Of a DNA stretch of 58,682 nucleotides, positions 1-58,682 are shown one piece after another (positions within the stretch are counted from its first letter, which is position 1; each line of letters begins with the position of its first letter). This DNA comes from Streptomyces sp. MS191 (GTDB lineage Bacteria; Actinomycetota; Actinomycetes; Streptomycetales; Streptomycetaceae), in NCBI RefSeq assembly GCF_008042125.1, contig NZ_RDBI01000040.1:436911-495592 (forward strand), in the 5' to 3' direction. A program made the translations under genes and the position numbers. The notes under the pieces are model-generated. The model searched no databases. It was not told the DNA's origin and was given only the letters and a program-made list of their open reading frames with translations.

Positions 1-118
1 GGCGGACGGCCGGGCGGTGCTGCGGATGCGCGGCGGAGCACGGCGCGGGTGCGCCCGGCGCCCGCCGGCGCCGTGACGGGGAGGACGTGCGCGGCCGGGT
101 CACCACCCCACCGCGCAC
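1..118 (-). CDS. possible 5' end of a gene downstream of pup (partial)
   Basis: An open frame runs from a GTG at 116-118 off the left edge of the window, preceded by a GAGGAG ribosome-binding-like sequence 5 nt upstream. The 39 visible residues are rich in Arg, Pro and Ala and match no family I recognise. Its position directly downstream of pup, where prcB/prcA or an intervening small gene lies in Streptomyces, makes a real gene plausible, but the composition could equally be noncoding. Low confidence. Confidence 0.3.
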   Translation of the reverse strand, partial: MRGGVVTRPRTSSPSRRRRAPGAPAPCSAAHPQHRPAVR

Positions 119-185
119 GCCGCTCCTCAGTCCTGGCTCGGGGCGCGCGCCCCGCTCTCGGCCTTCGAAGCGAAGGCAGCGGTGG

Positions 186-398
186 CTACTGGCCACCCTT
201 CTGCACGAACGATCGCACGAAGTCCTCGGCGTTCTCCTCCAGGACGTCGTCGATCTCGTCCAGGACGGAGTCGACGTCGTCGCTCAGCTTCTCCTGGCGT
301 TCCTGGAGGTCGGAGCTCGCCTCCGCGGTCGTCTCCTCGACCTCTTCCGTGGAACGCGTCGCCTTCTGCTGTCCGCCGCCGGTGTCCTTGGTCGCCAT
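186..398 (-). CDS. pup: prokaryotic ubiquitin-like protein Pup
   Basis: Pup is conjugated to lysines of target proteins and delivers them to the proteasomal ATPase for degradation. The 70-residue product starts MATKDTGGGQ, is disordered and Glu/Asp-rich, and has the typical C-terminal half with SFVQKGGQ at the end. The terminal Gln means Dop must deamidate it to Glu before ligation, so this is a GGQ-type Pup. I chose the ATG at 396-398 because the family starts there; an in-frame extension upstream is not Pup-like. It lies 143 nt downstream of dop on the same strand and is probably cotranscribed with dop and the proteasome genes beyond the left edge. Confidence 0.96.
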   Translation of the reverse strand: MATKDTGGGQQKATRSTEEVEETTAEASSDLQERQEKLSDDVDSVLDEIDDVLEENAEDFVRSFVQKGGQ

Positions 399-541
399 AT
401 CCCTCACCCCGCTCGAATCGGCCCGCTCGGTTGGGTCTCTCAAGATCAGACCCTACAAGCCAGGTCTGACATCGGCCCCGCAAATCGGTACAACGCCCGG
501 GCACTAGTCCCATGATTCCCAATGCCCGGGCATTTCAGGCG

Positions 542-2053
542 TCAGGCGCCCGACAGGACGCGGACCAGTTCCTCGGCCGTCCGGCACCGGTCCAGCAGCT
601 CCTTGACGTGGTTCCTGGTGCCCCGCAGGGGCTCCAGGGTCGGCACGCGCTGGAGCGAGTCCCGCCCCGGCAGGTCGAAGATGACCGAGTCCCAGGAGGC
701 CGCGGCGACGTCGTCCGCGTACTGCTCCAGGCAGCGGCCCCGGAAATAGGCCCTGGTGTCCTCCGGAGGCTTCGTCTCGGCCCGTACGACCTCGGTCTCG
801 TCCAGGAGCCGCTTCATGCGCCCACGGGCCGCCAGGCGGTTGTACAGGCCCTTCTCGGGGCGCACGTCGGCGTACTGGAGGTCGACCAGGTGCAGCCGGG
901 CCGCGTCCCAGTCCAGGCCGTCCCGGCGCCGGTAGCCCTCCATCAGCTCGCGCTTGGCGATCCAGTCCAGCTCGCCCGCCAGGCTCATCGGATCGTTCTC
1001 GAGCCGGTTGAGCGTGTCCTCCCAGCGGCTGAGGACGTCCTTGGTCTGCTCGTCCGCGTCGACGCCGTAGCGCTCGTCCACGTACTTCCTGGCCAGCTCG
1101 AAGTACTCCATCTGGAGCTGCACCGCGGTGAGTGTCCGGCCGCTGCGGAGCGTGACCAGGTGCTGGAGGGTCGGGTCGTGCGAGACCTGGTGCAGGGTGC
1201 GCACCGGCTGGTCCACGGCCAGGTCCACGTTGACGAAGGAGTCCTCGATCATCGACAGGACCAGGGCGGTGGTGCCGAGCTTGAGGTAGGTCGAGATCTC
1301 GGAGAGGTTGGCGTCACCGATGATCACGTGGAGCCGGCGGTACTTCTCGGCGTCGGCGTGCGGCTCGTCCCGGGTGTTGATGATCGGGCGCTTCAGCGTG
1401 GTCTCCAGCCCCACCTCGACCTCGAAGTAGTCGGCGCGCTGGCTGATCTGGAAACCGTGGTCGCGGCCGTCCTGGCCGATGCCGACCCGGCCGGCGCCGG
1501 TGACGACCTGCCGCGAGACGAAGAACGGGGTCAGGTGGCGCACGATGTCCGAGAACGGGGTCTCCCGCTTCATCAGGTAGTTCTCGTGCGTCCCGTAGGA
1601 GGCGCCCTTGTTGTCGGTGTTGTTCTTGTAGAGGTGGATCGGCTGGGCACCGGGCAGCTGGGCGGCCCGCTCGGCGGCCTCGGCCATGATCCGCTCGCCC
1701 GCCTTGTCCCAGAGCACGGCGTCGCGGGGGTTGGTGACCTCGGGGGCGCTGTACTCGGGGTGGGCGTGGTCGACGTAGAGGCGGGCACCGTTGGTGAGGA
1801 TCACGTTGGCCAGGCCGATGTCCTCGTCGGTCAGCTGGCTCGAGTCGGCGGCCTCGCGGGCGAGGTCGAAGCCGCGGGCGTCCCGCAGCGGATTCTCCTC
1901 CTCGAAGTCCCAGCGGGCGCGGCGCGCCCGGTGCATCGCCGCCGCGTAGGCGTTGACGATCTGGGACGAGGTGAGCATGGCATTGGCGTTCGGGTGTCCC
2001 GGGACGGAGATCCCGTACTCCGTCTCGATGCCCATTACTCGCCGTACGGTCAT
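542..2053 (-). CDS. dop: Pup deamidase/depupylase Dop
   Basis: The 503-residue protein belongs to the Dop/PafA family of glutamine-synthetase-like carboxylate-amine enzymes. The N-terminus [14 protein letters not shown] carries the family's first metal-binding glutamates, and the following [11 protein letters not shown] and RDARGFD segments match Dop rather than the ligase PafA. Dop converts the C-terminal Gln of Pup to Glu and also removes Pup from substrates. The start is the ATG at 2051-2053 because an AAGGAGG sequence sits 6 nt upstream; the frame is open further upstream but not family-like. Neighbours are arc/mpa upstream and pup downstream, the standard pupylation cluster. PafA is not in the window. 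Confidence 0.94.
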
Positions 2054-2229
2054 GCGGCCCTCCTTGCCCGGCGGCGCTCCCCTTCGGGTGCGGCGCTCAA
2101 GTACCGCTCTCTGCCGATGCGTGTGCGGTGCCCGTCCCCGCACTGCGCGCCTCGGCGGTACCGAAGAGCCTAGAGCGACTCCGCGCCGGTGGGGAGATCG
2201 ATTACGTCTTTGCTGCGGGGGAAAAGCGG

Positions 2230-2268
2230 CCGGCTGCGGATGCCCGTGGTCCGGACATCCGCAGCCGG
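2230..2268 (-). terminator. hairpin downstream of arc/mpa
   Basis: A perfect 13-bp inverted repeat (2230-2242 with 2256-2268, arms cggctgcggatg/catccgcagccg plus one pair) lies just after the arc stop codon and before dop. It would terminate or attenuate arc transcription, leaving dop dependent on readthrough or on its own promoter in 2054-2229. Confidence 0.7.
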
Positions 2269-2276
2269 TGTGCGAT

Positions 2277-4043
2277 CTACAGGTACTGACCGGTGTTCGC
2301 CACCGTGTCGATGGAGCGTCCCGTGTCCGCGCCCTGCTTTCCGGTGACGAGGGTGCGGATGAAGACGATCCGCTCGCCCTTCTTTCCGGAGATCCGGGCC
2401 CAGTCGTCGGGGTTGGTGGTGTTGGGCAGGTCCTCGTTCTCCTTGAACTCGTCCACGCAGGCCTGGAGGAGATGGGAGACGCGGATGCCCTTCTGGTTGT
2501 GGTCGAGGAAAGCCTTGATGGCCATCTTCTTCGCCCGGTCGACGATGTTCTGGATCATCGCTCCGGAGTTGAAGTCCTTGAAATACAGGACTTCCTTGTC
2601 GCCGTTGGCGTACGTGACCTCCAGGAAGCGGTTCTCCTCGGATTCCGCGTACATCTGCTCCACGACGGACTGGATCATTCCGTGCGCGGCGGCCTCCTTC
2701 GAGCCCTGGTGCTCGGACAGGTCGTCCGAGTGCAGGGGCAGGGTCGGAGTGAGGTACTTCGCGAAGATGTCCTTCGCGGCCTCCGCGTCCGGACGCTCGA
2801 TCTTGATCTTGACGTCGAGCCGGCCGGGCCGCAGGATCGCGGGGTCGATCATGTCCTCGCGGTTGGAGGCGCCGATGACGATGACGTTCTCCAGCCCCTC
2901 CACGCCGTCGATCTCGGCGAGCAGCTGCGGGACGATGGTGTTCTCCACGTCCGAGCTGACACCGGATCCACGGGTGCGGAAGAGGGATTCCATCTCGTCG
3001 AAGAAGACGATGACGGGGGTGCCCTCGCTCGCCTTCTCCCGAGCACGCTGGAAGACGAGGCGGATGTGCCGCTCGGTCTCGCCGACGTACTTGTTGAGGA
3101 GCTCGGGGCCCTTGATGTTCAGGAAGTACGACTTCCCGGCGGGCTGACCGGTCACCTCGGCGACCTTCTTGGCAAGGGAGTTGGCCACCGCCTTGGCGAT
3201 GAGCGTCTTGCCGCATCCGGGCGGTCCGTAGAGCAGGATGCCCTTCGGCGGACGCAGTTCGTGCTCCTTGAAGAGATCCGGGTGGAGGTACGGGAGCTCG
3301 ACCGCGTCGCGGATCATCTCGATCTGGCCGCCCAGACCGCCGATCTTGTCGTAGTCGACGTCGGGGACCTCTTCGAGGACGAGCTCTTCGACCTCGCTCT
3401 TGGGGATCACTTCGTAGACGTAGCCGGACCTGGGTTCGAGCAGCAGGGCGTCGCCGGGTCGGATGGTGGTGTCCAGCAGCGTCTCGGCGAGCCTCACCAC
3501 CCTCTCCTCGTCGGTGTGCCCGACCACCAGGGCACGCTCGCCGTCCTCGAGGACCTCCTTGAGGGTGACGATGTCCCCGGCCCGCTCGAACGCCATGGCC
3601 TCGACCACGTTGAGCGCTTCGTTGAGCATGACCTCCTGGCCGCGCCGGAGCTCGTCGAGCTCGACGCTGGGGCTGACGTTCACCCGGAGCTTGCGGCCCC
3701 CGGTGAAGATGTCGCAGGTGCCGTCCTCGTTCGTCTGCAGGAAGACACCGAAGCCGGCCGGCGGCTGTGCGAGCCGGTCGACCTCCTCCTTGAGGGCCAC
3801 GATCTGGTCGCGGGCCTCACGGAGGGTATTGGCGAGTCGCTCGTTCTGCGCGGACACGCCGGCCAGGTTTGTCTGCAGCTCGACGATCCGCTCTTCGAGA
3901 ATCCTCGTATGGCGCGGAGAGTCGGCGAGCTTGCGGCGCAGGACGGCGATTTCCTGCTCGAGATAGGCAACCTGGCCGGCGGGGTCTTCAGACCCCCGCC
4001 CCGGCCGGATGCCGCGGTTGATGTCGTCGTCGTGGGCTGCCAC
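2277..4043 (-). CDS. arc: proteasome-associated AAA+ ATPase ARC/Mpa
   Basis: This 588-residue hexameric unfoldase recognises pupylated proteins and threads them into the 20S proteasome. It has an N-terminal coiled coil (about residues 20-90), OB-type interdomain, then one AAA module with Walker A GPPGCGKT near residue 272 and Walker [10 protein letters not shown] near 344. It ends in GQYL, the motif that docks into the proteasome alpha ring. I start it at the GTG (4041-4043) preceded by GGAGG at 8 nt, giving the family's usual [12 protein letters not shown]-terminus; a longer in-frame ATG start is six residues upstream. Dop and pup follow on the same strand. Confidence 0.96.
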
Positions 4044-4285
4044 GGTCCTCACCTCCTCCAAGGGGAGCTGGACGCTTCCTGACCCTACCTGCGTGGGTGG
4101 TGATTGAAACCCCTAGATCACAAAGACTGTCGGGGTGTGTCCGATCTTCACCCTTGCGCTTCCCCTCACGCCAGGTGAATACCCACCCATCAACATCGGA
4201 AAGCCGGCGGTTGTATCGTCGTCAGTGGTCAACACCCGTCAGGCTTGACCGGACTTACGAACCAGACGCAGAAACGGCAGGAATC

Positions 4286-4597
4286 ATGACCGTGCAGCAC
4301 GAGGCCCCGACGACGGGCGCCGGCGAGGCGCTGGAGGTCTGGATCGACCAGGACCTCTGCACCGGAGACGGGATCTGCGTGCAGTACGCGCCCGAGGTCT
4401 TCGAGCTCGACATCGACGGCCTGGCGTACGTGAAGAGCGCCGACGACGAGCTGCTGCAGGACGCGGGCGCCACGACGCCGGTGCCGCTGCCGCTGCTCCA
4501 GGACGTGGTGGACTCCGCGAAGGAGTGCCCCGGCGACTGCATCCACGTACGCCGGGTCGCGGACCGGGTCGAGGTCTACGGTCCTGACGCGGAGTGA
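4286..4597 (+). CDS. ferredoxin (3Fe-4S/4Fe-4S type)
   Basis: A 103-residue acidic ferredoxin, a small cytoplasmic electron carrier. Cluster cysteines are in DLCTGDGIC (C-x5-C) near the N-terminus and ECPGDC near the C-terminus, the spacing of actinobacterial single-cluster ferredoxins that serve cytochromes P450 or other oxygenases. No partner reductase or P450 is adjacent, so its client is unknown. The ATG at 4286 follows a weak GGCAGGA site; the frame is open upstream but the family starts here. It is divergent from arc across a 242-nt spacer that holds both promoters. Confidence 0.88.
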   Translation: MTVQHEAPTTGAGEALEVWIDQDLCTGDGICVQYAPEVFELDIDGLAYVKSADDELLQDAGATTPVPLPLLQDVVDSAKECPGDCIHVRRVADRVEVYGPDAE

Positions 4598-4619
4598 CGA
4601 TTCGGGTGCGTGATGCTCA

Positions 4620-4664
4620 CGCTCCGTCGCCGGCGGCCGGGTTCCCGGCGGCGGCGACGGAGCG
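4620..4664. terminator. bidirectional terminator between convergent genes
   Basis: Perfect 13-bp inverted repeat (4620-4632 with 4652-4664; arms cgctccgtcgccg/cggcgacggagcg) between the converging ferredoxin and secreted-protein genes. Confidence 0.75.
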
Positions 4665-4674
4665 GTGAAGTCCT

Positions 4675-5256
4675 TCAGAGGGCGCGGGCGTCGTCCTGGC
4701 CGCTGCGGACGAACGCGCCGCCCCGCCAGCGCCACTTGACCTTCTCCTGCTCGTCGGGGCAGCAGCTGGGCACGTCCGGGGACGAGTAGCCGAGCAGGGT
4801 GGCGGTGACCGCCCCGTCGCGCACGGTCAGGTCCGCGACGTTCTTCTGCTGCGCCGGCTCCACGAGGGTGGCCACCACACGCGCGGCGCCCTTCTCTCCC
4901 CGGGTGAGGACGTAGATCCCGCTGGGCGGGGTGCCCGATCCGGCTTCGCAGTGCACGACTGCGACGGTCTCGGGGTTTCCGTCCCCGTCGAGATCCCCCT
5001 GCGCCTGCCGGGCGACCTTGCTCGGCCCTCCCCCGCACTGCAGCGGGTAGTCGGCTCCGGCGGCGTCCGGGGCGGGCGCGGCCGCGGGCGCGGCGGCCGG
5101 GGCGGTCTTCGGTCCGGCCTCGGTGGTGGCGGTCGCCGCACCGGGCTGCAGCAGGCCGGCCGCGGCGACGACGGCGGCCATCGCGGTCGCGGTGGCCAGC
5201 CAGTGCACCGGCCGGGCGTGGGTGTGCGCGAGGTCCGGGACGGCGGAGGGCTGCAC
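4675..5256 (-). CDS. putative secreted protein with a DGDG motif
   Basis: A 193-residue protein from a GTG start with AGGAGA 8 nt upstream. A hydrophobic segment (about residues 17-41, ending QPGAATA) looks like a signal peptide; an Ala/Pro-rich linker follows. The mature part has GDLDGDGNPETVAV, which resembles the calcium-binding loop of FG-GAP/VCBS-type repeats, and four cysteines that could form disulfides outside the cell. An alternative ATG 15 codons upstream (5301) is possible. I do not recognise a function; similar proteins occur in Streptomyces as hypothetical secreted proteins. Confidence 0.75.
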   Translation of the reverse strand: MQPSAVPDLAHTHARPVHWLATATAMAAVVAAAGLLQPGAATATTEAGPKTAPAAAPAAAPAPDAAGADYPLQCGGGPSKVARQAQGDLDGDGNPETVAVVHCEAGSGTPPSGIYVLTRGEKGAARVVATLVEPAQQKNVADLTVRDGAVTATLLGYSSPDVPSCCPDEQEKVKWRWRGGAFVRSGQDDARAL

Positions 5257-5412
5257 GCGAGACGTCTCCTGTGAGGGTGGTGCGGAAGGAGTTCCGGGCA
5301 TCGTGCCACACGTCACAGGCGGGCGGAACAGCCGGGGTACGGGGATCCCGGCGGGCCGGGCGGTGAAATGCCGAAAGCAAACGCGAACGTGCCCGAACGT
5401 GAAGGTGCCGCC

Positions 5413-5444
5413 GTCGAGTTCCCGCGGCGGGGCGGGAACTCGAC
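5413..5444 (-). terminator. terminator downstream of trmI
   Basis: Perfect 12-bp inverted repeat (5413-5424 with 5433-5444; arms gtcgagttcccg/cgggaactcgac, 8-nt loop) 43 nt after the trmI stop. Confidence 0.65.
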
Positions 5445-5486
5445 AGCGGCGCGCTGTGGTTGTCGGGACGTCAGGCCCGGGGGACG

Positions 5487-6374
5487 TCAGCCCTTGTTGG
5501 GGCCTTCGTAGTCCTCGCCGTAGGCGCCCTTGGCGGGCCGGCGGCGGCGCATCGGGGGCTCGACGCCGTCGGCGAGACGGCGGGCGGTGACGAGGAAGCC
5601 GGTGTGGCCGATCATCCGGTGGTCCGGGCGGACGGCCAGGCCCTCGACGTGCCAGTTGCGGATCATGGACTCCCACGGCTGCGGCTCGGCGTAGCAGCCG
5701 AACTCGCGGATGGACTCCACGGTGCGCGCGAGCTGGGTGGTGGTCGCCACGTAGCAGCAGAGGATGCCGCCGGGGACGAGCGCCTTGGAGACGGCCTCCA
5801 GGCACTCCCAGGGAGCGAGCATGTCCAGGATGACGCGGTCGACGTCCGTGTCGGACAGGTTGTCCTGGAGGTCGCCGACGGTCAGCTGCCAGGCCGGGTG
5901 CGGGCCGCCGAAGTAGCGCTCGACGTTGCCCTTGGCGATCTCGGCGAAGTCCTCACGGCGCTCGTACGAGTGCAGCATGCCGCTGTCGCCGATGGCGCGG
6001 AGCAGGAAGCTGCTGAGCGAGCCCGAGCCGACCCCGGCCTCCACGACGCGTGCGCCGGGGAAGATGTCGGCGAAGGCCAGGATCTGCCCCGCGTCCTTGG
6101 GGTAGACCACGGCGGCGCCGCGGGGCATGGACAGGACGTAGTCGGGGAGCAGGGGGCGCAGCGCAAGGTAGGCGACGTTTCCCGTGGTACGGACAACACT
6201 GCCCTCGGGAGCACCGATCAGCTCGTCGTGGGGGAAGGAACCCTTGTGGGTGTGGAAGTTCTTCCCGGCCTCGAGCGTGAACGTGTAGTGGCGTCCCTTG
6301 GGGTCGGTGAGCTGGACCTGGTCCCCGACCTTGAAGGGCCCGCGACGGCGGGCGGCACCGGTCGGTTCGGACAT
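5487..6374 (-). CDS. trmI: tRNA (adenine-58-N1)-methyltransferase TrmI
   Basis: This 295-residue class I SAM-dependent enzyme makes m1A58 in the T-loop of tRNAs. The small N-terminal beta domain (residues 10-70) is followed by a Rossmann methyltransferase domain with the SAM-binding VVEAGVGSGSLSSFL motif. The length and the RRGPFKVGDQVQLTD and GKNFHTHKG segments match actinobacterial TrmI. It starts at the ATG 18 nt after the M50 protease stop, so the two genes look like an operon, an arrangement I recall as common in actinobacteria. Confidence 0.93.
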   Translation of the reverse strand: MSEPTGAARRRGPFKVGDQVQLTDPKGRHYTFTLEAGKNFHTHKGSFPHDELIGAPEGSVVRTTGNVAYLALRPLLPDYVLSMPRGAAVVYPKDAGQILAFADIFPGARVVEAGVGSGSLSSFLLRAIGDSGMLHSYERREDFAEIAKGNVERYFGGPHPAWQLTVGDLQDNLSDTDVDRVILDMLAPWECLEAVSKALVPGGILCCYVATTTQLARTVESIREFGCYAEPQPWESMIRNWHVEGLAVRPDHRMIGHTGFLVTARRLADGVEPPMRRRRPAKGAYGEDYEGPNKG

Positions 6375-6392
6375 GTGACCAGAGTACCGGGG

Positions 6393-7679
6393 TTACGAGG
6401 AGGGTCTTGCCATGGCCCGGACGAAGGCGCGTTCCACGTCGGCCGCGGACAGGACTCCGTAGATCTCGCCGCCGTCCTCGACGACGAGGTACTCGGAGGC
6501 GGGGCTGGCCCGCAGGTGGTCGAGGAGCGGCTGGCCCGTGAGTTCGGCCGGGACCCGCATGCCGTCGGTGAGGTCCTGGGAGAGGGTGCTGACGGCGACC
6601 CAGGGGCGGCGGTGCTGCGGGACACCGGCGATGGCGGTCTCGCGGACCAGGCCGGTGGGGGCGCCCTGGCCGTCGACGACGACGAGGGCGCGGGCTCCGG
6701 CCTCGTTGGCGCGGCGCAGCGCCTCGGAGAGCGGGGTGGCCGGCTCGACCGGGATGGCGCGGCGGGTGAGGCTGCGGGCGCGCAGGTCGGGGAGGTGTTC
6801 GCGCAGGCGGGCCATGCGCAGGCTGTTGCCGGCGCCGGTCCAGATGATGGCGGCGAGGATCGCGGCGAGCAGGGCGTCGGTGACGGTTTCCATGCCACTG
6901 ATGTCGTCGGTCTCGTTGCCGAGGAGGCCGGTGCGGGTGAGCAGTGGCAGGCCGATGAGGACGGTGACGGCCAGGGCGCGGCCGACCCACGCGGCGGCGA
7001 CGGTGCCGCTCATGGGCTTGCCGGTGATCTTCCAGATGACCGCGCGCAGCATCCGGCCGCCGTCGAGCGGGAGCCCGGGGAGCAGGTTGAAGACCGCGAC
7101 GATCAGGTTGGAGATCATCAGCCCGCCGAGCAGGACGCCGGGGACGGTGCCGGGCTCGACGGCGTACAGGGTGAGGTAGAAGAGGCCGGCGAGGACGAGG
7201 GAGAGCAGCGGGCCGACGAAGGCGAGGACGAACTCGCGGCCCGGGGTCTCGGTCTCCTTCTCGATCTCGGAGACGCCGCCGAAGAACTGGAGCTGGATGC
7301 GGCGCACCGGGAGCTTGAAGCGGAGGGCGGCGATCGTGTGGGCCAGTTCGTGGACCAGCACGGAGGCGTAGAAGGCGACGGCGAAGAAGAGCGAGACGAG
7401 GTAGCGGGCCGCACCGAGGTCGGGCAGCACGCGCTCGATCTGGTCGCCGAAGACCCAGGTGATGAGGGCGGCGACGAGGAACCAGCTGGGCGCGACGTAG
7501 ACGGGCACCCCGAAGGGGCGGCCCATGAGGATGCCGCCGCCGGGGTCCTCGGACCGTCGCGGTTTGCCTCCGCCGCCGTCGCCGGCGGGGCCTCCGGTCG
7601 GCTGCGGCGTCGCGGGCCCGGGTTCCGATGCGCCGGATCGCGGCCGGTGGTCCTCGCCGCGCTCGTCGTCCTGGTTCAC
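6393..7679 (-). CDS. site-2 protease family M50 metalloprotease with CBS domains
   Basis: An intramembrane zinc protease of about 428 residues. A charged N-terminal tail precedes several membrane segments. The first catalytic motif HELAH (HExxH) is near residue 110 and the second metal ligand is in LPLDGGRM (LDG). The C-terminal third forms a pair of CBS domains that may sense nucleotides. This layout is that of Rip3-type S2P homologues, whose usual targets are membrane anti-sigma factors; the substrate here is unknown. I chose the GTG at 7677-7679 (AAAGGA five nt upstream) over an in-frame ATG 18 codons earlier. It precedes trmI and diverges from the RecB-like gene. Confidence 0.9.
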   Translation of the reverse strand: MNQDDERGEDHRPRSGASEPGPATPQPTGGPAGDGGGGKPRRSEDPGGGILMGRPFGVPVYVAPSWFLVAALITWVFGDQIERVLPDLGAARYLVSLFFAVAFYASVLVHELAHTIAALRFKLPVRRIQLQFFGGVSEIEKETETPGREFVLAFVGPLLSLVLAGLFYLTLYAVEPGTVPGVLLGGLMISNLIVAVFNLLPGLPLDGGRMLRAVIWKITGKPMSGTVAAAWVGRALAVTVLIGLPLLTRTGLLGNETDDISGMETVTDALLAAILAAIIWTGAGNSLRMARLREHLPDLRARSLTRRAIPVEPATPLSEALRRANEAGARALVVVDGQGAPTGLVRETAIAGVPQHRRPWVAVSTLSQDLTDGMRVPAELTGQPLLDHLRASPASEYLVVEDGGEIYGVLSAADVERAFVRAMARPSS

Positions 7680-7813
7680 GGGATCCTTTCGTGGCCGAGC
7701 TGCGTGATCCGCTTCGTCGCGGCACTGCGTCACGTTTCGATCATGCAGTGTGAGGGGGTCTGTCGTCGATGGTATTCCGCTCGCTGTCGGTGGCGGGTCG
7801 TAGGGTCTTGGTC

Positions 7814-8716
7814 ATGAGTACGAGCGAGCAGCCGCCGGCGGGGCCCCGAGCCCCCGTGTCGCTGTCGCCCTCGCGGGCGAGCGACTTCATGCAGTGTCCT
7901 CTGCTGTACCGGTTCCGGGTGATCGACAGGCTGCCGGAGAAGCCGAGCGAGGCCGCGACCCGGGGCACGCTGGTGCACGCGGTGCTGGAGCGGCTCTTCG
8001 ACGCGCCGGCGGTGGAGCGGACGGCGCCGCGGGCGAAGTCGCTGATCCCGGGTCAGTGGGACCGGTTGCTCGAGTCGAAGCCGGAGCTGGCCGGGCTGTT
8101 CGCCGAGGACGCGGAGGGCGAGCGGCTGGCGCAGTGGCTGGGCGAGGCGGAGCGGCTGGTCGAGCGGTGGTTCACGCTGGAGGACCCGACACGGCTGGAG
8201 CCGGCGGAGCGGGAGCTGTTCGTCGAGACGGAGCTGGACTCGGGGCTCCGGCTGCGGGGCGTGATCGACCGGATCGACGTGGCGCCGACGGGCGAGGTGC
8301 GGATCGTCGACTACAAGACGGGCAAGGCGCCGCGGCCGGAGTACAGCGAGGGCGCGCTGTTCCAGATGAAGTTCTACGCGCTGGTGATCTGGCGGCTGAA
8401 GCGGGTCGTGCCCCGGCGGCTCCAGCTGGTCTACCTGGGCAGCGGGGACGTGCTGACGTACGACCCGGTGGAGGCGGACCTGCTGCGCGTGGAGCGCAAG
8501 CTGCTGGCCTTGTGGGAGGCGATCCGGCTGGCGACCGAGACGGGCGAGTGGCGGCCCCGTCCGACGAAACTGTGCGGCTGGTGCGACCACCAGGAGGTGT
8601 GCCCCGAGTTCGGCGGCACGCCCCCGGTGTACCCGCTGGAGATCGTTTCCGCGCGCCCGCCGGAGTCGGGCGAATCGGGTCAGGGCAGAATGGGGCCGGT
8701 CCCGCCCGCCCCGTAG
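7814..8716 (+). CDS. RecB-like PD-(D/E)XK nuclease with Fe-S cysteines
   Basis: A 300-residue stand-alone nuclease domain of the RecB/Cas4/AddB superfamily. The N-terminus has LSPSRASDFMQCPLLYRFR, the central core has RIVDYKTGKAP (the D-x(n)-E/DxK active site), and the C-terminus has CGWCDHQEVC. The early cysteine in MQCP plus this C-terminal trio is the pattern of 4Fe-4S-stabilised AddB/Cas4-type nucleases. There is no helicase domain or CRISPR array nearby, so a role in DNA repair is more likely than adaptation. It is 11 nt upstream of the response regulator and probably cotranscribed with it. Confidence 0.9.
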   Translation: MSTSEQPPAGPRAPVSLSPSRASDFMQCPLLYRFRVIDRLPEKPSEAATRGTLVHAVLERLFDAPAVERTAPRAKSLIPGQWDRLLESKPELAGLFAEDAEGERLAQWLGEAERLVERWFTLEDPTRLEPAERELFVETELDSGLRLRGVIDRIDVAPTGEVRIVDYKTGKAPRPEYSEGALFQMKFYALVIWRLKRVVPRRLQLVYLGSGDVLTYDPVEADLLRVERKLLALWEAIRLATETGEWRPRPTKLCGWCDHQEVCPEFGGTPPVYPLEIVSARPPESGESGQGRMGPVPPAP

Positions 8717-8726
8717 AGGAGTTCCT

Positions 8727-9398
8727 GTGGCTATCCGCGTCCTACTGGTCGACGACCAGCCGCTGCTGCGCACCGGCTTCCGGATGATTCTGGAGGCGGA
8801 GCAGGACCTCGCGGTCGTCGGTGAGGCCGGGGACGGCCTCCAGGCCCTGGAGCAGGTCCGGGCGCTGCAGCCCGACGTGGTGCTGATGGACATCCGGATG
8901 CCGCGGATGGACGGGGTCGAGGCCACGCGCCAGATCACCGGTCCCGGCCGGGACGGTCCGGCGAAGGTCCTGGTGCTGACCACGTTCGACCTGGACGAGT
9001 ACGTGGTGGAGGCGCTGCGCGCGGGGGCGAGCGGCTTCCTGCTGAAGGACGCGCCGGCCAACGAGCTGGTGCAGGCGATCCGGGTGGTCGCGGCCGGCGA
9101 GGCGATGCTGGCCCCGTCGATCACGCGGCGGCTGCTCGACAAGTACTCGGCGCACCTGCCGTCGGGTGAGGAGCAGGTGCCGGACACGCTGAACACGCTG
9201 ACCGAGCGCGAGGTCGAGGTGCTGAAGCTGGTGGCGCGCGGCCTGTCGAACGCGGAGATCGCGGCGGACCTCTTCGTCAGCGAGACGACGGTGAAGACGC
9301 ACGTGGGGCACGTGCTGACGAAGCTGGGGCTGCGCGACCGGGTGCAGGCGGCGGTGTACGCCTACGAGAGCGGTCTGGTGCGGCCGGGCGCGCAGTAG
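8727..9398 (+). CDS. NarL/LuxR-family response regulator, orphan
   Basis: A 223-residue two-component regulator. The receiver domain (1-120) has VLLVDDQ, the phosphorylatable Asp in VLMDIRMP and the conserved Lys in LLKDAP. The C-terminal LuxR helix-turn-helix (about 155-215) starts LTEREVEVLKLVARGLSNAEIA. The start is a GTG with GAGGAG upstream. Such regulators usually sit next to their histidine kinase, but here the upstream neighbour is a RecB-like nuclease and the downstream genes are on the other strand, so the kinase must be elsewhere. Confidence 0.93.
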   Translation: MAIRVLLVDDQPLLRTGFRMILEAEQDLAVVGEAGDGLQALEQVRALQPDVVLMDIRMPRMDGVEATRQITGPGRDGPAKVLVLTTFDLDEYVVEALRAGASGFLLKDAPANELVQAIRVVAAGEAMLAPSITRRLLDKYSAHLPSGEEQVPDTLNTLTEREVEVLKLVARGLSNAEIAADLFVSETTVKTHVGHVLTKLGLRDRVQAAVYAYESGLVRPGAQ

Positions 9399-9418
9399 CG
9401 CCGTCCCCGGACGTACGG

Positions 9419-9455
9419 GAGGGGCCCGGCGCGCTGGTCGCGCGCCGGGCCCCTC
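9419..9455. terminator. bidirectional terminator
   Basis: A 16-bp perfect stem (9419-9434 with 9440-9455, arms gaggggcccggcgcgc and its complement, 5-nt loop) between the converging response regulator and peptide-binding protein genes. Confidence 0.85.
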
Positions 9456-9501
9456 GCCGTGTCGCCTTCGTGCCGCCCGCGAGGGGCGGCGTCCGGGCGG
9501 G

Positions 9502-11082
9502 TCAGCTCTTCTTGAGCTCCCAGAAGCGGAAGACCGTGGAGGCGTCCAGGGTCCACTCCAGGCCCGTGACGTTGTCGCGGGCGACCGCGTACTGCTTGCC
9601 CTGCCACAGCGGGAGGATCGGCAGCTCGTCGGCGACCAGGTCCTGGAGCTTCCCGTAGTCCGCGTCGGTGGCGCCGCGGTCGGCGGCGGCCGAGGTCCTC
9701 GGAAGGAGGGTGCCGGTGATCGTGTCGTTCTCGTAGTTGTTGCCGAGGACGTTGTCCTCGCCGAAGAACGGGGCGGTGAAGTTGTCGGCGTCGGGGTAGT
9801 CGGGGACCCAGCCCTTGACGTAGACGCCGTACTTGCCGGCCGCGATGTCCTTCTCGTACTGCTCGAAGGCAACGGACTGGACGTCGGCGTCGAACAGGCC
9901 GCTGGCGTTGAGCTGCTCGGCTATCGCCTTGAGCTCCTGGTCGGTGGAGGGACCGTAGCGGCTGGGGGTGGACCAGAGCGTGAGCTTCACCTTGTCGGTG
10001 ATGCCGGCCTTGCGGAGCGCCTTCTTGGCCTTGGCGACGTCGGGGCTGCCGTAGGTGTCGTAGAAGGCGGTGTTGTGTCCGGCGACGCCGGCCGGGACGA
10101 TCGAGTACAGCGGGGTGGCCGTGGACTTGAGGACGTCCTGGACGAGGGCCTCGCGGTCCACGAGGTGGGCGATCGCCCGGCGGACGCCGAGCTTGCCGAC
10201 GACCGGGTCCTTGACGTTGAACACCAGGTGCTGGACCTCGGCGCTGGTGCCCTGGACGACCTCGATGCCACGGTCGTCGGTCGTCTCGGAGTTCTCCAGG
10301 GCGGCGATGTCGTCGGCGGCGAGGCCACGGTAGGCGACGTCGACGTCCTGGTCGGCGATCGCCTTCGAGAGGGCCTCGCGGTCTCCGTCGTACAGCTTGA
10401 GGGTGATGCCGCCGTTCTTCGGCTGGGCACTGCCCCGGTAGGAGGAGTTGACGGAGAAGACGGCCTCGGTGTCGCTGATGGACTCGAGCTTGTACGGACC
10501 GGAACCGACCGCCTTGCCGTCGGTGCGCAGCGCGTCGGCGGCGTACTCGCGGTGGTCGACGATCGAGCCGGCGCCCGAGGCGATCTTGCTCGGGAAGGTG
10601 GCGTCCGGCACCTTCAGCCGGAACACGACGGTCCGGTCGTCCGGGGTCTCGATGGTGTCGATCGAGGACAGCAGCGGGCCCGGGCCGGACGGGTCGTTGA
10701 TCTCGAGCGCGCGCTCGAAGGAGAACTTGACGTCCTCGGCGGTCAGGGCGTTGCCGTTGGAGAACGTGAGGCCCTCGCGCAGGGTGCAGCGGTAGACCTT
10801 GCTGCCCGACTCGAAGCCGCACTTCTCGGCGGCCTCCGGCTCGGGCGTGGAGGTGCCCTTGGGGAAGCTCAGCAGGGACTGGAAGACGTTGTTGAACAGC
10901 AGCCAGGAGCCGGGGTCGTAACCGGCGGCGGGATCGGTGGCCAGGACCTCGTCCGACATCCCGACCCGGATGTTGGCCCCCGAGCCGGCGGAACCCCCGC
11001 CCTGCTCCGCGCCGCAGCCGCTGAGCAGGGCGGCGGACAGGCCCGCGGCGAGCGGGGCCGTCAGCCACTTGTTGTGCTTCAC
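9502..11082 (-). CDS. ABC transporter substrate-binding lipoprotein (family 5, peptide type)
   Basis: A 526-residue extracytoplasmic solute-binding protein. The signal sequence ends in the lipobox LLSGC, so it is lipid-anchored at residue 23. The body matches the DppA/OppA family: TAEDVKFSFERAL, the IVDHREYAAD region, and LPILPLWQGKQYAVARDNV near the C-terminus. It starts at a GTG with AGAGG upstream. It is a paralogue of the gene just upstream (same length, same C-terminal WQGKQY block). No permease or ATPase genes are nearby, so it must work with transporter parts encoded elsewhere or act as a receptor. Confidence 0.92.
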   Translation of the reverse strand: MKHNKWLTAPLAAGLSAALLSGCGAEQGGGSAGSGANIRVGMSDEVLATDPAAGYDPGSWLLFNNVFQSLLSFPKGTSTPEPEAAEKCGFESGSKVYRCTLREGLTFSNGNALTAEDVKFSFERALEINDPSGPGPLLSSIDTIETPDDRTVVFRLKVPDATFPSKIASGAGSIVDHREYAADALRTDGKAVGSGPYKLESISDTEAVFSVNSSYRGSAQPKNGGITLKLYDGDREALSKAIADQDVDVAYRGLAADDIAALENSETTDDRGIEVVQGTSAEVQHLVFNVKDPVVGKLGVRRAIAHLVDREALVQDVLKSTATPLYSIVPAGVAGHNTAFYDTYGSPDVAKAKKALRKAGITDKVKLTLWSTPSRYGPSTDQELKAIAEQLNASGLFDADVQSVAFEQYEKDIAAGKYGVYVKGWVPDYPDADNFTAPFFGEDNVLGNNYENDTITGTLLPRTSAAADRGATDADYGKLQDLVADELPILPLWQGKQYAVARDNVTGLEWTLDASTVFRFWELKKS

Positions 11083-11110
11083 AGAACTTGCCTCTTGATC
11101 TCTTGCCAGG

Positions 11111-11135
11111 CCGGCCGCGCCCCGTGCGCGGCCGG
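11111..11135 (-). terminator. hairpin between the two binding-protein genes
   Basis: Perfect 10-bp stem (ccggccgcgc 11111-11120 with gcgcggccgg 11126-11135) in the 75-nt gap between the paralogous lipoprotein genes. It could attenuate readthrough from the upstream copy. Confidence 0.55.
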
Positions 11136-11157
11136 TGTCACCGAGCTGGTGGAGCGG

Positions 11158-12747
11158 TCAGGCGCTGCCCCGGCCGAACTCCCACAGGAGCAGGTCCGAG
11201 GACGTGTTCAGAGCCCATTCGACGCCGGTCACGTCGTCGCGGGCGGCGACGTACTGCTTGCCCTGCCAGAGCGGCAGCAGCGGCACGTCCTTGGCCACGG
11301 TCTCCTGGATCTCGCCGAAGACCGGGCTGACTGCGGTGCGGTCGGCCGAGCGGCGCGACTGCGGGATGAGCTGCTCGCGGACGGCCTTGTTCACGTAGGG
11401 CGTGTTGAGGAAGTTGTCCGCGTCGAGGAACGGGGCGACGTAGTTGTCCGGGTCCGGGAAGTCGGGGAACCAGCCGAGGCCGTAGACCGCGTAGTCGCCG
11501 CGCTTCTGCGCCGGGCGGAACTTGGCCCACTCGGTGCCCTCGACGGTGGCCTGGAAGAGTCCCGTGGAGTTCAGCTGCCGCTGCAGCGTCTCGAACTCCT
11601 TCTTCGTGCCGGAGCCGTAGTGGTCGGTGGTGTAGTGGAGCGTGAGCTTCACCGGGGTCTTGACGCCGGCGTCGCGCAGGATGCCGCGGGCCTTGGTGGC
11701 GCTGGGCTCTCCGTAGATGTCGAAGAAGTCGGTGGAGTGCCCGGTGATGCTGGAGGGGATCAGCGAGTAGAGCGGCTGGGCGGTCTCGCCGTAGACCGAG
11801 CTGACGAGCGCGCCGCGGTCGACCACGGAGGCCATGGCCTGCCGGACGGCCTTGTCCTTGACGGCGGGGGCCTCGGTGTTGAAGGCGAGGTAGCGGATCT
11901 CCAGGCCGGGGACCTCGGTGAGCTCGATGCCCGCCTGCGGGGTCTCCGTGAACTTCTTGATCTGGTCGAGCGACATCGAGCGGGTCATGATGTCGATCTG
12001 GCGGTCCTCGAGGGCCTTGCCCATGGCGTCCGCGTCGGCGAAGGAGCGCAGTTCGACCTTGTCGTTGCGCAGGGTGATGTCGCCCTTGTACTTCGGGTTC
12101 TTGGTGAAGACGGCCTTGGCGATGCGGTCGCCGTCGCGCTCGACCTTCATCGTGTACGGGCCGGAGCCGTCGACCTCGAAGCCCTCGCGGAGCTCCTTGG
12201 CGCCGTACTTGTTCTTGCTCAGGATGCCGGCGACCGGGGTGGACAGCTTGTACGGGAAGGTCGCGTCGGGCGTCTTGAGGTGGAAGACGATCTCGCGGTC
12301 GCCCTTGGTCTCGATGGCGTCGATGTTCGCGAGGAGCGCCGCGGTGCCGTTGTCGGACTTGATGTTCAGCACGCGCTCGACGGAGAACTTGACGTCCTCG
12401 GCGGTGACGGGCGAGCCGTCGGAGAAGGTGAGGCCCTCCCGCAGCTTGCAGCGGTAGCTCTCGCTGGCCTTGTCGCTGAACGCGCAGCTCTCGGCGGCCT
12501 CGGGGACGGGCTCGCCGCCGCCGCGGGGCGCGTGCATCAGCGTCTGCACGGTCTGGCGCAGGATGTTCCAGGCGCCCGTGTCGTACGCGAAGGCGGGGTC
12601 GAGGGGCGCCGGGGCCTCGCTGGTGGCGAGGAACTGGTCCGTGGTGCCGACGACGATGGCTCTGCTTTCGTCCGAGCCGCCGCAGGCGACGAGCAGCGGG
12701 GCGAGCAGGCCGGCCACGGCCGGCAGCACCAAGGTCTTGCGGTTCAT
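11158..12747 (-). CDS. ABC transporter substrate-binding lipoprotein, second copy
   Basis: A 529-residue family 5 solute-binding lipoprotein with lipobox LLVAC. TAEDVKFSVERVLN, YLAFNTEAP and VPLLPLWQGKQYVAARDDV align with the downstream copy, so the pair arose by tandem duplication. I start it at the ATG 12745-12747, ten nt after GAGGAG; ATGs 6 and 17 codons upstream lack a ribosome-binding site. The pair probably binds oligopeptides in the cell envelope. The 536-nt upstream region has palindromes listed separately. Confidence 0.91.
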   Translation of the reverse strand: MNRKTLVLPAVAGLLAPLLVACGGSDESRAIVVGTTDQFLATSEAPAPLDPAFAYDTGAWNILRQTVQTLMHAPRGGGEPVPEAAESCAFSDKASESYRCKLREGLTFSDGSPVTAEDVKFSVERVLNIKSDNGTAALLANIDAIETKGDREIVFHLKTPDATFPYKLSTPVAGILSKNKYGAKELREGFEVDGSGPYTMKVERDGDRIAKAVFTKNPKYKGDITLRNDKVELRSFADADAMGKALEDRQIDIMTRSMSLDQIKKFTETPQAGIELTEVPGLEIRYLAFNTEAPAVKDKAVRQAMASVVDRGALVSSVYGETAQPLYSLIPSSITGHSTDFFDIYGEPSATKARGILRDAGVKTPVKLTLHYTTDHYGSGTKKEFETLQRQLNSTGLFQATVEGTEWAKFRPAQKRGDYAVYGLGWFPDFPDPDNYVAPFLDADNFLNTPYVNKAVREQLIPQSRRSADRTAVSPVFGEIQETVAKDVPLLPLWQGKQYVAARDDVTGVEWALNTSSDLLLWEFGRGSA

Positions 12748-12935
12748 CCTGGACAGTCTCCTCATCCGGCACTGTTTGAGCGGGGGGGGTACGAACACTC
12801 CGCCGCTGCCGCCCGGTCAGGGCGGGCGATCGGGCCGGGATGGTGTGCGATCGGTCCTGTGTTCGCGGCGACTGGGGTATGCGCCGGGGGCACGCGGATA
12901 TGCGGCGAAGTACTCGCGAAAGATTAGTGGGCGAC

Positions 12936-12950
12936 GCCGGTATTACCGGC
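12936..12950. promoter_or_regulatory. palindromic operator-like site
   Basis: GCCGGTATTACCGGC is a perfect 7-1-7 palindrome. It lies about 190 nt upstream of the second lipoprotein start and ends 10 nt before (higher coordinate of) the possible minus-strand -10 TAATCT, so it would cover the -35 region of that promoter. The regulator is unknown. Confidence 0.4.
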
Positions 12951-13097
12951 CTCCGATCACCTCACCGGGTAATCGCATAGTGATCATGAATGCGAGAGGT
13001 CCGATAGTCATGCGGAGGCATGTTTCGTGCATCACTTGATGAATCAGGACACATGGGCGGGGTCGAACCAGGGCGATCCGGACACCGGACGCACGAA

Positions 13098-13161
13098 GGC
13101 CACCCGCCGGTCCGCACGCTGCGTGACCAAGGTCACGCCGGTGCCATTTCGGCGGGTGGCC
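13098..13161. promoter_or_regulatory. nested palindrome
   Basis: An 11-bp inverted repeat (ggccacccgcc 13098-13108 with ggcgggtggcc 13151-13161) encloses an 18-bp palindrome GCGTGACCAAGGTCACGC (13121-13138, 8-2-8). The inner element looks like a dimeric repressor site; the whole could fold as a cruciform or work as a terminator after the HAD gene. Confidence 0.4.
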
Positions 13162-13283
13162 GGAGAATTCCGCACGCTCTCCCGCGGACCTTCGCGTCGC
13201 GGTCACGGAAAATGCACGATCAGGTGCTGAGCGTTCCCTTCCGCACCTGCGGGGAAATGGAAGCTCAGGCAAAGCTCAAATGA

Positions 13284-13982
13284 TCAGACCCCACTGATCA
13301 AGGTGCGGAGAAACGGTACGTCGACCTCTTCCAGGGAGCGGACGACGACCCGGCCCTCCGACGCCGGGATGGGCGCCACCGAGGGCACCGCGACCACCCG
13401 GCAGCCGGCCGCCTCGGCCGATGCCACGCCCGTCGCCGTGTCCTCGATGACCGCGCAGAGCCCGGGCTCGGCCCCGACGCCGCTGGCGGCCGTCAGATAG
13501 GGCTCCGGGTGCGGCTTGGTACGGATCACCTCGTCACCGGCCACGGTGAGGGTGAAGCGGTCGCGCCCCAGCGAGGCGAGGATCCGGTCGATGATCCGCC
13601 GGTGCGAGGCGGAGACCAGGGCCGTCGGGATGTTGTGCAGCGCCAGTTCGGCCAGCAGTCGCTCGGCTCCCGGCATCAGCGGCACGCCGCGGTCGATGCG
13701 CTGCTCGAACTTGTCGTTCAGCAGGACCGTCAGCTCGGCCAGCGTGATGTCGGCGCCGGTGGCGTCGATGAGGTAGCCCGCGCTGCGGGTCATGGGGCCG
13801 CCGACGACGATGTCGCGCCAGGACTCGTCCAGCCGGTGCCCGAGGTCCTGGAAGACCTCGACCTCCGCGTCCCACCAGAAGCCCTCGGTGTCGACGAGGG
13901 TGCCGTCCATGTCGAGGAAGACCGCCTGCAGGGCGGAGCTTCCGTTGGTACGGAACAAGGACGCGGGGACCGTACTGGTCAT
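13284..13982 (-). CDS. HAD-superfamily phosphatase (beta-phosphoglucomutase-like)
   Basis: A 232-residue cytoplasmic HAD hydrolase of subfamily IA. Motif I is FLDMDGTLVDTEG (nucleophile Asp), motif II the Ser in TALVSASH, motif III the Lys in RTKPHPEPY, and motif IV IEDTATGVASAEAAG. The helical cap after motif I fits phosphosugar phosphatases or phosphomutases; the substrate cannot be told. I start it at the ATG 13980-13982, eight nt after GGAGG. The stop codon lies within a small hairpin (tgatcag/ctgatca, 13281-13300). It is downstream of metH on the same strand, separated by a strong hairpin. Confidence 0.9.
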   Translation of the reverse strand: MTSTVPASLFRTNGSSALQAVFLDMDGTLVDTEGFWWDAEVEVFQDLGHRLDESWRDIVVGGPMTRSAGYLIDATGADITLAELTVLLNDKFEQRIDRGVPLMPGAERLLAELALHNIPTALVSASHRRIIDRILASLGRDRFTLTVAGDEVIRTKPHPEPYLTAASGVGAEPGLCAVIEDTATGVASAEAAGCRVVAVPSVAPIPASEGRVVVRSLEEVDVPFLRTLISGV

Positions 13983-14010
13983 CCGGCACACCTCCATGGA
14001 GGGACGAGAA

Positions 14011-14048
14011 GGCCGGTCCCCCTCCCGGTACGGGGAGGGGGACCGGCC
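14011..14048 (-). terminator. strong hairpin between metH and the HAD gene
   Basis: A 16-bp perfect stem (14011-14026 with 14033-14048) with a 6-nt loop. It is 165 nt beyond the metH stop and 29 nt before the HAD start, so it either terminates metH or shapes the HAD leader. Confidence 0.7.
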
Positions 14049-14212
14049 TGCACTGGACCGACAAGTGTACGTCTCGATCACCGGAAACGCAGAGATTTAC
14101 GCCCTGACGTGCGCCGTCGTGTCGCCGGGCGCGCGCGAGGGCGTGCCCGGCGGGTGCCTGCGGGGCTCCGCGGAGCCGCGGGGCCGGGCCGGGCGGCCCC
14201 GCCCCTGCGGGC

Positions 14213-17200
14213 TCAGCGGGCGTTGAAGTACTTCGCCTCGGGGTGGTGGATGACGATCGCGTCCGTGGACTGCTCGGGGTGGAGCTGGAACTCCTCGGAC
14301 AGCTGCACGCCGATGCGCTCGGGCTGCAGCAGCTCGGCGATCTTCGCCCGGTCCTCCAGGTCGGGGCAGGCCCCGTAGCCGAGCGAGAAGCGGGCGCCGC
14401 GGTACTTCAGCGCGAACATGTCCTCCACGTCCGCCGGGTCCTCGCCCGCGAAGCCGAGCTCCGCGCGCACCCGGGCGTGCCAGTACTCGGCGAGCGCCTC
14501 GGCCAGCTGCACGGAGAGGCCGTGCAGCTCCAGGTAGTCGCGGTAGGAGTCGGACTCGAAGAGCTTGGCGGTGGCCTCGCCGATCCTGGAGCCGACGGTG
14601 ACGACCTGCAGGCCCACCACGTCCGTCTCGCCGGACTCCTCCGGGCGGAAGAAGTCGGCCAGGCACAGGCGGCGGCCGCGACGCTGGCGCGGGAAGGTGA
14701 AGCGGGTCCGCTCGTTGCCCTGCTCGTCCAGGATGATCAGGTCGTCGCCCTTGGAGACGCAGGGGAAGTAGCCGTGGACGACGGCCGCCTCCAGCAGGTT
14801 CTCCGTGTGCAGGCGCTCCAGCCAGCCGCGCAGCCGCGGCCGGCCCTCGCTCTCGACGAGCTCCTCGTAGCTGGGGCCGTCGCCGGCCCGGTTCTGCTTG
14901 AGACCCCACTGGCCCTTGAAGAGGGCGCCCTCGTCGAGCCAGCTCGCGTACTCCTTGAGCTGGATGCCCTTGACCACCCGGGTGCCCCAGAACGGCGGGG
15001 TCGGGACCGGGTTGTCGACGGCGACGTCCGAACGGCCGCCCGCCTCGGGCTCGTCGACCTGGAGCGCGGTGGCCCGCTGGGCGACCCGGCGCTGCTTGAG
15101 CTCCGGCAGGGCGGCCCCCGGCACGCCGCGCTTCACCGCGATCAGGGCGTCCATCAGGCGCAGGCCCTCGAAGGCGTCGCGGGCGTAGCGGACCTCGCCC
15201 TCGTAGATCTCGTGGAGGTCCTGCTCGACGTACGCGCGGGTCAGCGCGGCGCCGCCCAGGATGACCGGGAAGTCGGCCGCGAGGCCGCGCTGGTTCAGCT
15301 CCTCCAGGTTCTCCTTCATGATCACCGTGGACTTGACCAGCAGGCCGGACATGCCGATGACGTCCGCCTTGTGCTCCTCGGCGGCCTCCAGGATCGCGGC
15401 GACGGGCTGCTTGATGCCCAGGTTCACCACGTTGTAGCCGTTGTTGGAGAGGATGATGTCGACGAGGTTCTTGCCGATGTCGTGGACGTCGCCGCGGACG
15501 GTGGCGAGCACGATGGTGCCCTTGCCCTCGGCGTCCGACTTCTCCATGTGCGGCTCCAGGTAGGCCACCGCGTTCTTCATGACCTCGGCGGACTGGAGCA
15601 CGAACGGCAGCTGCATCTGGCCGGAGCCGAAGAGCTCGCCGACGACCTTCATGCCGTCGAGCAGGGTGTCGTTGACGATCTCCAGGGCGGGCCGGGTCTG
15701 CAGCGCCTCGTCGAGGTCGGCCTCCAGGCCGTTCTTCTCGCCGTCGATGATGCGGCGCTTGAGGCGCTCCTCCAGCGGCAGGGCGAGGAGCTCCTCGGTC
15801 TTGCCGGCCTTCATCGACTTGGTGTTGACGCCCTCGAAGAGCGCCATCAGCTTCTGCAGCGGGTCGTAGCCCTCGGCCCGCCGGTCGTAGATCAGGTCGA
15901 GGGCGGTGTTCACCTGCTCGTCGTCGAAGCGGGCGATCGGGAGGATCTTGGACGCGTGCACGATCGCCGAGTCGAGGCCCGCCTTGACGCACTCGTCGAG
16001 GAAGACGGAGTTGAGCAGGATGCGGGCGGCCGGGTTGAGGCCGAAGGAGATGTTCGACAGGCCGAGCGTGGTCTGCACGTCCGGGTGCAGGCGCTTGAGC
16101 TCGCGGATCGCCTCGATGGTGGCGATGCCGTCCTTGCGGGACTCCTCCTGACCGGTACAGATGGTGAAGGTCAGGGTGTCGATCAGGATGTCCGACTCGT
16201 GGATGCCCCAGTTGCCGGTCAGGTCGTCGATGAGGCGTTCGGCGATGGCGACCTTGGTCTCGACGGTGCGGGCCTGGCCCTCCTCGTCGATGGTCAGCGC
16301 GATGAGAGCGGCGCCGTGCTCCTGGGCCAGCCGGGTGACCTTGGCGAAGCGGGACTCGGGACCGTCGCCGTCCTCGTAGTTGACGGAGTTGATGACGGCC
16401 CGGCCGCCGAGCTTCTCCAGGCCCGCCTGGAGGACGTCGACCTCGGTGGAGTCCAGGACGATCGGCAGCGTGGAGGCGGTGGCGAAGCGGCCGGCCAGCT
16501 CCGCCATGTCGGCGACGCCGTCGCGGCCGACGTAGTCGACGCAGAGGTCGAGCATGTGCGCGCCCTCGCGGATCTGGTCGCGCGCCATCTCGACGCAGTC
16601 GTCCCAGCGGGCTTCCAGCATGGCCTCGCGGAACTTCTTGGAGCCGTTGGCGTTGGTCCGCTCGCCGATCGCCATGTAGGAGGTGTCCTGGCGGAAGGAG
16701 ACCGTCTGGTAGAGCGAGGCGGCGCCCGGCTCGGGGCGCGGCTCGCGGGTGCCCGGGGTGAGGTCGCGGACGCGCTCGACGACCTGGCGCAGGTGCTCCG
16801 GGGTCGTACCGCAGCAGCCGCCGATCAGGGAGAGTCCGTACTCGCGGACGAAGTTCTCCTGGGCGTCGGCGAGCTCGGCCGGGGACAGCGGGTAGTGCGC
16901 GCCGTCCTTGCCGAGGACGGGCAGGCCCGCGTTCGGCATGCAGGACAGCGGGATGCGGGAGTGGCGCGCCAGGTAGCGGAGGTGCTCGCTCATCTCGGCG
17001 GGGCCGGTGGCGCAGTTCAGGCCGATCATGTCGATGCCCAGCGGCTCCAGGGCCGTGAGCGCGGCGCCGATCTCGGAGCCCAGCAGCATGGTGCCGGTGG
17101 TCTCGACGGTCACGGAGCAGATCAGCGGGACGTCGGCGCCGAGCGCGTCGAGGGCGCGGCGGGCGCCGATGACGGACGCCTTGGTCTGCAGGAGGTCCTG

Positions 17201-17722
17201 GGTCGTCTCCACGAGCAGCGCGTCGGCGCCGCCCGCGAGCAGGCCCTCGGCGTTCTGCTGGTAGGCGTCGCGCAGGGCGGTGTACGGGGCGTGGCCGAGG
17301 GTCGGCAGCTTGGTGCCCGGGCCCATGGAGCCCAGCACCCAGCGCTGCTGTCCGGTGGAGGCGGTGAACTCGTCGGCCACCTCGCGGGCGATCCGCGCTC
17401 CCGCCTCGGAGAGCTCGTGGACGCGCTCGGGGATGTCGTACTCGCCCAGTGCGGCGAGGTTGGCGCCGAAGGTGTTGGTCTCGACGCAGTCGACACCGGC
17501 GGAGAAGTACTCCTGGTGCACCGAGCGGACGATGTCCGGGCGGGTGACGTTGAGGATCTCGTTGCAGCCCTCGAGGTCCTGGAAGTCCTCCATCGAGGGG
17601 TCCTGCGCCTGGAGCATGGTGCCCATCGCTCCGTCCGCCACGACCACCCGGGTCGCGAGTGCCTCGCGAAGGGCTGCGGCGCGGTCGGTGCTACCTGCGG
17701 ACGGGGTCGGCGACGAGGCCAT
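14213..17722 (-). CDS. metH: cobalamin-dependent methionine synthase
   Basis: This 1169-residue four-module enzyme transfers a methyl group from methyltetrahydrofolate through cobalamin to homocysteine. Order: homocysteine domain with zinc cysteines in GLNCATGP and GGCCGTTPEHL (about residues 20-330), pterin domain beginning at the GERTNANGSKKF segment, B12 cap and B12-binding domain with the DVHDIGKN histidine ligand, and a C-terminal reactivation domain with RFSLGYGACPD. I start it at the ATG 17720-17722 with AGGGAG upstream. The leader shows no B12 box or SAM-riboswitch core that I can recognise, only a short hairpin (17759-17778). It diverges from gylR. Confidence 0.96.
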   Translation of the reverse strand: MASSPTPSAGSTDRAAALREALATRVVVADGAMGTMLQAQDPSMEDFQDLEGCNEILNVTRPDIVRSVHQEYFSAGVDCVETNTFGANLAALGEYDIPERVHELSEAGARIAREVADEFTASTGQQRWVLGSMGPGTKLPTLGHAPYTALRDAYQQNAEGLLAGGADALLVETTQDLLQTKASVIGARRALDALGADVPLICSVTVETTGTMLLGSEIGAALTALEPLGIDMIGLNCATGPAEMSEHLRYLARHSRIPLSCMPNAGLPVLGKDGAHYPLSPAELADAQENFVREYGLSLIGGCCGTTPEHLRQVVERVRDLTPGTREPRPEPGAASLYQTVSFRQDTSYMAIGERTNANGSKKFREAMLEARWDDCVEMARDQIREGAHMLDLCVDYVGRDGVADMAELAGRFATASTLPIVLDSTEVDVLQAGLEKLGGRAVINSVNYEDGDGPESRFAKVTRLAQEHGAALIALTIDEEGQARTVETKVAIAERLIDDLTGNWGIHESDILIDTLTFTICTGQEESRKDGIATIEAIRELKRLHPDVQTTLGLSNISFGLNPAARILLNSVFLDECVKAGLDSAIVHASKILPIARFDDEQVNTALDLIYDRRAEGYDPLQKLMALFEGVNTKSMKAGKTEELLALPLEERLKRRIIDGEKNGLEADLDEALQTRPALEIVNDTLLDGMKVVGELFGSGQMQLPFVLQSAEVMKNAVAYLEPHMEKSDAEGKGTIVLATVRGDVHDIGKNLVDIILSNNGYNVVNLGIKQPVAAILEAAEEHKADVIGMSGLLVKSTVIMKENLEELNQRGLAADFPVILGGAALTRAYVEQDLHEIYEGEVRYARDAFEGLRLMDALIAVKRGVPGAALPELKQRRVAQRATALQVDEPEAGGRSDVAVDNPVPTPPFWGTRVVKGIQLKEYASWLDEGALFKGQWGLKQNRAGDGPSYEELVESEGRPRLRGWLERLHTENLLEAAVVHGYFPCVSKGDDLIILDEQGNERTRFTFPRQRRGRRLCLADFFRPEESGETDVVGLQVVTVGSRIGEATAKLFESDSYRDYLELHGLSVQLAEALAEYWHARVRAELGFAGEDPADVEDMFALKYRGARFSLGYGACPDLEDRAKIAELLQPERIGVQLSEEFQLHPEQSTDAIVIHHPEAKYFNAR

Positions 17723-17900
17723 GGATGAGCTCCCTGGGATGCGACGGCTGTCGGCTTCACACCCTCGGTGGAGGGTGTACGGGGCCAGAGTAACCGTGCG
17801 GATGCCGGGGTGGGCAGGGTGTTCCACGGGGCGGACGGCATCCTGTGTCGGGGGACTCCCGGTCGGACCCGTTCGTGAACGACACTGTCAGGGTAACGAG

Positions 17901-17939
17901 CGGTCGACATCGACCGATAGTGTTCAGCATTGCCGAACA
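17901..17939. promoter_or_regulatory. paired operator-like palindromes upstream of gylR
   Basis: Two adjacent palindromes: CGGTCGACATCGACCG (17901-17916) and TGTTCAGCATTGCCGAACA (17921-17939). The second shares its core (CATTGnCGAAC) with a site in front of glpF at 19034-19050. They lie 75-113 nt before the gylR start, in the spacer shared with divergent metH. Autoregulatory GylR binding is the simplest reading (inference). Confidence 0.55.
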
Positions 17940-18013
17940 GCATGATCCACGAGATCCTACTCCGTAAGATCCACGAAACTCCGCGATCAGGAGACAGGGA
18001 GAAGGGCCGGGCG

Positions 18014-18775
18014 ATGGCGAAGAACATCCAGTCGCTTGAACGGGCGGCGGCGATGCTGCGACTGCTCGCGGGCGGCGAGCGCCGGCTCGGCCTGTCCGAC
18101 ATCGCCTCGTCCCTGGGCCTGGCGAAGGGCACGGCACACGGCATCCTGCGCACGCTGCAGGCCGAGGGCTTCGTCGAGCAGGACGCGGCCTCGCGCTATC
18201 AGCTGGGCGCGGAGCTGCTGCGCCTCGGCAACAGCTACCTGGACGTGCACGAGCTGCGGGCCCGGGCCCTGGTGTGGACGGACGACCTGGCGCGGTCCAG
18301 CGGCGAGAGCGTCCATCTGGGCGTACTGCACCAGCAGGGCGTCCTGATCGTGCACCACGTCTTCCGGCCGGACGACAGCCGGCAGGTCCTGGAGGTGGGG
18401 GCCATGCAGCCGCTGCACTCCACCGCGCTGGGCAAGGTGCTCTCGGCCTACGACCCGGTGGCGCACAGCGAGGTCCTGGAGCTGGAGCGCGAGCCGTTCA
18501 CACCCCGCACGATCACCGAGACCACGGCCTTCGAGACGCTGCTCGACACCACCCGCGCGCGGGGATGGGCGGCGGACGTGGAGGAGACCTGGGACGGCGT
18601 GGCCGCGGTGGCCGCGCCGATCCACGACCGGCGCCGGATGCCGGTCGGCGCGGTGGCCATCACGGGTGCCGTGGAGCGGGTCTGCGACGGGGGCGAACTG
18701 CGCTCGGAGCTGATCGCCGCGGTGCGCGACTGCGCCCGCGCCGTCTCCCGCGACCTGGGTGCCGGACGCTTCTGA
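18014..18775 (+). CDS. gylR: glycerol operon regulator GylR (IclR family)
   Basis: A 253-residue IclR-family repressor of the glycerol catabolic operon, nearly identical in its N-terminus (MAKNIQSLERAAAMLRLLAG) to the known Streptomyces GylR. A winged helix-turn-helix (about residues 5-65, LSDIASSLGLAKGTAHGILRTL) precedes the ligand-binding domain with STALGKVLSAY. The effector is reported to be glycerol 3-phosphate for this family. The start ATG at 18014 follows a purine-rich AGGGAGAAGG stretch. It has its own terminator, so gylR and glpF-K-D are separate units. Confidence 0.95.
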   Translation: MAKNIQSLERAAAMLRLLAGGERRLGLSDIASSLGLAKGTAHGILRTLQAEGFVEQDAASRYQLGAELLRLGNSYLDVHELRARALVWTDDLARSSGESVHLGVLHQQGVLIVHHVFRPDDSRQVLEVGAMQPLHSTALGKVLSAYDPVAHSEVLELEREPFTPRTITETTAFETLLDTTRARGWAADVEETWDGVAAVAAPIHDRRRMPVGAVAITGAVERVCDGGELRSELIAAVRDCARAVSRDLGAGRF

Positions 18776-18869
18776 GCCCTCTCCGGACCACGGCCCCGGC
18801 ACTTCGGGGGCCGCCCGGCACACCCGCCCGCCACCGGCACATCCGCCCGCCGCCCGACCCCGCACACCC

Positions 18870-18897
18870 GGCCCGGCCGTCCTCGGACGGCCGGGCC
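18870..18897 (+). terminator. gylR terminator
   Basis: Inverted repeat ggcccggccgtcc (18870-18882) with its complement (18885-18897), 95 nt after the gylR stop and upstream of the glpF control region. Confidence 0.75.
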
Positions 18898-19033
18898 TCG
18901 GCGTTTCCCGGGACCGGCCGCCCCGCTCGGGGTGCCGTCGCGGAACCGTCCGGTAACGATCGCGTTATGCGCGTGGTTCGCGGGCAAGAACCCTTGACGC
19001 GCTGTTAACCCGGGGGCAAAACTTCCGTTCACC

Positions 19034-19050
19034 GGTCGACATTGTCGAAC
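19034..19050. promoter_or_regulatory. GylR operator candidate upstream of glpF
   Basis: GGTCGACATTGTCGAAC is an imperfect palindrome (8-1-8, seven of eight pairs). Its core resembles the palindrome at 17921-17939 in front of gylR. It is 128 nt before the glpF start and just downstream of a TTGACG hexamer, a fitting place for a repressor of the operon. Confidence 0.55.
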
Positions 19051-19177
19051 GCCTAACGGCAATACGCGCTAAGGTGTGACAGTGCCAAGGGCCGGCCAAC
19101 GCCCTCACACGAGGGCGCGGACCACCGGCGGGACCCGTGGTTCGCCTTCCCCTGGACGAAGGACAAAGGAGTCGCGG

Positions 19178-19966
19178 GTGTCCAGCTCCGACATCTTCAT
19201 CGGCGAGACCATCGGTACCGCCGTGCTCATCCTGCTCGGCGGTGGCGTCGTCGCCGCCGTCGTGCTCAAGCGCTCGAAGGCGCAGAACGCCGGCTGGCTG
19301 GCCATCACCTTCGGGTGGGGCTTCGCGGTCATGACGGCCGTCTACATGACGGCCTCGCTGTCCGGCGCCCACCTCAACCCGGCCGTCACGGTCGGCATCG
19401 CGATCAAGGACGGGGACTGGAGCAACGTCCCGGTCTACTTCGCCGGGCAGATGCTCGGCGCCATGATCGGTGCCGCCCTGGTCTGGATCGCCTACTACGG
19501 ACAGTTCCAGGCCCACCTCACGGACCCGGAGATCATCGCCGCGCCGCCGCACGAGGAGGGCATGGTCGACCAGAAGGCCTCCCCCAAGGCCGGTCCGGTG
19601 CTCGGCGTCTTCTCCACCGGCCCCGAGGTCCGCAACGTCTGGCAGAACCTCGCCACCGAGATCATCGGCACCGTCGTGCTCGTCCTCGCGGTGCTGACGC
19701 AGGGTCTCAACGACAGCGGCAAGGGCCTGGGCGTCATAGGCGCCCTCATCACCGCCTTCGTGGTCGTCTCCATCGGCCTCTCGCTCGGTGGCCCGACCGG
19801 CTACGCCATCAACCCGGCCCGTGACCTCGGTCCGCGCATCGTGCACGCCCTGCTCCCGCTGCCGAACAAGGGCGGCTCCGACTGGAGCTACGCCTGGATC
19901 CCGATCGCCGGTCCGCTGATCGGTGGCGCCCTCGCGGCGGGTATCTACAACCTCGCGTTCGCCTGA
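19178..19966 (+). CDS. glpF: glycerol uptake facilitator (aquaglyceroporin)
   Basis: A 262-residue MIP-family channel that lets glycerol diffuse across the membrane. Six membrane helices are evident, with the two pore motifs HLNPAVTVG (first half) and [11 protein letters not shown] (second half); the Asp after the second NPAR is typical of glycerol-conducting members. I use the GTG at 19178 with AAGGAG seven nt upstream; the ATG-type extension upstream is not family-like. First gene of glpF-glpK-glpD, 51 nt before glpK. Confidence 0.95.
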
Positions 19967-20017
19967 GCCGTACAGCAGTAGTCGAAGCCGACCCCTGAGA
20001 CCTCCTGGGAGCACCCC

Positions 20018-21544
20018 GTGACCGACGCACACACCAGCGGCCCCTTCATCGCCGCCATCGACCAGGGCACGACCTCGTCCCGCTGCATCGTCTTCGACAA
20101 GGACGGCCGGATCGTCTCGGTCGACCAGAAGGAGCACGAGCAGATCTTCCCCAAGCCCGGCTGGGTGGAGCACGACGCCGCCGAGATCTGGACCAACGTC
20201 CGGGAAGTGGTCGCCGGCGCGATCGAGAAGGGCGGCATCTCCGCCGCCGACGTCAAGGCCATCGGCATCACCAACCAGCGCGAGACCACGCTGCTGTGGG
20301 ACAAGAACACCGGCGAGCCGGTCCACAACGCGCTGGTCTGGCAGGACACCCGCACCGACGGGCTCTGCAAGGAACTCGGCCGCAACGTCGGCCAGGACCG
20401 CTTCCGCCGCGAGACCGGCCTGCCGCTCGCGAGCTACTTCTCCGGCCCGAAGGTCCGCTGGCTGCTCGACAACGTCGAGGGCCTGCGCGAGCGCGCCGAG
20501 CGCGGCGACATCCTCTTCGGGACCATGGACTCCTGGGTCATCTGGAACCTGACCGGCGGCGTCGACGGCGGCCACCACGTCACCGACGTGACCAACGCGT
20601 CGCGCACCATGCTGATGAACCTCCACACCATGGAGTGGGACGACAAGATCCTCCAGTCCATGGACATCCCGGCCGCCCTGCTGCCGGAGATCCGCTCCTC
20701 CGCCGAGGTCTACGGCCACGTCAAGGGCGGCGTCCTGGACGGCATCCCGGTCGCCTCCGCGCTCGGCGACCAGCAGGCCGCCCTGTTCGGCCAGACCTGT
20801 TTCGCCGAGGGCGAGGCCAAGTCCACCTACGGCACCGGCACCTTCATGCTGATGAACACCGGTGACAAGATCATCAACTCCTACAGCGGGCTGCTGACCA
20901 CCGTCGGCTACCAGATCGGCGAGGAGAAGCCGGTCTACGCCCTGGAGGGCTCGATCGCCGTCACCGGTTCGCTGGTGCAGTGGATGCGCGACCAGATGGG
21001 CCTGATCAAGTCCGCGGCCGAGATCGAGACCCTCGCGTCCTCGGTCGAGGACAACGGCGGCGCCTACTTCGTGCCGGCCTTCTCCGGCCTGTTCGCCCCG
21101 TACTGGCGCTCCGACGCCCGCGGTGTGATCGCCGGCCTCACCCGGTACGTCACCAAGGCGCACATCGCCCGCGCCGTGCTGGAGGCCACCGCCTGGCAGA
21201 CCCGCGAGATCACCGACGCCATGACGAAGGACTCCGGCGTCGAGCTGACGGCGCTCAAGGTCGACGGCGGCATGACCTCCAACAACCTGCTGATGCAGAC
21301 CCTCTCGGACTTCCTCGACGCGCCGGTCGTGCGCCCGATGGTCGCCGAGACCACCTGCCTCGGTGCCGCCTACGCCGCCGGCCTGGCCGTCGGCTTCTGG
21401 CCGGACACCGACGCCCTGCGCGCCAACTGGCGCCGCGCGGCGGAATGGACCCCTCGCATGGACGCCGACAAGCGTGACGGCGAGTACAAGAACTGGCTCA
21501 AGGCCGTGGAGCGCTCCATGGGCTGGCTCGACGAGGAAAACTGA
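20018..21544 (+). CDS. glpK: glycerol kinase
   Basis: A 508-residue FGGY-family kinase that phosphorylates glycerol to glycerol 3-phosphate in the cytoplasm, trapping the sugar and making the GylR effector. The N-terminal phosphate loop is [12 protein letters not shown], substrate residues include WGxxD-type LVWQDTRTD, and the second domain has the KSTYGTGTF and [14 protein letters not shown] motifs. It starts at a GTG with GGGAG upstream and ends 16 nt before glpD. Confidence 0.97.
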
Positions 21545-21560
21545 CGAGGAGTAGATCGAC

Positions 21561-23171
21561 ATGACCACCCTGCAGAGCGTCCCCGCCCTCGGGACGCGAC
21601 CGGCCGCCGGTTCCCAGCCGAGCCGCGCCGAGACTCGGGAGCAGCTTTCCAAGGCGACGTACGACCTCCTGGTGATCGGCGGCGGCATCCTGGGCATCTC
21701 CACCGCCTGGCACGCCGCGCAGTCGGGCCTGCGGGTGGCCCTGGTGGACGCCGGCGACTTCGCCGGCGCCACCTCCTCCGCCTCCTCCAAGCTCCTCCAC
21801 GGCGGCCTGCGCTACCTGCAGACCGGCGCGGTGAAGCTGGTCGCGGAGAACCACTTCGAGCGACGTGCGGTGTCGCGCCAGGTGGCACCGCACCTCGCCA
21901 ACCCCCTCACCTTCTACCTGCCCGTCTACAAGGGCGGCCCGCACGGCGCGGCCAAGCTCGGCGCCGGTGTCTTCGCCTACTCCGCCCTGTCGGCGTTCGG
22001 TGACGGCGTCGGGCACCTGCTCTCCCCGGCCAAGGCCGCGCAGGACGTGCCGGAGCTGCGCACCGACAACCTCAAGGCCGTGGCCGTGTACGGCGACGAC
22101 CAGATGAACGACGCCCGGATGGCGCTGATGACGGTCCGCGCCGCGGTCGCCGCCGGCGCCACCGTCCTCAACCACGCCGAGGTCACCGGGCTGCGCTTCA
22201 CCCGGGGCCGTGTCACCGGCGCCGAGCTCCGGGACCGCACCAGCGGCGACGAGTTCGGCGTCTCCGCCCGGCTCGTCCTCAACGCCACCGGTCCGTGGGT
22301 CGACCACCTGCGCCGGATGGAGGACCCCAACGCGGCCCCCTCCATCCGCCTTTCCAAGGGCGCGCACCTGGTCCTCAAGCGCACCTCTCCGTGGAAGGCC
22401 GCGCTGGCCACGCCGATCGACAAGTACCGCATCACCTTCGCCCTCCCCTGGGAGGACATGCTGCTCCTCGGCACCACCGACGAGGAGTACGAGGGCGACC
22501 CCGGCCAGGTCGAGGTCACCGAGAAGGACACCGCCCAGATCCTGGACGAGGCCGCCTTCTCCATCCGTGACCAGCAGTTGTCGCGCGACCTGATCACCTA
22601 CGCCTTCGCCGGTCTGCGGGTGCTGCCGGGCGGGCCGGGCGACACCTCCAAGGCCAAGCGCGAGACAGTCGTCACCGAGGGCCGCGGCGGCATGCTCTCC
22701 GTGGCCGGCGGCAAGTGGACGACCTTCCGTCACATCGGCCGTACGGTGATGAAGAAGCTGGAGGCCCTGCCCGGTCACCCGCTGGGCGAGGACTACGAGC
22801 CGGTCTCCACGCTGCCGAAGCGGCTGCCGCTGCCCGGCATAGCCAACCCCAACGCGGTGGCCCACCGGCTGCTCGTGGACGGCCCGGCCCCCGGTCCGCG
22901 GATGGCCGCCGACACGGCCAGGCACCTGGCCACGCACTACGGTTCGCTCTCCTTCGACATCGCCCGGATGGCGAACGAGAACCCGGAGCTGGCGGAGCGC
23001 ATCCACCCGGACGCCCCGGAGATCTGGGCGCAGGTCGCCTACGCCCGCGACCACGAGTGGGCCGAGACGGCGGACGACGTGCTGCGCCGCCGCACCACGC
23101 TGACGATCCGCGGCCTTGCCACGGACGAGATCCGCGGCAAGGTCGAGGATCTGCTCGGCAGGAAGGCCTGA
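21561..23171 (+). CDS. glpD: glycerol-3-phosphate dehydrogenase (aerobic, FAD)
   Basis: A 536-residue membrane-associated flavoenzyme oxidising glycerol 3-phosphate to dihydroxyacetone phosphate and feeding the respiratory chain. The dinucleotide fold LLVIGGGILGISTAW is near residue 36 and the family signature SSASSKLLHGGLRYL follows. The C-terminal domain (from about 400) is the helical GlpD cap. An AGGAGTAG site precedes the ATG. Last gene of the gyl operon, followed by a strong terminator. Confidence 0.96.
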   Translation: MTTLQSVPALGTRPAAGSQPSRAETREQLSKATYDLLVIGGGILGISTAWHAAQSGLRVALVDAGDFAGATSSASSKLLHGGLRYLQTGAVKLVAENHFERRAVSRQVAPHLANPLTFYLPVYKGGPHGAAKLGAGVFAYSALSAFGDGVGHLLSPAKAAQDVPELRTDNLKAVAVYGDDQMNDARMALMTVRAAVAAGATVLNHAEVTGLRFTRGRVTGAELRDRTSGDEFGVSARLVLNATGPWVDHLRRMEDPNAAPSIRLSKGAHLVLKRTSPWKAALATPIDKYRITFALPWEDMLLLGTTDEEYEGDPGQVEVTEKDTAQILDEAAFSIRDQQLSRDLITYAFAGLRVLPGGPGDTSKAKRETVVTEGRGGMLSVAGGKWTTFRHIGRTVMKKLEALPGHPLGEDYEPVSTLPKRLPLPGIANPNAVAHRLLVDGPAPGPRMAADTARHLATHYGSLSFDIARMANENPELAERIHPDAPEIWAQVAYARDHEWAETADDVLRRRTTLTIRGLATDEIRGKVEDLLGRKA

Positions 23172-23186
23172 CACACCGGGCCGGTT

Positions 23187-23220
23187 CTCGGGGGCGGTCC
23201 GTTCACGGACCGCCCCCGAG
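23187..23220 (+). terminator. gyl operon terminator
   Basis: A 15-bp perfect stem (23187-23201 with 23206-23220; arm ctcgggggcggtccg) with a TTCA loop, 15 nt after the glpD stop. Confidence 0.9.
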
Positions 23221-23297
23221 GCGCGTCCCGGGCCGGCCCGGGACGCGCGCCACACGGCCGCCACACCACCGCAACAGTGGCCCGGGAGAGTTGGACC

Positions 23298-24359
23298 ATG
23301 AAGTTCCAGGTGCTCTCCCTCATCGGCCATGCCCCCCATCCCCTCACCGGCGAACTGCCCACCGCGGCGGACCGGTTGGAGCAGGTTCTCGCGGTCGGCG
23401 AGGCCGCCGAGCGGCTCGGCTTCGACGCGTACGCCCTCGGCGAGCGGCACGCGGGGCCGTTCCTCTCCTCCAGCCCGACGGCGGTGCTGGGCGCGCTGGC
23501 CGCCCGCACCTCCCGGATCCGGCTGCTCACCGGTGTCACGGTCGTCGCGATCCTCGACCCGGTGCGGGTCGCCGAGGACTACGCCACGCTCGACCAGCTC
23601 TCCCGCGGCCGGGTCGAGCTCGTCATCGGCAAGGGCGCCGAGGCCGGCCACTTCGACCTCTTCGGCCTGGACGAGAGCCGGCAGTGGGACCTCCAGCGGG
23701 AGAAGTACGAGCTGCTGCGCCGGCTGTGGAGCGAGGAGGGGGTGGACTGGGAGGGCGAGTTCCGTCCGCCGCTGAAGGGCGTGACCACGGTCCCCCGGCC
23801 GTACGACGGCGTGCCGCGCGTGTGGCACGGCTCGGCCACCAGCCGCAACTCCCCCGAACTCGCGGCGAGGCACGGCGACCCGCTGTTCACCGCCAACGCG
23901 ATCCAGCCCCGGGCGGCCTACGCGAGGCTCATCGCGCACTACCGCGAGAGGTTCGAGGAGCACGGGCACGACCCGGCGCACGCGCGCGTGGCGGCCGGAT
24001 CCGGCGGACTGCTGATCGCCGACACGCCCCGTGAGGCGGTCGTCCGCTACAAGGACCTCTACGAGGCACGCGTACGGCAGAACTTCAGGCCCCACCTGGA
24101 GGGGAAGGCCGGGTACAACACCCCGTTCCGCACGATCGAGGAGGCCATCGCCGACGGGCCGCAGCTGATCGGCTCCCCGCAGCAGATCATCGACAAGATC
24201 CTCGGATACCACGAGGTCTACGGCCACGACCTCCAGTCGATCACCGTCGACGGGTTCGGCCAGTCCACGGCCGAACAGACCGAGACTCTGCAGCGCTTCG
24301 CCGAGGAGATCGCGCCCGTCGTCCGCAAGGAGGCGCCCAGCACGCTGTGGGAGGACTGA
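23298..24359 (+). CDS. LLM-class flavin-dependent oxidoreductase
   Basis: A 353-residue member of the luciferase-like monooxygenase superfamily (TIM barrel binding FMN or F420). Typical blocks: AAERLGFDAYALGERHAGPF near residue 40, TSRIRLLTGVTVVAILDPVRVAEDYATLDQ split across residues 70-105, then GRVELVIGKGAE. The substrate is unknown. The ATG at 23298 follows GGGAGAG. It is monocistronic between the gyl terminator and the PAC2 gene. I cannot tell whether it is FMN- or F420-dependent. Confidence 0.86.
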   Translation: MKFQVLSLIGHAPHPLTGELPTAADRLEQVLAVGEAAERLGFDAYALGERHAGPFLSSSPTAVLGALAARTSRIRLLTGVTVVAILDPVRVAEDYATLDQLSRGRVELVIGKGAEAGHFDLFGLDESRQWDLQREKYELLRRLWSEEGVDWEGEFRPPLKGVTTVPRPYDGVPRVWHGSATSRNSPELAARHGDPLFTANAIQPRAAYARLIAHYRERFEEHGHDPAHARVAAGSGGLLIADTPREAVVRYKDLYEARVRQNFRPHLEGKAGYNTPFRTIEEAIADGPQLIGSPQQIIDKILGYHEVYGHDLQSITVDGFGQSTAEQTETLQRFAEEIAPVVRKEAPSTLWED

Positions 24360-24500
24360 GCCCGCCGTGTGCCGACTCGTGTTCCTGGGTAGTCGATCAC
24401 GGGAACGAGGGCCCCCGGGAGGCTGCGGGGGCTGCGGCCGGACCGCCGGAAAGCCGTAAGGTTGGTCCGTACGGCAGGAACGTCGAAAAGGAGGCACTGG

Positions 24501-25574
24501 GTGATCGAGCTCGAGGGGGTTCCCGAGCTGATCGACCCGGTCATGGTGGCCGCGTTCGAGGGCTGGAACGACGCCGGCGACGCCGCCTCCACCGCGGTCG
24601 CCCACCTGGACCGGGAATGGAAGGGCGAGGTGTTCGCGGCGCTCGACGCCGAGGACTACTACGACTTCCAGGTCAACCGGCCGACGGTGTGGCTCGACAA
24701 CGGGGTCCGGAAGATCACCTGGCCGACGACCCGGCTCTCCGTGGTCAGGATCCGCGGCGAGAAGCCCCGTGACCTGGTCCTGGTCCGCGGGATCGAGCCG
24801 TCGATGCGGTGGCGTTCGTTCTGCAACGAGATCCTGGGCTTCGCCCACGAACTCGGCGTGGAGATGGTGGTGATCCTGGGCGCGCTGCTCGGCGACACCC
24901 CGCACACCCGGCCGGTCCCGGTCAGCGGCGTCACGTCCGATCCGGACCTGGCGCGGACGATGGACCTGGAGGAGACGCGCTACGAGGGCCCCACGGGCAT
25001 CGTCGGCATCCTCCAGGAGGCCTGTACGCACGCGGGGGTGCCGGCGGTGAGCCTCTGGGCGGCCGTGCCGCACTACGTCTCGCAGCCGCCGAACCCGAAG
25101 GCGACGCTGGCGCTGCTGAACCGGCTCGAGGACCTGATCGACCTGCGCATCCCGCTCGGCGAGCTGCCCGAGGACGCGCGGGCCTGGCAGGTGGGGGTGG
25201 ACCAGTTGGCCTCCGAGGACAGCGAAGTCGCCGAGTACGTGCAGACGTTGGAGGAGGCCCGGGACACCGCGGAGCTTCCGGAGGCCTCCGGCGATGCGAT
25301 CGCCCGGGAGTTCGAGCGGTACCTGCGGCGGCGCGAGCCCGGTCAGGGACCGGGGCAGGGCCCGGGTCTGGCCACCGACAGCGGTGACACCTCGTATCTG
25401 AGGGACCCGTCCAGCGGGCGCACCCGGCCGCCGAAGCCGGAGCAGCCGGGCCCCGAGGCGCCGCCGGAGCCGGGCGGACCGGAGCAGCCGCCGGCACCCC
25501 GCGAGGACGCCGACGACGACACGGACCAGACCGGCGGCACCGGCGAGGACGGCGGCCGGGACGGCGACGGCTGA
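24501..25574 (+). CDS. PAC2 family protein
   Basis: A 357-residue protein related to the proteasome-assembly chaperone 2 superfamily. The core (about 1-260) includes LIDPVMVAAFEGWNDAGDAA, MVVILGALLGDTPHTRPVPV and the GIVGILQEAC segment. The last 80 residues are a Pro/Gly/Asp-rich disordered tail. I use the GTG at 24501 preceded by AAAGGAGG. The biochemical role in actinobacteria is not known to me; co-occurrence with the 20S proteasome elsewhere in the window is suggestive but not evidence of a direct link. Confidence 0.88.
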   Translation: MIELEGVPELIDPVMVAAFEGWNDAGDAASTAVAHLDREWKGEVFAALDAEDYYDFQVNRPTVWLDNGVRKITWPTTRLSVVRIRGEKPRDLVLVRGIEPSMRWRSFCNEILGFAHELGVEMVVILGALLGDTPHTRPVPVSGVTSDPDLARTMDLEETRYEGPTGIVGILQEACTHAGVPAVSLWAAVPHYVSQPPNPKATLALLNRLEDLIDLRIPLGELPEDARAWQVGVDQLASEDSEVAEYVQTLEEARDTAELPEASGDAIAREFERYLRRREPGQGPGQGPGLATDSGDTSYLRDPSSGRTRPPKPEQPGPEAPPEPGGPEQPPAPREDADDDTDQTGGTGEDGGRDGDG

Positions 25575-25599
25575 GGCGGGTACGCGCCCGTGACGCGCG

Positions 25600-25629
25600 G
25601 GGGCCGCGCCGGAGTTCCGGCGCGGCCCC
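25600..25629. terminator. bidirectional terminator
   Basis: A 13-bp perfect stem ggggccgcgccgg (25600-25612) with its complement (25617-25629), AGTT loop, between converging PAC2 and GH31 genes. Confidence 0.85.
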
Positions 25630-25643
25630 TTCTCGTCCGACCG

Positions 25644-28600
25644 TCAGGCGCACGCGAAGCGCGCCGCGGCCCAGTCGCCGTGGTCACCGCTCTTCGAGCC
25701 GTTCGTGTCGGTGATCCGGAGGCGGACATGCCGGGCGCCGGTGACGTCGACGTCCACCGGGAGCGTCGCCGAGGCGCCGGTCAGCCGGGGGGAGGTCCAC
25801 AGGACCTTGCCGTCGGCCTCCACCGAGAACGCCACGTCCCCGTAGCCGTCGATCTCGTCGTCGATGCCGACGTCGGCGGTGAAGGCGGTGCAGCGTCCGC
25901 CGAGGTAGACCTCGATGTCGGAGTCGGCGTGGGCACCGACGCCCTTCTCGTACGTCCTGCCCGCCAGCGTGAGCGGGTGGCCGTCGGTCGCGCCCGACTC
26001 GCCGTTGGACCGGTCGCGCTCGGGCGGCCCCCAGCCGTTCGTGGACCTCAGCCAGACCAGGTCGCTCGCCCAGGCGTCGGCGGAGGGCGGCTGCGGCATC
26101 ACCCCGACCGCGAAGCGCTGGACGGCGGTGCGGTCCTGTCCGGCGGACCGGTGGCGGACGGTCGCGGTGAGGGTGGCCTCGCCGGGGGTGGCGGACCCGG
26201 GCGGGGTCACGGCGACCTCGACCCGCCGGGTGGTGCCGGCCGGGACGCGCGCGATCGGGGCGGCCGGGGTGACCTGCCAGCCCGCCGGGACGTCGAGGGA
26301 GACCTCGACGCCCGTGGCGTCCCGGTCCCCCGCGGTGACGTCGACCGCGACCGTGCCCGGGGTGCCGGCGCCCAGTTCCTGTCCGGCCGGCGCGGCGAGC
26401 CTGGCGGCCGCGCCCGGGACGGCTCCGCCGACCGCGCTGGTGTCCTTCAGTTCCAGCGTGAACGCGCGGTCGGTGCGCAGGGCGGCGGTCTTGACCTTCA
26501 CCACTCCCCCGCGGTCGTCCCGGTCGTACCACCAGCCCTGCGACGCGGCCTCGTAGGCGGCGCGCGAGGTGAACCGGGGCAGGGTCCCGCCGAGTTCGAC
26601 GGCCGACGGCGCGTCGCCGGTGTGGACGGTGAACTGGTAGGGCCGAGCGGCGGACTTGCCGGCGAAGGTGCCCTGGCTCGCACCGATCCGGACGGTCACG
26701 TCTCCCGCGCCGCGCCGCGGGGCCACGACGTCCGCGCGCTGGGTGGCGTACCGGCCGGCCCGGTGCTCGCGGGTGACGCCGTCGTCCTCGTAGAGCGTGA
26801 AGGAGGACGTGCCCTGCGGGTAGACGTCCCAGGCGAGCGGGGAACCGGCGGTGCGGTCGGCGTAGGAGCGGATGCCGCCGGGCCACATGGGGACCGTCGC
26901 CCCGGCGCGGACGAACAGGGGCAGGGTGTCCAGCGGGGCGCTGTAGTCGTCGACCGTGACCGGGCCCTCGTAGGTGCGCCCGCTCCAGTAGTCGATCCAG
27001 GTGCCCGCGGGCAGGTAGATCCCGTCGCGCTCGACGGCGTCCTGGTACACGGGGGCGACGAGGAAGTCCTCACCGCTGAGGAACTCGTACTTGGCCGCGT
27101 CGCCGGCCGCCTTCGGGTCGTCCGGGTACTCCAGGACGAGCGGCCGGGCGAGGCCGACGCCGGTCGTGGTGGCGCGGTGGGCGTGCGAGTAGATGTAGGG
27201 GAGCAGGGCCTCGTGGAGCTTGAGGGAGGCGCGGTTGATCGAGGTGTACGGCTCGCCGTAGCGGAAGGGCTGCTTGTCGTTCGCGGCCCAGCCGTCCATG
27301 GTCATGGTGACCGGCAGGAACGTCTTCCACTGGAGGTCGCGGGTGTAGGTCTTGGCGCTGCCGCCGAAGATGCCGTCGACGTCGCCGGTGGTGTAGGCGA
27401 GTCCGGACATGGAGGCGCCGGCGTAGGTGGGGATCTGCCAGCGGATGTACTCCCAGCTGCCGGACTGGTCGCCGGACCACTGCACACCGCAGCGCTGGGC
27501 GCCGGACCAGCTCTCGGGGGCCCAGGTGAAGCCGCGGGCGCCGCTGTTGGCCTCGATCCCGGCGTAGGCGTCCTTGCAGCCGTCGAGGGCGAACTTGTAG
27601 CCCTCGCCCACCCAGGCGACGTCCAGCTTGGCGACGCGCTGGCCGGCCTTGACCTGTTCGCCGAGCCGGTCGATGCCGTCCTCGGTCCACAGGCCGAGCT
27701 GCATCTTGCGCTGCTGGAGGCCCTGGGCGGTCTCGGCGAGGTTCTCGTAGCCGCAGCCGTAGCCGTCGTTGACGAGCATCCAGCCGTTGGGCATGTCGTT
27801 GGCGACGTAGCCGTCGGCGATCTTCAGGGCGTCGAGGGTGTGGCGCTCGCCGCGGTTGGCGTTGTGGAGGTAGCAGTCGGCGTCGCCGATCTCCAGGCCG
27901 TAGACGGGCGGCAGGAAGGGTTTGCCGGTGAGGCTCGTGTACCGGCCGATGACGTCCTTGGCCGCGTCGGAGCCGTCGCCCGCGAAGTAGTAGGCGTCGA
28001 AACGCCGTTCGCGGGCGGTGGTGGTGACGGGCTCGCCGAAGACGTAGGTGTTCGGGGCGTAGGTGTTGCGGTAGACGCCGTAGCCGGCCGAGGAGAGGTA
28101 GAACGGGACGGAGTTGGGGTGCCCGCCGTCGTTCCAGTTGTAGTCGACGCCGACCTCGACGGTCTTGCCGCGGTGCGAGGTGTTGCCGCGGCCGTTCTGC
28201 ATGCCGGCGCCGTAGAACTGCTCGCCGGCGCCCCGGGCGAGGGACTGGGTGGTCCGGTCCTGGTCCCACGTCAGGCCCTGGGTCTCGGACCACAGGGGGG
28301 TGCCGTCGGCGCGGAAGGCGGCGAAGCGGAGCGGCGCCTTGTAGGCGCGCAGGGTCACCTTCGCGGAGGTGAGTTCGTAGCGGTCGCCGCGGTCGTACCA
28401 GCGGGTGGCGGGCGGCGGGCCCTGCGGCAGGACGACGTCCTGGCCGGTGGGGTCGGTGAACTTCCCGTCGGGGGACAGTTCGATGCGGAAGGTCTCCGGG
28501 GTGACGAAGCTGACGCGGGCCTCGGCCGGGCCGGCGCTCAGGCGGTAGACGGAGCCTTCGGCGGCGAAGCCGGTGACGTCCCCGACCGTGGTGGGGGCCG

Positions 28601-28679
28601 GTTCGGCTGACTGGGCGCTGCCGGATCCCGCGAAGGTCGCGAGGAGTCCGAGCATGGCGCCTGCGAATGCAGTCTTCAT
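25644..28679 (-). CDS. secreted GH31 alpha-glycosidase with NEW3 and NPCBM domains
   Basis: A 1011-residue secreted glycoside hydrolase. A signal peptide (about 1-25, ending AQSA) precedes a GH31 N-terminal beta domain, a TIM barrel with the likely nucleophile in KLDVAWVG (near 351) and likely acid/base in GDVDGIFGG (near 433), C-terminal beta domains, a NEW3-type module and a terminal NPCBM carbohydrate-binding domain. GH31 enzymes are retaining alpha-glycosidases; the exact sugar cannot be told, though this domain set recalls GH31 enzymes acting on alpha-GalNAc or alpha-glucosides. I use the ATG at 28677-28679; an ATG six codons upstream (28697) is equally possible and neither has a clear ribosome-binding site. 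Confidence 0.88.
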   Translation of the reverse strand: MKTAFAGAMLGLLATFAGSGSAQSAEPAPTTVGDVTGFAAEGSVYRLSAGPAEARVSFVTPETFRIELSPDGKFTDPTGQDVVLPQGPPPATRWYDRGDRYELTSAKVTLRAYKAPLRFAAFRADGTPLWSETQGLTWDQDRTTQSLARGAGEQFYGAGMQNGRGNTSHRGKTVEVGVDYNWNDGGHPNSVPFYLSSAGYGVYRNTYAPNTYVFGEPVTTTARERRFDAYYFAGDGSDAAKDVIGRYTSLTGKPFLPPVYGLEIGDADCYLHNANRGERHTLDALKIADGYVANDMPNGWMLVNDGYGCGYENLAETAQGLQQRKMQLGLWTEDGIDRLGEQVKAGQRVAKLDVAWVGEGYKFALDGCKDAYAGIEANSGARGFTWAPESWSGAQRCGVQWSGDQSGSWEYIRWQIPTYAGASMSGLAYTTGDVDGIFGGSAKTYTRDLQWKTFLPVTMTMDGWAANDKQPFRYGEPYTSINRASLKLHEALLPYIYSHAHRATTTGVGLARPLVLEYPDDPKAAGDAAKYEFLSGEDFLVAPVYQDAVERDGIYLPAGTWIDYWSGRTYEGPVTVDDYSAPLDTLPLFVRAGATVPMWPGGIRSYADRTAGSPLAWDVYPQGTSSFTLYEDDGVTREHRAGRYATQRADVVAPRRGAGDVTVRIGASQGTFAGKSAARPYQFTVHTGDAPSAVELGGTLPRFTSRAAYEAASQGWWYDRDDRGGVVKVKTAALRTDRAFTLELKDTSAVGGAVPGAAARLAAPAGQELGAGTPGTVAVDVTAGDRDATGVEVSLDVPAGWQVTPAAPIARVPAGTTRRVEVAVTPPGSATPGEATLTATVRHRSAGQDRTAVQRFAVGVMPQPPSADAWASDLVWLRSTNGWGPPERDRSNGESGATDGHPLTLAGRTYEKGVGAHADSDIEVYLGGRCTAFTADVGIDDEIDGYGDVAFSVEADGKVLWTSPRLTGASATLPVDVDVTGARHVRLRITDTNGSKSGDHGDWAAARFACA

Positions 28680-28681
28680 GC

Positions 28682-28695
28682 GCAATGTTGATTGC
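28682..28695. promoter_or_regulatory. operator-like palindrome over the GH31 start
   Basis: GCAATGTTGATTGC (5-4-5) lies between the two candidate start codons of the GH31 gene. Sugar-responsive LacI-type repressors bind such sites near promoters, and TAAATA on the minus strand just upstream could be a -10. Regulator and promoter are inferred only. Confidence 0.35.
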
Positions 28696-28743
28696 ATGGA
28701 CGGTATTTAGCGCAGAAACGAGCAAGGAGCCAGGACAAAACGG

Positions 28744-28782
28744 AACCGCCCTCGGACTTCGGCTGGAAGTCCAAGGGCGGTT
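28744..28782 (-). terminator. mshC terminator
   Basis: Long stem: aaccgccct (28744-28752) and ggactt (28754-28759) pair with aagtcc (28767-28772) and agggcggtt (28774-28782), one mismatch, 30 nt after the mshC stop. Confidence 0.8.
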
Positions 28783-28812
28783 GCGTGAAAGGGAGTTGCT
28801 TGGAGGTGCTCG

Positions 28813-30042
28813 TTACAGGGCGACACCGAGCAGTGCGTCGACCGAGCGGGAGACGAGGCCGGGCGCGGACTCGTCCGTGCCGCCCTCGGCCGTCTGGGCC
28901 GCCACCCAGCGGTCGACCGCGGCGAGCGCGGCCGGGGCGTCGAGGTCGTCGGCGAGCGCGTCGCGGATCTCCTCGACGAGCGCGTCGGCCGGCAGGCCGT
29001 CGGGGCGGGAGACGGCGGCGCGCCACCGCTCCAGGCGGTCCACGGCGTCCTGGAGGACCTGGTCGGTCCACTCCCAGTCCGCGCGGTAGTGGTGCGAGAG
29101 GAGGGCGAGGCGGATGGCCGCCGGGTCGACGCCGTCACGGCGGAGCGCCGAGACGAAGACCAGGTTGCCCTTCGACTTCGACATCTTCTCGCCGTCGAGC
29201 GCGACCATGCCGGCGTGGACGTACGCCCGCGCCATGGGGAACTCGCCGGTGAGCGCCTGGGCGTGCGAGGCGCCCATCTCGTGGTGCGGGAAGATCAGGT
29301 CGGAGCCGCCGCCCTGCACGTCGAAGCCCATGCCCAGGTGGTCGAGGGCGATGGCGACGCACTCGATGTGCCAGCCGGGCCGTCCGGGGCCGAGGCTGCC
29401 GCCGTCCCAGCTCGGCTCGCCCTCACGGGCCGCCATCCAGAGCATCGGGTCGAGGGGGTTCTTCTTGCCGGGGCGGTCCGGGTCGCCGCCGCGCTCGGCG
29501 GAGAGGTGCCGCATCAGCTCGGTGCCGTAGTTCGACACCTGGCCGAAGTGCGGGTCGGCCTCGACCGAGAAGTAGACGTCGCCGTCCAGCTCGTAGGCGG
29601 CCCCGGAGTCCCGGAGCCGTTCGACCAGCGGCACGATGCCGGGTATGGCCTCGACGGCGCCGATGTAGTGCTGGGGCGGCAGCATCCGCAGCGCGGTCAT
29701 GTCCTCGCGGAACAGGGCGGTCTCGCGCTCGGCGAGGCCGACCCAGTCGATGCCGTCGCGGATCGCCCGCTCCAGGAGGGGGTCGTCGACGTCGGTGACG
29801 TTCTGGACGTAGTGGACCTGCCGCTTGGTGTCGAGCCACACGCGCTGAACGAGGTCGAACGCGTTGTAGGTCGCCGCGTGACCCATGTGGGTCGCGTCGT
29901 ACGGCGTGATGCCGCATACGTAGATACGGGCGACGGGGCCGGGGGCGAGGGTCACTCGTCCGCCGGTCGCGGTGTCGTGGATCCGGAGGTCGCGGCCCTT
30001 GCCGGGCAGGGCGGGGACCTCAGAAGCGGGCCAGGCATGCAT
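28813..30042 (-). CDS. mshC: cysteine:1D-myo-inosityl 2-amino-2-deoxy-glucopyranoside ligase
   Basis: MshC joins cysteine to the amine of GlcN-Ins in mycothiol biosynthesis, using ATP. The 409-residue protein is a class I cysteinyl-tRNA-synthetase relative without the anticodon domain. The HIGH-type motif is [10 protein letters not shown], the KMSKS loop is EKMSKSKGN, and zinc ligands appear in VCGITPYD and [12 protein letters not shown]. The length is that of MshC, shorter than CysS. I start it at the ATG 30040-30042. It is downstream of the DUF3090/kinase-like trio on the same strand, as in other actinobacteria. Confidence 0.95.
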
Positions 30043-30187
30043 GACCTGAGCGTAACCGGACACCTGTTCCGGATACGAACCGGATCCGGGATCTTGACCG
30101 ATTACGCGGTCTTGCGGGTCAGAGCCGTTCGTGCATACCCCTGGGGGGTCCCGCCCGGTCGGACGTGGTGTGGCCGGATCCGATCGG

Positions 30188-31030
30188 TCAGACGGGGGGC
30201 CAGGGGATGGCGGGCCACTGGCCCGACGGCTCCGGGTGCCGGCGGGTCCGGCGCAGGACCTCGACGCGGGCCCGCAGGGCGTCCACCTCCGCCGCGGTGA
30301 GCAGTTCCGCCAGACGGGTGGCGAGCGGCGTGCCGGGCGCGAGGGCGCCGCCGAGGCCGGCGAGGACCTCGACGGCCTCGGCGGGCAGTTCCTCGCCCGC
30401 CCAGCCCCAGAGGAGGGTGCGGAGCTTGTCCTCCACGTTGAAGGTCACGCCGTGGTCGATGGCGTACAGCCGGCCGTCCGGCGCCGGCAGCAGGTGACCG
30501 CCCTTGCGGTCGCCGTTGTTGATGACCGCGTCGAGGACGGCGAGACGGCGCAGCGCCGGGCTGTCCGCGTGCACGAGGAGCGCGGTGCCGCCGTCACCGA
30601 CCTGGGCGGGCCCGACGGCCTTCCAGCCCTCCCCCGCCTCCTCGTCCTCGGTCAGGGCGAGCAGGTTCGCGCCGGGGTCCGCCTCGATCCACAGCTGGAC
30701 CATGCCCTCGCCGTACGGGCCGTCGCGCAGCACGGTCGGCGGCACGAGGCCCCAGCCGGTCGCCTCGGAGAGCTCGTACGCGGCGACCTCCCGCTGGGCG
30801 AGGGTGCCGTCGGGGAAGTCCCACAGGGGCCGCTCGCCGGCCACGGGCTTGTAGACGCAGTCGGCCTCCCGGCCCTGATGCGCGACCGTGCAGAACAGCA
30901 CCGCGTTGGAGGCCTCGCGGACCTGGCCGCGGACGGTCAGTTCACCGTGGGCGAGCAGTTCGACGTCCGCGGCGGCGGAGGGGCCGGGCGGGACCCCACC
31001 GGACCCCCGGCCCCGGCGGCGCCGGCACAC
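30188..31030 (-). CDS. SCO1664-family kinase-like protein, N-terminus apparently frameshifted
   Basis: The core (from [13 protein letters not shown] onward) matches the actinobacterial SCO1664/TIGR03843 family, which resembles PI3/PI4-kinase-like and HipA-like folds. Candidate catalytic motifs are [10 protein letters not shown] and AIDHGVTF (metal-binding Asp). The longest intact frame begins at GTG 31028-31030, but its first residues (CRRRRGRG) look like wrong-frame translation. An ATG at 31104-31106 overlapping the DUF3090 stop (ATGA) opens another frame with a natural MTYADTPDVPAAPGDP start. Dropping one base from the C5 run at 31004-31008 fuses the two into a 305-residue protein. A mutation or an assembly error are both possible. 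Confidence 0.75.
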
Positions 31031-31064
31031 CGGGCGACGCCGGGGCCGGGGGTCCGGTGGGGTC
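30992..31064. repeat. perfect 27-bp inverted repeat inside a gene start
   Basis: Arms 30992-31018 and 31038-31064 are exact reverse complements, separated by 19 nt. The repeat sits in the variable N-terminal coding part of the SCO1664-family gene, and the frame break maps to the five-C run in the left arm (31004-31008). It is far longer than any other intragenic inverted repeat I saw in the window. Confidence 0.85.
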
Positions 31065-31102
31065 GCCGGGCGCGGCGGGCACGTCGGGCGTGTCGGCGTA
31101 CG

Positions 31103-31693
31103 TCATGCGCCGCGCCGGTATCCGTTCTGGCGCGGGCACACGTGGCCCTCGGGGTCGAGCGGCAGGCTGCAGAGCGGGCACGGCGGACGGCCGGCGTTGA
31201 CGACGTCGAGGGCGCGCTTGGCGAAGGACCGGGCCTGGGCGCCGGTGAGCCGGACGCGCAGCATCGGCGGGCCGTTCTCCTCGTCCTGGAGCAGTCGCTC
31301 CTCGGCCTCGGCGAGATCCTCGTCCGACTCGGCGTCGAGCTCGACGAGCGCCTGCGCCTCGACGATCATGCGCTGTTCCTCGCCGTCCCAGGCCAGCGCC
31401 ATCGTGCCGACCCGGAACTCCTCCTCGACCGGGGCGTCCAGCGGGGCGGTGTCCGCGATGTCGGCGGGCGCGACGGCCGGGACGGGGGCGTTGCCGCCGG
31501 TGCGGCGCACGACCTCGTCGAGGAGTTCGTCGATGCGCTCGGCGAGCGCGGCGACCTGGGTCTTCTCCAGGGCCACGCTGGTGACCCGGCCCGCCGCGGA
31601 CGCCTGCAGGAAGAACGTACGGCGGCCAGGCAGCCCGACCGTGCCGGCCACGAAACGCTCCGGTGGGTCGTAGAGGAACACCTGACGGGACAC
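31103..31693 (-). CDS. DUF3090 family protein
   Basis: A 196-residue actinobacterial protein of the TIGR03847/DUF3090 family. The N-terminal domain (SRQVFLYDPPERFVAGTVG) is a conserved beta-rich fold; the C-terminus has CPLCSLPLDPEGHVC followed by PRQNGYRRG, a likely zinc-binding treble of cysteines. It starts at a GTG with AAGGGAG upstream. It is the middle gene of a trio with the phosphatase upstream and the kinase-like gene downstream (ATGA overlap). Its function is unknown. Confidence 0.9.
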   Translation of the reverse strand: MSRQVFLYDPPERFVAGTVGLPGRRTFFLQASAAGRVTSVALEKTQVAALAERIDELLDEVVRRTGGNAPVPAVAPADIADTAPLDAPVEEEFRVGTMALAWDGEEQRMIVEAQALVELDAESDEDLAEAEERLLQDEENGPPMLRVRLTGAQARSFAKRALDVVNAGRPPCPLCSLPLDPEGHVCPRQNGYRRGA

Positions 31694-31770
31694 GTCCCTG
31701 ACTCCCTTGAGTCTCGACAGTGGTGAAGGCCCGCGCTACAGCGGCCCGTCCACCCTACTGCGCGGATGGA

Positions 31771-32460
31771 TCACGGTGCGCCCGCGCCGCCCCCGACCTC
31801 GGCCGTCCCCTGCGTGTCACGCGCCTCACGGGGGGCGAGACCGGCGAGGTCCCCGGTGTCCCCGAGGCGGAGGAGGAAGGGGCGCAGCCGGGTGTAGCGG
31901 ATGACGGTGACCGAGCAGGGGTCGACGTGGATGCGCTGGAAGAGGTCGAGGTGCATCCCGAGCGCGTCCGCGACGATCGACTTGATGATGTCGCCGTGCG
32001 AGCACATCGCGTAGACGGCGTCCTCGCCGTGCTCGGCCTCGATCCGGGCGTTCCAGTCCCGTACGGCGTCGACGGCCCGGGCCTGCATGGCACGCATCGA
32101 CTCGCCGCCGGGGAAGGCCGCGGCGGAGGCGTGCGCCTGGACGACCTCCATCAGGGGCTCGTCGTTGAGCTCGGCGAGCTTGCGCCCCGACCAGTCGCCG
32201 TAGTCGCACTCGCTGATCCGCTCGTCGGTGTGCAGCGGCAGGCCGGGGCGGGCCTCCAGGAGCGGTACGAGGGTCTCCCGGCACCGCTGCAGCGGGCTGC
32301 TGACGGCGGCGGCCAGCGGCAGGCCGGCCAGGCGCCCGGGCAGGGCGGCGGCCTGCGCGGCGCCCCGCTCGTCGAGCGCGACCCCGGGCGTCCGCCCGGC
32401 GAGGACCCCGGAGGTGTTGGCGGTGGAGCGTCCGTGGCGGACGAGGATCAACGTGGCCAT
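31771..32460 (-). CDS. histidine phosphatase (MSMEG_4193 family)
   Basis: A 229-residue phosphoglycerate-mutase-like phosphatase. The catalytic LILVRHGRS motif is at residues 4-12, the acid/base region is ERISECDYGDWSG, and the second histidine is in MCSHGDIIKS. This matches the MSMEG_4193/TIGR03848 family that co-occurs with DUF3090 and the SCO1664-type kinase-like protein. The substrate is unknown. I start at the ATG 32458-32460; the frame is open upstream but the phosphatase fold starts here. First gene of the minus-strand set leading to mshC. Confidence 0.9.
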   Translation of the reverse strand: MATLILVRHGRSTANTSGVLAGRTPGVALDERGAAQAAALPGRLAGLPLAAAVSSPLQRCRETLVPLLEARPGLPLHTDERISECDYGDWSGRKLAELNDEPLMEVVQAHASAAAFPGGESMRAMQARAVDAVRDWNARIEAEHGEDAVYAMCSHGDIIKSIVADALGMHLDLFQRIHVDPCSVTVIRYTRLRPFLLRLGDTGDLAGLAPREARDTQGTAEVGGGAGAP

Positions 32461-32629
32461 GGCGGCAAGGGTAGGGCCACGCCCGCGCGCGTGGGGCGGC
32501 GGCTTCCTGCGCGGCCGCTCGCCGGGGCCGGGGCACCGGACGGGGCACCCGACCCGGGCTCGCGCGCCGGGCCGGAGCCGGGACGGGAGGACGGGTGCGA
32601 GAAGCGGCGGAGCGGGGAACAATGACCGG

Positions 32630-33613
32630 ATGATCGTCGACTCTGCCCTCTACAAGGCCGGTGCCCGTGCCGAAGGCCCCGCCGACCTGTCCGACGCGCT
32701 GGCGGAGGCACGGGCGAGCGGCGACGCCTTCCTCTGGGTCGGCCTCTACGAGCCCACCGAGGCGGAGTTCGATCACGTGGCGGCCGAGTTCGCGCTGCAC
32801 CCCCTGGCCGTCGAGGACGCGCTGAAGGCCCATCAGCGGCCCAAGCTGGAGGTCTACGAGGACTCGCTCTTCGTCGTCCTCAAACCGGTGCTGTACGAGC
32901 CGAAGAGCGACCGGGTCTCCACGGGCGAGCTGATGGTGTTCCTGGGCGACTCGTTCGTGGTCACCGTCCGGCACGGCGAGGGAGCCCCGCTCGCGGCGGT
33001 CCGCAAACGGCTGGAGGCCGAACCTGAGGTGCTGCGGCACGGGCCGACGGCCGTCCTGTACGCGATCAGCGACGCCGTGGTGGACCACTACATCGACGTG
33101 GCCGGCGAGCTCCAGGTCGACCTGGAGGAGCTGGAGGCCGACGTGTTCGCGCCGGTCGGCGGCAAGCCGGGCAACACGGCGGCGCGGATCTACACCGCCA
33201 AGCGCCAGGTGCTCGAGTTCCGCCGGGCGAGCAGCCCGCTGACGGTGCCGATGCAGCGGCTGGCGGCCGCGTCGGTGCCCTTCGTGCACGAGCACTCGAT
33301 GCCCTTCTTCCGGGACGTCGTCGACCACCTGACCCGGGCCAACGAGCAGGTGGAGGGCCTGGACCGGCTCCTCTCGGACGTGCTGTCGGCGCATCTGGCG
33401 CAGATGGGCGTGCGGCAGAACGACGACATGCGGAAGATCTCGGCGTGGGCGGCCATGGCCGCGGTCCCCACGATGGTCGCGGGCATCTACGGCATGAACT
33501 TCGAGCACATGCCCGAACTGGGCTGGGAGTGGTCGTACCCGGCGGTCGTCCTGCTGATGGCCGGAATCGTGACGGGCCTGTACCGGCTGTTCAAGCGCCG
33601 CGGCTGGATGTAG
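32630..33613 (+). CDS. corA: CorA-family magnesium/cobalt transporter
   Basis: A 327-residue inner-membrane divalent cation channel. A cytoplasmic alpha/beta domain and long stalk helix precede two C-terminal membrane helices. The first ends with the signature YGMNFEHMPE and the second carries the positive RLFKRRGWM tail. The start is the ATG at 32630; upstream reading is antisense to the phosphatase and not plausible. It is divergent from the histidine phosphatase and convergent with the ferritin-like gene. Confidence 0.93.
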   Translation: MIVDSALYKAGARAEGPADLSDALAEARASGDAFLWVGLYEPTEAEFDHVAAEFALHPLAVEDALKAHQRPKLEVYEDSLFVVLKPVLYEPKSDRVSTGELMVFLGDSFVVTVRHGEGAPLAAVRKRLEAEPEVLRHGPTAVLYAISDAVVDHYIDVAGELQVDLEELEADVFAPVGGKPGNTAARIYTAKRQVLEFRRASSPLTVPMQRLAAASVPFVHEHSMPFFRDVVDHLTRANEQVEGLDRLLSDVLSAHLAQMGVRQNDDMRKISAWAAMAAVPTMVAGIYGMNFEHMPELGWEWSYPAVVLLMAGIVTGLYRLFKRRGWM

Positions 33614-33615
33614 GC

Positions 33616-33641
33616 CCGGTCCGGCGATCTTCGAGGACCGG
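33616..33641. terminator. short terminator-like hairpin
   Basis: ccggtcc (33616-33622) pairs with ggaccgg (33635-33641) just after the corA stop and before the end of the convergent ferritin-like gene. Confidence 0.45.
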
Positions 33642-33678
33642 CCGGACAGGGCCTGGCCGCGGCGCTGGTCCCGCGGGG

Positions 33679-34464
33679 TCAGAAGGCCGGCGCGGGGACG
33701 GCGGGCCCGCCGAGCGCGTCGCGCCGCTCGGGCATCCTCAGGTCGACCATCTTGTGCCAGCCGGCGAACCGCTCCCAGGCGTGCATGCCGTGGATGCCGG
33801 CCGTGAGCGCGGCCGCCTTGGCCCGCGGCCACTCCAGGATGCGGCCCATGTGGCTCATCACGGCCAGGCTGACGTCGCGGTAGACCTGGATCTCGGCGAG
33901 GGCGGACTCCCGCAGCGTGCGCTGGATGAGGCGGCCGTGGCCGGCCTGCGCGAGGCGCAGCAGTTCCTCGTGGCAGTAGGCGAGGTGGTTGTCCTCGTCG
34001 TTGCAGATCATGTGGATGGCCCTGCCGAGCTCGGGGTGGTCCCCGAAGTACGTGACCAGCATGTCCATCTGGTCGGCCGCCCGCTGCTCCGTGACCCTGC
34101 TGTGGGCGAGGTAGACGACGACGTCCTCCTCGCTCAGCGGTTGGTCGCGGCGCAGCTTGTCGTGGGCGAGACCGATCCCGCGCTGTTCGAGGAGCATCGT
34201 GTAGTCGGTCTCCGGGGGGACCGGTACGGGCTCCAGACCGCGCTTCTTCATCAGCGCGTTGAAGATCCGGCCGTGCTTGTCCTCGTCGGCGCCGTGCCGG
34301 GTGATCTTGGGGGTCAGGTCCCGCATGCCGGGGGCGACGAGCGCCGCGATACGCGCGTTCTCCCAGCCTCCCTGCGCCTCGCCGCTGGCGGCGATCGAAC
34401 AGAAGAGCCGGAAGGACTCGTCGTTGTCGATGATCTCCTGGAAAAGGCTCCTGGCCGTGAGCAT
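33679..34464 (-). CDS. ferritin-like di-iron protein
   Basis: A 261-residue all-helical protein with the hallmarks of the ferritin-like superfamily: two E-x-x-H motifs (DEDKHGRIF near residue 60 and NDEDNHLAYC near 145) with additional Glu on partner helices. No membrane segment or signal peptide. It could be an oxygenase or an iron/peroxide-handling protein; I cannot decide. The ATG at 34462-34464 is eight nt after GGAGG. Monocistronic, downstream of the F420-type oxidoreductase but separated by a hairpin. Confidence 0.85.
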   Translation of the reverse strand: MLTARSLFQEIIDNDESFRLFCSIAASGEAQGGWENARIAALVAPGMRDLTPKITRHGADEDKHGRIFNALMKKRGLEPVPVPPETDYTMLLEQRGIGLAHDKLRRDQPLSEEDVVVYLAHSRVTEQRAADQMDMLVTYFGDHPELGRAIHMICNDEDNHLAYCHEELLRLAQAGHGRLIQRTLRESALAEIQVYRDVSLAVMSHMGRILEWPRAKAAALTAGIHGMHAWERFAGWHKMVDLRMPERRDALGGPAVPAPAF

Positions 34465-34624
34465 TGCTGCCACCTCCATCCGGGCGTCCGCACACCGCAC
34501 GTCCGCAGACATCGAGTCAAATGCGCCGCGGGAGAGTGGGCAACACGAGGGCCGGGCGACTCGGCCGAAAGAAGGAGCCCCGCGCTCGTAACCGGGGGGT
34601 GGGGTGGAGCGTTGTTCAGCGTGA

Positions 34625-34665
34625 CGGCCGTGGCGGGGAAGACCCCCGAGCCCCCACCACGGCCG
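34625..34665 (-). terminator. terminator after the LLM oxidoreductase
   Basis: cggccgtgg (34625-34633) pairs with ccacggccg (34657-34665), with further inner G/C pairs, 15 nt after the stop codon of the minus-strand oxidoreductase. Confidence 0.65.
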
Positions 34666-34679
34666 CAGACTTCCTCCCG

Positions 34680-35729
34680 CTACGCCAGGCCCGCCCGCTC
34701 CAGGGCCTCCGTGCCCGCGCGCAGGGCGGCGAGGCGCTCGTCCAGGGTGAAGCCGGCCGGGGCCAGGGTCAGCGTGTTGACACCGGCCGCGGCGTAGGCC
34801 TTCATGCGGTCGGCGATCCGCTCGACGGAGCCCAGCAGGGTGGTCTGGTCGATCAGCTGCCGCGGTACGGCGGCGGCGGCACCGGTCTTGTCGCCGGCCA
34901 GGTACTTGTCCTGGATCTCGGCGGCCTCCTTCTCGTACCCCATCCGCTGGGCGAGCTGGTTGTAGAAGTTCTGCTTGCGGCTGCCCATGCCGCCGACGTA
35001 CAGGGCGGTGTACGGGCGGAAGATGTCCGCCAGGGCGTCGATGTCGTCGCCGAGGGCCAGCGGCAGGGTCGGGTGGACGTCGAAGCCGTCCATCGTCAGT
35101 CCCGCCTTCTCGCGGCCCGCGCGCAGGTGGCGCAGCGCGGTCTCCTCCAGGTGCTCGGCGGAGGGGAAGATCAGCAGGGCGCCGTCGGCGATCTCGCCGG
35201 TCTGCTCCAGGTTCTTGGGGCCGATCGCGGCGATGTAGAGCGGGATGTGCTCGCGCTCCGGGTGGACGGTGAGCTTGATGGGCTTGCCGGGGCCGTCCGG
35301 CAGCGGGAGCGTCCAGTGGGCGCCCTCGTAGGTGAGCCGCTCGCGGGACATGGCCTTGCGGACGATCTCGACGTACTCGCGGGTGCGGGCGAGCGGCTTG
35401 TCGAACTTGACGCCGTACCAACCCTCGGACACCTGCGGTCCGGACACGCCGAGGCCCAGGCGGAAGCGGCCCCCGGAGAGCGAGTCGAGGGTGGCCGCGG
35501 TCATCGCCGTCATGGCCGGCTGGCGCGCGGGGATCTGCATGATCGCGGAGCCGACGTCGATCCGTTCGGTCTTGGCGGCCACCCAGGAGAGCACGGTGGG
35601 CGCGTCGGAGCCGTAGGCCTCGGCCGCCCAGCACACGTCGTATCCGAGGCGGTCCGCCTCCTGGGCGACGGCGAGGTTGTCGCCGTCCATACCGGCGCCC
35701 CAGTAGCCGAGGTTGATGCCGAGCCGCAT
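34680..35729 (-). CDS. LLM-class F420-dependent oxidoreductase
   Basis: A 349-residue TIM-barrel enzyme of the F420-dependent luciferase-like group (TIGR03559-type). Features: MRLGINLGYWGAGM start, EADRLGYDVCWAAEAYGSDA, IMQIPARQPAMTAM (non-prolyl cis-peptide region) and GRFRLGLGVSGPQVSEGWYG. Such enzymes transfer hydride between F420H2 and small molecules; the substrate is not apparent. Good AAGAGGG site before the ATG. Divergent from the aldo/keto reductase. Confidence 0.9.
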   Translation of the reverse strand: MRLGINLGYWGAGMDGDNLAVAQEADRLGYDVCWAAEAYGSDAPTVLSWVAAKTERIDVGSAIMQIPARQPAMTAMTAATLDSLSGGRFRLGLGVSGPQVSEGWYGVKFDKPLARTREYVEIVRKAMSRERLTYEGAHWTLPLPDGPGKPIKLTVHPEREHIPLYIAAIGPKNLEQTGEIADGALLIFPSAEHLEETALRHLRAGREKAGLTMDGFDVHPTLPLALGDDIDALADIFRPYTALYVGGMGSRKQNFYNQLAQRMGYEKEAAEIQDKYLAGDKTGAAAAVPRQLIDQTTLLGSVERIADRMKAYAAAGVNTLTLAPAGFTLDERLAALRAGTEALERAGLA

Positions 35730-35845
35730 ATCCGCACCCTCTTTACTGATCAGTAACGTCCCTTGCGCGGGACTCTAGCGCGCGGGCGCGGCATCCGTCA
35801 GGAGGAGCTTGTCCACAGGGTCTCTCCGCGTGGGGCCGTGGCCAG

Positions 35846-35851
35846 TAATCT
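35846..35851 (+). promoter_or_regulatory. possible -10 of a leaderless aldo/keto reductase transcript
   Basis: TAATCT lies 7 nt before the ATG at 35859, which has no ribosome-binding site. This spacing would place the transcript start at or next to the start codon. No good -35 is seen. Confidence 0.35.
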
Positions 35852-35858
35852 CGCGCCC

Positions 35859-36845
35859 ATGGAGCAGAGGCATCTCGGACGTACCGGCCTGCGCGTGTCC
35901 CGGCTCGGGCTCGGCACCCTCACCTGGGGCCGGGACACCGACGAGCACGACGCGGCCGACCAGTTGAAGGCGTTCTGGGACGCCGGCGGCACGCTCGTGG
36001 ACACGGCGGACGTCTACGGCGGCGGCGAGGCCGAATACCTGCTCGGGCAGCTCATGGAGCGGCTGGTGCCGCGGCGGGACCTGGTCGTGTCGACGAAGGC
36101 GGGCAGCGTGCCCGACCCGGACCGGCGGATGGACGGCTCCCGGGGACATCTGCTGGCCGCGCTGGACGCCTCCCTGGCGCGGCTGGGCACCGACCACGTC
36201 GACCTGTGGCAGCTGCACGCGTTCGATCCCCACACGCCGCTGGAGGAGTCCCTCCAGGCACTGGACATCGCCGTGAGCAGCGGGCGGGCGCGGTACGTGG
36301 GGGTGTCGAACTTCTGCGGGTGGCAGCTGGCGAAGGCCGGGACCTGGCAGCTCGGCTCGGCGGCCGGCGTACGGACCCGCCTCGCGGCGACGCAGATGGA
36401 GTACTCGCTGCTGCAGCGGGGCGTCGAGCGCGAGGTGCTGCCGGCCGCGCTCGATCTGGGCATAGGCCTGCTGCCCTCCTCACCCCTCGGCCGCGGCGTG
36501 CTGACGGGCAAGTACCGGCACGGCACGCCCTCGGACTCGCGGGGCGGCTCGGAGACGATGTCGCCGTTCGTGGAGCCGTACCTCGACGACGCGGCGAGCC
36601 GGATCGTGGACGCGGTCGCGACGGCGGCGGACGGCCTGGCGGTCACACCGCTGCAGGTCGCCCTCGCGTGGGTGCGCGACCGGCCGGGGGTGACCGCGCC
36701 CATCGTCGGCGCGCGCAACGCGCAGCAGCTCGCGGCCGCTCTGTCAGTGGAGAGCCTTAGTCTTCCTGACGAGATCTGTCGGGCTCTCGACGACGTGTCG
36801 GCGCCCGTGCACCGCTACCCGGACCAGGACTGGAGCACCTTGTGA
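35859..36845 (+). CDS. aldo/keto reductase
   Basis: A 328-residue NADPH-dependent (beta/alpha)8 oxidoreductase. The catalytic tetrad is visible: Asp and Tyr in DTADVYGGGEAE, Lys in VVSTKAGS and His in LWQLHAFD; the C-terminal cofactor part has PIVGARNAQQLAAAL. It reduces carbonyls of unknown identity. The ATG at 35859 lacks a Shine-Dalgarno and probably sits at the transcript start. Its TGA overlaps the GTG of the next gene (GTGA), so the two are translationally coupled. Confidence 0.92.
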   Translation: MEQRHLGRTGLRVSRLGLGTLTWGRDTDEHDAADQLKAFWDAGGTLVDTADVYGGGEAEYLLGQLMERLVPRRDLVVSTKAGSVPDPDRRMDGSRGHLLAALDASLARLGTDHVDLWQLHAFDPHTPLEESLQALDIAVSSGRARYVGVSNFCGWQLAKAGTWQLGSAAGVRTRLAATQMEYSLLQRGVEREVLPAALDLGIGLLPSSPLGRGVLTGKYRHGTPSDSRGGSETMSPFVEPYLDDAASRIVDAVATAADGLAVTPLQVALAWVRDRPGVTAPIVGARNAQQLAAALSVESLSLPDEICRALDDVSAPVHRYPDQDWSTL

Positions 36846-39088
36846 CCGAGCCTTCCCGCGAGACCACTCCCGAGGCCGAGCACGACGAGGCGGTCGTGGG
36901 ATCGGCCGCGGAGGACTCGGCGCCGGAGAGCGCCGCACCGGCCGCCGACGTCCCCGACGACGCGGAGGGGCCGGACGAGGACGGCACGGAGGACGCGGCC
37001 CCGGAGGCGGCGGACGGCGACGGCTCCGAGGACGCGGATCCCGAGGCGGCGGAAGCGGGCGACGCGGCCGGCGGCGAGGGCGGCACGGCGGACGGTGCCG
37101 GAACGGCGGCTGAGGTGTCCGAGGCGCAGGCGGAACTGGCCGCGCAGCGCGAGCTGCGGGCCAGGATCGAGCAGCGCAAGGCCGACAAGGAGGGCCCCGT
37201 CGACGCCGGTGCCAAGCTCAGCGGCAAGGCGGCCGACCTGCTGGCCGCCGTACGGGCCGTGGAGAGCGGGACGAAGACGGACACCGACCTCTTCGAGACG
37301 CCGGCCCCCGCGCCCCGGCGGGCCGCCCCGGAGCCGGCGCCCGCGCCCCTCGTGCGGCCCGCGGCCGAGGTGCTGTCGGCCGCGCCCGGGACCGTGGCGG
37401 CGGTGCGGGAGATCCTCGCCCGCGGCGGGGCTCCCGAGTCGCTGGCGGAGCCGGTCGCGCCGCTGTTGGGCGAGGGCGCCGCCCAGGTGCTGGGCGAGGA
37501 TCCCTGGCAGCTGCTCTCGGTCCCGGGTGTGCAGCCCGAGCAGGCGGACGGTTTCGCCCGCGCGCTGCTCGGCGACGCGTGCGGGCCGGGCGATCCGCGC
37601 CGCGGGGCGGCGCTGGTGGGCTGGCTGCTGGAACGGGCCGCGCTCAAGGGGCACACCGCCCTGGAGATCGGGGACGTGCGGGCGGGGCTGGCCAAGCTGT
37701 CGGTGCCGGACCCGGACGAGGCCGTCCGGCAGGCGGTGTCCGAGGCCACGGTGCTCGTCTTCCAGGAGGAGGAGCCGGCCGCGGACGGGTTCGACGGCGG
37801 CGACGACGCCGACGCCGACGACGCGGCGGAGCAGGCCGCGCCGGCGGCCGAGCCGGCCCCGGAGCTGCCCGTGCTGCTCGGCCTCGACCGGTACGCCCTC
37901 GCCGAGGAGAGCCTGGCCGACGGCCTGGCCCGGCTGGTCAAGACGGTGACGCCCGAGGTGTGGGACGGCCCCGAGCTGGTCCGCGCCGCAGGGGCGCACG
38001 GCCTGGTGCTGCACACCGGCGGCGAGGCGGCCCGCAGCGAGCCGGTCGCGCTCGCCGAGGGCGCGCGCGAGCGGGGTCTGCGCGTCGCGGTCGCGGTCCA
38101 CAGCGAGAACGGCCGCGGCCGCCTGGACACGGCCGCGACCACCGTCGCCACCCTGCTGTCGGGGGCGGACGGGCCGGGACGGGACGAGGACGGCGCGCTC
38201 GCCCTGGACCTGCTGGTGGTGCTGGACGCGCCGCAGCTCGACGTCGAGGACGCCGCGATGCTGGTCGAGTCCCTGCCCGACGGCTGCCGGCTGGTGCTCG
38301 GGGGCGACCCCGGCGTGCTGGGTTCGGCGGGCGCGGGCCGGGTCTTCGGCGATCTCCTGGCGGCCCGGGTGTGCCCGCAGATCGCGTCCCGGACGCCCGA
38401 CCCCGGCCCGCTCGGCGAGCTGGTCTCCGGCATCGGCATCGGCGAGCTGAACCAGGTGGAGGCCCCCGGCAAGGAGGTCGTGATCGTGCCGGTCAGGGAC
38501 GCCGGCGAGGCCGTCCACCGCACGGTGCAGCTGGTCGCCGACTCCATTCCGCGAGCCCTCGGCGTGCCGGCCGGGCAGACCCGGGTGATCACGGTGGGCC
38601 ACGGCGGTTCGGCGGGTACGCGGGCGCTCAACACGGCGCTGAAGCAGCGGCTCAACCCCGGCCCCGGCCGGTTCGGCGGCTACGACCCGGGCGACGCGGT
38701 GGCCTACGCGCCCGCGCCCGGCAGGACGGTCACGGGGACGGTCGTCTCGGCGGACGCCGAGGGGCTGCACCTGGAGTGCGAGGACGCGAAGGTCGTCGTA
38801 CCGAAGGAGCGGGTGGAGCGGACGCTGCGGCACGGCTGGGCGCTCACCGCGCACCAGGCGGCCGGGATGCGCTGGCCGGCCGCCGTGGTGGTGCTGCCGG
38901 GCGACGCCGCGGGCGGGCTGAGCCGCGCCTGGGTCTACACCGCGTTCGGTCGCGCCGAGCGCCATCTGTCGGTCGTCCACGGCGTGGACCAGGCGCTGCC
39001 CCGGGCGGTGGCGGAGGGCGTCACCCCCGACCGTACGACCCGGCTGCGCCCCCTCCTGGAAGCACTGCTGGCGACCCCGGAGGACTGA
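36842..39088 (+). CDS. HhH protein resembling RecD2 helicase with degenerate ATPase motifs
   Basis: A 748-residue protein. Residues 1-110 are acidic, Ala/Glu/Asp-rich and probably disordered. A helix-hairpin-helix region (about 175-250) and the later parts follow the layout of RecD2. Where RecD2 has Walker A GGPGTGKT this protein has HTGGEAARSEP (about 390); Walker B reads LLVVLDAPQLD (about 457) instead of DE; motif III reads GDPGVLGSAGAG without the Gln. The C-terminal UvrD_C_2-like part (GWALTAHQAAGMRWPAAVVV, YTAFGRAERHLSVV) is well kept. It is probably unable to hydrolyse ATP. Coupled to the aldo/keto reductase by a GTGA overlap. Confidence 0.8.
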   Translation: MTEPSRETTPEAEHDEAVVGSAAEDSAPESAAPAADVPDDAEGPDEDGTEDAAPEAADGDGSEDADPEAAEAGDAAGGEGGTADGAGTAAEVSEAQAELAAQRELRARIEQRKADKEGPVDAGAKLSGKAADLLAAVRAVESGTKTDTDLFETPAPAPRRAAPEPAPAPLVRPAAEVLSAAPGTVAAVREILARGGAPESLAEPVAPLLGEGAAQVLGEDPWQLLSVPGVQPEQADGFARALLGDACGPGDPRRGAALVGWLLERAALKGHTALEIGDVRAGLAKLSVPDPDEAVRQAVSEATVLVFQEEEPAADGFDGGDDADADDAAEQAAPAAEPAPELPVLLGLDRYALAEESLADGLARLVKTVTPEVWDGPELVRAAGAHGLVLHTGGEAARSEPVALAEGARERGLRVAVAVHSENGRGRLDTAATTVATLLSGADGPGRDEDGALALDLLVVLDAPQLDVEDAAMLVESLPDGCRLVLGGDPGVLGSAGAGRVFGDLLAARVCPQIASRTPDPGPLGELVSGIGIGELNQVEAPGKEVVIVPVRDAGEAVHRTVQLVADSIPRALGVPAGQTRVITVGHGGSAGTRALNTALKQRLNPGPGRFGGYDPGDAVAYAPAPGRTVTGTVVSADAEGLHLECEDAKVVVPKERVERTLRHGWALTAHQAAGMRWPAAVVVLPGDAAGGLSRAWVYTAFGRAERHLSVVHGVDQALPRAVAEGVTPDRTTRLRPLLEALLATPED

Positions 39089-39108
39089 GGGGCCCGGGGG
39101 CCCGAGGA

Positions 39109-39156
39109 GACGGAGGAGGGCGGGGCCGCCGCCAGGCCGCCCCGCCCTCCTCCGTC
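39109..39156. terminator. strong bidirectional terminator
   Basis: An 18-bp perfect stem (39109-39126 with 39139-39156, arm gacggaggagggcggggc) between convergent genes. Confidence 0.9.
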
Positions 39157-39187
39157 GTGCCACCGGCCGCGGTGCGGCCGGCCTCGG

Positions 39188-39832
39188 TCACGGCTCCCGG
39201 TCCTCCGGGTCCTCGTCCGACTCGTCGTCGAAGACGGCGCTCACGTCGAACCGGCAGACGATCCGCTCGGGGTCGGCCTGCTCGAAGGGCGCGCCGAGCC
39301 ACTCCCCCGGCTCGGGCAGCTCGTCGGTGGCCGACACCCAGAGGGTGGAGTCGCCCTCCTCGAGACCGAATTCCTTGTGCCGCGAGGCGATTTCGTCCGG
39401 TTCGTACTCTCCGAACAGCACACCGAGCGCCGCGTGGGCGCTGGCGCCGACGGCGGCGGGTACCTCCGAGCCGTCCTCGTTCTCCAGGTCGGCGATGCGC
39501 TGCGCCTGGGCGAGCAGCCGCTTCGGCTCCACCACCGCGTAGTCACGGCGGATGAGCACGCTCAGCGCGTGCGGTTCCTCGGGCCCGGCGTACGGCGGCA
39601 GGGAGTCGTCGGCGCCGGGGATCTCGAAGGGGGTGACCTCGTCGTACCGGTCGTAGAGCCGCTCGTCGTACGCCTCCGCCGCCGCGGCGAGGGCGTTGAA
39701 GGCTTCGTAGACGGCCGGGTCGTCGTCCCCCGTGCGGCGTTCGACCGCCTCGAGGTGACGGTCCAGTGCGGCTTTGACCGCCTCGGCGGCGGCACGTACC
39801 TCGGCAGCGGTGGGCTGCGCAGCATCAGACAT
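39188..39832 (-). CDS. conserved hypothetical protein
   Basis: A 214-residue acidic cytoplasmic protein found widely in Streptomyces as hypothetical. It has no signal peptide or membrane helix. Helical N-terminal half (AEVRAAAEAVKAALDRHLEA), a central EPHALSVLIRRDYAV strand region and an Asp/Glu-rich C-terminus. I start at the ATG 39830-39832 (MSDAAQ). Divergent from the DUF5703 gene. No function can be assigned. Confidence 0.8.
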   Translation of the reverse strand: MSDAAQPTAAEVRAAAEAVKAALDRHLEAVERRTGDDDPAVYEAFNALAAAAEAYDERLYDRYDEVTPFEIPGADDSLPPYAGPEEPHALSVLIRRDYAVVEPKRLLAQAQRIADLENEDGSEVPAAVGASAHAALGVLFGEYEPDEIASRHKEFGLEEGDSTLWVSATDELPEPGEWLGAPFEQADPERIVCRFDVSAVFDDESDEDPEDREP

Positions 39833-39879
39833 GGGACAGACGCTATCCGTACGGGGCCCGTGCCCGCACAATAGATGCG

Positions 39880-40068
39880 ATGCCGGAATACGAATTTGTC
39901 GACCTGTACGTGCCGCGGGGCGTCTCCCGCAAGGAGGCGACGCGGCTCCTCACCGATCATGCCGAGTACCAGCACTGGGAGTTGGACCGGTTGACCCTGC
40001 ACCGGGACGGGAGCCGCAGGGTGCGGCTTCGGCGGCGCATCATCCGTCAGGTCCGCGCCACCTGGTGA
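39880..40068 (+). CDS. DUF5703 family small protein
   Basis: A 62-residue basic protein (MPEYEFVDLYVPRGVSRKEA start, RRVRLRRRII near the end) conserved in actinobacteria as DUF5703. It starts 47 nt from the divergent acidic gene, so its transcript has little or no leader. Function unknown. Confidence 0.85.
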   Translation: MPEYEFVDLYVPRGVSRKEATRLLTDHAEYQHWELDRLTLHRDGSRRVRLRRRIIRQVRATW

Positions 40069-40075
40069 CATGACA

Positions 40076-40100
40076 AGGGGCCCCGCCGTGCGGGGCCCCT
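40076..40100 (+). terminator. DUF5703 gene terminator
   Basis: aggggccccgc (40076-40086) pairs perfectly with gcggggcccct (40090-40100), CGT loop, 8 nt after the stop. Confidence 0.85.
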
Positions 40101-40106
40101 GCGCGT

Positions 40107-40158
40107 TCCTCGGGTCGCCCGAGAGGACCCGGGTCTCCTCGGGTCGCCCGAGAGGACC
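40107..40158. repeat. tandem 23-bp repeats, each containing a hairpin
   Basis: Two identical 23-bp copies (40107-40129 and 40136-40158) 6 nt apart. Each contains ctcgggtcgcccgag, which folds as a small hairpin. They lie at the 3' end of chpC and may be its terminators, duplicated. Confidence 0.7.
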
Positions 40159-40946
40159 TAGGCGGACCGGCGGGCGCGGCGGTAGAGCACGGAGCCGGCC
40201 AGCAGCAGACCCGCGCCGGCGGGGATGGTCATCCCGAGCGGTGCGGCGCCGGTCTGGGCGAGCTCCTCGGCGCCCTGCGGCGGGGTGAGGACGTTCGTAC
40301 CGGGCGTGTTCGGTCCGGTCGGCGTGCCCGGCTCTCCGGGGTTGCCGGGCGTACCGGGGTTGCCCGGGGTACCCGGGTTGCCAGGCGTACCCGGGTTGCC
40401 AGGCGTACCGGGATTCCCCGGATTGCCCGGGTTTCCGGGGTTGCCCGGGTTACCGGGGTTGCCCGGGTTTCCGGGGTTGCCCGGGTTACCGGGGTTGCCC
40501 GGGTTACCGGGGTGCCCCGGGTGCGTCGGCTCGATGCCGGTGGCGCAGTCGTTGCCCATCGCCGGGTTGAGACCGCCGATACCCGTGACGCTGTTCCCGC
40601 AGAGGTTCACCGGGATGTCGATCGGCACCTGGACGGAGTTGCCGGACGCGACGCCCGGCGAGTGACTCGCGTGGCCCCCGGCCGAGGCGCCGCCGCCGCG
40701 CTTGGAGACGTTGGCGCACTTGTTGCCCGCCGCCGGGTTCAGCAACCCGACCACGTTGACCGTGTTCCCGCACACGTTGACCGGCGCGTGCACCGGGACC
40801 TGGACGGAGTTGCCGGACGCGACGCCCGGCGAGTTCGTGGCCGCGCCGCCCGCACCCGCGGAGGCTTGGGCGTATCCACCACCGAGGGCGATGACGCCTC
40901 CGGCTGCCGCAACGGTGATCAGACCCTTGCGCGTGACCTGTCGCAT
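40158..40946 (-). CDS. chpC: long chaplin with collagen-like linker and sortase signal
   Basis: A 262-residue cell-wall-anchored chaplin that helps form the hydrophobic surface layer of aerial hyphae. A signal peptide (about 1-29) precedes two chaplin domains ([20 protein letters not shown] and a second copy with [12 protein letters not shown], each with two Cys). Next comes a G-N-P/G-T-P triplet linker, then LAQTG for class E sortase, a membrane helix and a RRARRSA tail. Start ATG at 40944-40946 with AGGGAACA upstream. The pairing with a short chaplin upstream matches S. coelicolor chpC-chpH. Confidence 0.93.
40332..40514 (-). repeat. minisatellite encoding the collagen-like G-N-P stalk of ChpC
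   Basis: Repeated 9/18-nt units (such as gggttgcccgggttaccg) encode about 20 Gly-x-Pro triplets, first G-N-P repeated and then alternating with G-T-P. Units near 40430-40500 are almost identical, so copy number is likely to vary between strains. Confidence 0.85.
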
Positions 40947-41037
40947 AGCTTGTTCCCTGCTTCTCGGCTTCTGCCTTCTGCACCGCAGAAGGAGCCTCCG
41001 GGCCGCACGGCCCGGGGCGGAAATGGCCACCGGCCCC

Positions 41038-41090
41038 GGAGTGCATGGCACGCACTCCAGGGCCGGCCTGGCTCAGACCCCCAGGGGTCG
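41038..41090 (-). terminator. two hairpins after chpH
   Basis: gacccccaggggtc (41077-41090) and ggagtgc/gcactcc (41038-41044 with 41052-41058) follow the chpH stop codon in its direction of transcription, before the chpC leader. Confidence 0.6.
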
Positions 41091-41100
41091 AGGCACAACG

Positions 41101-41334
41101 TCAGGCGTTGACGCAGGTGTTGCCGAAGGCGGGGTTCAGCAGCCCGATCACGGAGACCGTGTTGCCGCACACGTTCACCGGGATGTGAACCGGCACCTGG
41201 ACGACGTTGCCCGAGAGCACGCCGGGGGAACCGATGGCGGCACCCTGGGCACCCGAGTCGGCAACGGCCATGCCCGCACCCGCGAGAACGAGACCGCCCG
41301 TGGCAGCCGCAGCAGCGACGACCTTCTTGATCAT
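41101..41334 (-). CDS. chpH: short chaplin
   Basis: A 77-residue secreted chaplin. The signal peptide (MIKKVVAAAAATGGLVLAGA, cleaved near ADS) is followed by one chaplin domain, SPGVLSGNVVQVPVHIPVNV, with two cysteines (VCGNTV and NTCVNA). It has no anchor and assembles into amyloid-like fibres at the air interface. AGGAGG precedes the ATG. A sigma-BldN-like promoter lies about 50 nt upstream. Confidence 0.95.
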   Translation of the reverse strand: MIKKVVAAAAATGGLVLAGAGMAVADSGAQGAAIGSPGVLSGNVVQVPVHIPVNVCGNTVSVIGLLNPAFGNTCVNA

Positions 41335-41383
41335 TATTCCTCCTTGTTGGCAAATGCGATCCCAACCTCGGACCGCATCACCT

Positions 41384-41411
41384 GTAACGAGGGGGAGATG
41401 GGCGGGCTACG
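41384..41411 (-). promoter_or_regulatory. sigma-BldN-like promoter of chpH
   Basis: On the minus strand CGTAGC (41406-41411) and CGTTAC (41384-41389) are separated by exactly 16 nt. This fits the sigma-BldN consensus as I recall it (CGTAAC-16-CGTTGA) with one and two mismatches. chpH is a known target of that sigma factor. Confidence 0.6.
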
Positions 41412-41427
41412 AGCCCATGCGTGCATT

Positions 41428-41477
41428 CACTCTTTCCGGTCACATGCGCACGCGCGGGCGAATAGCCGGAAAGAGTG
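41428..41477 (-). terminator. hairpin downstream of the M20 peptidase
   Basis: cactctttccgg (41428-41439) pairs perfectly with ccggaaagagtg (41466-41477), with outer gagccca/tgggctc pairing as well. It follows the peptidase stop and isolates the chpH promoter from readthrough. Confidence 0.6.
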
Positions 41478-41480
41478 GGC

Positions 41481-42809
41481 TCAGGAGGCGTCGATGAACC
41501 GGTCGAGCACCCGGACGCCGAACCGGAGACCGTCGACCGGCACCCGCTCGTCGACGCCGTGGAACATCCCGGCGAAGTCCAGCTCCGGCGGCAGCTTCAG
41601 CGGGGCGAAGCCGAAGCAGCGGATGCCGAGGTCGTCGAAGGACTTGGCGTCGGTGCCGCCGGAGAGCATGTACGGCACGGCGCGGGCGATCGGGTCCTCG
41701 GCCCTCAGGGCGAGCTGCATGGCGTCGACGAGGTCGCCGTCGAAGCCGGTCTCCAGGGCCTTGTCCCCGTGCACGTCCTCCCGCTTGACCCGCGGGCCCA
41801 GGATCCGGTCGAGGTCGGCGAGGAACTCCTCCTCGTAGCCGGGCAGGAACCGCCCGTCGACGTGGGCGGTGGCCTGGCCGGGGATCACGTTGACCTTGTA
41901 GCCGGCGCCGAGCATGGTCGGGGCCGCGGAGTTGCGCAGCGTGGCGCCGATCATCTTGGCGATGCCGCCGAGCTTGGCGAGCGTGGCCTCCATGTCCTCC
42001 GGGTCCAGCGGGGTGCCGAGCGCGTCGGAGAGCTCGTCCAGGAAGGACCGGACGGTCTTGGTCATCCGCACCGGCCACTGGTGCCGGCCCAGCCGGCCGA
42101 CCGCCTCGCACAGCTCGGTGATGGCGTTGTCGTTGTTGGTCATCGAACCGTGGCCGGCGGTGCCCTCGACGGTCAGCCGCATCCAGTGCATGCCCTTCTG
42201 GGCCGTCTCGACCAGGTAGAGCCGCAGGTTCTCGTTGACCGTGAAGGAGAAGCCGCCGACCTCGCCGATGGCCTCGGTGACGCCGTCGAAGAGGTCCCGG
42301 TGGTGGTCCACGAGGTGCCGGGCGCCGTACGTGCCGCCCGCCTCCTCGTCCGCGAGGAAGGCGAGGACGATGTCCCGCGGGGGCTTGCGGCCGCTGCGCA
42401 TCCGGTCGCGCACGACCGCCAGGGTCATCGCGTCCATGTCCTTCATGTCGACCGCGCCCCGGCCCCAGACGCAGCCGTCGGCGACCTCGCCGGAGAAGGG
42501 GTGGTGCGTCCAGTCCTCGGCGTTCGCCGGGACGACGTCGGTGTGGCCGTGGATGAGCAGGGCCGGCCGCGAGGGGTCCTCGCCCTCGATGCGGGCGACG
42601 GTCGAGGCGCGCCCCTTGTGCGATTCGATGATCTTCGGCTCGAGTCCGACCTCCGCGAGCTTCTCGGCGACGTACTCCGCCGCCAGCCGCTCGCCGGGGC
42701 CGGAGTGGTCGCCGTAGTTGCTGGTGTCGATGCGGATGAGGTCGCGACAGAGGTCGACGACCTCGTCCTCGCCCGAGATCCTCCGTGCCGCCGTGTTCGA
42801 CTCGCTCAC
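41481..42809 (-). CDS. M20/M28-type zinc peptidase (ArgE/DapE family)
   Basis: A 442-residue cytoplasmic di-zinc amidohydrolase. Metal ligands appear in LLIHGHTDVVP, WGRGAVDMKDM, LADEEAGG and GGTDAKSF; the catalytic Glu is the first of the EE pair. A dimerisation domain lies between residues 190 and 300. It probably hydrolyses dipeptides or acylated amino acids; the substrate is not clear. I chose the GTG at 42807-42809 after GGAGGA; a longer frame upstream is not family-like. Confidence 0.9.
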   Translation of the reverse strand: MSESNTAARRISGEDEVVDLCRDLIRIDTSNYGDHSGPGERLAAEYVAEKLAEVGLEPKIIESHKGRASTVARIEGEDPSRPALLIHGHTDVVPANAEDWTHHPFSGEVADGCVWGRGAVDMKDMDAMTLAVVRDRMRSGRKPPRDIVLAFLADEEAGGTYGARHLVDHHRDLFDGVTEAIGEVGGFSFTVNENLRLYLVETAQKGMHWMRLTVEGTAGHGSMTNNDNAITELCEAVGRLGRHQWPVRMTKTVRSFLDELSDALGTPLDPEDMEATLAKLGGIAKMIGATLRNSAAPTMLGAGYKVNVIPGQATAHVDGRFLPGYEEEFLADLDRILGPRVKREDVHGDKALETGFDGDLVDAMQLALRAEDPIARAVPYMLSGGTDAKSFDDLGIRCFGFAPLKLPPELDFAGMFHGVDERVPVDGLRFGVRVLDRFIDAS

Positions 42810-42987
42810 GCTGCTTCCTCCCACTACGTGCCCCACGTGATTGCCGGTGGTACTCCCCCATCCTCCCGCGCCCGGCCCTCCGGGCCCAAGGGCGGCAGCC
42901 GGCCGACATGCGGCTGTCACACGACCCGCGGTTTGGGCCCGGGGCGGCCCGGGAAGGGGGTGGTGATCGACCACCCCGAATGTTTGC

Positions 42988-42993
42988 TATGGT
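42988..42993 (+). promoter_or_regulatory. possible extended -10 of the tRNA-Leu gene
   Basis: TGCTATGGT (TGn plus TATGGT at 42988-42993) lies 46 nt before the tRNA. The -35 is weak (GATCGA region). Confidence 0.4.
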
Positions 42994-43038
42994 TTTCCAC
43001 GTCGGAACGGCCCAGCGGGCCGGGAGGACAGACACCTT

Positions 43039-43126
43039 GTCCGGGTGGCGGAATGGCAGACGCGCTAGCTTGAGGTGCTAGTGCCCTTTATCGGGCGTGG
43101 GGGTTCAAGTCCCCCCTCGGACACCA
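43039..43126 (+). tRNA. tRNA-Leu (anticodon GAG)
   Basis: An 88-nt type II tRNA with encoded CCA (43124-43126). The acceptor stem pairs gtccggg with ctcggac, the anticodon stem ctagc/gctag encloses the loop ttgaggt (GAG at 43072-43074), the long variable arm is at 43082-43096, and the T arm has gggggttcaagtccccc. It reads CUC/CUU leucine codons. Confidence 0.95.
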
Positions 43127-43128
43127 CA

Positions 43129-43165
43129 CGAAGTGCCCGTCGAGTTGATCTCGACGGGCACTTCG
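43129..43165 (+). terminator. tRNA-Leu terminator
   Basis: A 16-bp perfect stem (43129-43144 with 43150-43165; arm cgaagtgcccgtcgag, loop ttgat) directly after the tRNA. Confidence 0.9.
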
Positions 43166-43201
43166 GCGTGAGGCGCGCGTTCCGTGGGCCGACGGGCCCG
43201 G

Positions 43202-43552
43202 TCAGCCGTTCTCGATCGAGGGCCGGGCCGCCGGGATGCGCGGCCGGTACGTGGACGCGGGGCGGCCGGCCCGCTCCAGCAGCCGGGCGAGGGCGGCACC
43301 GAACTCCGGGTCGTCGTCCGCCAACTCCTGGACGTGGTCCTCGACGGCGCAGCGCCGGTTGGTGTTCTCGGGCTGGTCACGCAGCCGCCGCAGGGCGCCT
43401 TCCGCCACCGGGTCGCCCCGGAAGCGCGCGGCGACGGCGTCCCACAGGCCGCCGAGGCGTTCGGTGACGTCGGGGTCGGGCGGGCCCGCGGCGAGGTGTT
43501 CGGCGTAGCGGGCGATGAGCGCGGCGACCGCGCCCGCGGCGAGTGGTTCCAT
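43202..43552 (-). CDS. small helical hypothetical protein
   Basis: A 116-residue soluble, mostly helical protein (LAAGAVAALIARYAEHLAAG; FGAALARLLERAG). I recall similar helical segments at the ends of larger Streptomyces signalling proteins, but assign no function. AAAGGGG precedes the ATG (43550-43552). It diverges from the pseudouridine synthase gene. Confidence 0.78.
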   Translation of the reverse strand: MEPLAAGAVAALIARYAEHLAAGPPDPDVTERLGGLWDAVAARFRGDPVAEGALRRLRDQPENTNRRCAVEDHVQELADDDPEFGAALARLLERAGRPASTYRPRIPAARPSIENG

Positions 43553-43702
43553 CCGGTACCCCTTTGCGTCAGCGGGAGTGTGCCCGTCCCGTGACGCGCG
43601 ACGCCTTGTGGGGCGAAGCCGGGCCCGCTCTACGGCGTTCGGTGGAGTGCGTGAGGGCACGGCCGTCGTAGGGCGCGTCGTGCGGGTCGTTACCGTGGGA
43701 CG

Positions 43703-44629
43703 GTGAGACGCAGAACGAGGACCCCCGCCGCCCCGCTGCCGCAGCGGGACGGGATCGATCCGGCGCGGGTGCGGCTGCCCGAGGATCCCGAGGGGGCGTG
43801 GCCGACGGTCGGGGATCATCTCCGGGCGCGGTTCGGGGGCGCGATCGGGGTCGGGCGGGTCGACGAGATGCTGCGCGACGGCCGCTTCGTGGGGGTGGAC
43901 GGGCCGGTCACCGGTGACGAGGTGTACGAGGCGGGCCGGTGCCTGTGGTTCCACCGGGACTTCCCCGCGGAGGAGCGGGTGCCCTTCGAGATCGGGGTGG
44001 TGCACCGCGACGAGCGGCTCGTGGTCGTGGACAAGCCGCACTTCCTGGCCACGATGCCGCGGGGCCGGCACGTGACCGAGACGGCGCTCGCACGGCTGCG
44101 GCGGGATCTGGGTCTGCCGGCGCTCCAGCCGGCGCACCGGCTCGACCGGCTCACGGCGGGGCTGGTGCTCTTCGTCGTGCGCCCCGGGGACCGGGGCGCG
44201 TACCAGACGCTGTTCCGGGACCGGTCGGTGGTCAAGGAGTACGAGGCGGTGGCGCCGTACCTGCCGGGGCTCGCGCTGCCGGTGACGGTGCGCAGCCGGA
44301 TCGTCAAGGAGCGCGGGGTGCTGGCCGCCCGGGAGGAGCCGGGCGAGCCGAACAGCGAGAGCCGGATCGAGCTGGTCGAGCACCGCGGCGGGCTCGCCCG
44401 GTACCGGCTGCTGCCGGCCACCGGGCGCACCCACCAGCTGCGGGTGCACATGAACGCGCTGGGGGTGCCGATCCTCCACGATCCGATCTATCCCGTGGTG
44501 CACCCGGACGGGCCGGAGGACTACACGCGGCCGCTGCAACTGCTGGCGCGGACACTGGAGTTCACCGACCCGCTCACGGGTGTGCCGAGGAGGTTCGAGA
44601 GCCGGCTGAGGCTCAGTGGCCTCGGCTGA
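43703..44629 (+). CDS. RluA-family pseudouridine synthase
   Basis: A 308-residue enzyme that isomerises uridine in rRNA or tRNA. The catalytic Asp is in AHRLDRLTAGLVLFV; other family motifs are VVDKPHFLATMP, VVKEYEAV and GRTHQLRVHMNALG. The N-terminal region resembles a shortened S4-like domain. The target site is unknown. GTG start at 43703. Its 3' end overlaps the end of the convergent MBL gene by 17 bp. Confidence 0.92.
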   Translation: MRRRTRTPAAPLPQRDGIDPARVRLPEDPEGAWPTVGDHLRARFGGAIGVGRVDEMLRDGRFVGVDGPVTGDEVYEAGRCLWFHRDFPAEERVPFEIGVVHRDERLVVVDKPHFLATMPRGRHVTETALARLRRDLGLPALQPAHRLDRLTAGLVLFVVRPGDRGAYQTLFRDRSVVKEYEAVAPYLPGLALPVTVRSRIVKERGVLAAREEPGEPNSESRIELVEHRGGLARYRLLPATGRTHQLRVHMNALGVPILHDPIYPVVHPDGPEDYTRPLQLLARTLEFTDPLTGVPRRFESRLRLSGLG

Positions 44630-45242
44630 TCCACTCGTCGAGCGCGGGCGCCTCGGCGCCGATCGTGGTCGACTCGCCGTGTCCGGTCCGTACGACCGTC
44701 TCGGGCGGGAGGGTGAGCAGCCGCTCGCGGATGGACTCGACGATGGTCGGGAAGTGGGAGAAGGACCGGCCCGTCGCGCCGGGACCGCCCTGGAAGAGGG
44801 TGTCGCCGGTGAAGACGGTGCCCAGGTCGGGGGCGTACAGGCAGACCGCGCCGGGGGCGTGGCCGGGGGTGTGCAGGACCTGGAGGTCGGTGCCGGCGAT
44901 GGTCAGGACCTGACCGTCGACGAGGTCGCCGTCGGGGCTGTGGTCGGGGTGGGTCTGCTTCCAGAGCGGCTGGTCGTCGGGGTGCAGCAGGATCCGGGCG
45001 CCGGTGGCGGCGGCGAGGGCCGGGGCCGCGTCGATGTGGTCGTTGTGCGCGTGGGTGCAGACGATCGCGCGGAGCGTGCGGCCGTCGAGGGCGGCGAGGA
45101 TCGCGGAGGCGTCGTGGGCGGCGTCGATGACGATCGCCTCGGTGTCGTCGCCGACGATCCAGACGTTGTTGTCGACGTCCCAGGTGCCGCCGTCGAGGGA
45201 GAAGGTGCCGGAGGTGACCAGGTGGTCGATGCGGGTGGCCAT
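44613..45242 (-). CDS. MBL-fold hydrolase linked to mycothiol-dependent formaldehyde oxidation
   Basis: A 209-residue metallo-beta-lactamase-fold enzyme. The HxHxDH motif is CTHAHNDHIDAAP and further ligands are in LHTPGHAPG and FTGDTLFQ, a glyoxalase II-like pattern. Its ATG shares a base with the stop of the upstream dehydrogenase (TGATG), so the two are translationally coupled. A role in hydrolysing the S-formylmycothiol product is a reasonable inference from this pairing. Confidence 0.9.
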   Translation of the reverse strand: MATRIDHLVTSGTFSLDGGTWDVDNNVWIVGDDTEAIVIDAAHDASAILAALDGRTLRAIVCTHAHNDHIDAAPALAAATGARILLHPDDQPLWKQTHPDHSPDGDLVDGQVLTIAGTDLQVLHTPGHAPGAVCLYAPDLGTVFTGDTLFQGGPGATGRSFSHFPTIVESIRERLLTLPPETVVRTGHGESTTIGAEAPALDEWISRGH

Positions 45243-46327
45243 CAGAGGATCACCACCGAGCGCAGGACGTCGCCCTCGTGCATCCGGGCGAACGCCTTCT
45301 CGACGTCGCCGAGGCCGATGGTCTCGGTGACGAAGGCGCCGAGGTCGATGCGGCCCTGCTGGTGCAGGTCGATGAGCATCGGGAAGTCGCGGGAGGGCAG
45401 GCAGTCGCCGTACCAGGAGGACTTCAGGGAGCCGCCGCGGCCGAAGACGTCGAGGAGTGGGAGTTCGAGCTTCATCTCGGGGGTGGGGACGCCGACGAGG
45501 ACGACGGTGCCGGCGAGGTCGCGGGCGTAGAACGCCTGCCGGTAGGTCTCGGGGCGGCCGACGGCCTCGATGACGACGTCGGCGCCGAAGCCTCCGGTCA
45601 GCTCGCGGATCGCCTCGACGGCGTCGGTGGAGCGGGAGTTGACGGTGTCGGTCGCGCCCATCTCCCTCGCCTTCGCCAGCTTGCGGTCGTCGATGTCGAC
45701 GGCGATAATCCTGGCCGCTCCGGCGAGGCGGGCCCCGACGACCGCCGCGTCGCCGACGCCGCCGCAGCCGATGACGGCGACCGTGTCGCCGCGGCCGACG
45801 TTGCCGGTGTTGATCGCCGCGCCGATGCCGGCCATGACGCCGCAGCCGAGCAGGCCGGCGACCTCGGGTGCCACCGCGGGGTCGACCTTGGTGCACTGGC
45901 CGGCGGCCACCAGGGTCTTCTCGGCGAAGGCGCCGATGCCGAGGGCCGGGGAGAGTGCCGTGCCGTCGAGCAGGGTCATCCTCTGCTGGGCGTTGTGGGT
46001 GGCGAAGCAGTACCAGGGGCGGCCGCGCAGGCAGGCCCGGCAGGTGCCGCACACGGCTCGCCAGTTGAGGACGACGAAGTCGCCGGGGGCCACGTCGGTG
46101 ACGCCGGCGCCGACGGACTCGACGACACCGGCGGCCTCGTGACCGAGGAGGAAGGGGAAGTCGTCGTTGATGCCGCCCTGCTTGTAGTGCAGGTCGGTGT
46201 GACAGACCCCGCACGCCTGGATCTTCACCACGGCCTCACCTGGTCCGGGATCGGGGACGACGATCGTCTCCACCCGTACGGACTCGTTCCTGCCGGGGGC
46301 GACGACTCCCTGGACCTGCTGCGCCAT
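45242..46327 (-). CDS. mscR: S-(hydroxymethyl)mycothiol dehydrogenase
   Basis: A 361-residue zinc-dependent class III-type alcohol dehydrogenase that oxidises the formaldehyde-mycothiol adduct with NAD (also able to act on S-nitrosomycothiol in known homologues). Catalytic zinc residues are in [11 protein letters not shown] and GHEAAGVV; structural zinc cysteines in [15 protein letters not shown]; the NAD fold has GCGGVGDAA and VDIDDRK. The ATG at 46325-46327 follows AAGGGAAG. It needs mycothiol, whose biosynthetic gene mshC is also in the window. Confidence 0.93.
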
Positions 46328-46385
46328 CGTGCACTTCCCTTCCTCGGTAAGGCTCTTGGCTACCACTATCCCCTGACGAAGGGCG

Positions 46386-46416
46386 AGACCCCCGCAGGTC
46401 GCACCTGCGGGGGTCT
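46386..46416 (-). terminator. amino acid permease terminator
   Basis: A 14-bp perfect stem agacccccgcaggt (46386-46399) with its complement (46403-46416), followed on the minus strand by the mscR promoter region. Confidence 0.85.
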
Positions 46417-46462
46417 TCCTCACCCGTGGGGGATGTACGTGGGGAGACGTACCGGGTGGGTG

Positions 46463-47932
46463 TCAGTCCTCGAGCGTGACCGCGGTGGAGCGGACCCGCT
46501 TGCGGACGAGGAACCAGCCACCGACGAGCAGCGCCGCGATGAGCGGCAGGCAGGCGACGGTGGTGCGGCCGATGCCGCCGTCCATCCACATCAGGACGAG
46601 GACGGAGGCGAGGAAGCCGAGCGTGACGATCTGGGTGTACGGGGCCCAGGGCAGGTGGTACGAGGGGCGGGTGACCCGGCCCTCCCTGGAGCGGCGGTGG
46701 AAGAGCAGCGAGCAGACCATGATCATGGCCCAGGTGCCGAGGATGCCGACGGAGGCGAAGTTCAGCACCAGTTCGAAGGCGTCGCCGGGCATCACGAAGT
46801 TGAGGACGACGCCGAGGACGCCGAAGCCGGCCGTGAGCAGGATGCCGCCGTAGGGGACGCCGCCCTTGTTCATGACGCCGGTGAACTTCGGCGCGGAGCC
46901 GGACAGCGACATGGAGCGCAGGATGCGGCCGGTGGAGTACAGGCCCGAGTTGAGGCTGGACAGGGCGGCCGTGAGGACGACCAGGTTCATGACCCCGGCG
47001 CCGCCGGGGATGCCGAGCTTCTCGAAGACGGTGACGAAGGGGCTCTGGTCGCCGGAGTACGCGGTGTACGGCAGGAGCAGCGCCAGCAGGACGACGGAGC
47101 CGACGTAGAACAGGCCCACGCGCCACATGATCGAGTTGATCGCCTTCGGCATGATCTTCTCGGGGTGCTCGGTCTCGCCGGCGGCGACGCCGCAGAGCTC
47201 GACGGACGCGTAGGCGAAGACGACGCCCTGGACGAGGAGCAGCATGGGCATCACGCCGCTGGGGAAGATGCCGCCGTTGTCGGTGATGGTGGCCAGGCCC
47301 GGCGTGTGGCCGCCGATCTCGTGCTGGGTGGCGACGAGGAAGATGCCGATCAGCATGAAGGCGACCAGGGCGCCCACCTTGACGATCGCGAACCAGAACT
47401 CCATCTCGCCGAAGTACTTCACCGAGATCAGGTTGGCGGCGAGGACGACGGCGAGGGCCACCAGGGCGAGGATCCACTGCGGGACGTCGCTGAACATCGC
47501 CCAGAAGTGGGCGTACGTGGCGGCGGCCGTGATGTCGGCGATGGCGGTGGTCGACCAGTTGAGGAAGTAGAGCCAGCCGGCCGTGTAGGCGCCCTTCTCG
47601 CCCATGAACTCACGGGCGTAGGAGACGAAGGCGCCGGAGGAGGGGCGGTAGAGGACCAGTTCGCCGAGGGCCCGGACCACGAAGAAGGCGAAGACGCCGC
47701 AGACCGCGTAGGCGATGAAGAGCGACGGGCCCGCGTTGGCCATGCGGCCGCCGGCGCCGAGGAACAGGCCGGTGCCGATCGCGCCGCCGATGGCGATCAT
47801 GTTGATGTGGCGGGACTTCAGGTCCTTGCGGTAGCCGGCGTCGCCCGCGTCGACGTGGGGGGAGGCGGGAGTCGCGGACGCCGGTGGCGTGGCGGACAGC
47901 GTGTCGGCCGCAGGGGACATGCGGTCACTCAT
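46463..47932 (-). CDS. amino acid permease (APC superfamily, AnsP/CycA-like)
   Basis: A 489-residue membrane transporter with about 12 helices. The first helix carries INMIAIGGAIGTGLFLGAGG, and VELCGVAAGETEHPEKIMPKA follows in the loop after helix 6, as in the amino acid/proton symporter family. The C-terminal half (VLNFASVGILGTWAMIMVC) most resembles L-asparagine permeases, though D-Ser/D-Ala/Gly transporters are close. Start ATG 47930-47932 with GAAGG upstream. Monocistronic, with its own terminator. Confidence 0.88.
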   Translation of the reverse strand: MSDRMSPAADTLSATPPASATPASPHVDAGDAGYRKDLKSRHINMIAIGGAIGTGLFLGAGGRMANAGPSLFIAYAVCGVFAFFVVRALGELVLYRPSSGAFVSYAREFMGEKGAYTAGWLYFLNWSTTAIADITAAATYAHFWAMFSDVPQWILALVALAVVLAANLISVKYFGEMEFWFAIVKVGALVAFMLIGIFLVATQHEIGGHTPGLATITDNGGIFPSGVMPMLLLVQGVVFAYASVELCGVAAGETEHPEKIMPKAINSIMWRVGLFYVGSVVLLALLLPYTAYSGDQSPFVTVFEKLGIPGGAGVMNLVVLTAALSSLNSGLYSTGRILRSMSLSGSAPKFTGVMNKGGVPYGGILLTAGFGVLGVVLNFVMPGDAFELVLNFASVGILGTWAMIMVCSLLFHRRSREGRVTRPSYHLPWAPYTQIVTLGFLASVLVLMWMDGGIGRTTVACLPLIAALLVGGWFLVRKRVRSTAVTLED

Positions 47933-48204
47933 GGAGTTGTTCGCCTTCGTGAGGGGGAGGTGCGGTACCCGGCCACGCGTGGGGGGGGTGTCCCCGACGC
48001 GGCCAGCGCACATCGTCACGGCTGGGTGGGGTCGTCGGCAGTGGCCAATGTCACTGAACGCCCTTATTTGAGCTACTTCTGAGCTTGCGCGAGGAGGTAC
48101 GGGCGTTGTGCGCCGATTTCGCGCCGGGAGGGGCGTGACCTGCCGGAACCCGGGGGTGCGCCGGGGACCCCGCCGGTGCCGCACCCGCCGGCAGCCTGGC
48201 CGGT

Positions 48205-48906
48205 CTACGGCGCGAGGACGTCCAGCTCCCGGAGGGCGCCGACGGCGATCTGCCGGGTGAGCTCCTCCGCGCGGACCGCGTCCTTCCCCCGTACCGCCTC
48301 GGCGACCTGGACGTGGAGGGTGACGGCCGCCGGGTCGGGGTCCTCGAACATCACCTGGTGGCGGGTGCGGCCGGTGAGCACCTCGGCGACCACGTCGCCG
48401 AGCCGGGCGAACATCTCGTTCCCGGAGGCGTTCAGGACGACCCGGTGAAAGGCGACGTCGTGGACCAGGTACGCCTCCAGCTGCCGGCCGCGCGAGGTGG
48501 CGACCATGCCGAGTGCCTGCTCGGTCAGTTCGCGGCACTGCTCGGGAGTGGCGTGGAGGGCGGCGAGCCCGGCCGCGACGGGTTCGACCGCCGAGCGCAG
48601 GACGGTGAGGGAGCGCAGCTGGCGGGGGCGGTCCGCGCCGACCAGGCGCCAGCGGATGACCTGCGGGTCGTAGACGTTCCACCGCTCGGTCGGCAGCACG
48701 ATCACACCGACCCGGCGCCGGGACTCGACCAGGTGCATCGACTCGAGGACCCGCACCACCTCACGCACCACGGTGCGCGAGACGTCGAAGCGCTGGGCGA
48801 GCTCGTCGCTGCGCAGCACGCTGCCGGGCGGGTACTCCCCCGCGGTGATCGCGAGACCCAGGGCGGCGAGGACGTGCGGATGGAGCCCCTGGGCCGGTGT
48901 CGTCAT
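48205..48906 (-). CDS. gntR: GntR-family (FadR subfamily) regulator of gluconate genes
   Basis: A 233-residue repressor: N-terminal winged helix (about 15-75, LAQRFDVSRTVVREVVRVLE) and C-terminal FCD ligand domain with metal-type histidines in VHDVAFHR. It diverges from gntK-gntP, the typical place for the gluconate repressor, and corresponds to SCO1678 by my recollection of synteny. Palindromes in the shared spacer are likely operators. Confidence 0.9.
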   Translation of the reverse strand: MTTPAQGLHPHVLAALGLAITAGEYPPGSVLRSDELAQRFDVSRTVVREVVRVLESMHLVESRRRVGVIVLPTERWNVYDPQVIRWRLVGADRPRQLRSLTVLRSAVEPVAAGLAALHATPEQCRELTEQALGMVATSRGRQLEAYLVHDVAFHRVVLNASGNEMFARLGDVVAEVLTGRTRHQVMFEDPDPAAVTLHVQVAEAVRGKDAVRAEELTRQIAVGALRELDVLAP

Positions 48907-48947
48907 GGGCTCAGCCTATGCGGGTCCGGAAGCCGGGACTAAAGGTA

Positions 48948-48985
48948 TGACTTTTATGTCACACGCTCTTGAATACGTCGTACTC
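48948..48985. promoter_or_regulatory. candidate GntR operators
   Basis: Two palindromes in the gntR-gntK spacer: TGACTTTTATGTCA (48948-48961, 4-6-4) and GAATACGTCGTACTC (48971-48985, six of seven pairs). They are 42-79 nt from the gntR start and 58-95 nt from the gntK start. Confidence 0.5.
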
Positions 48986-49042
48986 AATGGGTTTCATGAG
49001 CGGCGACGGACATCTGTCGAAGTAGACAGCGAGGCACACCCC

Positions 49043-49567
49043 ATGAGCACCACTCCCCGGACGACCCCTCAGGTCGTCGTCGTGATGGGCGTCGCCGGCA
49101 CCGGCAAGACCACCATCGGTCCGCTGGTCGCCGAGGCGCTCGGCATCCCCTATGCCGAGGGCGACGACTTCCACCCGGCGGCGAACGTGGCCAAGATGTC
49201 GGCCGGCGTGCCGCTGGACGACACCGACCGCGGCCCCTGGCTGGACGCGATCGGCGCGTGGGCGCACGACCGGGCCGGGCTCGGCGGTGTGGTGAGCAGC
49301 TCCGCCCTGAAGCGGATCTACCGGGACCGGCTGCGCGCCGCCGCCCCGGGTGTCGTCTTCCTCCATCTGACCGGCGACCGGGCGCTGATCGAGCGGCGGA
49401 TGGGTGCCCGCACGGGCCACTTCATGCCCACCGCGCTGCTCGACTCGCAGTTCGCCACCCTGCAGCCGCTGCAGGACGACGAGGCCGGTGTCTCCGTCGA
49501 CGTGTCCGGCTCCCCCGCGGAGATCACCGCACGGGCCGTCGCCGCCCTGCGCCGGCTCGCCGGCTGA
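49043..49567 (+). CDS. gntK: gluconokinase
   Basis: A 174-residue P-loop kinase that makes 6-phosphogluconate from gluconate for the pentose phosphate pathway. The ATP loop VMGVAGTGKTTIG is near residue 14; the family segment AEGDDFHPAANVAKM and the MGARTGHFMPTALLDSQ lid follow. The ATG at 49043 is the family start. First gene of gntK-gntP, 100 nt before gntP. Confidence 0.95.
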   Translation: MSTTPRTTPQVVVVMGVAGTGKTTIGPLVAEALGIPYAEGDDFHPAANVAKMSAGVPLDDTDRGPWLDAIGAWAHDRAGLGGVVSSSALKRIYRDRLRAAAPGVVFLHLTGDRALIERRMGARTGHFMPTALLDSQFATLQPLQDDEAGVSVDVSGSPAEITARAVAALRRLAG

Positions 49568-49667
49568 GGTCCGTCACCCCTCCCGCCGGTCCGTCGGGAC
49601 ACGCGGCCGCCGTCCCGGACCGCCGCACTCCCGTCCCCCTCCTGTCCCCCTCCTCCAAGGAACAACC

Positions 49668-51065
49668 GTGACCAGTCTCAGCGTCGAGGTGCTGGCAGCG
49701 GACGCCGTCGAGCCCATCACCTCGGCCGGCAACGCCCAGCTCGGCATCGCCGTGCTCGCGGGCATCGCCGTCATCGTCCTGCTCATCACCAGGTTCAAGC
49801 TGCACGCCTTCCTCGCCCTGACCATCGGGTCGCTGGCCCTGGGCGTGTTCGCCGGCGCTCCTCTCGCGGCGACGATCGACTCCTTCACCGCCGGCCTCGG
49901 CAAGACCGTCGCCAGCGTGGGCGTGCTGATCGCCCTCGGCGCCATCCTCGGCAAGCTGCTCGCCGACTCCGGCGGCGCGGACCAGATCGTCGACACGATC
50001 CTGGCGAAGGCGAGCCGCCGGTCCATGCCGTGGGCGATGGTCCTGATCGCCTCCGTGATCGGTCTGCCGCTCTTCTTCGAGGTCGGCATCGTGCTGCTGA
50101 TCCCCGTCGTCCTGCTCGTCGCCAAGCGCGGCGACTTCTCGCTCATGCGCATCGGCATCCCGGCCCTCGCCGGGCTGTCCGTGATGCACGGTCTGATCCC
50201 GCCGCACCCCGGTCCGCTGGTCGCCATCGACGCGCTCGGGGCGAACCTCGGCGTCACGCTCGCGCTCGGCGTCGTCGTCGCGATCCCGACCGTGATCATC
50301 GCCGGTCCCGTCTTCTCCCGGTACGCCGCCCGTTGGGTGGACATCCCGGCTCCCGAGAACATGATCCCGACCCGGCCCTCGGAGGAGCTGGAGAAGCGCC
50401 CCGGCTTCGCCGCGACGGTCGCGACCGTGCTGCTGCCGGTCGTCCTGATGCTGGTGAAGGCACTGGTCGACATCGTCGTGGGCGACCCGGACAACGGCCT
50501 GCAGAGGGTCACCGACGTCATGGGCTCGCCGCTGATCGCGCTGCTCACGGCCGTCATCGTGGGTCTGTTCACGCTGGGCCGCGCGGCCGGCTTCAGCAAG
50601 CAGCGGCTCTCCACGACCGTCGACAAGTCCCTCGCCCCGATCGCGGGTGTCCTGATGATCGTCGGCGCGGGCGGCGGCTTCAAGCAGACCCTCATCGACG
50701 CCGGCGTGGGCCAGATGATCCTGGAGTTCTCCAAGAACTGGTCGATCCCGGCGCTGCTGCTCGCCTGGCTGATCGCGGTGGCGATACGCCTCGCGACCGG
50801 TTCGGCGACGGTGGCGACGATCTCGGCCGCCGGTCTGGTGGCCCCGCTCGCCGAGGGCATGGGCACCAGCGAGACCGCCCTGCTCGTCCTCGCGATCGGA
50901 GCGGGTTCGCTCTTCTTCAGCCATGTCAACGACGCGGGCTTCTGGCTGGTCAAGGAGTACTTCGGGATGGACGTCGGCCAGACGGTGAAGACCTGGTCGG
51001 TGATGGAGACGATCATCTCGGTCTTCGGCATCGTCTTCGTCCTGCTGCTGTCGCTGGTGTTGTGA
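49668..51065 (+). CDS. gntP: gluconate permease
   Basis: A 465-residue GntP-family gluconate:proton symporter with 12-14 hydrophobic helices and conserved ALGAILGKLLADSGGADQI, HGLIPPHPGPL and RLATGSATVATISAAG blocks. It starts at a GTG with CCAAGGAAC upstream. Together with gntK it lets the cell use gluconate, controlled by the divergent gntR. Confidence 0.94.
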   Translation: MTSLSVEVLAADAVEPITSAGNAQLGIAVLAGIAVIVLLITRFKLHAFLALTIGSLALGVFAGAPLAATIDSFTAGLGKTVASVGVLIALGAILGKLLADSGGADQIVDTILAKASRRSMPWAMVLIASVIGLPLFFEVGIVLLIPVVLLVAKRGDFSLMRIGIPALAGLSVMHGLIPPHPGPLVAIDALGANLGVTLALGVVVAIPTVIIAGPVFSRYAARWVDIPAPENMIPTRPSEELEKRPGFAATVATVLLPVVLMLVKALVDIVVGDPDNGLQRVTDVMGSPLIALLTAVIVGLFTLGRAAGFSKQRLSTTVDKSLAPIAGVLMIVGAGGGFKQTLIDAGVGQMILEFSKNWSIPALLLAWLIAVAIRLATGSATVATISAAGLVAPLAEGMGTSETALLVLAIGAGSLFFSHVNDAGFWLVKEYFGMDVGQTVKTWSVMETIISVFGIVFVLLLSLVL

Positions 51066-51170
51066 CCCGACCGCCGGCCCGGGTGGGGCGACCCGCACGG
51101 TGAACGGGCGGCCAGGGGGGTCCCGTCGATCGGGCCGGGCACGGCGGGATCGGCCGGGATCCCCCTGGGG

Positions 51171-51205
51171 CCGGTCATGGCTGACAGACTGTCGGCCATG
51201 ACCGG
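51171..51205. promoter_or_regulatory. 35-bp near-perfect palindrome spanning the ASCH gene start
   Basis: Arms ccggtcatggctgacag (51171-51187) and its complement (51189-51205) pair around a single central A, with one T/G mismatch. It contains both candidate start codons of the ASCH gene (51177 and 51198). The one-base centre argues for a protein-binding site rather than an RNA hairpin. Confidence 0.6.
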
Positions 51206-51623
51206 CCCTCACGCGCTCAAGCCCTTCCTGCTCGCCTTCCCCGGTCCGCTGCGCGACCGCCTGGTCGCCGCGGTGCTCTCCGGCGAGAAGGTCTCCACGA
51301 CCGGGCTGCTCGCCGAGTGGGCGGTGGAGGACGAGGAACTCCCCGAGGTGGGCGAGCGCTCGGCCCTCGTCGACTCCGACGGCCGCGAGGTCGCGGTCGT
51401 GGAGGTGACGGAGGTACGGGTGCTGCCGCTCGGCGAGGTCGACCTGCGGCACGCGGTCGACGAGGGCGAGGGGTACACCTCGGTCGCGGCCTGGCGGGAG
51501 GCGCACGAACGCTTCTGGCACTCGGACGAGATGCGGGAGGGCCTGGGCGACCCCGGGTTCACCGTCGACGACGCGACGCTGCTCGTCGCGGAGCGCTTCC
51601 GGGTGGTGGAGCGGCTCGTCTGA
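51198..51623 (+). CDS. ASCH-domain protein
   Basis: A 141-residue protein with an ASCH fold, a small beta-barrel related to PUA domains and thought to bind RNA or modified nucleosides. Typical parts: GEKVSTTGLLAEW near the N-terminus and LPLGEVDLRHAVDEGEGY, followed by WREAHERFW. An in-frame ATG at 51177 adds seven residues; neither start has a ribosome-binding site and both lie in a 35-bp palindrome. It is 130 nt after gntP but probably has its own promoter. Confidence 0.8.
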   Translation: MTGPHALKPFLLAFPGPLRDRLVAAVLSGEKVSTTGLLAEWAVEDEELPEVGERSALVDSDGREVAVVEVTEVRVLPLGEVDLRHAVDEGEGYTSVAAWREAHERFWHSDEMREGLGDPGFTVDDATLLVAERFRVVERLV

Positions 51624-51651
51624 GTCGCTCCCCTCCCGAACGGCACGGCCC

Positions 51652-51669
51652 CCGGGCGGGAACGCCCGG
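51652..51669. terminator. short hairpin between convergent genes
   Basis: ccgggcg (51652-51658) pairs with cgcccgg (51663-51669), GGAA loop, between the ASCH and flavin dehydrogenase genes. Confidence 0.5.
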
Positions 51670-51698
51670 CAGCCGCTGCCCGAAGGGTAGCCCGGCCG

Positions 51699-53354
51699 TC
51701 AGCCCACCGCCTCGGCGGCCGCCCGGCCCGCCGCGCGCCCGGAGAAGATGCAGCCGCCGAGGAACGTGCCCTCCAGGGAGCGGTATCCGTGGACGCCGCC
51801 TCCGCCGAATCCGGCCGCCTCACCCGCCGCGTACACCCCCGGGAGCGGCTCGCCGCTCTCGGTGAGCACCCGCGAGGAGAGGTCCGTCTCCAGGCCGCCG
51901 AGCGACTTGCGGGTGAGGATGTTCAGCCGTACGGCGATCAGCGGACCCGCCTCGGGGTCCAGGATCCGGTGCGGAGCGGCCGTACGGATCAGCTTGTCGC
52001 CCAGATACGCGCGGGCGCCCCGGATGGCCGTGACCTGGAGGTCCTTGGTGAAGGGGTTGGCGATCTCGCGGTCCCGTGCGGTGATCTCGCGCCGCAGCTC
52101 GGCCTCGTCGATCAGGGGCTCGTCGGTCAGCGCGTTCATCCCGCGGACCAGGGCCCCGAGGTCGCGTTCCACCACGAAGTCCACGCCGTTGTCCATGAAG
52201 GCCTTCACCGGGCCGGGCACGTCGGCCCGGGCACGCCCGATGACGTCGCGGATCGACTTGCCGGTCAGGTCGGGGTTCTGCTCCGAGCCCGAGAGCGCGA
52301 ACTCCTTGCCGATGATCCGCTGGTCGAGCACGAACCAGGTGTGGTCGTGGCCGGTGCGCATGATGTGTTCGAGCGTGCCGAGGGTGTCGAAGCCGGGGAA
52401 GAGCGGCACGGGCAGGCGCCGGCCGCGCGCGTCGAGCCAGAGCGAGGAGGGGCCGGGCAGGATGCGGATGCCGTGCCGGGCCCAGATCGGGTTCCAGTTC
52501 TCGATGCCCTCGGTGTAGTGCCACATCCGGTCGCGGTTGATGTGGTGCGCGCCGGCGTCCTCCGCGATCCCCAGCATCAGTCCGTCGACGTGGGCGGGTA
52601 CGCCGGACAGCAGTTTCGCCGGGGGCGTGCCGAGCCGCTCGGGCCACTGCTTGCGCACGAGGTCATGGTTGCCGCCGATGCCGCCCGAGGTGACGATCAC
52701 GGCCTGGGCGCGGTAGGCGAAGGACCCGGTGACCTCTCGGCTGCTCGCGGTGCCCCGCTCGGCGTCCGACGGTTCCAGGATCTCGCCGCTGACGGTGTCC
52801 ACCGCCCCGGCGGTCCGGCCGAGGCCGGTGACCCGGTGCCGGAAGCGGAGCTGGACGCGGCCGGCGGCGACCCCCTCGCGGACGCGGCGTTCGAAGGGGG
52901 CGACGAGGCCCGGTCCGGTCCCCCAGGTGATGTGGAAGCGGGGCACCGAGTTGCCGTGCCCGTTCGCGTCGTAACCGCCGCGCTCGGCCCAGCCGACCAC
53001 CGGGAAGAAGCGCACGCCGCGGCTGTGGAGCCAGCTGCGCTTCTCGCCCGCCGCGAAGTCGACGTACGCCTCGGCCCACCGGCGCGGCCAGTGGTCCTCG
53101 GCGCGGTCGAAGCCGGCCGATCCGTGCCAGTCCTGGAGGGCCAGCTCGGGGCTGTCCTTGATCCGCATCCGGCGTTGCTCGGGCGAGTCGACGAGGAAGA
53201 GGCCGCCGAAGGACCAGTGCGCCTGGCCGCCGAGCGACTGCTCGGGTTCCTGGTCGAGGAGGATCACGCTCCGCCCGGCGTCGACCAGCTCGGCGGTGGC
53301 GACGAGCCCGGCGAGCCCGGCTCCGATGACGATCACATCAGCGTCGTACGACAT
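51699..53354 (-). CDS. FAD-binding dehydrogenase (fumarate reductase/KSTD-like)
   Basis: A 551-residue flavoprotein of the FAD-binding-2 family, which includes fumarate reductases and 3-ketosteroid dehydrogenases. The dinucleotide fold DVIVIGAGLAGLVATAEL is at the N-terminus and GVYAAGEAAGFGGGGVHGY near the C-terminus completes the FAD site. The start ATG at 53352-53354 has no Shine-Dalgarno; a promoter with the right spacing puts the transcript start at the ATG. It is divergent from the TetR gene that probably controls it. Its substrate is unknown; the adjacent hydroxysteroid-type SDR hints at a steroid or similar ring ketone. Confidence 0.88.
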   Translation of the reverse strand: MSYDADVIVIGAGLAGLVATAELVDAGRSVILLDQEPEQSLGGQAHWSFGGLFLVDSPEQRRMRIKDSPELALQDWHGSAGFDRAEDHWPRRWAEAYVDFAAGEKRSWLHSRGVRFFPVVGWAERGGYDANGHGNSVPRFHITWGTGPGLVAPFERRVREGVAAGRVQLRFRHRVTGLGRTAGAVDTVSGEILEPSDAERGTASSREVTGSFAYRAQAVIVTSGGIGGNHDLVRKQWPERLGTPPAKLLSGVPAHVDGLMLGIAEDAGAHHINRDRMWHYTEGIENWNPIWARHGIRILPGPSSLWLDARGRRLPVPLFPGFDTLGTLEHIMRTGHDHTWFVLDQRIIGKEFALSGSEQNPDLTGKSIRDVIGRARADVPGPVKAFMDNGVDFVVERDLGALVRGMNALTDEPLIDEAELRREITARDREIANPFTKDLQVTAIRGARAYLGDKLIRTAAPHRILDPEAGPLIAVRLNILTRKSLGGLETDLSSRVLTESGEPLPGVYAAGEAAGFGGGGVHGYRSLEGTFLGGCIFSGRAAGRAAAEAVG

Positions 53355-53361
53355 GGACCGA

Positions 53362-53390
53362 ATCTTGGATACACGAATGTATCCAGTCAA
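53362..53390 (-). promoter_or_regulatory. leaderless promoter of the FAD dehydrogenase with an operator in its spacer
   Basis: On the minus strand TTGACT (53385-53390) and CAAGAT (53362-53367) are 17 nt apart. Seven nt separate the -10 from the ATG. The palindrome TGGATACACGAATGTATCCA (53366-53385) fills the spacer, so a bound TetR dimer would block polymerase. Confidence 0.65.
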
Positions 53391-53413
53391 CCGCCCGGGC
53401 CCCTCCCGTTTCC

Positions 53414-53428
53414 TAATGTCGAGCATTA
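53414..53428. promoter_or_regulatory. second palindrome in the tetR leader
   Basis: TAATGTCGAGCATTA (5-5-5) overlaps a possible tetR -10 (TAATAT at 53427-53432). It may be an autoregulatory site; it does not match the sequence of the 53366-53385 operator. Confidence 0.4.
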
Positions 53429-53438
53429 ATATGAGGGT

Positions 53439-54856
<1,418 letters not shown>

Positions 54857-54895
54857 GCCGGGCCGGGGCGTCCGTGGAGCTGCTTGGATGACCGT

Positions 54896-55426
54896 ATGAG
54901 CGCCACTGACGAAATCATCGACGTCGTCGACGAGGACGACCGGGTCATCGGCCGGGCCCCGCGTGGAGAGGCCTACGCGCGGGGTCTGATCCACCGCTGC
55001 GCGTTCATCCTGGTGCGCGACGCCGAGGACCGGATCTTCGTGCACCGCCGCACTCCGACGAAGCTCGTCTACCCGTCCCTGTACGACATGTTCGTGGGCG
55101 GTGTCGTCGGCGCCGGCGAGTCCTACGACGAGGCGGCGCTGCGTGAGGCGGAGGAGGAACTCGGCGTGTCCGGACTCCCCCGCCCCGAGCCGCTGTTCCG
55201 TTTCCTGCACGACTCCGAGGGCGTCGCCGGGAAGTGGTGGTCGGCCGTGTACCAGGTGCGGTGCACGCTGCCGGTGCGTCCGCAGATCGAGGAGGTCGCC
55301 TGGCACGCCTTCCTGCCGGAGGAGGAACTGACGCGCAGGCTGGGCAGCTGGGAATGGGTCCCGGACGGCAGGGCGGCGTGGGAGCGGCTGCTCGCGTACC
55401 GGGCGACCGGCGGACCGGGCCTATAA
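54896..55426 (+). CDS. Nudix hydrolase
   Basis: A 176-residue Nudix-fold hydrolase. The Nudix box is GGVVGAGESYDEAALREAEE followed by ELGV, with all consensus Gly and Glu residues. The DEDDRVIGRAPRGEAY start resembles the isopentenyl-diphosphate isomerase-like/YfcD group. Substrate unknown. I chose the ATG at 54896; TTG four codons earlier is possible. 9 nt before the DUF202 pair. Confidence 0.9.
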   Translation: MSATDEIIDVVDEDDRVIGRAPRGEAYARGLIHRCAFILVRDAEDRIFVHRRTPTKLVYPSLYDMFVGGVVGAGESYDEAALREAEEELGVSGLPRPEPLFRFLHDSEGVAGKWWSAVYQVRCTLPVRPQIEEVAWHAFLPEEELTRRLGSWEWVPDGRAAWERLLAYRATGGPGL

Positions 55427-55435
55427 AGTGCCCGC

Positions 55436-55831
55436 GTGAGCGACTTCGTACAGAGCCTGCGGCTGTGGTTCGCCCCGCAGCGGATCAGCGAGGAGGGGGA
55501 GACTCCGGACTACCGGTTCTCCCTCGCCAACGAACGCACCTTCCTCGCCTGGATCCGGACGGCTCTGGCGCTCGTCGGCGGCGGCTTCGCGGTCGACCAG
55601 TTCCTCCCGGACCTGCGCTGGGGGGTGCGGGTCGGGCTCGCGCTGGCACTGCTCGCGGCGGGCGTGCTGTGCGCCCTGCGGGCGGTGAACCACTGGGTGC
55701 GCTGCGAGCGCGCCATGCGCCGCGGCGAGGACCTACCGGTGTCGCGCTTCCCGACCCTGCTGAGCCTGGCGGTGGCCGTCGTGGCGCTGGCCATGGTGGT
55801 GGTCGTCCTCTTCGGCTGGGCCGGACGGTGA
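55436..55831 (+). CDS. DUF202 membrane protein
   Basis: A 131-residue YidH-type membrane protein with three hydrophobic helices; LANERTFLAWIRTALALVGGG is the family signature, split after residue 20. GTG start. Its stop overlaps the GTG of the next DUF202 gene (GTGA). Function unknown. Confidence 0.9.
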   Translation: MSDFVQSLRLWFAPQRISEEGETPDYRFSLANERTFLAWIRTALALVGGGFAVDQFLPDLRWGVRVGLALALLAAGVLCALRAVNHWVRCERAMRRGEDLPVSRFPTLLSLAVAVVALAMVVVVLFGWAGR

Positions 55832-56136
55832 CCGCGGGCCGCGATCCCGGACTGCAGCCCGAGCGGACCCGGCTGGCGTGGCGACGCACGACGCTGACCT
55901 GCACGATCGTGGCGGTACTCGCGGCGAAGGCGGCCATCCACGACGAGATCACCGCCGCCGGGCTGGCCGGAGCGGCAGGGGTGGCGCTGGTCTGGGTGGC
56001 CTTCCTGGCGGTGGCCCACCGGCGGATCCAGCACCTGGACGCCCCGGCCCCGCGGGCGCTCTCGCACCGCGCGGCGCTGCTCGCGACGACGTGCACGGCG
56101 GCGCTGGCGGTGTTCGCCGTGGCCGTGGTGCTCTAG
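55828..56136 (+). CDS. DUF202 membrane protein, second
   Basis: A 102-residue membrane protein with the core QPERTRLAWRRTTLT and about three hydrophobic helices. It starts at a GTG overlapping the previous stop, so the two are translated as a coupled pair and may form a heteromer (inference). Confidence 0.88.
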   Translation: MTAGRDPGLQPERTRLAWRRTTLTCTIVAVLAAKAAIHDEITAAGLAGAAGVALVWVAFLAVAHRRIQHLDAPAPRALSHRAALLATTCTAALAVFAVAVVL

Positions 56137-56207
56137 GCGTGTCTTGCCGATCTTGCGGGCTCCCGGCGTCCTGAGGCTCCGCCGCCCGGGAAGGCGCGAC
56201 CGTGGTC

Positions 56208-57146
56208 TCAGTCCGGCCAGGCGACCGTGACGACGACCTTGCCGTTCAGGCCGCCCTCCATGTTGGCGCGCTGGGCGTCGGCCGCCTCCTCCAGGGGGAA
56301 GCTGCGGGCCACCCGTACCGTCAGGACGCCCTCGTCGACGAGCTCGGCGAGGGCGGCGAGGTCCTCGGGGTCGGGGCGGACCCAGAAGTACCGGCCGCCG
56401 AGGGCCAGCACCTCGCCGTCGGCGATCGATGCGAGGCGGCCCTCCGGCGCGAGGACGTCCGGGGTCAGCTTGAGGAAGGGACCCCCGATGGTGTCGAGCG
56501 CGGCGTCCACGCCGTCCGGGGCGAGGGCGCGGATCTGCTCGGTGAAGGTCCGCTCGTCGTACAGCACCGGCTCGGCGCCCAGCTCACGGACGCGGTCCTG
56601 GCCCGCCTCGCGGGCCGCGCCGAGGACGCGGCAGCCGAGGTGCCGGGCGATCTGGACGGCCAGGGAGCCGACCCCGCCGGCCGCCGCGTGCACCAGGACG
56701 GTCTCGCCCGAGCGCACCGCCAGGGCATGGTGGAGCGACTGGTAGGCGGTGAGTCCGACGAGCGGCAGTGCGGCCGCCTCCTCGAAGCCGACGGTGCGCG
56801 GCTTGCGGGCGAGGGTGCGGACGGGGGCGGCGACGTACTCGGCGAAGGTGCCGCGCGCGAGGAAGTCCTCCCGGACGTAGCCCATGACCTCGTCGCCGAC
56901 GGCGAACTCGGTGACGGACACGCCGGGCTGGACGACGACGCCCGAGACGTCCCAGCCGGGGACGACGGGGAAGACCGCGTCGATCATGCCGTCCAGGTAG
57001 CCGGCCTGGGCCTTCCAGTCGACCGGGTTGACGGCGGCGGCGCGCACCTTGACCAGCACCGCGTCCGGTCCGACCTTCGGGTCGGGCCGCTCGCCGTACT
57101 CCAGCACCTCGGGTCCGCCGTACCGGCTGTAGCTGATCGCCTTCAT
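56208..57146 (-). CDS. NADPH:quinone reductase-like MDR oxidoreductase
   Basis: A 312-residue medium-chain oxidoreductase without the zinc ligands of alcohol dehydrogenases, hence quinone-reductase type. Family features: MKAISYSRYGGPEVLEY start, AAAVNPVDWKAQAG, VPGWDVSGVV, and the NADP loop VHAAAGGVGSLAVQIARHLG. Start ATG at 57144-57146. It diverges from the histidine-rich gene across 203 nt. Confidence 0.92.
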   Translation of the reverse strand: MKAISYSRYGGPEVLEYGERPDPKVGPDAVLVKVRAAAVNPVDWKAQAGYLDGMIDAVFPVVPGWDVSGVVVQPGVSVTEFAVGDEVMGYVREDFLARGTFAEYVAAPVRTLARKPRTVGFEEAAALPLVGLTAYQSLHHALAVRSGETVLVHAAAGGVGSLAVQIARHLGCRVLGAAREAGQDRVRELGAEPVLYDERTFTEQIRALAPDGVDAALDTIGGPFLKLTPDVLAPEGRLASIADGEVLALGGRYFWVRPDPEDLAALAELVDEGVLTVRVARSFPLEEAADAQRANMEGGLNGKVVVTVAWPD

Positions 57147-57349
57147 ACCCCGAACGATCGACGCGGCCCCGGCCACCCGCAAGCCGGGGTCCCCCGGCCG
57201 GGGGCGGCGGCCGGGCGGCGCGTCGGCCGGACCGGGGTGCGGACGACGAGGGGGGACACCGCGCCACTCCGGAGCCGAAAAGGGGATCATACGGGCATCA
57301 CGGACTAGCCTGGAGCGGTCACCCACCCCCTCATCACCGAGGCGACACC

Positions 57350-57646
57350 ATGACCGCTCTCCATCCCGAGCACCCCACGCACGAGCACGCCCACGGGCCG
57401 GCCTGCGGGCACCCGGCCATCGAGCACGAGGGCCATGTCGACTACGCCCACGACGGACACCTGCACCGCGAGCACGCCGGACACTGGGACGAGTGCGAGC
57501 GGGAGGGGCACGTGGCGCACGACGGGCACGCGCACGAGCACGGACCCGGCTGCGGGCACCCGGCGGTCACCCACGGCGACCACCAGGACTACGTCCACGA
57601 CGGGCACCGCCACGCGGCACACGACGGGCACTGGGACGACCACTGA
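57350..57646 (+). CDS. histidine-rich repeat protein (metal-binding candidate)
   Basis: A 98-residue hydrophilic protein in which 27 residues are His and about 20 are Asp/Glu. It consists of two copies of a module of about 40 residues, each with HGPxCGHPA, then an H-DYxHDGH stretch and a GHWD end. It lacks a signal peptide and membrane segment. Such composition suggests storage or buffering of zinc, nickel or copper in the cytoplasm (inference). Related His-rich proteins occur in other Streptomyces. ATG with GAGGCGACACC upstream. Confidence 0.85.
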   Translation: MTALHPEHPTHEHAHGPACGHPAIEHEGHVDYAHDGHLHREHAGHWDECEREGHVAHDGHAHEHGPGCGHPAVTHGDHQDYVHDGHRHAAHDGHWDDH

Positions 57647-57721
57647 CACCGTCCGCGCCCAGCGACGGCCGAACTTCCCCCCGGACGGATCCGACTGGCA
57701 GGCTGCCCCTGTCGTCCGACC

Positions 57722-58663
57722 ATGCGTCAGTTTCCTTCCGGGGGGATCTTCTTGCCTGCCACCGATCCGTACGTCGTCACGCTCGCCCCGTCCGTGCACG
57801 CCTTCGTCCAGCCCGACGGCGGCTGGTGCCTGAACAACGCCGGGTTCCTCGGCAGCGGCGGCGAGACGCTGCTGGTGGACACGGCGGCCACGGAGCGGCG
57901 CGCGCGGCTGCTGCGCGAGGCGGTGCTCGCCGAGGGCCTGCCGCTGCCGCGGACCGTCGTCTCCACCCACCACCACGGTGATCACACCTACGGCAACGGG
58001 GTGTTCCTGCCCGAGGCGCGGATCGTGGCGCACGAGAACTGCCGGTCCGAGCAGCTGGCCGCCGGCCGCCAGCTGCACCTGCTCTGGCCGCAGACCGACT
58101 TCGGGCACATCGAGGTGGCGCCGCCGTCCCTCACGTACAGCGAGCGGCTGACGCTGCACGTCGGCGAGACGGAGGTGCGGGTGCTGCACCCGGGGCCCGC
58201 CCACACCACGGGCGACTCGATCGTGCACCTTCCCGGGCACGGCATCGTCTTCACCGGGGACCTGGTCTTCCACGGTGGGACGCCGTTCCTGCCGATGGGT
58301 TCGCTCGCCGGCTCGCTGCGCGCCCTGGACCTGCTCCGTTCGCTGGACGCCCCGACGGTCGTGCCGGGCCACGGCCGGGTCACCGACCCGTCGGCGTACG
58401 ACGCCACGGAGCGCTACCTGCGCTGGGTCGCCGAGCTGGCCGGCGAGGGGCACGCCAAGGGGGCCACCCCGCTGGAGACGGCCCGGCAGGCGGATCTCGG
58501 GGAGTTCGCGGCGTGGCGGGAGAGCGAGCGCCTGGTGGCGAACCTGCACCGGGCGTACGCGGAGCTGGACGGGCTGCCGGAGGGCTCTCCACTGGACCCG
58601 GCGGCGGTCTTCGGCGACATGGCGGCGATGAACGGGGGCGTGCCGGTGGCCTGCCACGCGTGA
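57722..58663 (+). CDS. MBL-fold metallo-hydrolase
   Basis: A 313-residue metallo-beta-lactamase-fold enzyme. The HxHxDH motif is VVSTHHHGDHTYGN; later ligands are in HPGPAHTTGDS, FTGDLVF and VVPGHGRV. The C-terminal 80 residues are a helical extension. Substrate unknown. The ATG at 57722 has no clear ribosome-binding site, and a TTG 11 codons later could serve instead. It follows the histidine-rich gene by 75 nt, so a shared transcript is possible. Confidence 0.9.
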   Translation: MRQFPSGGIFLPATDPYVVTLAPSVHAFVQPDGGWCLNNAGFLGSGGETLLVDTAATERRARLLREAVLAEGLPLPRTVVSTHHHGDHTYGNGVFLPEARIVAHENCRSEQLAAGRQLHLLWPQTDFGHIEVAPPSLTYSERLTLHVGETEVRVLHPGPAHTTGDSIVHLPGHGIVFTGDLVFHGGTPFLPMGSLAGSLRALDLLRSLDAPTVVPGHGRVTDPSAYDATERYLRWVAELAGEGHAKGATPLETARQADLGEFAAWRESERLVANLHRAYAELDGLPEGSPLDPAAVFGDMAAMNGGVPVACHA

Positions 58664-58682
58664 CGGCCGGGCGGCGGGCGGG

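Follow-up and report, generated by a model that had tools for sequence, protein, structure and literature searches.

A perfect inverted repeat and a frame break in a Streptomyces SCO1664-family gene may well be one artefact of a draft genome

In DNA amplified by MDA, inverted chimeras are the dominant error and account for 85% of 475 junctions (PMC1855051), and amplified Illumina libraries include fragments in which one end is the inverted form of the other (PMC4060946). Template switching can also occur in living cells. In an E. coli lacZ reporter, quasipalindrome mutation turns an imperfect repeat into a perfect one, with a small indel that changes the frame (PMC7202029), and a study of the comparative histories of RNA genes describes how one template-switch event can build the perfect stem of a hairpin (PMC8794818).

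Our analysis of a 58,682-nt stretch of DNA from Streptomyces sp. MS191 (the window) concerns a locus that resembles each of these systems in part. The locus matches the actinobacterial TIGR03848-TIGR03847-TIGR03843-mshC cluster in its four-gene order and in the overlap of the DUF3090 stop with the next start, but differs from it in that the overlapping start and the core of the SCO1664-family protein are in different frames (Table 1). The stop codon is a TGA at 31103-31105, and the ATG that overlaps it lies at 31104-31106. The frame that this ATG opens terminates at 30942, and the conserved core, which starts at about 30955, is read in a different frame, displaced by +1. The overlap, the early end of this frame and the placing of the core in another one had been claimed in a preliminary description of the locus, and they are confirmed here. 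Membership in the SCO1664 family is clear, with a TIGR03843 score well above the cut-off of 172.4 bits and a whole-length match (profile positions 1-253 of 253) that begins at residue 26.

Table 1. Coordinates of the features discussed, as positions in the window
Feature	Position	Strand	Basis or remark
TIGR03848 MSMEG_4193-family putative phosphomutase gene	31771..32508	-	first gene of the cluster
DUF3090 / TIGR03847 gene	31103..31693	-	PF11290 228.9 bits, TIGR03847 259.6 bits; upstream, ATGA overlap
Frame of 54 codons opened by the ATG at the DUF3090 stop	30942..31106	-	opens Ala/Pro-rich, then runs off-frame and Arg-rich to the TGA at 30942
Inverted repeat, arm 2 (27 bp, perfect)	31038..31064	.	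repeat search and inverted-repeat scan
Inverted repeat, arm 1 (27 bp, perfect)	30992..31018	.	downstream arm in gene direction; repeat search and inverted-repeat scan
C5 run (G5 on the coding strand), proposed slip site	31004..31008	+	sequence
SCO1664-family (TIGR03843) open reading frame as it stands	30188..31030	-	361.2 bits; nominal GTG start inside the hairpin
mshC, mycothiol cysteine ligase	28813..30063	-	TIGR03447 677 bits; downstream of the SCO1664-family gene

The comparison set comprised 127 other distinct homologous loci, nearly all from Streptomyces. In 126 of these, the codon overlapping the DUF3090 stop (NTG) is in frame with the core. In the remaining one, L125, a GTG start 6 nt past the DUF3090 stop is also in frame, which rules it out as a second frame-broken homologue. 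The overlapping codon is CTG in 28 homologues, and the true start there may be elsewhere with the frame unchanged. This conserved phase argues that the upstream frame is ancestral, as had been proposed, and that it is broken in the window alone. We looked specifically for the contrary pattern, in which all homologues would start downstream with no upstream frame conserved, and the homologues do not show it. The arrangement usual in the genus, an overlapping start in frame with the core, lies outside the definition of the family, and the window departs from it by +1. Judged from sequence, then, the window is the sole frame-broken case among the homologues compared. A conserved programmed frameshift is ruled out, because every homologue is in phase.

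The sequence that separates the core from the DUF3090 stop is highly variable in length and often Ala/Pro-rich when long. It is not conserved, and neither arm of the inverted repeat aligns to the relative G025. Between species, this N-terminal linker ranges from almost nothing to more than 50 codons, and its phase with the DUF3090 stop (the NTGA overlap) is constant. A sampling of the genus and of the relatives of genome G385 turned up no genome whose DNA identity across the two genes exceeds about 90%. The SCO1664-family gene is found as a single copy in all 147 genomes of the genus that are at least 90% complete.

Codon statistics place the break inside or beside the inverted repeat, with an optimum at 30995-31004 and a 2-log-unit interval of 30975-31056. 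The preliminary description had put it at the C5 run in one repeat arm; the association with the repeat stands, and the run itself is not pinpointed. At 31004 the breakpoint log-likelihood is 0.88 under its maximum, and the C5 run is compatible with the codon statistics as a slip site without being singled out by them. When one base is taken away the frames join, and the linker then reads as an ordinary A/P/G/S-rich stretch.

The perfect 27-bp repeat claimed for this site is also real as a property of the assembled sequence. Its arms pair perfectly around a loop of 19 nt, and when one mismatch is allowed the repeat search extends them to 32 nt (30992-31023 and 31033-31064, 97% complementary), leaving a loop of 9 nt. 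The next best arm in the window is 18 bp, and order-3 Markov copies of the window (n = 10) gave arms of at most 15 bp, which places the 27-bp repeat beyond chance. The RNA fold of the region has an energy of -88.9 kcal/mol (z = -8.3). A genome search allowing up to 3 mismatches matched only the two arms themselves, and a dispersed palindromic element is therefore ruled out. So is a transcription terminator: the arms sit in an operon junction and coding linker, whereas the comparable long hairpins of relatives are short-looped and are found outside coding frames.

The quality of the draft bears directly on how this repeat should be read. The assembly comprises 261 contigs, is interrupted roughly every 25 kb by a 100-N gap and also contains isolated Ns. 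We surveyed fold-backs in 800 kb of the draft (G000:C197, positions 268000-1067999), in 800 kb of the relative G025 and in 400 kb of the relative G385, both of which are more contiguous. Counting perfect inverted repeats with a minimum arm of 18 bp and a minimum loop of 15 nt, we obtained 34 in the 800 kb of the draft, with arms of up to 274 bp, versus 8 in the 800 kb of G025 and 3 in the 400 kb of G385, where none exceeds 23 bp. Among those in the draft are 30 long perfect fold-back inverted duplications of nearby sequence (arms of 26-274 bp, several mutually overlapping), and no fold-back of that size was found in the 1.2 Mb of the two relatives. Fifteen of the 30 are no more than 250 bp from a scaffold gap, against an expectation of 5%; the other half are not near gaps. 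Isolated N sites also coincide with repeats of at least 7 bp (7 of 27, versus 0.7% at random). This load of fold-backs and hairpin Ns strongly supports a slip in sequencing or assembly, which had been offered at first as the alternative to a mutation.

Inverted repeats of at least 18 bp with loops of up to 60 nt are absent from coding-like frames in about 0.9 Mb of coding sequence of the two relatives, and the draft has two such repeats besides the one at 30992-31064, both at fold-backs. Frameshift-like hits are about equally frequent in the draft (14 of 446) and in G025 (12 of 466), and most of the inspected cases look like gene-start or overlapping-frame effects, so that a general epidemic of indel errors is rejected. 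We infer that the fold-backs of the draft are artefacts and that the 30992-31064 repeat is probably among them; the draft should be treated as chimera-prone.

Three sites on the same contig stood out individually. Besides the 30 fold-backs, a further one interrupts a conserved EF-G-like gene at about 323241-323414 of G000:C197 (offset 55241-55414 counted from 268000); its perfect arms are 85 bp long and its loop 4 nt. This fold-back is a mid-gene, in-frame insertion that is not in G025, has flanks colinear to G025 and is separated by 14.6 kb from the nearest gap. At the switch ends the gene has a short repeat of its own, GACGGCGGG/CCCGCCGTC. Around 640040 the draft has NN at the centre of a perfect 20-bp repeat (AGGACCCTTGGTCCCAGCGT), and the same hairpin occurs in G025. 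Compared with G025, a conserved acyltransferase-like gene at about 363201 has a 5-bp insertion close to its start that shifts the frame.

On balance, we take the perfect repeat and the frame break to be most likely one artefact of the draft genome and not a real feature, a reading in which our confidence is moderate. The two probably share a single cause, a strand switch. Such a switch would have occurred at the GC-rich Ala/Pro linker in library amplification, sequencing or gap closing. About 27 nt would have been copied back as their reverse complement, or the hairpin would have been mis-resolved by the assembler, and the outcome would be a perfect repeat together with a length change not divisible by three. 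The real gene would most likely be unbroken: as in relatives, it would open at the ATG that overlaps the DUF3090 stop, cross a low-complexity linker and continue into the kinase-like core. We favour this account because of the density of fold-backs, the intact core of a universal single-copy gene, whose loss would be odd, and the linkers of the 127 homologues, in which no precursor quasipalindrome was found.

The comparison with MDA and Illumina fold-back chimeras (PMC1855051, PMC4060946) runs in the same direction, with some differences. Alike are the short-range reverse-complement copies joined to their source, the perfect arms, the frequent position at contig ends and the abundance of such structures in the draft. 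Unlike the typical chimera, the site at 30992-31064 is syntenic on both flanks, so that an artefact requires a return switch; the 27-bp arms and the 19-nt loop are also at the small end. Other observations count against an artefact as well. The nearest gap or N is 27.6 kb away, most fold-backs of the draft have longer arms and wider loops, and small indels in other conserved genes are few, the one clear case being a 5-bp insertion. A real change is also plausible in a linker that is by nature hypervariable and GC-rich.

The principal alternative is a real template-switch mutation in vivo: the polymerase would have changed strands where the Ala/Pro linker held a short inverted repeat, either creating the 27-bp repeat or making it perfect, and the length would have changed by a net 3n+1. 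We regard this as possible and as the less likely of the two. It comes in two versions, the correction of a single C suggested in the preliminary description or a single event that made the entire second arm, and the E. coli quasipalindrome mutations (PMC7202029) and the one-event hairpins (PMC8794818) respectively provide precedents. The coincidence of the frame break with the repeat, the ordinary composition of the linker with one base fewer and the distance of the site from assembly gaps all fit a mutation. The fold-backs that fill this assembly and are missing from relatives argue against it, as does a gene that is otherwise universal and intact.

An imperfect precursor, which the E. coli system has, is not documented for the window. 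The longest repeat arm in this linker among the other homologues is 12 bp, and the linker is too variable for the ancestor to be reconstructed, which also sets the locus apart from the RNA genes, where phylogenetic histories could be compared. In vivo correction of a quasipalindrome with a four-C arm is consequently not our preferred reading. The more general proposal that the repeat caused the frameshift fares better; a link between the two is plausible, and the coding frames of relatives lack inverted repeats of at least 18 bp. It is somewhat doubtful, in our view, that a very recent genuine template switch placed a 27-bp hairpin at the translationally coupled DUF3090/SCO1664 junction and thereby silenced an otherwise universal kinase-like gene beside mshC with its core intact. 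If it did, little or no SCO1664 protein would be made: ribosomes re-initiating at the ATG would stop after 54 codons, and the sole in-frame GTG (31030) would be buried in the hairpin.

It is very unlikely that the sequence is correct and the gene functional nonetheless, through +1 ribosomal frameshifting near the hairpin or through initiation at GTG 31030 after an upstream ribosome has opened the hairpin. The intact core with its strong profile score and the availability of that in-frame GTG are in keeping with a functional gene, and the linker appears dispensable, as homologues with almost no N-terminal extension show. However, no relative uses a frameshift, all being in phase, the GTG lies inside the -88.9 kcal/mol hairpin, and no ribosome-binding site is visible by eye upstream of it. 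Least probable of all is a genuine repeat, such as an inserted palindromic element or a regulatory hairpin, with the single base alone as a sequencing error: long GC hairpins are known trouble spots, the Ns of the draft cluster at hairpins and the frames rejoin on removal of one base, but the genome has no other copy, relatives have no copy at the site and their coding frames hold no repeat this large.

Reading the repeat and the frame break as an artefact of the draft carries a caution, as hairpins and frame breaks in this draft should not be taken for biology without the reads, with fold-backs occurring about once per 27 kb examined. If the change is real, it would be a clear natural case in which template switching disrupted a conserved, coupled gene, and the strain would serve as a natural experiment on whether the SCO1664-family protein can be dispensed with.
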